This document shows, in pieces, positions 1-60,000 of a DNA stretch of 60,000 nt (position 1 is its first letter; every line of letters starts with the position of its first letter). Position numbers and translations under genes: made by a program. This DNA is from Membranipora membranacea (taxonomy: Eukaryota; Bryozoa; Gymnolaemata; Cheilostomatida; Membraniporidae). The notes under the pieces were generated by a model. The model saw only the letters and a list, made by a program, of their open reading frames with translations. It ran no database searches and was not told the DNA's origin. The stretch is taken from the NCBI GenBank assembly GCA_914767715.1, contig OU612069.1, positions 7,256,001 through 7,316,000 on the forward strand. Reading direction: 5' to 3'.

Positions 1-421
1 ACTTTGAGGAATGATAGATGTTTCATAATAATAAGCCGTTTTCTAGCTTTCCTGTAGACAGACTGGGCATGATCTTTAAAAGTGAGCTTTGAGTCAATAA
101 AAGTGCCAAGGTATACAAATTGATCGATACATTGAACCTCGGTACCCGTAATGATGATGCTATCACAGCTTGGATTATCACGTTTGTTACTAATCATCAT
201 TTCCTTTGTTTTTGTGCCATTTAGTATGAGGTCATTGGCACAAACCAGTCAGTGAGGAATTCCGCAGCTGAGTCCAGTGTTGATGGTGTCTTAGGTGTAC
301 AGAGCTCTAATAGGATAGTGTCATCTGCATAATTTGATAGTGGTAGTAGGTGGTAGTTACCATATGGTGGTACAGGCATATTCTTGACATATATGGAGAA
401 TAGCAGTGGCTCCAGACGCAT
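1..421 (-). pseudogene. LINE reverse transcriptase, palm and thumb fragment
   Basis: Open on the minus strand in two adjoining frames. Residues near position 320 read YADDT, the catalytic aspartate pair of reverse transcriptases. The downstream stretch (about 245-3) is open without stops and carries the typical thumb signature in which the target-strand strand YLGT is followed by a lysine-rich KDH segment. A frame change near 240 separates the two parts. This fragment belongs to the LINE relic that covers 1-1650 and has no independent gene function. Confidence 0.8.
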
Positions 422-1650
422 CCCTGTGGACTGCCAGTGGATGTTGTTTTGACAGCAGAGAATTGACCTTTAACTTTCACTTTTTGTCTCCTATCTGTCA
501 GGAAGTTGTATATAAGGTTGATGTCGTCGTGTAGGGGGAATTTACGAGTTGGTCTATCAGCGTATTGGGGGTAATGGTGTTAAAAGCACTCGTAAAATCA
601 ACAAACAAGCAGCGTACATAGTTTTTGGAGTTGGAGTCAAGATGGTTAGTAAATATATCAAGTAACATCGCTAGTGCATCCTCTGTAGACAGCCAGATAT
701 CATAGATTTGGTGACCCTCTCAAATATTTTAGCCACGATAGACATAAGGGCCACTGATCGATAATCCTTGGCTACGTTGCCAGTGTTTGATTTAGGAATT
801 GGTTTTATTATAGCGGTTTTTTTAATATTAGTGGAAACTCACCCAGCTTGATGCTACTGTTGAATAGATCACAGAGAGGTCGACTCAGAGAATATGCCGC
901 CATCTTCAGAACCCTGCCAGGAATACCATCTGGTCCCGGACTTTTCTTTGGGTCTGTTTGACGTGGACATTTGATGACCTCATCTACGCGTATCTCAGGA
1001 CACCCGTCACTTTCCGCTGGTGGTTATACTGGAGGTGGCAGTACCTACTCAAAGCGTAGATAAAAATCATCGAGAATGTCTGGATCAACGTTACACTCTT
1101 TCGCTAGTTGTTTATTGGTTTTTCTGTTTGAAGTTGAAGTTGTTTGAAGTTTGAAGTTGTTTATTGTTTGAAGCTTTTTCAGCTGCTGCCATGATCGTGT
1201 ATTGCTAGGTTTAAATTCTTCGGCTATGTACTTAGCATGAGATATTTTTGCAGCTCTTATTTCCTTCTTGATCTCAGCTTTTAGGGATTGGAGTTTGTAT
1301 AAATGTGGATCTTTGAGTGCAGCAGACCGAGCATTGAAGAGAGACCTGATTTTACCAGTCACCCAAGATTTGTCATTAGAAATGACCCTGTTGACCGTTG
1401 GTATACAATCGTCTAGGGCGGCAGAAGGCTAGGTAGTCTGTGATAATTTCAGCATGTTCAGACACATTACTGACTTGGCTTGTCAACACTTTCCAGTCAG
1501 TCGTTTCGATTGCGCAAAGCAGCTTTTAGGTGTTCTCCCCATTCCATACACTGACTGGAACCTTGACTTTCTCAGATATCTGTTTACTAATAGGCTTATA
1601 TTTAGGAATCAGCAGGATAGGATTACGATGTGAACTACCTAGTCTCTTTA
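1..1650 (-). mobile_element. Degenerate CR1/L2-type LINE, ORF2 relic, 5'-truncated
   Basis: Read on the minus strand, the pieces come in the order expected of a non-LTR retrotransposon ORF2. First is the linker after the endonuclease (about 1640-1045, with a DW..L and DYL.FC region and then NDKSWVT.KIR). Next is the RT entry motif KSPGPDGIPGRVL (about 930-880), then KPIPKSN..NVAKDYRSVALMS (about 830-720), then a DFTSAFN segment (about 600-570). The catalytic YADDT box lies at about 330-315, followed by the thumb with NGTKTKEM and YLGTFIDSKLTFKDH (about 245-60). Several frame changes and stops separate the pieces, so the copy is dead. The element runs off the left edge. Family assignment (CR1/L2/jockey clade) is from motif style only. 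Confidence 0.85.
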
Positions 1651-1654
1651 TTTT

Positions 1655-4600
1655 ATAAGAATATTTATCATGCACACAATTCAAAGTTGGTCATCTATTT
1701 TCATTGATTGACACTGAATTGGAGCTTTCATGTAAAAGAGAAAAGACATAACTGGACATTTTAAGATTAATATTACCTTCTCTTTTTGTCATTTTTATGC
1801 ATCTAGTATTCAAATGTCTCAACAGTATCACAACTTGCTCTCCTTATACAGGATTGCTAGACAGGCTGCAATAGTTTGTTCTCAAATGAGTATGTCAAGA
1901 GAAAAGTGATTGACCAAATCAAAGACTTTTTTCTAAAAGACTGCTTCAATATATTGTGATTTGGTTCGATAAAAGTTGCATTGGCAATATTTTAAACTTA
2001 AATCAATGATTGCAAAAACATGTGAGCTTCCCAAAATTTTGACAAGAGATGAAGGAATGTTTAAACTGATCAGTCCTATGACATATCAATGGGAGTATCT
2101 GCTGTTATTGTCAATCATTCATCTATTATTATCTAATTAAGTGTGACACAAGGAGAACATCTAATTACCATATAGTTAATATGAGGATGCAATGATCATT
2201 TTTTTAATTTTAAGATTTTGGCATGAACCAGCCATTGCATCCATTTTCATCTCCGTCTATTTAGGTCTTTTTTGATAAGGTCCAATAATACAGGTGGTAT
2301 ACTATGTAATTTTTTGACGCTCCTTTGTGTCTATAACAATGTAACCAGCTCATAGTATAGGGGCACTACACATCACACACCTCTACCCCAGATGGCTTGC
2401 TAAATTGATCAGTCCAAAAACACTTTGCTGAAAAAATTGGCCATACTTATTTGTCTATCCATCCAGCAAAAACCTGTCCATCCATTGAAACATATTGCCC
2501 GTCAGCCCACACCCGTCCAGTACAGGTTGTCCCACCAACAATGTCTAACAGACGGGCACAGGGCGCATGAACACAGGTGGATAATACAAATACAAAAATC
2601 AGTACCTGCTGAAGGTATCAATACAGCTCTATTTTTCATTGCAAAATACACTGTCAGATACGAGGCTACACTTTCTCGATTATATGAGCTAAAAAAGATT
2701 ATTTCTCAAAAGTATATACCGTAAAAAAATAGGAAATTAAACATTGTCACAGTTGTTACCACTTGATTAGGTTTGTTGATTGTCGGACATGCTGACAGGC
2801 AGGCTCATAATACATGTAACTGAAAATTATTGCATTTAATATGTAACAATTGGCTTAAATAAACAATGAATTACACGATAAATAAAAATTATAATAAATG
2901 TGAATATAATTTTGGGCAGCACATATCACACCACTATCTGTATCACAAGTCTACACCCACACAATGTTGAATTAGGAATTGTGTTCATACTAATTCCAAC
3001 GATCTAATCATGCTGTTAAAAATGGTAATATTATTCTTGTCATCCAGGCTTCATTAAGGGAGCGACACATTTCCTAACCGAAAGCCGTACATTACTCTAA
3101 TAACCATAGCACAATAATATTGTTTTCAATATCAATTCAGGAAAATATTTGTGTTGACCTCCACTCCACATCTCCCACTTAAAAATTCTGTATATATAAA
3201 AACAACTAAGTAAATCCATAATTTGGTAATTAAAATAATAACAAACTTCTTTGGCAAGAAATAATTTTCCATTGAAAATCTCTATAGGCCTACATAGCGA
3301 TATCCCCTAGGTATGACTTGGCCAGCAGGGTTCAAATCAAGTTTCAGGATGATATTCACAGCTTGATTTTGCTTGATCTGCCAAACCAAATATGTCATCC
3401 ATTTCTGGTGAAGATTTAGATAATCTGAGATTTCCAATACTATCTAGTTATATTAGGTTCAGAAGTACGATGCTAAGGGTGTATTATCCTGTAGTAATAA
3501 TTAAAATGTAGCCGATTCCTATCAGATACGAAAACTTGTCCCCGAAAATAGATTTACTTGACATCGTTTCCTGCAAGGAACTCAACTTAGAATTTCACCA
3601 GTTCAATGATCTATCAATTACTAATTTTTAAGAAAATACGAAATGGGCACAACTTATATGATTGCAAACATTATAATTATATCTCCCTAATTCATTTAAA
3701 ATGTTGTTTATTGTGATAATCAGGGTTGCTCACGTTAGGGCTTCCCAATCAGGGGGGACTTCTAGCTTTCAGATGTGATCCTGTCATAGGTGCCTATCCT
3801 GTGCAGCGCAGGGTCACACCAAATAGACTCTTGGGTTTGAGAGATAAAGTTTTTTGGTTTGAGAGAGGTGCTGTATGCCCCCCCCTCCTCCCCTAACTGG
3901 ATTCAGGGCGAAGCCCCGTCTCCAAAGCCTAAGGAACAATGTAAGACCTTAAAAATTAATAAATTAACTGGATCTTGGAGGCGTGTTTTAGGTGAAACTA
4001 GTTGAGCAAATTATCAAAGGAATGAAACAATAAACAATTAAATAGGCGGGCATGAGCTGACACAACAAAAGCGGTAACTGAAAAAACAAAATAACTCAAC
4101 ATGTTACATTACAGAATCAAGAAGAGTTAATTTTTTATTAAATTTGCAGAGATTGCAGCTGTAGTGCAACTTGGCCCTGTTGCGAGTAACAAACTCACAA
4201 TTTAGTACTCAGCTAGTTGTTGGCTTACTTTCACATTTAAGCTTTTGCATGAATGAAATTCACATGTGAATTTCTTGGCAACCAGTGATTCCATTTTAAT
4301 TCTGTTTTCTTTCTCTTAATATTTCGCTAAGCCCAATGAAACATCTTTTAATTAGGATTAATTGAGAATTACCTCTCGAGGTGGAATATTCCCCAGGAAG
4401 TTGTTTGTCATGATCTATCTCATCATACAATCCACCTTAAATCCACCATATAGCACTCTGTTCAGTTGCCTGTATATCGATGATTTTTTGGTCTATGAAA
4501 CAGCGCTGCCTCTTGTGATGATACAACTATCGAGCTCTAGCTGTCTTTGAGCAAGAGAAAGTAATAGATTATTAGGATCAATAATTTTTGAGAGCCGATT

Positions 4601-4990
4601 TGCTGACAGCCTTCGCTTATTTTCAGTAATCCTTCGGCTAATACAGTAAGCTTCTGCATACGCAGTCATATTTTCTGATATTATTCAATATATATTTTCT
4701 GATATTATTATATAGAATGAATTGTATTGTAACATAATAGGCCTACATACCTTGACAGAGTTATTAAGTATTGTCTGGTGTTACTTACAATGCATTGCTG
4801 GTCATTGGACAGAAACATCTGAGTTGTAAGAGATTGGGACACAGACTAATTGAGTACCTATTCTGTAATAGCTTTATTGCTTTTCAATTTTTTATTAATA
4901 ATCCCAGTGGCTGTGGTGTTCCCCTGACAACAGACATAAATTTGACTTCTGTTTATGGCGGGAACCAATTTATTGATTATAGCTTATTTA
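1655..4990 (+). repeat. Long composite repeat unit, fullest copy
   Basis: This stretch holds no gene. It is the most complete copy of a degenerate unit that recurs through the first 38 kb. Landmarks in order: a block beginning tttatcatgcacacaattca (about 1662), a block with ggtctatttaggtct (about 2260), a block with gtccagtacaggttgtccc (about 2515), a block with ggacatgctg.caggcaggctc (about 2785), a block with tctaaccgaaagcc (about 3075), a block with gttagggcttccc (about 3735) and a block with cctacataccttgacagag (about 4741). Other partial copies start near 13305, 20670, 22045, 23925, 26085, 31075, 35625 and 36915. The order of blocks is shared, so this is duplication of a long segment or element, not chance similarity. 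Confidence 0.7.
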
Positions 4991-5880
4991 TTATGAATTA
5001 GCAGCTTCTTGTGCTGTGAAAGATATTCGAGATCAAGACGCAAAGATGTGGCTATTCTCAGATTTCCTGCTCAAAAGCTGAAGTGAAAGAGTAAAACAAG
5101 GAAAACTTTGCTTGAGAGAACGTAATAAAAACATCACAAAAATTAAGAAGTCATTAATAACGACACTTGCTCTCTGCTAAAACTTACTTGAATGAAAGAT
5201 TTTAGAAGAAACAACTCTATATCTCACAGTCATCACCTAGGCTTCTCAAAGTTAGGTACAAACCGAGAAACAGATTTGGTAGGCAGCTAGCTGCAGAACA
5301 CGTAAATAAAAAAATATATACAAATAAGAAACCAAAATGTATACACAATCATCATAACCATGGTAGTATCACACACAAAGGTAATGACCATACAGCAAGC
5401 TACACAATTTGAATAATAGCCAAATTCTCGCCTTCAATAGGTTGAATTAGGTGTGCACATTAACAACATTACAGTAATCTCTAATAACAGCCTCAGAGCC
5501 ACCCAAGAAATATGAATCCACATGGTTAGGGATACAACCTTATTTCAAACAATTATTACATCATCACTTATATACATTTGAATACTGTTCAAGGTATAAA
5601 TAACGGTACCGCTTGATTATAGAATTGATATGCCTTGTGACAGTTTTAAGTCAAATAAGATTTAGGATGTTAAAGCATTTGTTATCCACTCTTAGGACTA
5701 TTTTATATATATTCATTGGAGCAATGAGGAAATTGAGTGGAATATTCAATCCTTGGACTAATTTACCCTGTGCAATAATTTTCAAAGTTGTTACCAATTT
5801 ATTGGTTTAGTTGATTGTCAGACATGCTGGCAGACAGGCTCGCTACTGAGAATAATTAAATTTGCTACATATATACGATG
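4990..5880. other. AT-rich spacer, no gene seen
   Basis: I see no coding segment with splice support here. A short stretch near 5590-5660 (ataaataacggtaccgcttg and following) matches 23850-23910, which shows that this spacer too has been shuffled with the repeat mosaic. Confidence 0.5.
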
Positions 5881-8140
5881 AATGCCATTATAAATTCATT
5901 ATTTTTGGCAGCACTGATCAAGTTCACACCACTATCTGTTTCACAAGTCTACACCAACATATTGCTAAATTAGGAATTATCTTCTTACAAATTCAATTGC
6001 TCCAATTGTGCTGTAAAAAATGGATTATAGTCTTGTAATGCAGGCTTAAATGGACAAAGACACATCCTCTAACCGACACCCCTACTATTGCTCAAACTAC
6101 TCCAATAACCATATCGTAATAATATTTTTTTCTATATTGAAATACTTTTGTTGACTTTCAACCCACATCTTCCACCTGAAGATTGCGTATTATTCTCATA
6201 AAAAGAAGTAATTAAATCCATAGTTAGGTAATTATAATAAAAACAATTACATTATGGAAAAATATTCCGAAATTTATAATTTCAATATCCCTACTTGGTT
6301 GTTCGGCAAATGATGTCATTAGATCATCCCACACTGGTAAAAATACCTACACTTTTTAGCAGAAGATTTGTATGTGCGAGTGATAACAAAGTATCTAGCA
6401 GCATGATTTTTTTGTCCCTCAATTTAATGATTATAAATTATCACGGATAAGTTTAGAAGTAAATATTACTAATTTGTGTGATGTGACACTCTAAAGCTGT
6501 GACCAATTTAATGAACAAGACATAGGCAGTCTATTTTAGGGTTAATACTAGATTATTGCACCTTAATTGAAATGCGATAACAAATTTTTAATAATTTTTG
6601 TAACATATTCAACTGCACCCATAGACTTAATTATAAACCTAGGCATGACACTACATTTAGCTGAAAAGAGAAACTCAATTGTGGGCAACGCAACGTCATT
6701 GGAAGGTGTAATAAGCAATGATATTATCATTGATTTACTGTCAACAATTCAGGTTTTATGTTCATTACTTATATAGTTTCCTCTTTATCTCCCCCTACAT
6801 TTTTATAATTTGATGCAGAAATAATCACAAAATGATTGAAAGTCATTGTCCAGGCTTAATGGTTTAGTTACTATTTAATCCACGAAGGAAAGCAAAAAAT
6901 TATGAGTTTCATAAAACATGATGGAAAGTTGGCAAAAAATTATCTTTTATTAACCAGATGACTCAATTAAAATGGACTTCTACAAATGCTAAAAGCGTCA
7001 AATTTTTCTTGTGACCTCGCTGTGACGTTATCAATAGATGAATCATTTAGGGTCACTCTATCGTATTTTCCCTTCATTTAAAGCAGCATTTCTTAAAATT
7101 TATTCTCAGTTTTCTCATATTAACTTTGGATGCAAGCTGACATGCTACACTTATCCTCTATTGAAAAGAATAGGGCACAGCATATAATGGATTCTTTTGT
7201 TTACTTAAAGTTGAAACAATGAATAGAATTGTATTGTATAGAGGCCTGACACTCAGCATAATACAATGATACAATATTAATATCACAATGAAGGTTTGAT
7301 GTGAACCTGTAGTCTTGTCTTCTAACATGACATCACTTAAAATAATATCAGATTATGAGTATTGAATGCCGACTTAGATAATTGTTCCTAATATGAAAAT
7401 GGAACCCATATTTAATTGTGAAAGCAGAATATAAAAAATACCTAGGTATGATAGAAGAACCAGTAATTTTATAAAACCTCCACATGACAGAAATATTGGG
7501 ATTCTAAAACAGGGACCGGCAGATTTATTCATTATTTTACCTAAGGCATGTCAGTACACAAGAGGGGAGTTAATGTGATCACAGTACTCTCTTAATTATT
7601 TTAATACCTATAAGATAACTTGTAAAGTCTTTTGAGCCTGCCTCTTCTAACTTTAGGCCACCAGGTTTCAGTATCTTGCCCAGATCATAATCTTACAGCA
7701 AATTTACACATCAAGCAACACTATTAGCACTGATAATAGAAACTAGATATTGCAAATCCCCGTCACAGAGTAGTAATTTCAAGCAGCATCCAAGCATCGT
7801 ATCTCAACCATCTTACATCGCACAGGGGCACACACAGCAATTCCACTGCGTTACGTTGGAATATTTCATAACTTCTAGACTCTAGTTTTTTGTCAGATCA
7901 GGGAAATACAAATTTTATACATGTTTTGTATACTGTGTATCGCCAGTTTTAAAATAGGCCCAATGTGATAGATTAACCATAACCATAAACCCTGCTTGGT
8001 GATTTCACCTGGGTTTGTTATTGTTATTGAGACATCATCTTGTGAGAACTACTCTGAGTTTGTTCACCTAAACAAATATAGGTATCTCCTGTCTTCTTAG
8101 AATAATTTCATTTACTTTAAATTTACAATGGATGTTATGC
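5880..8140 (+). repeat. Segmental duplication, copy 1 (about 2.2 kb)
   Basis: Colinear with 14480-16760 over nearly its whole length, including the stretches starting ggcagcactgatcaagttca, caattgtgggcaacgcaacg and cctcacactcagca/cctgacactcagca and the final ccctgcttggtgatttcacc. Identity by eye is high, with scattered substitutions and small indels. A third, partial copy of its 7510-7895 part lies at 22810-23190. No open frame is conserved between the copies, so I regard it as non-coding. Confidence 0.8.
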
Positions 8141-11100
8141 CTTATCCCCAAAGAAACAATAGAGTGAAGGCTGATTATCATCTCAGGTATTTACACAAAA
8201 AAGTGTCCTGTGTAATGTTCCTTTATAAAATCTCTTATAAATGGTCTGTGTATGGTGGGTTCAATAAATGAGATTATCCTGTTATTGTCAACCCTGAGAA
8301 TATTCGATGGCTCCTGCAGTGAGAGTTCACTCCTGCAGATGAGCTATATAGTAGAAGACCATATCATATTGTTTGCAATTATGGACTCAAATTTGATTGC
8401 CTGAGTCTTTTATAAAAGACCATCGTTTTATTGGTCTTAATTTTAAATATGTGTAGATTGGTGTACCCAAATCAAGGATGAAGAAAATCAGTGCCTAGTG
8501 ACGTTGGCTATAGTCAATTGCTCAGATTGTAGGCAAAAACATAGGAAATACGTTACAGATTATTCTACGTCACAGGAATATCATGATGCAATCCTCTTTT
8601 AAGGTCAGTCAAAGGGGAAAATTGTTGTAATTGTCTATTGCACCAAGTAAACCAGCGTAATCCATTCATAATTCCAACCAATCTCACAATGAGGCCCTCT
8701 GGGCACCTGGTAATTAAAAACAAGAGGTTTTTCAAAATTGACACGCTGAAAATTGGTAGAGTCAAGTCCCCTAGCCCTTATGGGCGAATTCACTACTTAA
8801 TCTACCCGACATACCAGCAATACCAGCTTGTGGCAAGAAATTCAAAAGTATCATGGAGAAAAAAGAATAGAGGAAACTGTTGGATACTAAATTGTTGCAG
8901 CTCTTATGCTGCCATCCTGAGTGAAATGCTGCTGCTCTGTCGATAAAGTTCTAGCTCAGTGAGCATGGTATACGATAGGCATATTTAAAAATATCATACA
9001 AGGCTAAGACCAAAGCTACCAAAACCTTGCAGAATCAAAATCAAATTTAATTGTTAATTATTGGATGTTATTAAAGTTACAATTGACAAAACTGCATAAC
9101 ATTTTAGTCATTACTTTTGCTTAGTATTAGTTCAGTTTAGCAACATTTTTTGCCCATTGAACTTTTATTTCGAAATCACTATGTTTCCATATCTCGGTGT
9201 GGACTCGATTTGAGGGCCAAATTGGATACATGAAATTAGCATTTACATTTAATTCTATCATAGGGTGTCAAATTCAAAACTGCTGGCCTTTCAATCAAAG
9301 ACACATCGGTTGATACAAACTAGAATATCCAATGTCGTTTGTTTCTATCCTGCTAAATTTATTGTGGATTTTGTTTAGCAGAACAAAGGACATACTATAT
9401 GTATATCAAATTTGTGGGGTAGCAACTCTGGTTTAAATATTTATACAAACAAGGAGATGATGATTCATACAGCTATTGAACTACAAAATCCATATAATCG
9501 TCTGAGTTCCAAATCTTTTCTTGCCGTAAATGAGATAAGCTGCTTAATCTATTGTATTTTTCAAACTCAAAATCCGATCAAAATTCATCGAGTTATTGAA
9601 CAAAAATCCTGGATTGTGGACAGAAAATCAATCATCACATCATTGCTTCTACGCCTTCCTATGACGTTACGTTGCCCACAATTAAGTCCCTCAGTGCCTC
9701 AATATCCATATAGTGTCATGTCTAGGTTTATAATCAAGTCTGTGATTGCGCCCCATTTATAGAGGTGAAAATTTTTTTTGAACTCTTTCAAATCTTTCAC
9801 TTTGTCTATTTCAATGGACTATTTATTGACAGTTGTTGTGGTTGACATATGTTTACAAATATTTAAATGGTACAGGTGGAGGATTTGCCCTTAAAATGAT
9901 GGCAAGGACCTGCAAAAATACCAAATATACAAAGCGTTAAACTGAAAATAAAGATGTTGTATTTAGTTCAGTCAAACAACCAACTACCAACATATCTACG
10001 TGACTGCGATTAGTAAAATTTAAAAGCAAAGTGTGAATTTAAATTTTGGAGACCTGTGTTGGCAGTTTTATTACCTTTTAGACGAGGACTTGCAGAGTAT
10101 GCTAGACACGGTGATATTGCCTTTTATTTACAAATCCATGTGAGCAGTTCGTTTAAGACAATTTTTATATTTTCCTGCCAATAGATATAAAAGAAAAGGG
10201 ATTATTCTTTATAGTTTACCTATCACAAAGCTGAAAATCCAAGTTTATAAAATAATGCTAATAATATATTGATCCCTGGGAATTTTTGTGATCCCTATAT
10301 TCCATAACCTTATTACTTTTTGACTTCTTGTTACAAATGAAGGTCAAAAACCCAGCAAACAGTGAACATTGTAACAACGTTTTGCATAAAATGTTATCAA
10401 GTATTACATGGTGTGAAAATGATGGGATTTGGTTATTGTCTAATGGGACACAGAATGGTAATCACAATGTTCAGATTCAGTTATAGCAGAGTCTTTGGTT
10501 CTAAGTATTAGTCAAACATTATTTTTGACATGATGATACATCACTGTTCAATACCAGAAAACAGCTTATAATTACCACTTTACTGATGTTATGATCATGC
10601 TATCAAAAAGCATTCAATTTTAACAATGTTATAGCATTACAGTTCTTCCATCACTACAGCATTATTTTATTATCATCTCATGAAGTCTGTTTTATAATGC
10701 TGTGACAACCACCTAGTAGGCACCGATAATGTTCAAAATGAGATGCATTGTGGTAATGTTTTTTCATAAAACTGTCACAATGTTCAGTGCTTTCTCTCAT
10801 CATCATGGTGACACTTCTCATTACAATAATATGAGAGCATTGGATTGTCCTCTCAACTAATATCATGGGTGTAATGGGATATGATTTCTGCTGCCGCAAT
10901 GTCTCTCTACCACCTTGAAAATAGTATTTTGGAAGATGTATAAACAACATACTGGAACAATGTTCAGCAAGACACCAGCAAGTGATGTGGTTTCTTAATA
11001 CTCTTCAAAGTAATGCTGCATACAGATTTGAATTGCGATTTTGCCGAATTGAAATTAGGTATGATATAATATTATGTGTCATTTAAACTATCTGAAATAT

Positions 11101-12070
11101 TACAATACCAATGCCAATTCTCAAAGACTGATCTATAAATAATATAGGGAAGGTAATAATCCTTGAGGGTGCAAAGCAGCACCTTTCAATGATGCTCTAT
11201 GCTCCTCATGTTGGGTTTGCAGTTTATCGGCATTTCAGTACATAGCCCAATGGAGCTTTTCCAAGCTCACATGAAATATCTACTTTGCTTATCTTTCTAT
11301 GGGATGGAATACATCTTGCCTATCCTAAATCTACTGGACAGTAATCTTTTCAAACTTTGTTAAGTATACAGGGCAAACTTGATACAAAATAACTATCAGA
11401 TATTGAATCGATGACCTTACATCTTGATCGCTCTATTGAGTTGTCGTCTTCAATTAACATGAGGGGCAATACATATTAATCCAATAAGATATGTGTACTT
11501 AATACAAATATTTATGTCATTATTATTAATATTTAAATTTTCATTGTTATTATTATCATTTTATTATGTTGGAGCAACCTTTCCTAGTGTGAGGGAAGTT
11601 ATCAATAAGGCATAATATTAATTTGATTAATTATATCTATTTTTGGAAATTAGCATGAAAATCGACCAGAACAAAAATGCAGTATGATGAGACTATATTT
11701 AGCAAATTAATCAGTCCTCATCACCTCATGTAATAATAAATCGACTCTGTACCAATTTAAAATAAAAATAATTTGTACATTAAGTCAATAAGAGAAGTTT
11801 TTTGATAGTGATAATCAACTTTCAACTTTATCAAGTAATATCATGTTAAAAGTTACGATGCCATGGGTGTATAATCCTGTAAAAATAACTTAATGTAGCC
11901 GATTAACATTGGATAAGAAAGCTTTGTTACTGAATAATAGAGCGAAATGACGCTGTTTTTATGATTATGTGGCCTATCAAACTTAAAATTTGGTCAATGA
12001 TCTTTCAATTACTAATTTTACTAATATTATTAATATATCACCATAATTCATTTTCCATGTTGATCATTGT
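8140..12070. other. Intergenic or intronic stretch without a recognisable gene
   Basis: No splice-supported exon or known domain was found. Short open frames overlap on both strands near 8565-8946 and are not convincing. Contents worth noting: an inverted copy of 6600-6755 at about 9595-9745, and a small hairpin with a perfect 10-bp stem (ACAGCATTAT / ATAATGCTGT) at 10656-10703. Confidence 0.5.
9595..9745 (-). repeat. Inverted copy of the 6600-6755 segment
   Basis: Reads as the reverse complement of the part of the duplicated block that contains gtgggcaacgcaacgt (positions about 6680-6695 and 15197-15212). The match covers the stretch from the caattg/gacagt part to the conserved cctaggcatgacact end. 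It shows that pieces of the 2.2-kb block also exist in inverted orientation. Confidence 0.65.
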
Positions 12071-12071
12071 G

Positions 12072-12180
12072 ACAACCAGGGCTGCTCAGATTAGGGCTCC
12101 CTAAACAGGGGGGACTTCTAGCTTTTGAATGTGAACCTGCCATTATTGACTATCCTGTGCAGCGCAATGTCATATCAATT
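12072..12180 (+). repeat. Repeat block 'gttagggcttccc' type, copy before LRR exon 1
   Basis: Closely similar to 3725-3830 and 24809-24900: each has a ggctcccta/gcttccc core, a gggacttctagctttcag-like core and a ctatcctgtgcagcg core. In this copy the block is followed within 300 bases by a leucine-rich-repeat exon. In the other two it is not. Confidence 0.65.
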
Positions 12181-12371
12181 AATCTCAGCTTTGAAAGAAG
12201 CGCTGTAAAATTCAAACAGATATCTATCTGATAGTTACAACTTACATGGGTAATTGATCAATCTAACACTCTCATCTATGAATAGAATGTCTTTGCTCAA
12301 TTGTCTTTGCTCCATCAACTAACAAGCAGTATTGCAAGGCATTTTAACATTCTGTTATTTATCCACCACAG

Positions 12372-12512
12372 CATCTGCAATCTGCCAGGACTGGAGTTGT
12401 TAAAGGTTAATGGGAATGAGGGTCTACAGACATTACCTGCAGGATTGGGGGAAATTCAATCATTGAAGAGTCTAAAGGCGAGTGACTGTGGATTAACTGG
12501 CCTTCCAGACAG
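12372..12512 (+). CDS. Leucine-rich-repeat exon (141 nt, phase 2-2), copy 1
   Basis: An exon bounded by a pyrimidine-rich acceptor (ttatttatccaccacag) and a strong donor (CAG|GTGAGT). It is 141 nt, 47 codons, and starts and ends in phase 2, so it can be added or removed without shifting the frame. The peptide contains two LRR units: LPGLELLKVNGNEGLQTLP and then LKSLKASDCGLTGLP, with the usual Leu spacing and LP ends. It has the same phase as the acceptor of the Roc-COR exon at 41934. The simplest reading is that it is an upstream LRR exon of the Roco-caspase gene or of a duplicated relative. The 18-29 kb distance to the next exons leaves that open. It could also be an orphan duplicate. Confidence 0.7.
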
Positions 12513-12599
12513 GTGAGTCAGATGCTTGAAACAGTAGTATATCAGGCATTTTGTACAATTAGTTTGTTCCCTCTGAGTTTGGTTATTTCTCTTAAAGTT

Positions 12600-12900
12600 C
12601 GCTATGACTGGGTTACCTTTTGTTCAATCTAATTGACATTGGATTTGAAGCTCATCTTTTTAAGTAAAATTACTCCTAAATATTTAAGTTTATCAGAAAG
12701 TTTGAGGACAACATGCTCTAAAAAATTAGTTACAGAAAATCAACACGAAATCAAAATATGAGACTGTCATAACATCTGTCTTTGATGCATTGAGTATCAA
12801 TGCATGAAAATTATACCAGTCAGAAGCTAAGGCTAGTGATTATTCCACATTTTTTATGGATGGAGTGAAAAGTCACTATGGATTGATAAATTAAATCGCA
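12600..12900 (-). pseudogene. LINE reverse transcriptase relic in the intron after LRR exon copy 1
   Basis: On the minus strand the stretch reads SLALASDWYN, then LNASKTDVMTVS, then after a frame change EHVVLKLSDKLKYLGV. This is the RT thumb region of a CR1/L2-type LINE (W...L.LNASKT..M and KYLGV). It is a fragment with stops. Because the same relic lies at the same distance from the LRR exon in the other copies, it was already in the intron before the duplications. Confidence 0.7.
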
Positions 12901-13304
12901 TAGCATGCATCACTAGAAAACAAGATTTATTGAGCATTATATTTACATATTAAGTCTATATTTTTTGTAAGCAATTATAGATTGAGTTTCACATCTGAAT
13001 CACGTAACTCACATCACTAGAAATACCTATGAATATCTGAGACAAACATGTGAGTCAACAGTAGTACCTCTGATTATCCGAGATGCGCTTCCCTACAGCG
13101 ACGCTAAAAGAGGTCAGGAAAACATTGGTCTGACCCCATTACAATAGCTTTCCTTTGAGGAAAACTTAAAATTGGGAACTCCGGTTTTAAGTGGAAATAA
13201 TTTAGTTGTCGCATCATCAATTTAATTAGGCGTAAGGAAAATGAAAGCACATACATATGCAATTATATTACGATCAACTATTATCAATTTAACAATATTA
13301 GCAA

Positions 13305-14560
13305 TATTTATCATGCACACAATTCAAAATTGGTCATCTATTAAGTTTCATTGATCGACTTTGAATTGAAGATCTCATGTAAAGAGAAAAGACATAACTG
13401 GACATTTTAAAATTTTTATTACCTTCTCTTTTTGTCATTTTTATACATCTAGTATTCAAATATCTCAACAGTATCACAACTTGCTCTCCTTATACAGGAT
13501 AGCTAGACAGGCTGCTGTAGGTTGTTCTCGAATGAGTATGTCAAGAGAAAATAGGTGTTTGATCAGAATGGTTTCTAAAAGACTGTTTCGATATATTGTG
13601 ACTTAATTCGATAGGCGTCGCATTGGTAAGATCTTGGCTTAGATCAACGATGGCAAAAGGAAGTGAGCATCACCAAATGTGGGCTAGATATTGAGGGATG
13701 TTTACACTGATCAGTCAAGCTAGAAAACGAACCAGTCATTGCATGCATGCTCATCTAGGTCTATTTAGGTCTGCTCAAATAAGGGTCAGTAATACAGGTG
13801 GTGTTTTAAAGTATTTAGTCATTACAGTCATCATACAAGAGCGATCTTGCTATTTAGAGCACTTGACTGCTCCAAATTTGTGTAAATTTTACACGAGCTC
13901 TAACATCTCTTCTTGTGGATGAAGACTTTTAACTGGCACATTCAATCTCTTAATTTAAGCTGTTCTCAGCATAATGGCACCATGCTAGCAACAATGTAAT
14001 TTCACGAGGGCCAGTCGGTAAAGGCTTCGGATCAAGCTGAACAAGTCGGGCATTCCGTTTTGACTATCCACCCATGCCTATTCAGCAAATTTGGTCTGTC
14101 CAATGAAACAAGTTGCCCTTCCGTCTATACCGGTCCAGTACAGGTTGTCCCCCCAACTGTGTCCGCATGGACACAGGCTGACAGTCGGGTATCCTGTCAG
14201 CCACTTAACTGGTGGTGAGTGCCTAAAATTAAAAATCGACACTGACTAAAGGTATCAACACAGCTTTATTTTTCATTGAATCATTGAACTGCCAGATGTG
14301 CCGCTAAACTTTCTTAATTTTATGAAGTAATGCAGTTTCTCTCTCAAAAATATTTACAAAAACAAAAGGAGAAAAGAATTACTGTCACAGGACAAAAAGA
14401 CAAAACAATTACTGTTGTTACCACCTTATCGATTTTGTTGTTTGTCAGACATGTTTGCAGACAGGCTCATGAATTCCATAGTAAATTCATTTATTTGGCA
14501 GCACTGATCAAGTTCACACCAATTGTGCTGTAAAAATGGATTTTAGTCTTGTAATGCAGG
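13305..14560 (+). repeat. Composite repeat unit, partial copy
   Basis: Starts with the same atttatcatgcacacaattc landmark as at 1660 and keeps the order of blocks (ctatttaggtctgctc near 13768, gtccagtacaggttgtcccc near 14130, cagacatgtttgcagacagg near 14446). Its 13600-14400 part appears in inverted orientation at 28240-29050, and its 13680-13940 part in direct orientation at 22400-22810. Confidence 0.7.
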
Positions 14561-16760
14561 CTTAAATGGGCAAAGACACATCTTCTAACCGAAAGCCCTA
14601 CTAAACATATCACAATAATATGTTTTTCTATATCAAAATAAATTTGTTGACTTCCATCCCACATCTCCCACTTGAAGATTCCGTATTATTTTTACAAAAA
14701 AGAAGTAATTAAATCCATAGTTAGGCAACTATAATAATAACAATTACTTTATGGAAAAATATTCCAAGATTGAAAGTCTCAATAGGCCTACTTGATTGTT
14801 CGCCAAATGACTTCATTAGACCATGCCCTACTGGTAAAAATTAAGAGTATACCTACACTTATTTGCAGAATATCTATATGTGCGAGTGATAACAAAATAT
14901 CTAGCAGCATGATTTTTTGTCCCTCAACTAAATGATCAATAATTATCACGGATAAGTTTAGAAGTAAATATTACTAATTTGTGTATGGTGACACTCTGAA
15001 GCTGTGACCAATTTCATGAGCAAGATATAGGCTGTATATTTTAGGGTAAATACTAGATTATTGCACCTTAATTTAAATATGATATAATATAATATAATAT
15101 AATATTAATTTTTGTAACATAATCAATTGCACCCATAGACTTAATTATAAACCCAGACAGGACACTACATATAGCTGAAGTGAGGCACTCAATTGTGGGC
15201 AACGCAACGTTATTGGAATGTGTAGTAAGCAATGATTTAATCATTGGTTCACTGTCAACAATTCAGGTTTTTATGTTCCTAACTCAATCAATTTTGATCG
15301 GATTTCGAGTTTCGAAATCACTTTACAATCAGCAGCATCTTGTTATCAACTTGAAGTTATTTCTGCTTCTCAGTGACTCATATGGTTTCCTCTTTATCTC
15401 CTCCTACATTTTTTTAATTTGATGCAGAAACCATCACAAAATGATTGAAAGTTATTGTCCAGGCTTGGTGGTTTGATTACTATTTATTCCACGAAATGAA
15501 TGCGAAAAATCATGAATTTCATAAAACATAACGGAATGTTAGCAAAAAATTATCTTTAATTGACCAGATGACTCAATTAAAATTCACTTCTACAAATTCT
15601 AGAAGCGTCAAATTTTTTGTGTGACCTCGTTGTGATGTTGCCCATAGATGAATCATTAATGGTCACTCTATCGTATTTTCCCTTCATTTAATGCAGCATT
15701 TCTTAAAATTTATTCTCAGTTTTCTCATATAAACTTTGGATGCAAGCTGACATGTTACATTTATCCTATATTGAAAAGAATCATGAACAGCATATAAAGG
15801 ATTCTTTTGTTTTCCAAAAGTTTAAACAATGAAAAGCATTGAATCGTGTAGAGGCCTCACACTCAGCACAATACAATGATACAATATTAATATCACAATG
15901 AAGATTTGATGTGAACCTGTAGTCTTGTCTTCTAACATGGCATCACTTAAAATAATATCAGATTATGAGTGTTGAATGCAGACTTAGATTATTGTTCCTA
16001 ATATGAAAATGGAACCCAAATTTAATTTTGAAAGCAGAATACAAAAAGTACCTAGGTATGATAGAAGAACCAGTAATCTTAGAAACCTCCACATGACCGG
16101 GAAATATTGGGATTCTAAATCAGGGACCGGCAGATTTATCTATTATTTTACCTAAGTCATTTCAGTACACATGAAGGGGGTTAATGTGATCACAGTACAC
16201 TCTTAATTTTTTGATACCTATAAGATAACTTGTTAAGTCTTATGAGAATCCCTCTTCTAACTTCAGGCTACCAAGTTTCAGTAGCTTCTTCAGATCATAA
16301 ATTTACAGCAAATTTACACATCAAGCAACACTATAAGCACTGATAATAGAATCTAGATCTCGCAATTCCTGTCACAGAGTAGCAAATTTGAGCAGCATCC
16401 AAGCATTGTATCTCAACCATCTTACATCGCACAAGGGCACACACAGCAATTCCACTGCGTTCTGTTGTAATATTTCAAAACTTCTAGACTCTGGTGTCTT
16501 GTCAGATCAGGGAAAGACATTTTTTCTCAGCTGTTAACACTTAAATAAATTTTTTTAATATGTTTTGTATACTGTGTATTGCCAATTTTAAAATAGGCCC
16601 AATGTGATAGATTAACCATAACCATAAACCCTGCTTGGTGATTTCACCTGGGTTTGTTATTGTTATTGAGACATCATCTTGTGAAAAAAACTCTGAGTTT
16701 GTTCACCTAAACAATAGTATAGGTGTCTCCTGTCTCCTTAGAATAATTTCATTTACATTA
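14480..16760 (+). repeat. Segmental duplication, copy 2 (about 2.2 kb)
   Basis: Partner of 5880-8140, in the same orientation, with differences that include a pentanucleotide run at 15082-15107 and a short insertion near 16520-16560. Non-coding as far as I can see. Confidence 0.8.
15082..15107. repeat. ATAAT pentanucleotide microsatellite
   Basis: About five units of ataat within copy 2 of the 2.2-kb duplication. It is not present at the matching place of copy 1 (about 6570-6590), so it expanded after duplication. Confidence 0.8.
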
Positions 16761-19749
16761 CACAGTGTAGTTAAGGTCAGATCTGTGCCTTTTTTTGCGA
16801 CATATAGACTTCAATGGAGATTGACCCACCTGCGATAACTTGAGCAGTTGTTGTCCGATTTGGACATTTGAGCTATCATTCGAAGGGTTTTTCAATGGGT
16901 CATTGTACATTTTGTCTTTCATGAGGGTTGACCCAAAATTTTTATCACTTTTCGGGGAAAAAGGGTATTTTTAGGGTCAAAAAACATGCCTTTAACCCAC
17001 CTGATTTGATTTCTTTCCTGTTGAACTAATCACTATGGATGTTTCTCAGATGGTAGAAAACATATTTATCTTCTGTACATTTTTAATCTCATGCCATTTG
17101 ATATAATATTAAAGGGGTGAGAGGCTTTCATAGGTGAGTAACATCCATTTTTCATGATAAATTTTCTAGCCATTATTTGGGCAATGATAATTTATATTGT
17201 AGCACGCCTGCCTATCGAATGCGTTATATGCTGTAATTGAAGCGGTGTGTTAATTCATGGTCCATTGAGCACTTTTTGATCATCCTTGATCACACTTACA
17301 GAGCATGCTAGATGCAGCTAGTAACTGCCTATTTTGCAAGACTGTCCAGTGGAGATAATCATTCTACAGTATTTAGGCCGGCTGCTCAGGGAAGAATTTA
17401 AATTGCTCCAGCAATCACTGATACTGGATAGGGAAGTTGCTATAAATTGAGAACAATTGTACTCTGACTTGCTGACATAGATTGAATCGGATTTTACGAA
17501 CTAGGAAGTATGTATGTTTTGTATGGGATTGCTCTTCTTACTAAATACAGTACACCACCGGGCAATCATATCGAGTCTCATGATGATATCAGATCAGCGG
17601 AGGATGTACCAATTGCAGGGTAAGTACAATGACAAACTGAATCAAATGTTAGGACAGTCGAATCTCAAGCCTACTATTAAATTGTATTTTAATATAGAAG
17701 TTTCCTCAATTAAACATTATTGATAGTCATCATTTTTTACGTGAGCATCGACACCATATAATATGATGTATCCAACTGAGAAGTGAAGGTGTTGCTGCCA
17801 GATCGCAATTTTGCATGTATGTAGAGAACAAACATAAACAGGTTCAGATCCTTGGAACGGAGCCTGCCTTTTTCACAGTGACAGTGCCACTCATAAGCTC
17901 TAAATACAAAGTTGCTAAAAGGATGCTTATCTATTTTATGAGCCTTAACAAATCAATTTGTTTTTTTTTTACCGGTATGAACTTGTAGCGGTAGTGTCCA
18001 TCTTGTTGTTGTATGGGCATTGACATCTCCCAGGCATCCATGCTATGATGAACATATCGTTGCTCTCTTCATGGTTAGTTACATTTTCGCGCTTTTTTTT
18101 CCATTTTTAAATGTTATGATGATGGGTATTTCATATATCTTTAGGCTGAGGACATGAGGCTCAGATGAACTTCTGGCGCAGCTGCAATCACTAAAGATTT
18201 CCGATACACTCGGCCTTGCATATAAGGGTATGTAATCAAACTACAAAGCAGAAAACTTCTGTAGAGGTATTTTCTCCTGCAACTTATCTTTTCACATTTG
18301 AAATTGGTCTCCATCATAGGAATATTTTGATTTAACTTGTAACACAGTTCTCTGAATTTTATAGAGAGACCAGGCTAATGAAAACATTGTAATGCTGGTA
18401 ATTTTAGAAAAAGTGGCATTGGCTGAATACTGTTTACCACTCCTTTCCAATTTAACTATTGTGATCACCTACATCTGTGGGATGCAGATTTACAGATTTC
18501 AACTTGATCCCTGCTGTATGTTGATGTTGTTTACTCTAGTGGAGAAATTGGCTTTGCGTCTGAATATTTCAGAAACCTTTTATGCGAATTCGTTTTTGTT
18601 TCTATCAGCAATTGAGAAACTTTTTTTACATTTCATGAAGCCCTGACACCATTCGTAAATAAGTATTGGTTATCGTCTGCGGGAGGAAAATTCATCAGGC
18701 ATTTGTTTTTTGTTATCAATCTCATCTACGATCCGGTGCTTGCTAATTGGATCTAACATGACTTAGATAAACCTCTGTAAAATCCCGACTATAGCACCCT
18801 TATCAGTAATTTGTGGACAGAGGAATTCAAAAAAACTTTAATCCAGTTTCCGTTGTACCATGAATAAAAGCCACGGAGCTATATCTGTCTCAGAGAAGAG
18901 AAAATCACAATTATTTTTGAATGATATACATAAATAAAAGAGCCCTCAGGTCTATTTCTGTTAATTAGGGGAGAGTTTGTTGGCATCCTTTGATCGTTTT
19001 CCATTAACAGTTTGGCTATAACAGTTCAACAGGAATCATGCTGAGATAATATAGTAAATATTTGACTTTCTTTTCATGGTGGTTGCGTAATTTAATAATA
19101 CCTCTCTGTCAAATAGACACATCTATTTTTTTTTGCTGCTACTAAGATTATAAGACGTTAGGGCTGGGTATTATTTAACTTTGGGTGCTTCACTTACTAT
19201 TGTTAAGATTTATAAATAACTTGACAGACCACTGGGGAGATTTCTATCATGTTGAAAGCGAGAGGACACGCACACGAAAACTGTGTGTAGTCCAATGGTC
19301 AATGCCTGTGAGAATTTTTTCTGCATGTCTTTTGAATGAACTGGTGAGGTAATTCCTTGTATGATGTTGTTTGTTATAGATTGAGATTTCAGTGGACAGC
19401 TTATATGACTGGACCTATTGCGTTTTGAAAAAACAGTACTGTGCAAGAGCCGAGATCGATTAGTCTATCGCCTAAAAAGCCTTTACAGTGCTTCCCGATG
19501 AATGACTTCATCTCAAGATGCTGCTCGAACGACTCCCTATGCCTGGCTCTGTTTTTTTGCAAGTGGCCGTACTTTTGTTGCATAAAAGACACTTCTTCAA
19601 GGGATAAGGCTGTGTTTTCTTTGCTCGATGTTAGCTGTCTTACAAAACTTGTTCAATGAAAATATGAAAATGGTTTTGCAACTTATTATATTACCATGAC
19701 TTCCTTATTAGCAGGTACTGCCAGTTATTGAGCTAAACTTTCTCTTGAA

Positions 19750-19775
19750 GTATATATATATATGTATATATATAG
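19750..19775. repeat. TA-rich microsatellite
   Basis: A run of alternating TA with one G interruption (tatatatatatatg then tatatatata). Confidence 0.8.
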
Positions 19776-19939
19776 TTTTTTATCCATGCTCACCATTCTA
19801 TTTTCTCCATATTCAGCAAATAAATCTTAGTATTATAGAGTCAGATAACAATATCCTCGAGTTTTGATTCAGATTTAGTTTTGTCATGTTAACTCTAGAA
19901 CAAGATTAATCCAATTGTCTGCATTCCTGTTGCTCCCTT

Positions 19940-19977
19940 CCACTGGTAACGCCGCAGGCCTGCGGCGTGACCAGTGG
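19940..19977. repeat. 38-bp GC-rich near-perfect palindrome
   Basis: The two halves CCACTGGTAACGCCGCAGG and CCTGCGGCGTGACCAGTGG are reverse complements except for one base, with no spacer. It stands out sharply from the AT-rich surroundings. Confidence 0.85.
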
Positions 19978-20659
19978 ATTGGGATCGACTTGCAATGCAG
20001 GCAAATGGACCAAGCTTGGTCTATGTCAACCCTGATGATAGGAGTTGGTGATATGAGGGATTATCATTTGTCATGTAGTTTAGATTTACCACGAGGTTTG
20101 GCATGTTAGTCTGACTAGACAAGGGGAAAGGGGGTCAGTATGTTTGATACCGTATACCTATGACTGGCCTGCCACTAATTGTTTGCTGCTAGGCTGTGCG
20201 TTTTCTTTAGCCACAACCTTGGCTGGAATCAAGGCAACACTGTCACCGGGTAGGAAGACTGTTTGATTCTGTTTTGTCCGATTGAAGATTGGTATCTTGT
20301 TTAATGGTCACTGCTTGGTCTTAGCAATGACTATGACATGACACTCCCGCTGTTCCCTGTCCACAGCAATTCAAGCGTGAAAACGAGTGTTTGTCATTTT
20401 AGGATGCTGTGCTCGCTTGCTCTGTTTATATAAGATTACGATGTAGAAATGATTTCTTTCTGCAGACATAGCCTTACTTATTTCAGATTTGCCTGAGAAT
20501 GGTTCATGCAATTCTCTTGATTTTTTTTACATGTGTTACCAGAACATATGGGCCACAGTCTAGGCATTTATTCATGTAGTCAGTCAATGGATTTTGCAGA
20601 TATATTTGATTTAGTGGCTAACATTCCTTTGTGAGATGAGTAAGACAATGTACACACAA

Positions 20660-21960
20660 TACTAGATAGCCCGTTGATTGTCGGACATGCTGGCAGGCAG
20701 ACGCATTACTTATGTAGCCGAAAATAATTGCATTTAATATGTTACCGTTTGCTTAAATAAGCGATGAAAATCACGATAATTAAAAATAATAATAAATATG
20801 GATATAGTTTTGGGCAGCGCATATCAAGTTTAAACCACTATCTGTATCACAAGTCTACCCCCACGTATTGCCAAATTAGGAATTCTGTCCTTACAAATTC
20901 ATATCTTATCATGCTGTTAAAAAGGGTACTTATTTTTGTCATGCAGGCTTAAATAAGCGAACGACACAGTTTCTAACCGATAGTTGTGCAGTACTTTAAT
21001 AACCATAATTTTATCACAATAATATATATTTTCATATTAATTCAAGAAAATATTTGTGATGACTTTCACTCCACATCTCCGACTTGAAAATCCTGTATTT
21101 GTAAAAACAACTAAGTGAATCAATAACTTGGTAATTATAATAACAACAATAATTTTGGCAAGAAATATTATTGGATTGAAAATCTCAATTCGCCTACATA
21201 GCAATACACCCCAGGTATGAATCAGGCCAGCAGTGATCACATCAATAGAGTTTTTGGATGATATTCACAGCCTTGGACTGTTGTAAATTAGTGCAAGAAA
21301 GGTTGGTGCTGCTCTGTTTGGCAACGTAGACCAGCCTGATGAATATTGCTTGATCTGCCAAATCAGTTTAGGAACATCAATAACATGATTATTGTGCAAA
21401 TGACTCCATTACATCATCACTTTCTGGTAAAGATTAAGATAATCTGAGATTTCCATTACCATAAAGTTATATTAAGTTCAAAATTACGATGCCTAGGGTG
21501 TATTATCCTGTAGCAATTACTCAAATGTAGCCGATTGCTACCATGTACGAATACCTTTTTTACTGAAATAGAGTTATTTGACATCCTGTTCAACGAGGAA
21601 GGAGTAAAATTCTAAGTGCCAAGCATGTACTGCATAAAAAATTTGGTTGAGATCAAACAACAAAGACCTGACATGTTAGATGACAAACATAACCTTTTCA
21701 TTTCATTTCACTTCGTAATGACTGGGTACCACACACATATTATTAATTAATTGCATTGTATCGTAATAGGCCTACATACATTGACAGAGTTATTAAGTTT
21801 TGTTTGGTGTTACTTATAATGCATCTGAGTTGTAAGAGATTGGGACACAGACTAATTGAGCACCTATTCTGTAATAGATATATTGCTTTTCAATGTTTCA
21901 TTAAATCTCAGTTGCCATGGTGTTCCCCTGACAACAGGGATAAATTTGACTAACTGTCTT
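20660..21960 (+). repeat. Composite repeat unit, right-hand part
   Basis: Starts at the gattgtcggacatgctggca landmark and runs through the tctaaccgata block (near 20973) to the cctacatacattgacagagt block (near 21770). It matches 2780-4860 with a large internal deletion, and 37430-38190. No gene is seen. Confidence 0.65.
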
Positions 21961-22044
21961 TTGAATAAAACTTAAAATTGGGAATCCTGATTTTATTTTA
22001 ATAATTAATAACTTCCTTTTGCGAATATGTATTTTTTTGGAAAC

Positions 22045-22810
22045 TCTACAATATTTATCATGCACACATTTCAATTGATCATCTACAGTAAGTTCGATTA
22101 TTAGATTCTAAATTGGAGCTCTCATGTAAAGAGAAAAGACAAGACTGGCTGTTTTCCAAGTACGATTGCTTCCTCTTTATGTCATTTTTATGCAGTTTCA
22201 CACCTCGCTCTCCTTAAACAGGAATGCTAGAAAGGCTGCAGTAGTTTGTTCTCGAATGAGTATGTCAAGAGAAAACAGTTGTTTGAGCAGACTGGTTTCT
22301 ACAAGGCTGTTCCAATATATTGTGACTTAATTCGATGGGCGTCGCATTGGCAAGATCCATGGCTTAGATAAATGATGACAACAGGAAGTGAGCATCACCA
22401 AATGTGGTCTAGAGATTGAGGGATGTTCACACTGATCAGTCTTATGACATAATAATGGGAGTGCCTGCTGGTATTGTCACTTATTCCCCTCTTTGTCTAA
22501 ACAAGTGTAACACAAGACGTACGTCTAAGTGCCGTGTAGTAAATGGGAAAATGCTTGCTTGCTATGATAGGTTTTTTTAAATTCAAGCTAGAACATGAAC
22601 TAGGCATTGCATGCATGCTCATCTAGGTCTATTCTGGTCTGCTCAAATAAGGGTCAGTAATGCAGGTGGTGTTTTAAAGTATTCAGTCATTACAGTCATC
22701 ATACAAGAGCAATCTTGCTATTTAGAGCACTGGACTGCTCCAAATTTGTGTAAATTTTACACGGGCCCTAACATCTCTTCTTGTGGATGAAGACTTTTAA
22801 CTGGCACATG
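22045..22810 (+). repeat. Composite repeat unit, left-hand part
   Basis: Matches 13305-13940 (tttatcatgcacaca, tgagtatgtcaagagaaaa, ctgctcaaataagggtcagt). The part from 22400 on is the closest relative of the inverted copy at 28660-29050. No gene is seen. Confidence 0.65.
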
Positions 22811-23190
22811 GGACTGGAACAGGGACTGGCAGATTTAGTCATTTCAGTACACATGAAGGGGGTAAATGTGATCACAGTACGCTCTTAATTATTTTAATAC
22901 CTATAAGATAACTTGTCAAGTCTTATGAGCTTGCCTCTCCTAACTTCAGGCCACCAGGTTTCAGTATCTTACCCATATCATACCTTACAGCAAATTTACA
23001 CATCATCATTATTAGCACTGATAATAGAAACCACAGATCTCGCAAATCCCTGTCACAGAGTAGCAAATTCAAGCTCCATCCAAGCATTGTATCTCAACCA
23101 TCTTAAATCGCACAGGGGCACACACAGCAATTCCACTGCGTTAAGTTGTAATATTTCAAAACTTGTAGACTCTAGTATTTTGTCAGCAAA
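22810..23190 (+). repeat. Partial third copy of the 2.2-kb segmental duplication
   Basis: Matches 16110-16505 and 7510-7895 (cagatttagtcatttcagta, gcacacacagcaattccact, ttttgtcag). An open frame across 22913-23257 is not conserved in the other two copies. Confidence 0.7.
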
Positions 23191-23800
23191 CAGCATTAGG
23201 CACACAAAAATGAAGCTAACGGCCAGCCACAGCAGACAATATTTTTTTTTATTTTGATGATTCAGAGTGTTGTTGATATGTGGAAAAAGATATGCAATAC
23301 CGATTTCCAGAGTTGTGGCAACTGATTGACATTTTTAATTTAATTATTTTATGCCATAGGTTTATCAGTATTATTGGCATTTGGGACAACCAACCTTCTA
23401 ACTTTGTAATATATAATCTGGAAACCTGTGACAAGTAATATGAATAAACAGGGATAAAACCTTAATTAAAACAATGCTCACATAATCACTTATATATATA
23501 CTCCATATTCATTCTGGTAGTATTAATAAGTCAAGGGAATACGGTCCATAACCCGGGTACCAAGGATTTATTTTAAAAGAATAGATAATGAAAGTGTGTT
23601 TGAACTACTAGGAACACCAAAACATAAAAATACAGAGATTACAGCTAAAATTTTTAGAAGAAGAATAAAAATACAAGTATTATGAAGTAGAAAAGTTTAA
23701 TAATTCTGCACAAAAAGGTGGCTTATGACGTCTAACTTGAATAATTTGAGATCAGGGCACAGCTTTATGGTCAGAGGCAAGTCATTAAATAACTTGGCAC
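23190..23800 (+). repeat. About 550-bp direct repeat, copy 1 (partner 29270-29830)
   Basis: Both copies share gcaaacagcattaggcac, ttgatgattcagagtgttgt, gcatttgggacaaccaacct and gtcaagggaata at the same spacing. In copy 2 the minus strand can be read as a hydrophobic stretch (LWLAGGFIFGCLMLFAVFI). The frame is not kept in copy 1, so I do not call a gene. Confidence 0.7.
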
Positions 23801-23924
23801 CAATTTTCACTAGTGAGACCAATTCAATTCAGTTTGAAAACTGTTAAAATGTATAAATAATGGTACCGCTTGATGATCAAATTGATATGCTTTTGCCTTG
23901 TCTAGTTTTAAGTTAATTTGGATC

Positions 23925-26080
23925 AAATATCTCAACAGTTTCACAACTTCCCCTCCTTATACAGGATTGCTAGACAGGCTGCAGTATTTTGTTCTCGAAT
24001 AAGTATGTCGTGAGAAAATAAGTGTTTGACCAAATCAAAGACTGGTTTCCAAAAGAATGCTTCAATAAATTATGACTTGGTTCGATTGACGTTGCATTGC
24101 CAATATATGAAACTTAAATCAATGGTTGCAAAAATAAGTGAGTTTCACAAAATGTGGGCTAGAGATGGAGCAATGTTTAAACTGATCAGTTTGCTGTTTT
24201 GTCACTCATTCCCCTATTATTGTCTTGATAGGCGTACAAGAAGTAAATATAAGTGCCATATTAGTTAATATAAGGATGAATTGAGCGGTTTTTTAGTTTT
24301 AACTTTGTGGCATGGACCAGCCATTGCATGCATGTTCATCTAGGTCTATTTAGGTCTGTTCCAATAAGGTTCAATAATACAGGTGGTATACTGTGCTATT
24401 TTTTGTTGCCCCTCTGTTTCTATAAAATATGTAGCCAATTCATGGTATACCCAACACATAGCTCTTTCCCGGGTGGCTTGTTAAATTGATCAGTCCATAA
24501 ACACTTTGCCGCCAATGTAATTTCATTTAGAGCAAGTGGGAGGAGGTCATTGAGCTGAAAAAAAATTGGCCATTCAATTTGGTATATCTGTCCAGCTAAA
24601 ACTGTCTGTGCATCAAAACAAATTTTTTTATCTGCTTATGCCTTTTCAGTACAGGTTGTCCCGTCAAATGTCAAGAACTGCCTCAGTTCAATGATATAAA
24701 TTACTAACTTTTAAGAATATATTAAATGGGCACAACTTCTAAAATTACTAAGATTATGAACATATCTAAATCTAAATCATTTAAAATGGTGTCTATTGTG
24801 ATGATCAGGGTTGCTCAAGTTAGGGCTTCCTAATCAGGAGGGATTTTTAGCTTTCAGATGTGATCCTGTCATCATTGACTATCCTGTGCAGCGTAGCGCA
24901 GTGGAACACCAAATAAACTCTTGGGTTAAAGAGATAAAGCTTTTTTGGTTTGACAGAGGCGCTGTAAGCTCCCCCCCCTCCCCTATAACTGGGCCTTACA
25001 AATTAATTAATTTACTGGTCTTGGAGGCGTGTTTTAGGTAAAACTTGATTAGAAAATTATCGAACGAATAAAACAAACAACAATTATTTGGGCGGGCATA
25101 ACATGTCACAACAAAAGCGATAACTAAAAAAAAAGAATAACTTATCATTTTACATTACAGTTGGCGGCCAAGATGAGGTCATGCCTGAAAAAATCAGGTC
25201 AAGTTAAATTTTTAATGAATTTCTAGGGATAGCAGGTTTAGTGACACTTGGTATCAGTTGGCCCTGTTGCATGTGATGAACTCACAATTTAGTAGTCAGT
25301 TAGCCGTTGGCTTACTTTCACTGCAAAGTGATCTTGTAGACTTTCGCATGAACAAACTTCATGTGATTTTCTTGGCAACCAGTGATTCAATGTTAATTCT
25401 GTCTTCATTCTCTTAATATTTCACGAAGCCCAATAAAACATTTATTAATAAGGATTAATCGAAAAAGTGCCGTTGAGTTAGAAAATGGGCACACTTTTGT
25501 ATAAAAGGGGGATAAATTTCTCAGGAAGTTTTTCGTCAAGATCTATCTCATCATACAATCAACCTTAAATTCACAATATAGCGCTCTATTCAGCTGCATG
25601 TATATCAATGATTAATTGGTCTAAGAAAGACCGCTGCATTTAGTGATGAAACAACTATCAAGCTCTAGCTGTCTCTGTACAAGGAAAAGTCACAGATTAG
25701 TAGGATCAATAATTTTTGAGAGCCTACGCTTATTTTCAGTATTCATTCGGCTGATACAGTAAGCATCTGTATACACAGTCATATTTTCTTTTATTATTCA
25801 GAGTGAAACTCTCAGTGTCAAGCATGTACTGCATAAAAACTTTGGTTGAGATCAAACAACAAAGAGCTGACATGTTAGATGACAAACATAACTTGTTCGC
25901 TTCACTGCACACGTAATGACTGGGTACCACATATATAATAAATGAACTGTATCGTAGCCTACTTACCTTGACAGAGTTATTTAGTTTTGTTTGGTGTTAC
26001 TTATAATGCATTGCTGGTCACTGGACAGAAACATCTGAGTTGTAAGAGGTTGGGACACAGACTAATTGAGCACCTATGCT
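23925..26080 (+). repeat. Composite repeat unit, copy
   Basis: Contains the blocks seen at 1800-4860 in the same order (aggattgctagacaggctgc near 23963, ctatttaggtctgttc near 24346, agggcttcctaatcagg near 24821, ccttgacagagttattta near 25967), but lacks the middle part. No gene is seen. Confidence 0.65.
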
Positions 26081-26084
26081 TCAC

Positions 26085-28235
26085 AAAATGTTGACTAGAG
26101 ATGGAGGAATGTTTAAACTGATCAGACCTATGACATATCAATATGAGTATCTGCTGTTATTGTCAATCATTCCTCTATTATCCTCTCAATGAGTGTGACA
26201 CAAGAAGTACATCTACAGTTAGTATGAGGATCCAATGATCGGTTTTTTAATTTTAAGTTTGTGGCATGAACCAGCCATTGCATGCATGTTCATCTAGGTC
26301 TATTTAGGTCTTTTCCGATAAGGTCCAATAATACAGGTGGTATACTATGTAATTTTTTGTTGCCCCTCTGTGTCTGTAAAAAATGTAACCAGCTCCTGGT
26401 ATAGAGGCACCACACAACAGACACCTGTTTCTCAGATGGCTTGCTAAATTGATCAGTCCCAAAACATTTTGCCGCCAAGTGATTATATTTAGCGTCAGTC
26501 AGAAGAAGTCGATGGAGCTGAAAAAATTGGCCTGACCATTTTGTCTATCCGTCCAGCAATAACCTGTTCATCCATTAAAACAAATTGACCGTCAGTCCAT
26601 ACCCGTCCAGTACAGATTGTCCCGCCAATAGTGTCAAACAGATGGGCACAGGACGCATGGACACAGGTAGATAGTTTGGAATTCCATCAGCTGCAGTGAG
26701 TGAGTGATCAAATACAATATTCAGTACCTGCTGAAGGTTTCAATACAGCTCAATTTTCCATTGTAAAATGCACTGTCAGATACGAGGCTACACTTTCTCG
26801 ATTATATGAGCTACAGAGTTTATTTCTCAAAAGTATATACCGTAAAAAAAGGAAATTAAATTGTTACCACCTGATTAGGTTTGTTGATTGTTGGACATGT
26901 TGGCAGGCAGGCCCATAATCTATGTAACAGAAAATAATTGCATTTAATATATAACAGTGAGCTCAAAAAAACAATGAATATCACTATAAATAAAAATAAT
27001 AATGATTTTGGGCAGCACATATCAAGTTCACACGACTTTCTATATCACAAGTCTACACCCACATATTGCTGAAATAGGAGTTGTGTCCTCACAATTGCCA
27101 AAAATCTAATCATGCTGTTAAGGATGGAATTATTATGATTGCCATGCAGGCTTAAATAAGGGAAAGACACATTCACCAACCGAAAGCCGTACATTACTCT
27201 AATAATCATAGCACAATAATATTGTTTTCAATATCAATTCAGGAAAATATTTGTGTTGACCTACACTCCACATCACCCACTTGAAAATGCTTGTAGATCC
27301 ATAATTTCGTAATTAAAATAATAACACATTTCTTTGGCAAGAAATATTTTTTGATTGAAAATATTAATAGGCCTAGACAGCGATATACCCTAGGTATGAC
27401 TTGGCCAGCAGTCATCAAATCAATAGAGTTTCAGGATGATATTCACAGCCTCTGGCCGCTGTTTATTGGTGCAAGAAAAGTTGGTGCTGCTCTGTATGGC
27501 AATGTAGGCTAACTTGATTTTGCTTGATCTGCCAAACCAATTACGTCCGGTGAATATTATGATAATCTGAGATTTCCAATACCATCTAGTTTTATTAAGT
27601 TCAAAAGTACAATGCTAAGGGTGAATTATCCCGTAGTAATAATTAAAATGTAGCCGATTCCTATGAAATACGAAAACTTGTACCCTAAAATAGAGTTATT
27701 CGACATCCTTTTCTGCAAAGAAGTCAACTTAGAATTTCCTCAGTTCAATGATCTATCGATAACTAATTTTTAAGACAATACGAAAGTTTTTATTTTCATT
27801 ATCTTAATATTTCGCGAGGCTCAATAAAGCATCTTTTAATTAGGATTAATTGAAAAATACCTCTGGAGGTAGATAATGAGCACAATTTTGTAAGACATGG
27901 GGGATAAATTTCTGAGGAAGTTTTTCGTCAAGATCCATCTCATCATACAATCAACCTTATATCCACAATATAGCACTCTATTCAGCTGCCTGTATATCAA
28001 TTATTAATTGATCTAAGAAACACCGCCGCATTTTCTGATGTTACAACTGTCAATCTCTAGCTGTCTCTGTACAAGGGAAACTCACAGATTAGTATGATCA
28101 ATAATTTTTGAGAGCCTTCGCTTATTTTCAGTAATCATTCAGCTAATACAGAAAGCTTCTGTATACACAGTCATATTTTCTTATATTATTCAGTGCCAAG
28201 CATGTACCGCATACAATATTTGGTTGAGATCAAAT
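26085..28235 (+). repeat. Composite repeat unit, copy
   Basis: Runs from the ggaggaatgtttaaactgatc landmark (about 26103) through ctatttaggtct (26299), gtccagtacagattgtccc (26608), gttggcaggcaggc (26900), ccaaccgaaagcc (27177) and gtagccgattcctatga (27650). No gene is seen. Confidence 0.65.
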
Positions 28236-28239
28236 AAAT

Positions 28240-29050
28240 TCCTGTGACAGTAATTATTTTGTCTTTCTGTTTTTGTAAATATTTTTGAGAGAGAAACTGC
28301 GTTAGTTCATAAAATTCAGAAAGTGTAGCGGCACATCTGGCAGTTCAATGATTCAATGAAATATCAAGCTGTGTTGATACCTTTAGTCAATGTTGATTTT
28401 TGTTTTTGAGCACTCACCACCAGGTAAGTGGCTGACAGGATACCCGACCGTCAGCCTGTGTCCATGCGGACACATTAGGGGGGACAACCTGTACTGGACC
28501 GGTATAGACGGAAGGGCAACTTGTTTTAATGGACAGACAAATTTTGCTGAACAGCTTGATCCGAAGTCTTTACCGACTGGCCCCTAGTGAAATTCCATTG
28601 TTGCTAGCATGGTGCCTAGTTGACATTATCCTGAAAACAGCTTAAATTAAGACATTGTATGTGCCAGTTAACAGTCTTCATCCACAAGAAGAGATGCTAG
28701 AGCCCGTGTAAAATTTACACAAATTTGGAGCAGTCCAGTGCTCTAAATAGCAAGATTGCTCTTGTATGATGACTGTAATGACAAAATATTTTAAAACACC
28801 ACCTGTATTACTGACCCTTATTTGAGCAGACCTAACTAGACTTAGATGAGCATGCATGCAATGACTGGTTCATGTTCTAGCTTGAATTCAAAAAACCAAT
28901 CATAGCAAGCAAGCATTTTCACATTTACTACACGGCACTTAGACGTACTTCTTGTGTTACACTTGTTTAGACAAAGAGGGGAATAAGTGACAATAACAGC
29001 AGGTATTCCCATTATTATGTCATAAAACTGATCAGTGTAAACAGCCCTCA
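28240..29050 (-). repeat. Inverted copy of the 13600-14400 segment
   Basis: The plus strand here is the reverse complement of 14400-13600: compare ggaccggtatagacggaagg (28498) with its complement at about 14110-14130, and ctagagcccgtgtaaaattt (28698) with its complement at about 13880-13900. The stretch from 28660 is nearest to 22400-22810 in inverse. Open frames in this segment follow from the repeat and are not genes. Confidence 0.8.
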
Positions 29051-29269
29051 ATCTGCTGCCGTCCGTTAATAAAATCGTTGTAGTTGTGTTTTGACCACCG
29101 GCATCTATGGCCTGATTAATTAGGCAAGTCATCAAAATCAATTAAAGTTAGTTTTTACTTTTTTATTGATATCTTGATATCTTATTCATTCATAGATAGT
29201 TAATCAGACATGATTGAAGTTTTCCCCATTTTTGACTTAGCGCAAAGCAAGGGCCAATCGCAGATGAAT

Positions 29270-29830
29270 ACAGCAAACAGCATTAGGCACCCAAAAATAA
29301 AGCCACCGGCCAGCCACAACAGACTATATTTTTCATTTTGATGATTCAGAGTGTTGTTGATATGCTGAAAAAGATATGCAAAATAATTTCCAGAGTGGTG
29401 GCAACTGATTGCCATTTTCAATTTAATTATTTTATGCCATAGAATTATCAGTATTATTGGCATTTGGGACAACCAACCTATGGATATCTTCTAATTTTGT
29501 AATATATAATCTTGCAACCTGCGACAAGTAATATGACTCAACGGGGATAAAACCTTGTTTAAAACAATGCTCACATAATCACCTATATATATCCCATATT
29601 CATTCTGGTAGTGTTAATAAGTCAAGGGAATATGGTCCATAACCAGGGTAGCAAGAATTTCTTTTAAAAGAATAAATAATGAAAATGTGTTGGAACTACT
29701 AGGAAGACATAAAAATACAGAGATTACAAAAATTACAAAAATTGTTAGAAGAAGAAGAATAAAATACAAGTATTATGTAGTAGAAAAGTTTACTAATTCT
29801 ACACAAAAAAGGTGCCTTATGACTTCTAAC
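29270..29830 (+). repeat. About 550-bp direct repeat, copy 2 (partner 23190-23800)
   Basis: See the partner copy. It lies directly upstream of the second LRR-exon repeat. Confidence 0.7.
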
Positions 29831-30178
29831 TCTATCGACTCTCAGGACTCATCTAGATATATTAATTAGAGCAATAACGTTATATTCAATCTTTGGTTTT
29901 ATTTACCCTGTGTACACGACTGTAGCTAAGGTTTTATTCAAAAACTTACATTTTCTCTCAAAGTTTGCTATGAATTGGATAGGTTTCATTTAATTTCTTT
30001 GACCTGGGGTTTAAAATTCATACATTTATCTATATCTGATAGTTACAACTTACATGTGTAATTGATCAATCTGAAACTTTCTCCTATAAATAGAATGCGT
30101 TGCTCAATTGTGTTTGCTCCATCAAGTGACAAGCAGTATTGCATGGTATTTTAACATTCTGTTATTTATCCACCACAG

Positions 30179-30319
30179 CATCTGCAAACTGCCAGGACTG
30201 GAATTGTTAAATGTTTGTTTCAATAAACGCCTACAGACATTACCTACAGGATTGGGGGAAATTCCATCATTGAAGATTATAGATGTGGCTAGCTGTGGAT
30301 TAACTGGCCTTCCAGAGAG
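30179..30319 (+). CDS. Leucine-rich-repeat exon (141 nt, phase 2-2), copy 2
   Basis: Same acceptor (ttatttatccaccacag) and donor (GAG|GTGAGT) as copy 1, the same 141-nt length and the same phase. The peptide carries two LRR units: LPGLELLNVCFNKRLQTLP, then LKIIDVASCGLTGLP. The differences from copy 1 cluster in the variable residues between the fixed leucines (VNGNEG versus VCFNKR, KASDCG versus DVASCG), and neither copy has a stop or shift. That suggests both are or were used as coding exons. The downstream phase fits the Roc-COR exon at 41934. Whether it belongs to that gene or to a separate copy cannot be settled here. Confidence 0.72.
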
Positions 30320-30439
30320 GTGAGTCAGATGCTTGCAACAGTAGTATATCAGATTTCTTGTACAATTAGTTCGTTCCCTCTGAGTATGGTGATTTCTCTT
30401 AAAGTTTGCTATGACTTGGTTAGGTTTTGTGTAATCTTA

Positions 30440-30700
30440 TTTAATTTGGGATTTAAATCTCATATAAAATTACTTCTAAATATTTAAATTTTTCAGAATG
30501 TTTGAGGACAACATGCCCTGAAAAATTATTTAGAGAAAATCAACTCAAAATCAAAATAGGAGACTGTCATAAAATCTGTCTTTGGTGCATTCAGTATCAG
30601 TGCATCACAATTATACCAGTCAGAAGCTAAAGCTAGTGAATATTCCACATTTTTTGTGGATGGAGTGAAATGTCACTATGGATTGATAAATTGAATCGCA
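30440..30700 (-). pseudogene. LINE reverse transcriptase relic after LRR exon copy 2
   Basis: Minus-strand match to the relic at 12600-12900 (the complement of ccagtcagaagctaaagctag and neighbours). It was duplicated with the LRR exon. It is a non-functional fragment. Confidence 0.65.
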
Positions 30701-31639
30701 TAACACGCATCACTAGAAAACAAGTTTAATTACGCATTTATATTTACATGTTAAGTCTATATTTTTAGTCAGCAATTATAGATTGAGTTTCGCATCCGAA
30801 TCACGTAACTTGCATCACTAGAAATACCTTTGAATATCTGAAATAAACATGTGAGTCAGATGCTTGCAACAATAGTACCTTTGAGTAAGCGAGATGCGCT
30901 TCCCTTAGCAACGCAAAAAGAGGTCAGGACAACATTGGTCTGACCCCATTACACCAACTTTCCTTTGAGGAAAACTAAATGCAAATAATTTAGTTAGTGC
31001 ATCATCGATTCAATTAGGCGCAAGGAAAATGCAATTATATTACAATTCGATATTAACAATTCAACAATATTAGCAATATTCATCGTGCACAAAATTCAAA
31101 ATTGATCATCTTTTAAGTTCCATTGATCGACTCTGAATTTGAGCTCTCATGTAAAGAGAATAGGCATAACTGGACATTTTATAATTAACATTGCCTTCTC
31201 TTTTTGTCAGTTTTATGCATCTAGTATTCAAATATCTCAACAATATCACAACTTTCTCTCCTTATACAGGATTACTAGACAGGCTGCAGTATATTGTTCT
31301 TGAATGAGTATGTCAAGAGAAAATAAGTGATTGACCAACTCAAAGACTTGTTTCTAAAATTCTGCTTCAATATATTGTGATTCGGTTCGATTGACGTTGC
31401 ATTGGCAATATATGAAACCTAAATCAATTATTGCAAAAAGAAGTGAGCTACACAAAATGTTGACAAGAGATGGAGGAATGTTTAAACTGATCAGTCCTAT
31501 GACATATCAATGGGAGTATCTGCCGTCATTGTCAATCATTCCTCTATTATTCTGTAAATAAGTGCGACACAAGAAGTACATCTAAGTGCCATATAGTTAA
31601 TTTGAGGATGCAATGGTCGGTTTTTTAATATTAAATTTG

Positions 31640-32600
31640 TGGCATGAACCAGCCATTTTCTTTCGGTTTTTTTTTGTTTGTTCTCTGTTTATTGTCTAAG
31701 TAATTAAAATTTAGTAGGTAAGACTGAAAATGAAAAACGGTAAAAAAAAGGAAGTGCCAGATAGTCCGAGACTAGAGTTTGGGTAATCCTGTTCCAGAAG
31801 TCCATCCTCCATGCTGCCGACGCTGGCCACCGAAGATCCAGGCCCAGGCCCAGGCCCAGGTGATTTCTCTCGTCTGGAGTTGTTTTCTTGCATTATATAA
31901 CTATTGTCTAGATACAGCCAATTTGGGAAAATGAGTTCTATAAAAGCTAGGTTGCTGAAATTTTGTGAGCTGTATGATGATGTTATGAGACACTTCTGAG
32001 AGAAATTTCAGCACTCTAGGTCAATTATTTGTCATGTAATTCAGTAAGACAAGGGGCAACAACTCTGATCACGATTTTTTATTTTCCACTTTTTTATCAG
32101 TTCTCATGGTCTTACACTTATAATAAAATGGAAGCAAACAGATGTAATAATGGATCAAGTGGAAAAAACTTCAGCTTTGCTTGTCATTGAAGAATTATTC
32201 TCATGAGTGTCAAACACAGTTTCGGAAGCATGAGGGGGGTACACAAAACCAGAAATAGAGAGAAAATAACAACAAATACAAAAATGTGATTCACTCAGGC
32301 CATTCTACACAAAATTATGATCTAGAAGAACATGTCAAGTCACTCCATCATCTTCTTTCTCCCTCCTGGTAGCGCTCGTCATCATCTAAAATCAGCAAAA
32401 ACACCGAACTGAGAAAAACGCGTCTAAAAAACGCCAAAACTATTTGCAATCGTCAAATTCAAGTATTTCAAGTGTATAGAGACATAAATAAGTTTTTCCT
32501 AGATCATGCTGAATCAATAAAATCTGTTTTGGACTACTTTTGACTGTCTAACTCATTCCCATACCATGTTATTGACTTGTATGTTACCCAGCTCATAGTA
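31640..32600. other. Spacer with a CCAGGC hexanucleotide run
   Basis: At 31838-31860 there are nearly four units of ccaggc. Read on the minus strand, the run encodes a Pro-Gly repeat inside a 60-codon open frame (31711-31893) that also contains SVASVGSMEDGLLEQDYPN. That could be an exon or a transposon ORF1 remnant. I found no matching splice pair and no domain. The rest shows nothing recognisable. Confidence 0.4.
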
Positions 32601-32603
32601 AGA

Positions 32604-34331
32604 CTAACTATCTACAAAGCAGATTTTATCTTTGTTTATGCAAACATAAGATTTATGCTTATGGCCATGTATTCTCACCTTATGCACCAAATCTGCAGCA
32701 GCATATGTCACTCCCTCCTTCTGTACTTGTCGCTGTCGTTCACTGACCTGGCGATGACGTCTATCTTTCTGCTGGCCGCTGGTGACAGCCTCACGTTTTA
32801 GTCGCTTCAAATCCTTCCTCTCAGCATGTTCTTCAACCTTCTCATCAGCCAAGAGACCAAAGCGATCAAGGATTCTACGCACCCCTCCTTCACCAGCGTC
32901 GAAAGTCATGACTCCAACAATAGCTGCCATCTGTACTGACGGTCTTCTAGCCCACTGTGTTTTAGGATATTTGCGCCATGTGTTACCGTTCAGGCTCTCA
33001 TTGGCGTTTTGAGTTCCACAGCGTGAGCAACTATCAAGCAACTCTAACATTTCTTTCGGAAGATCAGGTTTTGATTTCTTCATTTTTGGATTTTTAAATC
33101 AGCACCAACCATCAGTGGGACAGTAACGATGGTCTGGTTCATCATCAGTTGATGTAACGTGATATGGTGCGGCCATGATAGCATTCTTCATCGCATCTAT
33201 ATCACCTGCATTGTTGGGAATGGCGTCTCTACCACCCAAAGACTCAGTACTCTTTTTCTTCAGGGACTCCAGGCCGTGTATGAGTCTCTTGGCTACACGG
33301 TTTATGCACTCCTCCTTCTTGATAGCGATGTCATAAGGATCGGACTTTAGCAGTGCACTATATCCTTTACTATCCCCATCGCTCAACATAGTGATGTAGC
33401 GGAGCGGTCCGTTCTTAGAATGTTCCAGATGATTTCTGCAGCAGCTACCTCAATCGCATTACTAGAACTATTCTGGTTGCGATCACATACAGCATCATGC
33501 GTTGCCATAAATTGTTGAATACTTCTCAGGCTTCTGGAGTCTTCTTTCGCCTTCTCCCGCTTGCATATCAGGCAGAAATTGGACATGACTTCAAAGTCTA
33601 CAACCAACCCGGTTAGAATGTCCACGGCTAAAAACAATACCTGTACGGGAGGTATGGCCACGTTTGTGCCATGTGCCATCAAAGCTGACAGCAATGTCTA
33701 CAACTTCAGCATCAGCTGGTGCATGTCCGTCTTCTATGTAGTTAGCTTTTACAAGTTCAGAGGGTTGGTGTGGTGCATCACTGGTAGTTGGTGTCTCTGA
33801 TGATACTGCTGGAATAGTATATGTGCTTGTAGACGGTTGTTCAGCGACGCTCTCAGTCGATACGCTGCCGCTTGCATCTACTGGTGGAGTAGGAGTCTAA
33901 AACAAGTGAAGAACAACATTGAACCATTGTAAAGTATGTACACTACTATCCATGACTACTGCTAGCAGTAGTTCTGGATAGAAGTTGTACTAAATGTACT
34001 CAACACGTTGTTGGAGTAGAGCATCAACAGAACAATTTTCTTCTTGCAGTGGAAACTATTGGTGCGTGCAACTGCCATGAGATGTTCCAGTTTGATATTT
34101 TTCAACTGGAGATGGCATTGGCTAGTGACATCACATCACATCACATAGCGACATGTAAGCTACTCCTAGATTGCAGTTCTGGCCAGTTGGCTGATTTTCC
34201 GGTACCACTCACTCAACCTGCTGAAACTTACTTACGTGTTCATCCTGTGAATCCTTTTTGGGTTTACCATAGAATACTTTCTTTCTTTTCTTCTTCCCAT
34301 ACATGACTGAGTGAGATGCTTGCCTAGGCAT
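32604..34331 (-). pseudogene. Mutator-like transposase-domain gene, two exons, broken
   Basis: Exon 1 is 34331-34236: ATG, a lysine-rich start (MPRQASHSVMYGKKKRKK) and a perfect donor GTAAGTAAG, phase 0. Exon 2 begins at 33896 after a pyrimidine-rich acceptor. It carries DIAVSFDGTWHKRGH (about 33715-33660), AVDILTGLVVDFEVMSNFC (about 33630-33575), SSNAIEVAAAEIIWN (about 33465-33420), MLSDGDSKGYSALLK (33389-33345) and TQNANESLNGNTW (about 33015-32975). This series fits the Mutator-like transposase domain protein family widespread in cnidarian and sponge genomes, assigned from memory of its motifs. At least two frameshifts (near 33640 in a T run, and near 33400) and an in-frame TGA (about 33094) break it, and the middle between WC and the LPKEM part looks deleted. 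It lies on the strand opposite to the LRR and Roco exons. Confidence 0.75.
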
Positions 34332-34419
34332 GTTGAATTTGTAGATTAAAAGATGAGGTTTTTATCTGCTAGCTGTGACTGAATATGACAAATAATTCCA
34401 ATGATTCAGCTGAGCAAGG

Positions 34420-34500
34420 TGTGTTCTAATTGGTCCATTATTCTCTAACAGGCTAGCCCATTGGCCATGATAATCTTTGAACTGTAATTGGCTCATAGGC
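34420..34500 (-). promoter_or_regulatory. Cluster of three CCAAT-type boxes upstream of the Mutator-like gene
   Basis: Read on the minus strand, CCAAT occurs in three places (complement of attgg near 34429, 34460 and 34487), spaced about 30 bases, 100-160 bases upstream of the transposase ATG at 34331. The position suits a proximal promoter. This is inference from sequence only. Confidence 0.3.
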
Positions 34501-34861
34501 AAATATATCCATACCCAGGACAAATCAAATAACTCACTTTTCGTAGGTGTGACATAGTAACAGTTCATGGCATTAACCAGCTGAGAATTTGAGGATTCCA
34601 TAGATATGTAGTTTGATAAGGTTTTCCCTCACAGTGGTTGAGAATGGGCAGGGTGAAATTGATTACCAACTTTGACAAAATGGCATGAATCACAAGATTT
34701 TTGTGAAACAGACTGAAGACATGGTGTCAAAATAATATGATGATTATTTTGAAACTAGTGCAGTAATCAAAAATCTGATTTCACATTAGGAAACTAGAGA
34801 CTTTTATGCCCCTAGTGCGGTAAAAATCTCATATTGGATAAACTTGCGAAAAATCCCCATT

Positions 34862-35393
34862 TCAAAGGTTGTAACTACCCTTATTCACGTAAATGTTTCT
34901 GTTCTTGGTACGATACGCTGTTTCAGTAATGCTGACTTCCATTTTGGTAGCTAGCATAGTAACGATAGCACAGGAATGTTCATGTGGTGTAACAGATATG
35001 CCAAATAATGCTAGATTGAGGTAAGACTTCTCTTTGTGCGTGCTTTCTAGGGAGTCACGCACACCATTTATATCTTCACTATTTTTTGTGACGATCGTGT
35101 ACCAGGGCATACATTTGGGATCTCAGGAAATCATCCTCCTGTTGTCGGGTTTGTTTCAATACATTTAATTCCTTCTTGAGATCCGCAATCTCCTCTACAC
35201 AGAATGTCAGCGCCTGTTCATACTCTGTCTGTTTGGATTCAACAGCATCAAGTCGATAGCAGATGCTTGAGATGGTGACATTAAGTTTGTTGAACTGCTT
35301 GCCCATGTATTCTCTGTTATCATCAAATCTCTCCAGTATTTGCTGCATGTTTAAATCCGTGGTGGTGGAGTCCGAACGTAGTTTTGGTCCCAT
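34862..35393 (-). pseudogene. LINE ORF1-like protein (coiled coil plus RRM-like part), frameshifted
   Basis: From 35393 an open frame of about 104 codons starts MGPKLRSDSTTTDLNMQQIL. Most of the rest is predicted coiled coil (heptad-like ICYRLDAVESKQTEYEQ, VEEIADLKKELNVLKQ). After a frame change near 35100-35080, a second open stretch (to 34862) includes EHSCAIVTMLATKMEVSITE. That resembles the strand-helix part of the RRM-like domain in ORF1 proteins of many LINEs, where an acidic, hydrophobic ML..KLEV.IT segment follows the coiled coil. No endonuclease or RT follows, so this is an isolated ORF1 piece. It is a different type from the PHD-containing ORF1 at 39755-40135. Confidence 0.6.
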
Positions 35394-35624
35394 GACAAGC
35401 GATCGTTAGAAGATATACAGTATGAGCTGATACTATCACTGCTAGGCTTCGGCCTACACCCTGGCTCCGCTCCAGTAACAAGCAATTACCGATGATTAGG
35501 TACTGTGATTCCCTGTGTGATATGATATGAGGTTGAACAGAAGATAGGCTTGATGTATGATAAAGCTAGTACGTAGCAGAGCAAGATTTTAGACAATCTT
35601 ACCCTATGAAAGCCAAAAAAACAA

Positions 35625-36235
35625 TTGCATGCATGTTCATCTAGGTCTATTTAGGTCTTTCGCGATAAGGTCCAATAATACAGGTGGTATACTATGTAAT
35701 TTTTTGTTGCCCCTCTGTGTCTATTAAACAGCTCATGGTATAGGGGCACTACCCATCACACACCTCTTTCCCAGATGGCTTGTTATATTGATCAGTCGAA
35801 AAACACTTTGCCGCCAAGCATATTCATGTAGCACCAGTCGGAAGAGGTCGGTGGAGCTGAAAAAAAGGCCATACAGTTTTGTCTATCCGTCCAGCAAAAA
35901 ACTGTCCATCCATTAAAACCAATTGCCCATCAGCCCACACACGTACAGTACAGATTGTCCCGCAAACAGTGTCCAACAGTTGGGCACAGGACGCATGGGC
36001 ACAATGGACACAGGTGGATAGTTTGGAATCCCATCAGCTGCAGGGTGTGAGTGATTAAATACAAAAATCAGTACCTGCTGAAGGTTTCAATACAGCTCTA
36101 TTTTTCATTGTGAAATGCATTGTCAGATACGAGGCTACACTTTCTCCATTATATTAGCTAAAGGCGTTTAGTTCTCAAAAGTATATGCCGTAAAAAAAAA
36201 GGAAATTAAATATTGTAACAGTTGTTACCACCTTG
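35625..36235 (+). repeat. Composite repeat unit, partial copy
   Basis: Contains the ctatttaggtctttcgcgat (35648), ggcttgttatattgatcagt and gtacagtacagattgtcccg (35944) blocks, and ends in ttgttaccaccttga, fused directly to the tail of an LRR exon. Confidence 0.65.
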
Positions 36236-36254
36236 ACCAGCCTTCCTGAGAGGT
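36231..36254 (+). pseudogene. Tail of a third LRR exon with intact splice donor
   Basis: The sequence ttgaccagccttcctgagag followed by GTGAGTCA matches the end of the two LRR exons (LTGLPER, then GTGAGTCA), and the intron downstream keeps the similarity for about 300 bases. Everything upstream of the LTSLP codons has been replaced by a composite repeat that has the matching ttgttaccacc...ttga sequence at its edge. The exon is therefore a truncated copy without an acceptor. Confidence 0.65.
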
Positions 36255-36421
36255 GAGTCATATGCTTGCATCAGTAGTATATTAGACACTTTATATAATA
36301 AGTTTTTTACCTTTGAGTAAGCCATATGCGCTTCCCTATAATTGTGCTAAAAGAGGTCAGGACGGTCTGTCACCATTACACCACTAAGCAAAGGTCTTCG
36401 TGACTTTTTTTTGAGGAAAAC

Positions 36422-36790
36422 TTAGAATTTGGAACTGTGATTTTGAGTGCAAACAATTAAATTGGAGACGGTCATGACATCTGTATTAGATGCATTGAGT
36501 ACCAATGTATAACAGTTATAGGAGTCAGAAGATAAGGCCAATGAATGTTTAGTATTGTTAATGTACAGGGTTGTGTCATTTCCACCGGCTATCATGAGAC
36601 AGTCACCGTCAAAAAAAGCACAATTTTCTAAAGCAGTGAGATCATTGATAATAATACTATTAACCTTTATCGATTGAGACATATTTGATAAATTTTTTTT
36701 AATATGGAGGATGATGCCGATAGTGTGATACTTATGTGACAAGTATAATAGCTAATATTGAAGAGAGAATTGTATGACTTCTCACCTTGA
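36422..36790 (-). pseudogene. LINE reverse transcriptase relic after the third LRR exon copy
   Basis: An open frame of about 106 codons on the minus strand reads, in order, SIIINDLTALENC, then a degenerate catalytic box (AGGNDTTLYI where YADDTTLYI is expected), then SLALSSDSYN and LVLNASNTDVMTVSN. This is the palm-to-thumb part of a CR1/L2-type RT, and the longest of the three co-duplicated relics. The first catalytic Asp region is lost, so it is inactive. Confidence 0.7.
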
Positions 36791-36914
36791 GATATTAGAT
36801 GTAGAGGGATGATGCACACATTTGAGGTTCCCAGGTTCTGACGTAGTTCCGGTTATATGGCTGAGATATATAGGTCAGCCAATGATGTAAGGGTTTAGAT
36901 TGTTCAACTCTCAC

Positions 36915-38185
36915 ACCAATAAGGTTCAATAATACAGGTGGTATACTATGTAATTTTTTTGCCCCTCTGTTTCTATTAAAAATGTACCCAATTCATGGTA
37001 TACCTAACACATACCTCTTTCCCAGGTGGCTCGCTTAATTGATCAGTCCGAAAACGCTATGCCGCCAATGTAATGTCATTCAGAGCAAGTGGGAGGAGGT
37101 CATTGAGCTGAAAAAAAATTGGCCATTCAATTTGGTCTATCCGTCCAGCTAAAACTGTCTGTCCATTAAAACAAATTTCCCATCAAATGTGTCCAACAGA
37201 TGGGCAAAGGACACATGGACACAAGTTGACAGTTTGGAATCCCATCAGCCGCACACCTCTGGTGGGTGTTTAAAAATAAAAATCAACGGTTTAACATTGT
37301 ATCAATGCACAGTCAGATATGAGGCCATACTTTCTTAATTTGATGAATTAAAGCACTTTATTTCTCAAAATTATATACCGCAAACAAAAATGGAAATTAA
37401 TTATTGTCACGGTCTTTACCACCTGATTAGTTTTGTTGTTTTCGGACATGCTGGCAGGTTGGCTCGTAGTCTATGTAACTGAAAATGATTTCATTTAATA
37501 TTTAACAATTGGCTCAAATAAACATTGAATATCATAATAAATCATAATAATAATAAGTAATTTTGAGCAGCACAGATCAAGTTCAAACTACTATCTGTAT
37601 CACAAGTCTACGCCCACGTATTGCCAAATTAGGAATTCTGTTCTTACAAATTCGAACGCTCTTACCATGCTGTTAAAATGGTACTTAGTCTTGTCATGCA
37701 GGCTTAAATAAGCAAACGACACAGTTTCTAACCGATAGTTGTACAGCACTGTCATAGCCATAATTTTATCCCAATAATACATTTGTTGATATTAATTCAG
37801 GAAAATATTTGTGATGACGCTCACTCCACGTAACCCACTTGAAAATCCTGTATTTATAAAAACAACTAAGTGAATCTGTAACTTGGTAATCATAATGATA
37901 ACAATTACTTTGGCAAGAAACATTCTTGGATTGAAAATCTCAATTCACCTATATAGCAATACACCCCAGGTATAAATGAGGCCAGCAGTCATCAAGTCAG
38001 GAGAGTTTTTGGAAGGTATTCACAGCCTTGGACTGTTGTTAATTAGTAATTGGTAATCTGTATGGCAGCTTGATAAATATTGCTTGATCTGCCAAACCAG
38101 TTTAGTAATATCAATAACTTGATTATTAGGCAAATGACTCCATTACGTCATCACTTTCTGGTAAAGATTAAGATAAAACAAGTAG
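36915..38185 (+). repeat. Composite repeat unit, copy
   Basis: Blocks in the usual order: caataatacaggtggtatac (36926), ttggtctatccgtccagct (37134), ttcggacatgctggcaggtt (37440), tttctaaccgatagttgt (37724). It ends at gtaaagattaagata, where LINE sequence begins. No gene is seen. Confidence 0.65.
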
Positions 38186-38425
38186 TAAAATTGTTTTAAC
38201 CGAGGTTGATGATTATTTTTCTTTATTAGATCAGCTTAATCTTCTTAAGACTGACGAGTTTTTACTTTCCGTCTGTGCACACTATTTTAGCAAAGTTTCT
38301 GAGGACTCGAGCCATCCTCTTTTTTAATAAAATCAAGATCAATAATTTTAAAACATCCTCTCATAAACCTGTAATATCAAAATACTATCCTGAGAAGTGT
38401 CGAACTGAGAAGCGCAAGAAGAGTT
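38185..38425 (+). pseudogene. 3' end of a LINE ORF2 (thumb and C-terminus), plus strand
   Basis: In frame on the plus strand are VDDYFSLLDQLNLLKTDEFLL, HYFSKVSEDSSHPL and KYYPEKCRTEKRKKSFFQF, with one shift in the T run near 38320. The same segments occur in the LINE fragment at 51500-51750 (HFTRIADNDNHPL, KYRPSKCRTTKRQNTFFEF), which shows that they are one family's C-terminus. It joins head-to-tail-inverted to the minus-strand LINE that starts at 38430. Confidence 0.7.
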
Positions 38426-39202
38426 TTTTTCAGTTTTGTGGAACTTCCAGTATTGAGTCGGGTTCACGCTAGGTGCAGCATGTATGACTGGGACATCAGA
38501 ATACGGATTGAAGGTTAGACAATGATGATCACAACTACCGGGTTCAATGTCAGGTTCAAATATCTCCATATTTGTGAGAATGAGATCCAAAGTGTTTCCG
38601 AGAATATGAGTGGGTGACTTCACATATTGCGTTAAGTCACTGGAATCTAGAAAATCTAAAAGCGAAGTATGCATATACAGATCTCTCCTATTTTTCAGTG
38701 AAGATGTTTGCCAGTCAATGTCGGGCAGGTTAAAGTCACCGACAACAACTGTCTTTGCAGATAGGAGAGATTTATGCCAAGCTAGAAAATCATCTATGTT
38801 TTTCACGCACGGCCGGTGATAATAAACTACGAACACAAAAGAAAAACCATTAACATTTACATCAAGCGAAAGGATTTCACCACCATCATATTTGTTACAT
38901 TTCAATATATGGATCTTACTACTGTCGGATATACTTACAAGTACTCCGCCACCACGACCCACACCGTGAGTGCGGTCGTAGCGATGAAGTGTGTATTTAT
39001 CGCATACTTCACGATCGGTGATGGAGGTGAGAAGTTTTGTCTTGGATAGAGCGAAGATGTTCGGTGTATGATGGTCTAGCATAGTTTCGAGGTGGTGTCT
39101 CTTACCGCTGATGCCGTTCCAGTTCCAATACATGATTTTTAGATTGTGTTTATTGTTTATAATGGTAGTAGGTTGGTTTTCGTTAGCTGTTGATTTATTC
39201 AC
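38426..39202 (-). pseudogene. LINE apurinic-like endonuclease domain, catalytic Glu changed
   Basis: About 250 codons open without a stop. Motifs of the APE-type LINE endonuclease, which nicks target DNA for target-primed reverse transcription, come in order: NWNGI (39130), ALSKTKL (39053-39033), GRGGGVLVSI (about 38960), YYHRP, VVGDFNLPDIDW (about 38750), GNTLDLILTN (about 38600) and SCDHHCLTF (about 38530). The catalytic Glu of the usual SETKL box is Lys (codon at 39041-39043), a single G-to-A change that should abolish nicking. The Asp/Asn of GDFN and the Asp-His of CDHH remain. The C-terminal end is replaced by inverted LINE sequence. Confidence 0.82.
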
Positions 39203-39735
39203 TGTTAGGCAGTGATTGGTCAGTATTTGATGATGCAGTTTGAGTAACCGATATCTGTTCTAAGTCAACTTCGACTACTGTCCATAGTTTGACTGTTTTA
39301 TCGTAGATGTAGAGTGCCCCATTGCGTACCTGATATTTAGACCCAGTGTTAGCCTGGGTTAACTCACGTTTTTTGATACGCAGCTGGTACTCGAGGTCTT
39401 TCATCTCTGGTGATAGATCATTGGTAGCAAATGAATCCTCTCTGCCCTCGTATTTACTGTAACGTTTCATGAATTCGATCTTGTTGACTTCGTATCTTTA
39501 TAAGGCGAGGTTTGGAGTAGGTACTCTTTTGCTTGCCTAACCTGCTAATTTCTACAACAGTGTGTTCATGCATAGGAAGATCAGCAAGAGAATCAAATAC
39601 TATGGAATGTGTATTAGATTCCTCAGATATTTCGTGCAAAATGGCACAAGTTTTCCCAATCTGCTTAGCATTGACTTTATCAACCTGTTTGAGTCGATCC
39701 TCAAGCCTTTGAGCTAGACCTGAGACTTGATTCAC
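39195..39735 (-). pseudogene. LINE ORF1, C-terminal part in two frames
   Basis: Two overlapping open stretches (39735-39454 and 39470-39195). The first has a coiled-coil-like start (LAQRLEDRLKQVDKV) and then ILHEISEESNTHSIVFDSLADLP. The second has LEYQLRIKKRELTQANTG and a short strand-rich end (YQVRNGALYIYDKTVKLWTV). They continue the PHD-containing ORF1 after small indels near 39745 and 39460. The nucleic-acid-binding role is known for LINE ORF1 proteins in general. No individual activity can be inferred here. Confidence 0.6.
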
Positions 39736-39754
39736 AGTTGGGTCGGGTTTGGAC

Positions 39755-40135
39755 TCACCTCACCTCACTATATGATTTAATATAAGTATTAGTGACAGCG
39801 ATCAATTCCATCATATTCTCTAGCTTTTTGCCAACCGAATCTAGTGCTTCTCGAACACCAGGTGCCGGAAAGTAAGTCGGTAATTTAGGGAGACAAGCGT
39901 GACAGTACCAGAGTGAACCAGATTTACCAATTATATTTTTGAGATCTTGACCAGTTGTGATTTCTTTCCAGTCTTCCATACAGGTGGTATGGGCTGGTTT
40001 ATTGCAACTTGCACAGATAAGATTTAGCTTCTTACCTTTTTTCATTGAACACACAACACAGCCACTGTCCTTTGAGGCTGGACTGCTATCTCTACTGTTA
40101 GGCCTACTGCTAGTCTCACCAGCCATGTCTGACAA
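39755..40135 (-). pseudogene. LINE ORF1, N-terminal PHD-type zinc finger
   Basis: Open frame from the ATG at 40135. After a Ser-rich start (SSRPNSRDSSPASKD) comes a complete C4HC3-type finger: CVVC, CASC, HTTC and finally CHACL, spaced as in PHD fingers (Cys pair, Cys pair, His-x2-Cys, Cys-x2-Cys), with the Trp two residues before the last pair (WYCHAC). A helical stretch follows (VREALDSVGKKLENMMELI). PHD-bearing ORF1 proteins are known from CR1-like LINEs. The frame changes at about 39750, so the protein is not complete as it stands. Confidence 0.75.
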
Positions 40136-40567
40136 ACTCAGAACACTATGATCAGTGCAAGTAAGCGAAAGTAGTAAAAATCACCAACCTACCAAGCGCT
40201 AGCTCTAGAGCTCAGACGATAGTATATGGCTATTCTTAAATGGGCAAGAAGGGTTATCATAGGTTTGAATAAGATGGTGCAGTTGTGGTTTTGATATTTG
40301 TGCTATAAATACCAAGATGTTAGAGTTGTTTGATGTTCCACTGGTGTAGCTACTCTAGACTTTCTCAGTTTTCAGTTTCCCGCCAAAAATGATCAGCCAC
40401 AGTGACCCTCCTAAGACAACCAAAGACTCCTCGTATCCAGCTGGCAGTGTTCAGGAACTGATCTTGTGGTTTGGTACACCTTTCTGCAGGGTTGAGTGTT
40501 CCGTAGTACTAGGTTGAGTGTTGGTATTGTTTGTATTATGTTAATTTTTCTCAGAGCTGAAATTTAT

Positions 40568-40596
40568 CATGTCCGCCATGTCCGCCATGTCCGAGA
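40568..40596. repeat. Three copies of a 9-bp ATGTCCGCC motif
   Basis: catgtccgccatgtccgcc followed by a third partial unit (atgtccgag). A small slippage repeat. Confidence 0.7.
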
Positions 40597-40739
40597 TAAT
40601 GTGGATGGCTGAGCTTATTAGATTGCTAAGAAATTCAAAACAGGTCATATTTTTTCTAAGTGATATAGACCATCCGAATTTTTGGTTGAAAATAATATAT
40701 GATGGGCCTTTTATGTCACTTATTTATGCCATTGATCTT

Positions 40740-41360
40740 TTAAATTTTATGATTTAATGTGAAATTTTTATGCTACGATTTGAGACAGATCGGATAATTT
40801 TTGCTGTTTCCCACTGGAGTGTTGTTTGAATGACACATAACAATAAATTATCAAGATCATCGAGAGTAGATAAATTTTGCCTCATTTTTACATAAAGCCA
40901 AACATGACCTTTTTTAAAAAAGAAATTTGTCCGGCCTAAATAATGGTCCTTTTGACAGAATGTTTTGCACTATGGAAAAATGACCCGAATTATATCTACA
41001 TTCGATAGTCTGTGCTGATGATGAATACATGCACTGCCAAATTTTGGAAGAGCATCAATTTAACGGTGAAGATTGTTGTCAATAAATGTTAAGAAAAAAT
41101 TGTTATACTGCTGAAAATTTGTGTGTGGGTCATTCAAACAGCACTATAGTCGATAATAGCGAAAAATTGGCTCTTACTTATTCGGTCTGTCTCAAATTGT
41201 TGCTTAAAATTTCACATTATTGATCATCAAATTTAAATGATGAGCCTACTGCGGCATTATACATCACATGGTTTTCTTAATTTGATGATCAATAATGTGA
41301 AATTTTAAGCAACAATTTGAGACAGACCGAATAAGTAAGAGCCAATTTTTCGCTATTATC
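40740..41360. mobile_element. Foldback element / MITE with a perfect 82-bp hairpin
   Basis: Three related arms occur. 40740-40850 (tgtgaaatttttatgctacg, gagacagatcggataa, tttgaatgacac) is a diverged reverse complement of 41120-41225. The stretch 41152-41233 is a perfect reverse complement of 41279-41360, with a 45-nt loop. The outer pair looks like old terminal inverted repeats and the inner pair like a recent inverted duplication of one arm. No coding capacity. It lies about 570 bases upstream of the Roc-COR exon. Confidence 0.75.
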
Positions 41361-41933
41361 AGAAATCATATCAGCTCAGCCACCCACTTTCGTAAAAACA
41401 GCCTTTTTGGCCTCATTTCTTGGATGAAATGACACAACGTCATCCAATCACATTTTTATGAGCTGTTACTGATCATTCCAGCGGAGTACAGAATGTTGAT
41501 ATTCACTGACCCATGTGTCTCTTCCTCGAATCCATGCACTTTAATTTTTTAAATACTTACAGATAATGTTGAGCCTAGATGAGTTTATCTCAGAAATGTT
41601 TTTGAGCTTGAAGTTAATGAACTCCAATATCGTCTAGTCTCTATGAATATTACAGAAACACGTATATAAAAATTTGTATGCATTCATAAATATTATTCTA
41701 GATTGTCATTGAAATTGAATTGGAGCATTTTCATTTTGTTAGTTAAAAGGACCTTATAACCAATTCACCTTCATTTCTTTAAAGAAGTTGTAGGAAGGTT
41801 CTACTTACCCAACGATTCAGCATACTTTGCCACATCCCTCTCTACCCAGCATTATCCCCTCTGAATAAGATGATTACCAGATGACCAGTTTTACCTTCTC
41901 ACACAATACACTTTATCTTCTGTTCTTTTGCAG

Positions 41934-43882
41934 CATCAGCCAGCTGATTAATCTGAAGTCTTTGGATATCGAGTGTAACAGCTCTCTCACAACCATCCCT
42001 GAGAGCTTATTCAGTATCCCCACATTAGAAAAATTAAAGTGTGATAACTGTGATTCTCTAACATCTCCACCACTAGGTGTCTGCACGCAAGGTGTAGAAG
42101 CTGTGAGAAAGTACATTCATGACCTCCATATTGAGAAAGCCAGTAATCAGAGACTTATAGCTGTCACTGTCATAGGGAAAAGCAGAGCTGGTAAAACAAG
42201 CCTTGTTAACAGTGTGCAAGCAAACAAAAGGGTGCTGACACAACGCATTTCTGATGAGGGGAAATTGGATGCTGCCACTAAAGTGTTTGAAATGAGCGAG
42301 GCGGAAGCTGACGAGAAATCAAAAATACTCTTCACTGACTTCGGAGGCCAGAAGATCTATCAATTTTCCTATAGACTGACTTTTAGAAGAAAATGTGTGC
42401 CGCTGCTAGTGATAGACATTGCTGAGTTTGATAGATTAGTTTCAGAGAAAGGTGAGGAATCTGCCTGTCAAGAGCTTTGTATTGAGTGGTTATCCCACCT
42501 CTACATTGCGTGTCCTCAACTGAAAAGACCTGTAGTAGTCCTCACTCACTGTGACAGTATACCTGATAAGGTTGAACAGACGACTCATCAACTGCTCAAA
42601 GTGACTGAGAAATTGCGCCAACGTATCATTCAAGCAGAAAATAATGTCGAACAGAAAAATGACTCTAACCCGATTTTCACCATGACCAGCTTCGCCAACA
42701 CCTCAGAAGTCCTGATAAGGCCTTGTGACATCCATCACTTCTCGAAGACATCCGGACAGCCTGAAATCGACAAGCTGAAAAATGCTATCATAGCAGCTGG
42801 TGCAGGATTAATCACTGAGATTCCCGGTAGCTGGTATCGAATACTACAGAAGCTAGTCCAACACTCTGACAAGCCCATGCTCACCCTGTCTGAAATAGAG
42901 AAAGAATTTCCTGATGATAAAGGACATGTCACTCTCGAGTATCTTCATGAAATAAGTCAAATAATGTGGTTCAGGAGACTAAACAAGCTATCAAACTTTA
43001 TATTCCATCGCTCTAAAGTCATAACAAGTGTGATAGAAGTCCTATACAACCACACAAAAGAGGAATCCTGGTACAAAAGGCTAGATAAATTTACTCCGTT
43101 TTCTCTTGTTGACGGAATAACCATAGAGAAGAGCAGATATGTAGAGATGATAGACACATTCAATGACACAGGAGTGATGGATGCACCTCTGCTTCTACAC
43201 CTCTTAGGGCAAGAATCCCAACTCCCTGCCGATGTGTCCATCGAAATCCTAAGAACATTTCATCTTGTGCATCAATGCGGTTCAAATGCTGCAATAAGCA
43301 ATCAGAAATACATTATACCGTATTTTGCCAGCCGAACAATAACAGCCCCTGAAGTGTACGATCAACTGGTGCCGTTGAAGGTCGATCTTCATCTCCGCGG
43401 TCTACCCATACCCAGCTACATCTTCTCCCTCATCACTGCCGTCTATCTAGACATGAATTCTAATGCTTCAAACTTTCCAGAGGCAGGTGGGAATGGTGCT
43501 ACTGTGACCAAGAGTAATGGGATAATCGAACACCTCCTTCACAATGCAGGTGAAAAGCGTGTCACTCTAATCACTCTGACACCTCAGAAAAGCCTCTGTG
43601 AAGCGAGAGAAGAGCAGATTTCGACCCTGAGAAAGCTCACCACCGAACTCAAATCTGTCTGGAAAGGAGTTCGTTATGAGAGTGTCTTCTACTGTTCTCA
43701 CTGCCTACTAACTATCAAACTAGACCCACAAACAGCTGTTGATCCTGATTGGTACCAAGAGGATGTTCCAGATAGTTCTAGAGAAAAAGCTCCCAGCTAT
43801 ACCGGATATGAGAAGTTTGTCTGCAGAAAGGAAGTGCAGAACAAAGAGAACCGACTTGTTCCACAACCACTCATGAAACCAT
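41934..43882 (+). CDS. Roco-caspase exon: LRR end, Roc GTPase and COR
   Basis: Acceptor ttctgttcttttgcag, donor CAT|GTATGT; 1949 nt, entering in phase 2 and leaving in phase 1. It starts with two LRR units (INLKSLDIECNSSLTTIP, then LEKLKCDNCDSLTSPP). The Roc domain follows: P-loop GKSRAGKTS (42175-42201), DFGGQ (42337-42351) as the Roc-typical switch II with Gln, and LTHCD (42541-42555) as the NKxD-equivalent guanine motif. COR begins near IPGSWYRILQKL (about 42820) and contains LHEISQIMWF and the HLLG..SQLP region. All nucleotide-binding motifs look intact, so GTP binding is likely. The last 100 residues, up to KPC, show no known domain. Confidence 0.9.
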
Positions 43883-45754
43883 GTATGTAAAAGTCATAAA
43901 AATATGTATTATCATAGTGTAAAGTATCTTTATTGGCATGGAAAAGGCAAATTGCTTTAATAAAATGAACTTGAAGCACCATCTCCCTGTGCTCCAGCCA
44001 CTACAGCTGCTTACCTACCTTGAACCCCCTCTTCAGCAGCCCTCCCAGACACTGATTTTTGTGTGCATGGAAAACTCATTTTATTATCAATGATTCTTTG
44101 CGAATATTTTAGGCTCAAGCATAACAGAGGCTGGTCATACTGAGCTTCAAGACTACATATCAAAGCTTGTCTTATCAAGTAAGTTTCCGAATTAATTTGA
44201 ATTAAAATTTATAAAACTTAGTACATGTTTAATCAGTTTTTATCCATCAAAAGTTGTTGTATTACATCTATATATTACATTATACATATAATGTGTGATC
44301 ATCTTAGTGTGACCATAAATGGGAGAAACTTGAAAATCAAGCAAATGAACAAAGCCAACTATGACTCTCTAACAAAAGTCTGCTAATTTTATTCAAGTTA
44401 TATATGTTTTATGGTTATCATTATATCTGAAGTCAGTGATAAGGTGCTACAACTGACATTACTGTAATGTGACACCAAGTTGCACAGCTAGCAGAGATAT
44501 TTGTTGGGTACATCAATGCATACTAATGATGACAACCACTCGTCTTAAATATGAGTTTATATGTCACAATCATATATATATCTCATTTAAATATTAAAAT
44601 CTACAATTGTTAAATGCTATATATACAATAGAATGGAAGCTGCAGGTTGTCTATATCTTCGACTTGAATTCTAATTTTAACCAGGTGACAAGTCACAGAT
44701 ACTGAAGGAGCTCATAGAGAAGCATCCATTAGACGCTAACGACATCAATCGACTATTTGTTCAGAGTGACCAGTACATCATACCACATCATCAAGATCAT
44801 ATGAAGAGGTACGGTCTGGTGCTGTTCAACACCGAGAATAGACCTGATGCTGAAGATGAAGCTAATAAAATGGCTGACAGCCTAGTCACAGCAGGATGCG
44901 AGACTCAGAAGATAGAATGGAAAAGTGCATTAGACCTGCGTCTCAGAATTGATGAGCTTCCATCCCAAGGAATCTCCCTTCTTGTCATCTCCATCATGAC
45001 CCATGGAAAAGCCGGAATGCTGTATGGCTGCAATGGCTCGCATATCCCCATCACTGATGTTCTACAGATACTAGATAATAAGTTGTCTGAGCAAGTCCCA
45101 ATGGTATGTATTCATTCTTCAATACTCCACGGCAGCAAACATGCTGATGATCGAAAAAATGGATCAATATGTGGCATGGGCTGATGATGTGATAACTTCT
45201 CATTCGAATAATAACCATCTGTTGACTATCAAACAAAATAAAATTGTAACTACGGTTGCACACTAAATCATACTTTCAAAATATTCGTGGCAATCGATAT
45301 AATATAATACACATTGTAGATTGCCATAGTTCAGGCCTGCCAATATTACAACCCTGCACAAGCAGCTGGACCTTCAACATGCCATTCTGATGCAAAGGAA
45401 GGTAAATCAAATGAGGTGGACCATGTCGTACTAAAGAGGCCTCATACACTGCTACTGATGTCAACAGTGGTTGGAGAGATGGCTGTCAGAGGAGCTCTTA
45501 CTGGAGCCATAGCCAGGCAGTTTGCTAAGGCTGATGGGAAGACAACCATACATGAGATGGTTACAAATGCTGTCATGGGCATGAAGGAGAGTGAAGGAGA
45601 CAAGTATGATCAGTCTCCAGAATCGCGAAATACACTTCAGAAGAACCTTGTTCTTCCTCCTGTAGTGAGCAGTACAGGTCCTCTACGAAGATCCAAGCAT
45701 ACAAAGGAGAGTCTCCTAAAAAGCTTGGCTACCCAAAGGCAATATAAGCACTGA
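41934..45754 (+). CDS. LRR-Roc-COR-caspase fusion protein (Roco-caspase), 3' four exons
   Basis: Exons 41934-43882, 44113-44178, 44685-45103 and 45320-45754 join in phases 2/1/1/0 without a stop and end at TGA 45752-45754. The encoded order is LRRs, Roc GTPase with P-loop and DFGGQ, COR dimerisation domain, a short linker, caspase p20 with His and Cys, and p10. Roco GTPases act as LRR-regulated switches. Caspases cut after Asp in cell death and inflammation. A single chain joining both suggests a sensor, GTPase and protease receptor in the cytosol (inference). The 5' end is not fixed: the LRR exons at 12372 and 30179 have the right phase to splice to 41934. No signal peptide or membrane segment is visible in these exons. 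The downstream neighbour is convergent. Confidence 0.88.
44113..44178 (+). CDS. Roco-caspase linker micro-exon (66 nt)
   Basis: Acceptor gcgaatattttag, donor TCAA|GTAAGT, phase 1-1. It encodes SSITEAGHTELQDYISKLVL and joins the end of COR to the caspase exon. It is a helical-looking linker without a recognised domain. The call rests on strong splice sites and on phase that agrees on both sides. Confidence 0.7.
44685..45103 (+). CDS. Roco-caspase exon: caspase p20 with catalytic His
   Basis: Acceptor tctaattttaaccag, donor ATG|GTATGT; 419 nt, phase 1 in and 0 out. The first 45 residues (SQILKELIEKHPLDANDINR and following) are a helical segment that could be a short prodomain. From about 44802 the caspase fold starts: YGLVLFN, then ENRPDAEDEANKMADSL, in which the Arg matches the P1-Asp-binding Arg region of caspases (RxGTxxDaxxL). 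LLVISIMTHGKAGMLYG follows, with the catalytic His at 45002-45004 in THG (SHG in most caspases). It ends just before the Cys strand, a usual intron position for caspase genes. Confidence 0.87.
45320..45754 (+). CDS. Roco-caspase exon: catalytic Cys, inter-subunit linker, p10
   Basis: Acceptor acacattgtag, phase 0, stop TGA. IAIVQACQYYNP carries the catalytic Cys at 45338-45340 (QACQY where most caspases have QACRG). The linker then has two Asp sites, HSD and NEVD, the second resembling executioner caspase cleavage sites. The p10 follows: KRPHTLLLMSTVVGEMAVRG matches the ST..G..S.R strand of p10, and TGAIARQFAK matches the GS.FIQ helix. A basic tail of about 45 residues (SKHTKESLLKSLATQRQ) ends the protein. 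Both active-site residues and both subunits are present, so I expect an active protease, although the substrate preference is unknown. Confidence 0.87.
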   Translation: MAIVQACQYYNPAQAAGPSTCHSDAKEGKSNEVDHVVLKRPHTLLLMSTVVGEMAVRGALTGAIARQFAKADGKTTIHEMVTNAVMGMKESEGDKYDQSPESRNTLQKNLVLPPVVSSTGPLRRSKHTKESLLKSLATQRQYKH

Positions 45755-45916
45755 CTGTCTCACACATTATTAAGAGAAGTAAGCACCTCAACTATTCATT
45801 AGCGTGTCGGGTTATCTTGAAAGTAAATACACCATGTTATAGACTGTGCTTATCAATTGGTTATTTGTACTGCATTAACTTTTATTTCTTCTGTCACAGT
45901 TAACAATGGCGGAATA

Positions 45917-46167
45917 CCCTACGGGAAGAAATGTTTGGTGGAACTTACTTTCGCGACTTGCCCTCTCATGTGTGATTTAGAGGAATAAAAGTTTAGCGAG
46001 GTTGTCCACTCGCTAAAAAGAGAAGATAGCTTCTAACTTTTTTTTCGGATTTTTTTTATTTTTTCTTCCTTTTTGGATCAATTTTCTGGTGGAATAAATT
46101 ATTAGCGATATTCTAGGTCGCCGAAATCGCGAAATTTAATTCACACCAAACATTTTTTCCTGTAGGG
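45917..46167. mobile_element. 251-bp MITE with TA target duplication
   Basis: Terminal inverted repeats of about 27 bases (CCCTACGGGAAGAAATGTTT on the left; the right end is the complement CCCTACAGGAAAAAATGTTT), flanked by TA at 45915-45916 and 46168-46169. No open frame. The TA duplication points to a Tc1/mariner-like mobiliser. It sits 162 bases past the Roco-caspase stop and provides AATAAA at 45983 and 46093 on that gene's sense strand. Confidence 0.85.
45983..46098 (+). terminator. Candidate polyadenylation signals of the Roco-caspase gene, within a MITE
   Basis: Two AATAAA hexamers (45983-45988 and 46093-46098) are among the first after the stop codon at 45754. Both lie in MITE sequence. 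That one of them is used is inference. Confidence 0.35.
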
Positions 46168-46169
46168 TA

Positions 46170-47767
46170 GTCTCCTACATATGTTACGAATTTATGGCTG
46201 TAGACTAACAAAAATGATCATCACAATCTATATCGCTTTTCATCCCTCTAATTGTCATTTTGTGACTGTTGTTATAGCACTTATCTTCTCTCTGCATGAG
46301 AGAGGATAACTCCTTGTACTAATATTATCTAGGTTTTGTATCGTTTACTGTTCGGATAAGCCTTGTCACGCGGCAGTTTTTTTTTGGTTGTTTCCCCAAA
46401 ACAAAGAAATTAGCCACTTGATAAGGCTAATATATTTATACTGTCTGGATGTAGATGATATGTTGTTCTTTGTGCCAGCATAGAAATTAGACAAGTGATA
46501 ATTTACTTGCTATCTGTTACTTCTTGTATTAATATAATTTTGTATTTGATTAAGTGTTATGTTTGCACCTATATGGAACAGAATTCATGTTCAATGAGAT
46601 ATTACTATATAAATAGCCTGTGCAGAGAATGCAGGTTGTTGGTATTATATGTAACATGAGTAGTTCACCATTGTAGGCTGAGAGCTATGGTACGTATATT
46701 CTTAAATCTTGAACCTGTGGGATTTGATACTTTTGTTGTTGTTAGCTGAGTAGAGACAGATCTCAAGTACAGCAGGTATATTGGGAGTACCTTTTTTTTA
46801 TTTATATAGGGGCTAGTTAAAAATTAAAATGACAGGTCACCACAATAACAAATCACTGATGTATATTTACTGTAATAACAAGCTCTGTCAAACTCCCAGC
46901 AGAGGTGAACCTGCTATTGAGCCTAACCTGGGTTTTCAACCTCCCTCAATTTTGTGGCAAGACTGGGTGAAGTTTTCTTTAGATTAATCCCTCCAATAAT
47001 AAATAATGATTCGACGAGCAATCCGACAGCTTGGCATGGAGACGCTACATTGGGTAATGGAGTCACTATGCCTATCTTAGGATACGGGACTTGAAAGGTA
47101 AGATATGTTCTAATTGTTGTTATATCATAACTCCACCTGCATGAAACACTGTTGATTGACATCATCATCATCCTGAGCTGAGTATGAACTGCATTGTGGG
47201 ATATAAGACTCTCTCTCGATAGTTTTGCATAGATCCGGGAATGGGGGACCTATCACCACCCTCACTCCAATATGTATAGCCGAGCGAGGCCAAGCTATGT
47301 TCATCTACGATGGATTGAGATTTTCTTCTTGATTGTATAGACCAAACCCGAAGATTAATAGCAGATTGCACCTTCTGCATAGGGAAAAAACAGAGTCTAA
47401 TTCGGATGATTATTCTGTCATAATTTTTGTGAAACGGTTCATCTATCAGGTACTCAAACTCAGCTAAAATAGAATACAAATAGAATGCACAAAGCTGATG
47501 CTGCCTAGCACATGATTTACTAACAATTAATATATTGCTGCGAAACCTTGTTTGCCCTTTAAAACTCACTAAAATATCCCGTATCAAAATCAAAAACGTG
47601 ACAAAAGATAAAATTCTTTGCCAACGCTACCAATAAAAATACCGGAGGCAGTTCCATTTTTTAAAACGTGACCTTGTCAATTGTTGAAGCAGGAAGCCAA
47701 AAAGGTTGCGCATCTAATATTTTATCTCCTTCTTTACATCCTTGCAAGAATAAACTACCAACTTACG
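46170..47767. other. Between the two convergent genes; no firm gene
   Basis: Mostly AT-rich spacer. Two long minus-strand open stretches (47593-47168 and 47171-46923) could be the last exon or 3' UTR of the minus-strand gene. A T-rich segment ending in gatattttag (about 47566) could serve as an acceptor for the first. Confidence 0.4.
47168..47593 (-). CDS. Hypothetical terminal exon, 141 codons open
   Basis: Open without stop over 426 bases on the minus strand, with unremarkable composition: QHQLCAFYLYSILAEFEYLI, then IRLCFFPMQKVQSAINLRVW, then a Ser/Arg-rich end. I recognise no domain. It lies downstream of the donor at 47767 of the AT-hook gene and may be its last exon. The gene's donor at 47767 leaves one base, and the possible acceptor at about 47566 would give a compatible phase (TG AGT TTT). 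Chance openness remains possible. Confidence 0.3.
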   Translation of the reverse strand: MILIRDILVSFKGQTRFRSNILIVSKSCARQHQLCAFYLYSILAEFEYLIDEPFHKNYDRIIIRIRLCFFPMQKVQSAINLRVWSIQSRRKSQSIVDEHSLASLGYTYWSEGGDRSPIPGSMQNYRERVLYPTMQFILSSG

Positions 47768-47931
47768 CGCTGGTTTTTGTTGTGGGGTTTTGGTATTGAG
47801 CGATTTTCTGGTACAGACAGACTTGGACATGCCGTGACATGTTGATAGAAGGCTGTATCTGGAGATTCTTTCTTTTCTCTGACGACTGAAGAACAATCCT
47901 CCGTCACTACCACCTCTCATCTCATCATTCT
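47767..47931 (-). CDS. AT-hook gene, downstream exon (basic Ser/Arg-rich)
   Basis: Acceptor tttactcagcag and perfect donor GCGC|GTAAGT. The frame reads NDEMRGGSDGGLFFSRQRKE, then RISRYSLLSTCHGMSKSVCT, then SLNTKTPQQKPAR. It enters in a phase that fits the donor at 48326 (GATA|GTAAGC). Identity unknown. Confidence 0.55.
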
Positions 47932-50900
47932 CTGCTGAGTAAAGGTATCAGTATGAATAAAATCACAGAAACACGCTATCCATGTCAGAATTCACCTTCT
48001 TAAACATTTGGCATATTAAAATGTACAAGCCACCTTGTATTCCTCCAGTTAGTCAATTCATTTGATATTCGATTTACTTATACAGCTTACCAAGCAGGCA
48101 ATGCAGCAAGTAAACATTAATTTTAATTGTCGTTCCTTTAGTTGTGAGCAGATATCTCCTAAAATCAATGCCCGCTTTATACGACACATATAAAAACAAA
48201 TAACTACCGGTTGTGGGATTTTGAGATGTAGGTATAGTTGCCGGGTGTATGAGGGTGAGACGTAGGTGTGGTCGCTCTCTTATTCTCATTTAAAGATTCA
48301 TAAAGTAGAAAGTTTCTCAGCTTACTATCAAACTCATCAAAGGTTGAGGAGACATCATGGACACTGCCCTTATTGCGCCTGTTTTAGTCTTCGGTTTTGT
48401 CTGCAGCAAAGAGAAAGAACTTGAAATGATTTCATGTCAGTTTGTCGAATTCGTGATTTTTCAGATGAATGCTTGCAAATCAGAAGGGCTTCAAGACAGT
48501 ACCTCCAACACAATAGAACAGAAGGCAGTGTAGCTCTGACGGTTAGGGCAACTCCCAAGTGTTTGAAGAAATGGGCTCAAATACCGTAGCAGTATATTGA
48601 TGACAGACCTTCTTACTTTACGCAATTATTCGTTGTGTGTGTCTTTTTATCTGTAATTGTGAGCAATCATTGGGGCATATGCTGATAGTCCCTCATTAAT
48701 CATCATTTCTGTTTGGAAATAGTTAAACCCCGATGACAACAAGACACAGAATTCAATAAAACATAAGAAATTCAATTCATTGTCCTCCATAACCAAAATT
48801 CGATTAAATCAATCTGATCACTCACCTCAACAGGTGGATAGATGAACATGAAGTGACTGCTGCTGCTGTTTTCATGTTGAGCCAGACATGGGTTACAGAC
48901 ATTCACTATAGTGTCATCCATTATATTATGGGCCTTCCCTTTAGTGTTGTAATCTGCTAAATTATGGTCCTTCAATGTAGTGCGAGCTGCTATACTATCG
49001 GCCTTCACTGTAGTGTCATCTGAATTGGACGATACGTCATCTCCAGTTTCGTCTACCAAACCATCACTGGCAGGCATGGCCTTGGGAGTTATCTCTCCGG
49101 CCACAGCATTGTAGCAATCAAAGCTATTTGCATGTAACTCTTTACCAGGAGTTGATCCAGTTGACTTCAGTATAGTCTTGATAGGTGTGATGGCACCACT
49201 TAACTCAGGCGTTTCAAACATAACCACTATAGCTTGACCTCTAGTACGCGGCGTCATGGCATACTTAACTATTTCAGCGAATGACATTCTAGGTTTGGTT
49301 TACACACTTTTGATTTCCTCATCATCAGCAGGTGCTCTGGGTTGTGGCTCTGATAGGCTCCTCGCTCGCTTACTTGCTGCTCTCTTTGTAGTAGCTGGTT
49401 TAGTAGGCTCCGATCGCATTCTTGTCCGGGTATTCTTAGCGGGTCTACCTCGCTTAGGCCGCACTGTGATTGGAGATGGGACAGTAATTTTTTTCAATAG
49501 GCTGAGCATTTACATGTTCCTTGTCAGCTGCACTATCGCTGTCACACTGAACTTATGATTGTGTTTTTGACACCTCAGCCTCAACATCTCCGCCAGTCTC
49601 CAGCCTGGACTGTTGGGTTTCAGGTACAGTTTCAAACTTCTCATCATCGCCCATTCCTGTAGCGACAGGAGGAGCATCCTGTGTTTCTGGCACAGTATCG
49701 TTGTCTATCTGTGTAAAATCTGATACAGCACAATGCTTCTCTGATGGATTTCTATGACATAAGAGTGCACTAGATGGTGTGACACCACCGTCATGTACTT
49801 TGTTTTAGATGTGTGTTGAGGCAATATTGTTAAAATGACCAGTAACTGCCCAACTGACATTTAATTGCATACTTTTAGTGATTTTCTTGTTCACCTTTGT
49901 CATGCTATCTTTCACGATGGGCCTTTCATCAACAGGTTCTTTTTGGGAATTCTTAATCTGTTGTGACAAGCTCACGTCAGCAAACTTTTCACATACCTTA
50001 TCTCGTAATTAAACCGCTGGGGGACTGTCGGCCTTAGCAACAGGCTTCTTGAAATTCATGATTTTTGATGTTGTTCCTTTTGTTGCTACGCTCAAGCCTT
50101 GGTTTTCCAAAAGGGGAGTTCCCATAACATCAGGCTCGGGGTCAACATGAACATTGATTTCATTTTCATCTGATCGCTGTTGATCCTGGGTTATACTTGG
50201 GCTGTCAGCCAGCTTGATATCAAATGTTTTCAGAAACTGTTTGGGTGTAAATGGTTTGGTTTTGACTTCCAAATTTGTTTCATTCTCACAGAGAATCGAT
50301 TCGTTATCAGGTGCAGCAGACCCAACCACTGGGCCTTCTGTTGATGTGGCCTCAGGTTCTTGATGTGGACTAATTACAGAGTTGAGGGTCAGAGAAGGCC
50401 CAGAGTGCGAATTCCCTTCAATGTCATCACGCTTCTGCATAGGCTCCATTCGTTCACTCTCCACACTAGGTAGAACAACCTCATCAACCACAACATGGTC
50501 AGTTGATTCTTTTGTAGCCAATCTAGCCGAGTTATGAGAGCTATGTGAGCGGTTAACTCAAGAGAACACTTTCCTTCCTTCCCATGGTAAAGTTACTGAG
50601 CCATGGACAATACTATTATCTTGACTGAATGAGCGTCTTTGCTGTGTGTTTTCACTTGTTTGTATGGGCTCATTCTGATCTTGCTTGTGCTCAGAAACCT
50701 TCTTACCTTTTTGTTGAATGTTGGATATGCGCTTCTTTTTAGCAATAGGTGTGAACCAAGGTGACTTATTGGATGATTCTAAGCCATCATTAAGAGCCAG
50801 CCTGGGACACGAAGTAGAATGTGTCAGTTTTCCCCCGCTGCTACCTTTTTCTTTGCAGAGCTTTAGCAGCAGCTTGCTTCCTTGGGCGTGGTGTCTTTTG

Positions 50901-53483
50901 TTGTCTGGGTACTGATTTCTTTCTCTTTCTGGATTTTGGGGCCTCTGGCACTGGGATGTTAATCTCAAGATTGGGACGTTTCGAAAAGGAGTGGGCTCAG
51001 GTAACACTCTACAACAATCTGCTGGAACACGACTGTGGGCCTGAGAAACGTCGCTGGCTGTACTCCCGACTGTCTTCTTCTTCTTTGTCCCTCTCTCTAC
51101 AAGTTCTTCCTCAGCTCCATTGTCAGCAGTTGGAAAGCTTATGGTTCTGAAGGGATTAGCTGAACAGTCTTGGTCCTCAGTACTAAATACCCAGGATATA
51201 AACAGCAAAGTTCATTTGATGAACAAAACTATATCTAAGATTCTTGATAATCACTGCCCTATAAAAACCACCAAAGTACGGGTCGACAAACCTCCCTGGA
51301 TGAGCGACACACTACACAAAGTAATCTGTGTCAAAAATGAGGCGTACCATAAAGGCTGCCCATCGCACAAACTACTGAGAACTATCTGCCAACGACTCCT
51401 CAGACAAAACAAAAGAAAATTCGTCCGGGAAACCCTCAACAAAAACCACTTGACTCGAGAGGATCCAGCGCTCTGCTACTCGGATTGTACTAACATTCTC
51501 TGACAACTACGAGCAGAAGTTGGACCATTTAGCACTGCCACCCATCACAACATTCCTGCACACCACTTGCAGTGAACATTTCACTAGAATAGCTGACAAC
51601 GATAATCACCCCTTGAACTCTCGTATTAAAATAAACACAAACAGAACATCTGCTCGTAGAGCAAAAATAGATAAATATAGGCCATCCAAGTGTAGAACAA
51701 CCAAAAGACAAAATACCTTTTTTGAATTTTACATGCGATTTTTTAACTAATGCAGCTCAGAGTCCTTTTATTTTTATTTTTCCATGTATCTGCTGTACAT
51801 TCGATGCTATCAACCTATCCCAGGATGGATATTAGAATTTAGGCAATAAACAAACTTCAAACTTCAAAGAAAAAAGACGCACAGCTAACTGCCTGAGACG
51901 AAGGGAGGGTCAGGGCTGGTTTGACTACTGCCCCGTAGTCAATTGAGGGAGCTCCGCTGAGGACAGCAACTCCATCATCTACTGAGTTGTCATTGGTTGA
52001 TTGAGCATGTGTTGGAGAGCCTGATACTGTGGTCCCATAATCAACAGAGCGCTTAGCTGGTGCTGCAGCAGCCCAATAATCCATAGAGACATCACTGCCA
52101 GATTGAGATGAGGGAAGTGGTAGTACACGGTTTCTATTTCTTGACACAGAAGATTCTTCATCAGAAGCTTCTGCTGTCCTGACAGCTTTATTGGCTTCAC
52201 ACTCAAGAATGTTGTCGGCTACAGCGGGCTCATCTGATTTGCTGTCAGCTACAGGGAAGTCATCTGATTGGTTGTTGGCTACAGGGTAGTCATCTGATTG
52301 GCTGATGTCACCAGAGGATCTGTCTTCACTTTGTATGACTTGATGTGCCGGAGACTTAGATACTACTAGAAGAGCGAGATAGGTTAGGAGTCACAGAGCA
52401 GATTCTACTACTGGTACTCTGACCTGGTGGTGTATACTGGTCTACCTCCTCGTCTAAAATAGAAAAGTCATTTAAATTAATTAATTTTTGATCTAATGCT
52501 CTCCAATAAGATTTCTATGAATGTTAAAAGCATCATTGCAATAAGCGAATTAAATTTTTGACGTCAAATCTGCATAAAATATATTGCGATTTGCCCTAAC
52601 ATTCTTTTACTTAGTGTTTGAATTGGAGATTAAAATGCAATTCATCACTGTGAGACTGATAGACACTTATCTTACAGGTGAACATGTTACAAAATGCCGT
52701 TGTCTACTAATTTAAACATCATCTTATGTTACACAATACAGACATTTACGTCTATGTCTATGTTAGTTCTATTTCTATGGTCTACACTCACCCCGATAAT
52801 GTACATCTTGGTTGATTTCACTACTAATATCAGATACACAGCCTTACTGTGTTGCAGATTTATCCGTCTATTTTGTATTGTTCTCTTCTCTACCAAATGA
52901 GTTAGGCCATGTGACAACAAAAAACAGGATACCCACGAAAGGGCGTGTCAAAGAACATCAAACAATTCAAATGTCTGGAATTTTCAAGTAGAGGAAGAGG
53001 TTCTTTAAACTGCAGGCGTGTCAAAAAAAAACCATAATGTCATTTTCGCAAATTTCTCAGTAGAACTTGCAGGCTTATATACAGTAGGAATTCTGAAGAA
53101 CACCCCATGATGCAATTTTATGGAATTCCCAGGTAAAAAGATCAGACTTACAAGCAGTGGGTATGTTTTAGAATATCCCATGATGCAACTTTTTGGGATT
53201 CCAAAAGAGAGCAGAGAGGTCTGTGAACAGTGGGCATATCACAGAGTGTCCCATGATGCAATGCTCTGAAATTCTCCAATTAGAACAAGTCAATGACAAC
53301 CGGATAAACTCTGTCATTGTCTAATCCACTTCCCTTCTTAGTCTAACTAGGAGGACCGGAGTTATACTGACTTCTGGGGAGATTGGCATGGGAAAATTTG
53401 AAATTTCCTACTTGCAAAATACAACCAATATTATGCTGTAGCAAAGAAAGCTTACTCTCAGTTTTCTTAGTCCCGACAACCAT
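47767..53483 (-). CDS. Multi-exon gene for a disordered AT-hook nuclear protein, possibly degraded
   Basis: Exon 1 is 53483-53456 (MVVGTKKTE), exon 2 52453-52424 (EEVDQYTPP) and exon 3 from 52365. Their phases agree (1 and 1). Coding pieces continue at about 51150-50545, 50527-48826, 48400 (or 48378)-48326 and 47931-47767. The product is Ser/Thr/Pro/acidic-rich with basic clusters (SRKRKKSVPRQQ, TPIAKKKR), two VPETQ motifs and an AT-hook core PKRGRPAKN (about 49472-49446), so a chromatin-associated role is likely (inference). I cannot name it. Odd points: a LINE fragment within it, four in-frame TAA codons and one homopolymer shift in the 50527-48826 piece, and a duplicated first exon. It may be a decaying copy or a mis-assembled gene. 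Confidence 0.6.
48326..48400 (-). CDS. AT-hook gene, exon with two possible ends
   Basis: Acceptor ttctctttgctgcag at 48401, or AAACAG at 48379. The second avoids an in-frame TAA just after the first. The frame reads NKGSVHDVSSTFDEFD and meets the donor GATA|GTAAGC at 48326. The frame stays open past that donor to another (AACCG|GTAGTT at 48208) and reads SKLRNFLLYESLNENKRATT, so a longer splice form is possible. Confidence 0.5.
48826..50527 (-). CDS. AT-hook gene, large central exon with four in-frame TAA codons
   Basis: A single reading frame of about 1.7 kb from the acceptor actcggctag (50528) to the consensus donor GAG|GTGAGT (48825). It is interrupted only by TAA at 50009-50011, 49805-49807, 49553-49555 and 49300-49302, and by one extra base in a T7 run (49488-49494). 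Between the stops the peptide is coherent: SPHQEPEATSTEGPV, KPFTPKQFLKTFDIKL, two VPETQ repeats, the AT-hook PKRGRPAKNTRTR, PRTRGQAIVVMFETPELSG and NPCLAQHENSSSSHFMF. Random AT-rich sequence would hold far more stops of all three kinds. It is either a young pseudogene, an assembly or sequencing problem, or something else (see findings). Confidence 0.55.
50545..51150 (-). CDS. AT-hook gene, basic region, with a likely 43-nt intron
   Basis: The minus-strand frame RPNLEINIPVPEAPKSRKRK, followed by KSVPRQQKTPRPRKQAAAKA, runs to AAAAG|GTAGCAGC. It resumes in phase after ...TCGTGTCCCAG with LALNDGLESSNKSPWFTPIA, which implies a very short intron of 43 nt. It continues KKKRISNIQQKGKKVSEHK to about VTLPWEGRK (50565). 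The upstream part toward 51150 (TADNGAEEELVERGTKKKK) is in another frame, so another junction or shift must lie between. Highly basic, probably nuclear. Confidence 0.45.
51160..51885 (+). mobile_element. LINE fragment (linker plus C-terminus) inserted in the AT-hook gene
   Basis: On the plus strand the linker after the endonuclease is open (SKILDNHCPIKTTKVRVDKP, then PWMSDTLHKVICVKNEAYHK), followed after an internal deletion by the C-terminus HFTRIADNDNHPL ... KYRPSKCRTTKRQNTFFEF. It ends aataaacaaacttcaaacttcaaag, a short tandem 3' end as is usual for CR1/L2-type elements. RT is missing. Its family is that of the fragment at 38185-38425. It lies antisense to the AT-hook gene, between exon 3 and the next coding piece. 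Confidence 0.78.
51887..52365 (-). CDS. AT-hook gene, exon 3 (repeat-bearing acidic N-terminal region)
   Basis: Acceptor cgctcttctag (52366), entering in phase 1 after exon 2. It encodes VVSKSPAHQVIQSEDRSSGD, then three 10-residue repeats of the type SDDYPVANNQ, then EASDEESSVSRNRNRVLPLP and twin motifs SVDYGTTVSG / SIDYGAVVKP. Acidic and Ser-rich, it is probably unstructured. The 3' end is obscured by the LINE insertion: the frame runs to LTLPSSQAV before LINE sequence. The true donor is not identified. Confidence 0.6.
52218..52307. repeat. Coding minisatellite, three 30-bp units
   Basis: Units begin with gctacag at 52218, 52248 and 52278. They encode the 10-residue acidic repeat of exon 3 on the minus strand. 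Confidence 0.85.
52424..52453 (-). CDS. AT-hook gene, exon 2 (30 nt)
   Basis: Acceptor attttag, donor CCAG|GTCAGA, phase 1-1. It encodes (N)EEVDQYTPP. It is short, but the phases on both sides fit exactly. Confidence 0.55.
53104..53325. repeat. Degenerate tandem repeat of about 73 bp
   Basis: The core ccatgatgcaa recurs at 53104, 53178 and 53251 (spacings 74 and 73), each preceded by a cagtgggtat / cagtgggcat / acagtaggaa type segment. Two weaker units lie at about 52945-53040 (gcgtgtcaaa). The left edge of the 2-kb duplication (53243) falls inside the last unit. Confidence 0.75.
53456..53483 (-). CDS. AT-hook gene, exon 1 (start codon), copy 1
   Basis: ATG GTT GTC GGG ACT AAG and on to donor GAGA|GTAAGC; 28 nt, phase 1. 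Chosen as the start because the next two exons follow in phase. An identical exon lies in the second copy of the duplication. Confidence 0.55.
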
Positions 53484-54504
53484 TTTCTGTTGAAAACTTC
53501 TTTCCCTTCAGCTGCAAACAACAGAATAAAAGATTTAGGAAACTTCATTTAGAGTAATTCCTTCCGTTATCCAGGTAAAAATTACAACTGGCAATAATAG
53601 CTTTAAAATGAGTTTGTAGATAAGATTTAAATTTTGTTGACCCTCAAGTTGATTTCGTGGACAGAGCAACTTTCATTGTGTACAGCCAACTCATAAGGCG
53701 CCGAATTGTTATGCAATGACCATAAACATATATAAATATAATTATATATAGCATATAATTTTATGGTGAAAACCTGTGTAAGTGCTTTTCTCTTCAGTCA
53801 ATCCTAATTTCAAACTGACCACTTTCAGCAAAATAATATTATATAAAATAAGATAAGTGGAACTAAAGTTTTTTGGTAGTATAATGTTTTTGTTTTACCT
53901 CATCTAACAAGATGGCAATCCAATAGAGGCCGTCTATACTATATTAAACTATCCGCGATAATCTTGTTGATATATTGACGAATAAATTAATAATTAAACA
54001 TAAACTTGAGTTTAGTCTAGCTTTTTTGGGGTAACTTAGTATTGACACCAACTTTTACTAGTCAAGGTTGGGGTGTATATGAAAGTTGGTTGAGTGAAAG
54101 TGGGCTAACCATAAATCTCACTTTTGCAAGCAGTGCAATAATGCGGACATAACCTCCGATGAATACTTTACTCTTCTACGGTATGTTTTAGTTGGAAGAC
54201 CCAAATACCAATGGGGTTCTAGGGTATGGCGTTATAACACTGCGTTTCATACCCAAGATTTGTTGGACAATTCTGTACAATTCTTGAATTGTTCGAAACT
54301 GACCCATATATCATTAACCAACCAGCAACCATTATTGAGTAATTAACCCTACCTGCTATATAAATTACGTTCATTATTGCTATTGTATAGTTCTAATACA
54401 AGCCTTTACAGTTCTAGTCAATATTATATAATTGGATTGACATTGTATTCAATGAATTTGGATTTAGATGACCAGGCAAGAACTGTTGTAATGAATAGAT
54501 ATTG

Positions 54505-54567
54505 CTGTGCAAGGTAGCATCGAAGTCCATGATGCGGGAGGCCCAGGTTCAAATTCCGGCCGGGGCA
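54505..54567 (+). other. tRNA-like sequence (Gly-like 3' half), not a functional tRNA
   Basis: gatgcgggaggcccaggttc aaattccggccggggca resembles the 3' half of tRNA-Gly and carries a B-box-like GGTTCAAATTCC. The 5' half does not fold: the 7-base end CCGGGGC has no partner upstream. Probably a tRNA pseudogene or a SINE head fragment. The second copy is at 56549-56611. Confidence 0.5.
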
Positions 54568-55499
54568 AATCTTTTCTTTTTGTCATGTTGGAAATCGAAA
54601 GGTAAGGTAAATCAACTATTGTAAGCCTGGTATATATTCATTTCCTGTCTACAAAGGAGCTCTTGATGTTATACTATAATTATTCTGAGCCATCTCAGTT
54701 ATATGGTGTACAGGAAACAATTTTGGCATTTTCCTATCTCACTCATGGATGGTAGTTCCCTAGTAGGTGTTGGCACTAGTACAGATAGTATTAAAATGAT
54801 AGACTAGTGGCAACACCATTTAAAGTAACAAATTTTAATCTGGCAGCTTGAGTACCACAAGCAGGGGGGTTAGCCAATAACAGGCATAATTACATAATTA
54901 CCTTGATATCCTTGTTGTCAAAATTTTTAATTGTCCAATCAAGTATAATTAACACTGTTTGTTAATCCTTTACACACATTCCATTGCACTTGTAACAAGT
55001 CATCATGAGACACTTGGTCATTACAGCAGTTAAGATTTAAAGCGATAAATTATTGCCAGGAAAGCCTTTAAGCAGATAATCTTTCAAAGCTCTCAGATTA
55101 TTATTATCGGCTGCATTGATATCTTTAGAATTTACAGTGACCACCAGACATTCTGTACAAACGAGTTCTATTGTGTCATTGAATGATAGGCCTGTTTGAT
55201 TTACTCTTGCTTCTCTCTACTCATGTACCATACAATTCAGAGCTTTCCCAATTTGGGCAAATCTTTTCTTTTCGTTTCATCATAAGAGTGTCCCATGATG
55301 CAATGCTCTGAAATTCTCCAATTAGAACAAGTCAATGACAACCGGATAAACTCTGTCATTGTCTAAACCACTTCCCTTCTTAGTCTAACTAGGAGGACCG
55401 GAGTTATACTGACTTCTGGGGAGATTGGCATGGGAAAATTTGAAATTTCCTATACTTGCAAAATACAACCAATATTATGCTGTAGCAAAGAAAGCTTAC

Positions 55500-55527
55500 T
55501 CTCAGTTTTCTTAGTCCCGACAACCAT
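55500..55527 (-). CDS. AT-hook gene, duplicate exon 1, copy 2
   Basis: Same ATG and donor as at 53456-53483, shifted by 2044 bases. It could serve as an alternative first exon that splices over copy 1 to 52453. Confidence 0.4.
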
Positions 55528-56548
55528 TTTCTGTTGAAAACTTCTTTCCCTTCAGCTGCAAACAACAGAATAAAAGATTTAGGAAACTTCATTTAGAGTA
55601 ATTCCTTCCGTTATCCAGGTAAAAATTACAACTGGCAATAATAGCTTTAAAATGAGTTTGTAGATAAGATTTAAATTTTGTTGACCCTCAAGTTGATTTC
55701 GTGGACAGAGCAACTTTCATTGTGTACAGCCAACTCATAAGGCGCCGAATTGTTATGCAATGACCATAAACATATATAAATATAATTATATATAGCATAT
55801 AATTTTATGGTGAAAACCTGTGTAAGTGCTTTTCTCTTCAGTCAATCCTAATTTCAAACTGACCACTTTCAGCAAAATAATATTATTTAAAATAAGATAA
55901 GTGGAACTAAAGTTTTTTGGTAGTATAATGTTTTTGTTTTACCTCATCTAACAAGATGGCAATCCAATAGAGGCCGTCTATACTATATTAAACTATCCGC
56001 GATAATCTTGTTGATATATTGACGAATAAATTAATAATTAAACATAAACTTGAGTTTAGTCTAGCTTTTTTGGGGTAACTTAGTATTGACACCAACTTTT
56101 ACTAGTCAAGGTTGGGGTGTATATGAAAGTTGGTTGAGTGAAAGTGGGCTAACCATAAATCTCACTTTTGCAAGCAGTGCAATAATGCGGACATAACCTC
56201 CGATGAATACTTTACTCTTCTACGGTATGTTTTAGTTGGAAGACCCAAATACCAATGGGGTTCTAGGGTATGGCTTTATAACACTGCGTTTCATACCCAA
56301 GATTTGTTGGACAATTCTGTACAATTCTTGAATTGTTCGAAACTGACCCATATATCATTAACCAACCAGCAACCATTATTGAGTAATTAACCCTACCTGC
56401 TATATAAATTACGTTCATTATTGCTATTGTATAGTTCTAATACAAGCCTTTACAGTTCTAGTCAATATTATATAATTGGATTGACATTGTATTCAATGAA
56501 TTTGGATTTAGATGACCAGGCAAGAACTGTTGTAATGAATAGATATTG

Positions 56549-56611
56549 CTGTGCAAGGTAGCATCGAAGTCCATGATGCGGGAGGCCCAGGTTCAAATTC
56601 CGGCCGGGGCA
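56549..56611 (+). other. tRNA-like sequence, duplicate copy
   Basis: Identical to 54505-54567 as far as I can see; part of the tandem duplication. Confidence 0.5.
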
Positions 56612-56828
56612 AATCTTTTCTTTTTGTCATGTTGGAAATCGAAAGGTAAGGTAAATCAACTATTGTAAGCCTGGTATATATTCATTTCCTGTCTACAAAG
56701 GAGCTCTTGATGTTATACTATAATTATTCTGAGCCATCTCAGTTATATGGTGTACAGGAAACAATTTTGGCATTTTCCTATCTCACTCATGGATGGTAGT
56801 TCCCTAGTAGGTGTTGGCACTAGTACAG

Positions 56829-57288
56829 ATAGTATTAAAATGATAGACTAGTGGCAACACCATTTAAAGTAACAAATTTTAATCTGGCAGCTTGAGTACC
56901 ACAAGCAGGGGGGTTAGCTAATAACAGGCATAATTACATAATTACCTTGATATCCTTGTTGTCAAAATTTTTAATTGTCCAATCAAGTATAATTAACACT
57001 GTTTGTTAATCCTTTACACACATTCCATTGCACTTGTAACAAGTCATCATGAGACACTTGGTCATTACAGCAGTTAAGATTTAAAGCGATAAATTATTGC
57101 CAGGAAAGCCTTTAAGCAGATAATCTTTCAAAGCTCTCAGATTATTATTATCGGCTGCATTGATATCTTTAGAATTTACAGTGACCACCAGACATTCTGT
57201 ACAAACGAGTTCTATTGTGTCATTGAATGATAGGCCTGTTTGATTTACTCTTGCTTCTCTCTACTCATGTACCATACAATTCAGAGCT
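56829..57288 (+). repeat. Left arm of a large interrupted inverted repeat
   Basis: Its reverse complement appears in three pieces at 57816-58042, 59267-59352 and 59862-60000. The arms are separated by about 527 bases of unrelated sequence. The right arm runs off the window. Confidence 0.9.
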
Positions 57289-57815
57289 TTCCCAATTTGG
57301 GCAAATCTTTTCTTTTCGTTTCATCATAATTTAACTCGAAAGCAGTCCATTTGAGTTGAGAGTGATTAGTGCCAAACTGTTGCATGAAAGCTTGTGATAC
57401 TCCCTTCATCCCAACCTTCTACCCTACCCTACATAATCTTTTGTGCAATCTTTCAATGTTGGCAGCAATTGCATCTTTAGAATGCATCAGCCAAACTATT
57501 CTAGAGGAATTATTACAAAACTTTGCTAATTATGAAGTAAAAAATCGCTAACTGGTTGAGCGAGGATCTACTTTGTAAAAAAACTTTACATGCCTAAGTG
57601 GAGAGAAGTGATATGAGAATGAGGCCATATTCTCCACAGAACAAATGATTGACAAAAATATTGCTGAAAATATGCTGGCTGATGCTAAAAAAAACACATA
57701 CTTGGTGTCATAGCATGTAGTATTAGTAGTGATCATTGGTATACTCCTCGGCATATTTTAGCGTGAATGGCTTTCATCAGCTTTCTGTTGGCTGAAGATG
57801 CTCTGAGCATGGAGT
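57289..57815. other. Centre of the inverted repeat, no gene seen
   Basis: About 0.5 kb of unique sequence. Open frames on both strands (57369-57551 plus; 57548-57754 minus) show no recognisable domain. Confidence 0.5.
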
Positions 57816-58094
57816 AAGCCCTGAATTGTATGGTATATGGGTAGAGAAAAGCAAGAGTAAATCAAACAGGCCTATCATTCAATGACAAAATAGAACTTGT
57901 TTGTACAGAATGTCTGGTGGTCACTGTAAATTCTAAATTAATCAATGCAGCCGATAATAATAATCTGAGAGCTTTGAAAGATTATCTGCTTAAACGCTGT
58001 CCAGGCAATAATTTATCGCTTTGAGTCTTAACTGCTGTAATGGCCCTGCAAACCCCTAATCTTAAAGGTTGATTAAAAGGTTGATTAAAATCAG

Positions 58095-58370
58095 ATGACA
58101 TATCACACGCCACATCCCGAAGCATGGGCGGCGAAATACTAGTTGCCTTAGGGGCTAGGCTGCAACATCTGCGCCCATTTTGCTCTCAGTTTGCAGGCAG
58201 GTCGGAGCACACCTGGGGGTCCAACCAAACCCCAGCAGTCAGTAGACTTCAGTGGAATTCGAACCCACGACCTTCAACATTTGCATGCTGAAGGGACGGC
58301 GCTCTAACCAACTGAGCTACCTCCTACTCCTACTCTGGCAACCCAACCGCCTGTCTAAGCTACCGGCCTC
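58095..58370 (-). mobile_element. tRNA-derived SINE
   Basis: On the minus strand the head (58327-58251) has a proper A box (GTAGCTCAGTTGGTTAGAGC) and B box (GGGTTCGAATTCC) of RNA polymerase III, with a good T-stem (GTGGG / TCCAC). The anticodon region is a long hairpin (CCTTCAGCAT / ATGTTGAAGG) and the acceptor ends do not pair, so it is not a tRNA gene. A GC-rich body follows (GACTGCTGGGGTTTGG, CGGGATGTGGCGTGTG). SINEs of this kind need a LINE partner for mobility. Confidence 0.75.
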
Positions 58371-58576
58371 GTATATAACAGAATAAATTATAGTGTTGGG
58401 ATTCCTTAGGCAGGAATTTGTTGAAATGATTGGTTGATATAACTTTTAACATCCCAAACTCTTTGATGCATGCATTTAATGGCTACAATGTACAGTTTAA
58501 ATCTGCCTGATTTTTAAATAAGATTAGGTTATTAAATTTGAACAAGATTCTCACAGTGTCTATTTGCCAATTCTAA

Positions 58577-58640
58577 CAGCCCAGCTTTACACTTTTATTA
58601 TCATATCCGGTTATGGTAGTAAAAGTGTTAAGCTGGGCTG
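58577..58640. repeat. 64-nt hairpin, 29-bp arms
   Basis: CAGCCCAGCTTTACACTTTT at the start pairs with AAAAGTGTTAAGCTGGGCTG at the end. There are 3 mismatches in 29 bp and a 6-nt loop. It could be a foldback element end or a small hairpin RNA source; there is no evidence for transcription. Confidence 0.8.
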
Positions 58641-59352
58641 TGAGAAAATAACAAGCTAAAGTCCAAAGGTCATCATTATTGCACACGCGCACTCTGAGTA
58701 TCTGTACAATTGAAACACCAACCAAGAGGTAGGAGCACACAACTGCTCACAAAATCAGCTTTTTTCAGATCACAAGCAATTCTGCTAGTTGTCTTATTTC
58801 TTGTTGGAGAGGCACAGCTACAATTTAGAATGCACATTTGAGCAGAACAAGGGGTTTTGAATTACAAATAAGGAGTTTATGTATGTACATACATTTTTCT
58901 GTGCTCCATTGGCTGCCAAACAGAGATCAGAAGTGTATTATCAATTTAAGATTTTTTTGCGAGGCGATCTCATTCTTGGCATAATAACTCTGTACAATGA
59001 TAAGCTTTGAAGCAGAGTTGTGAATTAATTTAATAAATAATATACAGATGGAATTTGGGCAATTATCTAGTATTTTGCATATAAGGTTACAACTTCCCGC
59101 CAACTCACTCTACTGTCAAAGAATGATCATGATTGCACTTCCACCCAAACAACCATCCTTATAAAAAAGAATATTCGCGAAATTAAAAACTCACCGCATT
59201 CATTATCAGCAGCAAAAGACAGGATGTTAGGTCAGCTCACAATGACTCCTGTCTCTCTGATTCCAAAAGTGTGTCATGATGACTTGTTACAAGCGCAATG
59301 GAATGCGTGTGAAGGATTAACAAATAGTGTTAATTATACTTCATTGGACAAT

Positions 59353-59861
59353 AGACAGTTTTCTGAGCTCTGATTTAGGCCTCAATTTCGAGTTTTCCTC
59401 TCTCCAGTTTGGTACTTATAAACCACGCCGCATAGGGAAAACGTGCTGAAAAGAGGGTTATCTTGAAAACCGCTTATAATAGGATAAAAATTATTTTTGA
59501 TTCAGAATCTGCAACATTGAAAACCCATATGGACATAGTTTGGGAATTAATTATAGTATATGGTAGTCACTTATAGCATTTTCCGCCTGTTTTGCGGACA
59601 ATTTGGCAGAATTGTTCATGAGTTTCGTCACTAAAATAAAGATATATCAACATTCAAGCCTCTAATGAATTGGAAACCCTGTCTCACAGGGTTTTCGATG
59701 GTGCAGACTCTGAATCAAAAACCATTTTTATCCTTAAATTAGCGGTTTTCAATATAACCCTCTTTCAGCAGGTTTTTCCTATGCGGCGTGGGTTAAAAGT
59801 ACCATACTGGAGAGAGGACAACCCCGAATTGAGGCATAAATAAGAGCTCAGAAAACTGTCT
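59353..59861. mobile_element. 509-bp MITE with long terminal inverted repeats
   Basis: Ends AGACAGTTTTCTGAGCTC and its complement. The arms extend for roughly 170-190 bases with good similarity, including CACGCCGCATAGG and GAGGGTTAT. Flanking AT on both sides (59351-59352, 59862-59863) fits the undisturbed paralogue, which reads ggacaattaaaaa on the same strand. No open frame, so it is non-autonomous. Confidence 0.88.
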
Positions 59862-60000
59862 ATTAAAAATTTTGACAACAAGGATATCAAGGTAATTATG
59901 TAATTATGCCTGTTATTGGCTAACCTCCCTGCTTGTGGCACACAAGCTGACAGATTAAAATTATTACTTTAAACGGTGTTGCCACTAGTCTAACACTATC

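Follow-up and report, generated by a model that had tools for sequence, protein, structure and literature searches.

A predicted LRR-Roc-COR-caspase gene in the bryozoan Membranipora membranacea

Domain content of a four-exon gene

A gene found in 60,000 nucleotides of Membranipora membranacea DNA (assembly GCA_914767715.1, contig OU612069.1, positions 7,256,001 to 7,316,000; this whole stretch is called the window) probably encodes one intracellular receptor-protease with the order LRR, Roc, COR, linker and caspase. The window adds a eukaryotic case of the Roco layout with a classic p20/p10 caspase. The layout itself is already known in bacteria, since caspase is named among the C-terminal domains of bacterial LRR-AP-GTPase-COR proteins in passages of PMC8195603. 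The gene has the following parts.

41934-43882, plus strand: exon 1, with the last LRRs, Roc and COR (splice sites, joined frame, Pfam, fold model)
42163-42555, plus strand: Roc GTPase match with G1 GKSRAGKTS, G3 DFGGQ and G4 THCD (Pfam PF08477, motif positions)
42823-43719, plus strand: COR region, about residues 297-595 (fold match to 3dpt, 3dpu, 6hlu and LRRK1/2)
44113-44178, plus strand: exon 2, a 66-base linker (splice borders and phase; weak codon score)
44685-45103, plus strand: exon 3, with linker sequence and the caspase p20 as far as the strand that precedes the catalytic Cys (joined frame, Pfam, codon score)
45002-45004, plus strand: catalytic His778 in THG (motif; aligned to SHG of caspase-2)
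45320-45754, plus strand: exon 4, with QAC, the inter-subunit linker with Asp835 and NEVD845, p10 and the stop (joined frame, Pfam, motifs)
45338-45340, plus strand: catalytic Cys818 in QAC (motif; aligned to QAC of caspase-2)

The joined exons gave an open frame of 955 residues, with a stop codon that ends at 45754. The sequence-only reading had proposed four exons in agreeing phase, and the borders were found as it stated, with junction phases of 1, 1 and 0 and AG/GT throughout. In the splice-site listing the acceptor TTTTGCAG precedes 41934 and the donor GTATGT follows 43882. The linker exon has a TTTTAG acceptor ahead of 44113 and a GTAAGT donor past 44178, exon 3 an AACCAG acceptor ahead of 44685 and a GTATGT donor past 45103, and exon 4 a TTGTAG acceptor ahead of 45320. 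The continuing frame meets 7 stops in intron 1 (230 bases), 9 in intron 2 (506 bases) and 7 in intron 3 (216 bases). The introns are the mark of a eukaryotic gene; LINE-like and Mutator-like parts elsewhere in the window point the same way, and a caspase that is closest to caspase-2 and caspase-8 among solved structures is suggestive of an animal. When the joined protein was searched against the window with tblastn (E up to 10), only its own exons were matched. Rfam and tRNA scans gave no hits, and PADLOC reported no family on two parts of the window. Pattern-based scans for close relatives yielded 19 pattern matches in genome contigs and 5 in viral contigs, with no relative in either set. Eleven long frames, a part of those in the window, were scanned with Pfam after each stop had been replaced by X (ten were 5000 residues long, one 4999), and no family was reported; this says little, because exon 4 (window:45002-60000) and one LRR exon (window:1-15000) sat in frame unreported.

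Roc was matched by PF08477 at residues 77-207 (1.1e-6; 29.3 bits against a curated cut-off of 27). The motifs that had been named for it, GKSRAGKTS, DFGGQ and LTHCD, are present, with GKSRAGKTS at residue 81, DFGGQ at 135 and THCD at 204. G81, GKT, DFxGQ and WL are invariant between this Roc and those of five plasmid Rocos, and across 73 sequences the invariant positions were G81, G86, DFxGQ and W185. Against solved structures, Roc matched the Roco protein of C. tepidum (3dpu, 7.1e-8; 4wnr, 1.5e-6). The predicted fold of exon 1 resembles LRR-Roc-COR of the C. tepidum Roco and of LRRK1/2, and the COR of 3dpt alone was matched at an E value of 2.1e-9, with 6hlu and LRRK1/2 also matched. This model supports the COR that had been claimed and its predicted place directly after Roc. 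The HMM search of the joined product was less uniform: Roc and Peptidase_C14 were above their cut-offs, whereas COR-A (0.081) and LRR_8 (0.035) fell below theirs, and COR-B had no match. Residues 9-51 of the model show LRR-like strand and helix units. A profile comparison of the COR region with five bacterial Rocos gave no support (hhalign probability 0.2%).

Peptidase_C14 (PF00656) was matched above its curated cut-off at residues 720-921 (1.3e-13, profile positions 14-232 of 233). Together with His778 and Cys818 this agrees with the p20, carrying THG and QAC, and the p10 that had been read from the DNA, and the predicted product has a complete p20/p10 caspase domain with the catalytic pair. 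Judged on sequence, neither the Roc nor the caspase match is due to chance. The best solved structures for the caspase part were animal caspase-2 and caspase-8, which were weak matches. The single-sequence fold of exon 3 had a pLDDT of 51 and matched nothing meaningful, so the caspase identity rests on the letters of the gene. No Pfam match to a death-fold prodomain (CARD, DED) was obtained at E values up to 1.

The canonical caspase pentapeptide is QACxG. Here the motif reads QACQY, in which three of the four named residues are kept and the Gly is absent. This difference, and the weak similarity to solved caspases, would suit a regulated scaffold or pseudoprotease that has weak or no activity and acts as the partner of another caspase, in the way that c-FLIP partners caspase-8. 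We regard this as quite improbable, given that His778 and Cys818 are kept, that Arg724 and Arg868 are, by eye alone, at the places expected for the S1 arginines, and that two Asp in the p20/p10 linker, at CHSD835 and NEVD845, are candidate cleavage sites.

One gene or two

That Roc-COR and the caspase belong to a single fused gene is highly probable, and the DNA is best read, as in the sequence-only reading, as one fused gene. The rival is a pair of neighbouring genes or of isoforms, namely a Roco protein whose C terminus is ...LMKPCM (43890) and a caspase that begins at Met711 (44801) or in an unrecognised exon. Two further features bear on this.

43883-44112, plus strand: intron 1, with AATAAA at 43959-43964, on which the idea of a Roco-only transcript is based (sequence)
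45984-45989, plus strand: AATAAA, which might serve as poly(A) signal for the full-length transcript (consensus only)

Several features favour this rival. A stop ends 8 bases beyond the exon 1 donor, the AATAAA at 43959 could close a Roco-only transcript, and Met711 sits exactly where the caspase domain begins. However, AATAAA is not specific in this region; it recurs within the coding sequence of exon 3, within intron 3 and, beyond the stop codon, at 45984, and is therefore weak evidence at 43959.

Coding character ahead of Met711 was scored with a codon model for which exons 1 and 4 were the training set, with held-out stop-free stretches, which overlap, as nulls. The 37 codons before Met711 scored 0.32-0.40 per codon, much as the remaining codons of the p20 exon did (0.29-0.35). 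Their score was reached by 0 of 139, 0 of 91 and 3 of 830 held-out nulls. In an earlier run none of 230 nulls reached it, although those nulls had trained the background and the stretches overlap. The caspase frame thus appears to be coding already upstream of the methionine at which a separate gene would start. The 66-base linker exon fared differently, and on this point the two-gene rival gains: its score was reached by 18 of 404, 44 of 338 and 135 of 2530 held-out nulls, and so by itself it is weak as coding sequence. The phases of exons 1 and 3 nevertheless fit with or without it.

A start for a separate caspase was also sought between the two halves. Within the interval 43885-44680 no exon begins with ATG and ends at a consensus phase-1 donor, and the sole stop-free in-phase internal exon of at least 21 bases with a strong donor in it is 44113-44178 or the 3' part of that exon. 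With the codons before Met711 outscoring nearly all of the held-out nulls and all 230 of the first run, two genes or two isoforms seem unlikely to us.

Candidate upstream LRR exons and repeats

For the fused gene, the extent of four exons that had been proposed holds as far as it goes but is incomplete, as two phase-compatible LRR exons stand upstream.

12372-12512, plus strand: candidate LRR exon of 141 bp with two repeats, in phase 2 at either end (pattern match, self-built HMM, borders, in-phase join)
30179-30319, plus strand: candidate LRR exon, a copy of the exon at 12372-12512, likewise of 141 bases and in phase 2 at either end (pattern, HMM, BLAST of the window against itself, in-phase join)

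An LRR pattern search of the window gave six matches, three of which were the LRR exons and three of which did not resemble LRRs. The exon at 12372-12512 matched the HMM with an E value of 3.9e-23, the HMM having been built from these same LRR exons. Both upstream exons have a CAG acceptor and a GTGAGT donor, and BLAST of the window against itself found them to be mutual copies including 1.5 kb of surroundings (83% identical). Joining them to exon 1 gives ...GLTGLPDS-ICKLPGLELL...GLTGLPES-ISQLINLKSL..., an unbroken LRR rhythm. The implied introns between the LRR exons are 17.7 and 11.6 kb long and have transposon parts inside; because of this, the two exons are only likely to belong to the Roco-caspase gene. 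An in-frame ATG at 41881, 5' of the exon 1 acceptor, is a possible start of a short form. The true 5' end of the gene was not located within the window.

Several repeats and mobile elements were observed in the window. Positions 1660-38176 are densely filled with interwoven direct and inverted repeats, 67-95% identical, and an LRR exon has been duplicated there together with its flanks. A Mutator-like transposase fragment lies on the minus strand at 33102-33449 (PF20700, 1.2e-10). LINE-like parts, also on the minus strand, occupy 38351-40180 inside the presumed long intron, where Exo_endo_phos_2 was matched at 6.5e-11 and a PHD-like ORF at 1e-4, slightly short of the cut-off. Downstream, at 53243-57329, a 2045-base unit stands in two head-to-tail copies that are 99.7% identical, through either a duplication that is very recent or an effect of the assembly.

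The repeats and transposon parts of the upstream 38 kb could also mean that the fusion is recent or decaying, made by repeats, or is an assembly artefact, and yields no product. We give this very little credence, as 955 codons run without a stop or frameshift and the catalytic residues and splice sites are intact.

Proposed mechanism and relation to known systems

Roco proteins pass through a monomer/dimer cycle that follows their nucleotide state. LRRs bind ligands, and initiator caspases are activated when they are brought together. In the predicted receptor-protease, a ligand would bind the LRRs and move Roc-COR between GTP-controlled monomer and dimer states. On pairing, two C-terminal caspase domains would meet and be activated by proximity, and could then cut the linker between p20 and p10, either at Asp845 (NEVD) or at Asp835. 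The active protease would cleave its targets, and the simplest outcome would be that the cell is killed or alerted. Such a protein would be a one-chain analogue of the inflammasome or apoptosome, in which a Roco GTPase replaces the NACHT or NB-ARC ATPase and which works without an adaptor. The earlier description of a 'self-contained sensor and executioner' may fairly be inferred from the predicted domains. We propose more tentatively, as a possibility that we would not yet favour, that the gene encodes an animal immune or cell-death receptor, a GTP-driven one-chain inflammasome with an active caspase, whose origin, by retention or by acquisition, would lie in bacterial Roco-caspase defence proteins.

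Animal death pathways usually divide sensing, switching and cutting among several proteins. A Roco protein with its own caspase would pose the direct question of whether a Roc-COR GTPase cycle can gate a caspase. It would tie switches of the LRRK/DAPK type to caspases through covalent fusion, and animals would then have a counterpart to the bacterial Roco-effector defence proteins.

For comparison, the longest Roc-bearing ORF of each of 85 bacterial and archaeal Roco loci (80 and 5 plasmid loci) was scanned for caspase-like motifs. A tail beyond COR was absent in seven of the ORFs (L006, L030, L037, L038, L039, L056 and L069), and the motif scan found one Cys-like motif in L050. Pfam was run on sixteen of the proteins (the five plasmid proteins, L084 and the ten longest tails, including L026) and matched Peptidase_C14 in none of them. 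Seven of the ten longest tails had no family, and one had only a DUF below the cut-off. L026, from a Desulfonema MAG, is LRR-Roc-COR-CHAT; its tail matched CHAT (5.2e-9), PADLOC chat (2.6e-25) and the solved CHAT protein 8tl0 (1.8e-15). CHAT is a caspase-clan peptidase, whereas the gene of the window has Peptidase_C14. TIR stands at the C-terminal end of L002 (Niveispirillum plasmid, 3022-5193) and L075 (5720-6295), another effector in the same place. In a further plasmid locus, from Photobacterium toruni (NZ_CP101696.1, L004 1-6411), the Roc-COR gene has Mu transposase C-terminal and TniB genes to one side and a TniQ gene to the other, as if it were cargo of a Tn7-like element.

The closest published likeness is to the bacterial LRR-AP-GTPase(Roc)-COR conflict proteins, which have the same order of LRR, Roc, COR and a C-terminal effector, possibly a caspase. 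In passages of PMC8195603 at least 24 domains are given for the C-terminal place, including caspase, trypsin and TIR, and a role against invaders is predicted. The claim that no Roco protein ending in its own caspase had been described therefore does not hold for bacteria. Those proteins are bacterial, whereas the gene of the window has introns and a caspase that, among solved structures, is closest to animal caspases.

Among eukaryotes, LRRK1/2, MFHAS1 and DAPK1 have a Roc-COR core like that of the window gene, with LRRs in front in the first three. What they bear besides is a kinase, a WD40 domain or a death domain, or they lack an effector; caspase is not named for them in passages of the reviews (PMC6337361, PMC6320773). 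Among the matches listed from the open-licence literature, titles and abstract openings named no animal Roco with a caspase. One peptidase entry found in a eukaryotic Roco, IPR009003, we take to be a trypsin-like serine peptidase and not a caspase. It is the C-terminal peptidase of brown algal ROCO group 3, which is not animal but resembles the window gene as a eukaryotic Roco with a C-terminal protease and phase 2 LRR exons (parts of PMC11378527). In the sponge Dysidea avara, a figure legend of PMC12909245 names caspase and COR among the domains of NLR architectures, and sensor-effector fusions may therefore occur in sponges; these NACHT-LRR receptors use a NACHT switch, whereas the window gene uses Roc. 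In Trichoplax, an early animal, Roc-COR is likewise tied to death machinery according to passages of PMC4104024, but those Roco proteins bear CARD and death adaptor domains, whereas the window gene bears the protease itself.
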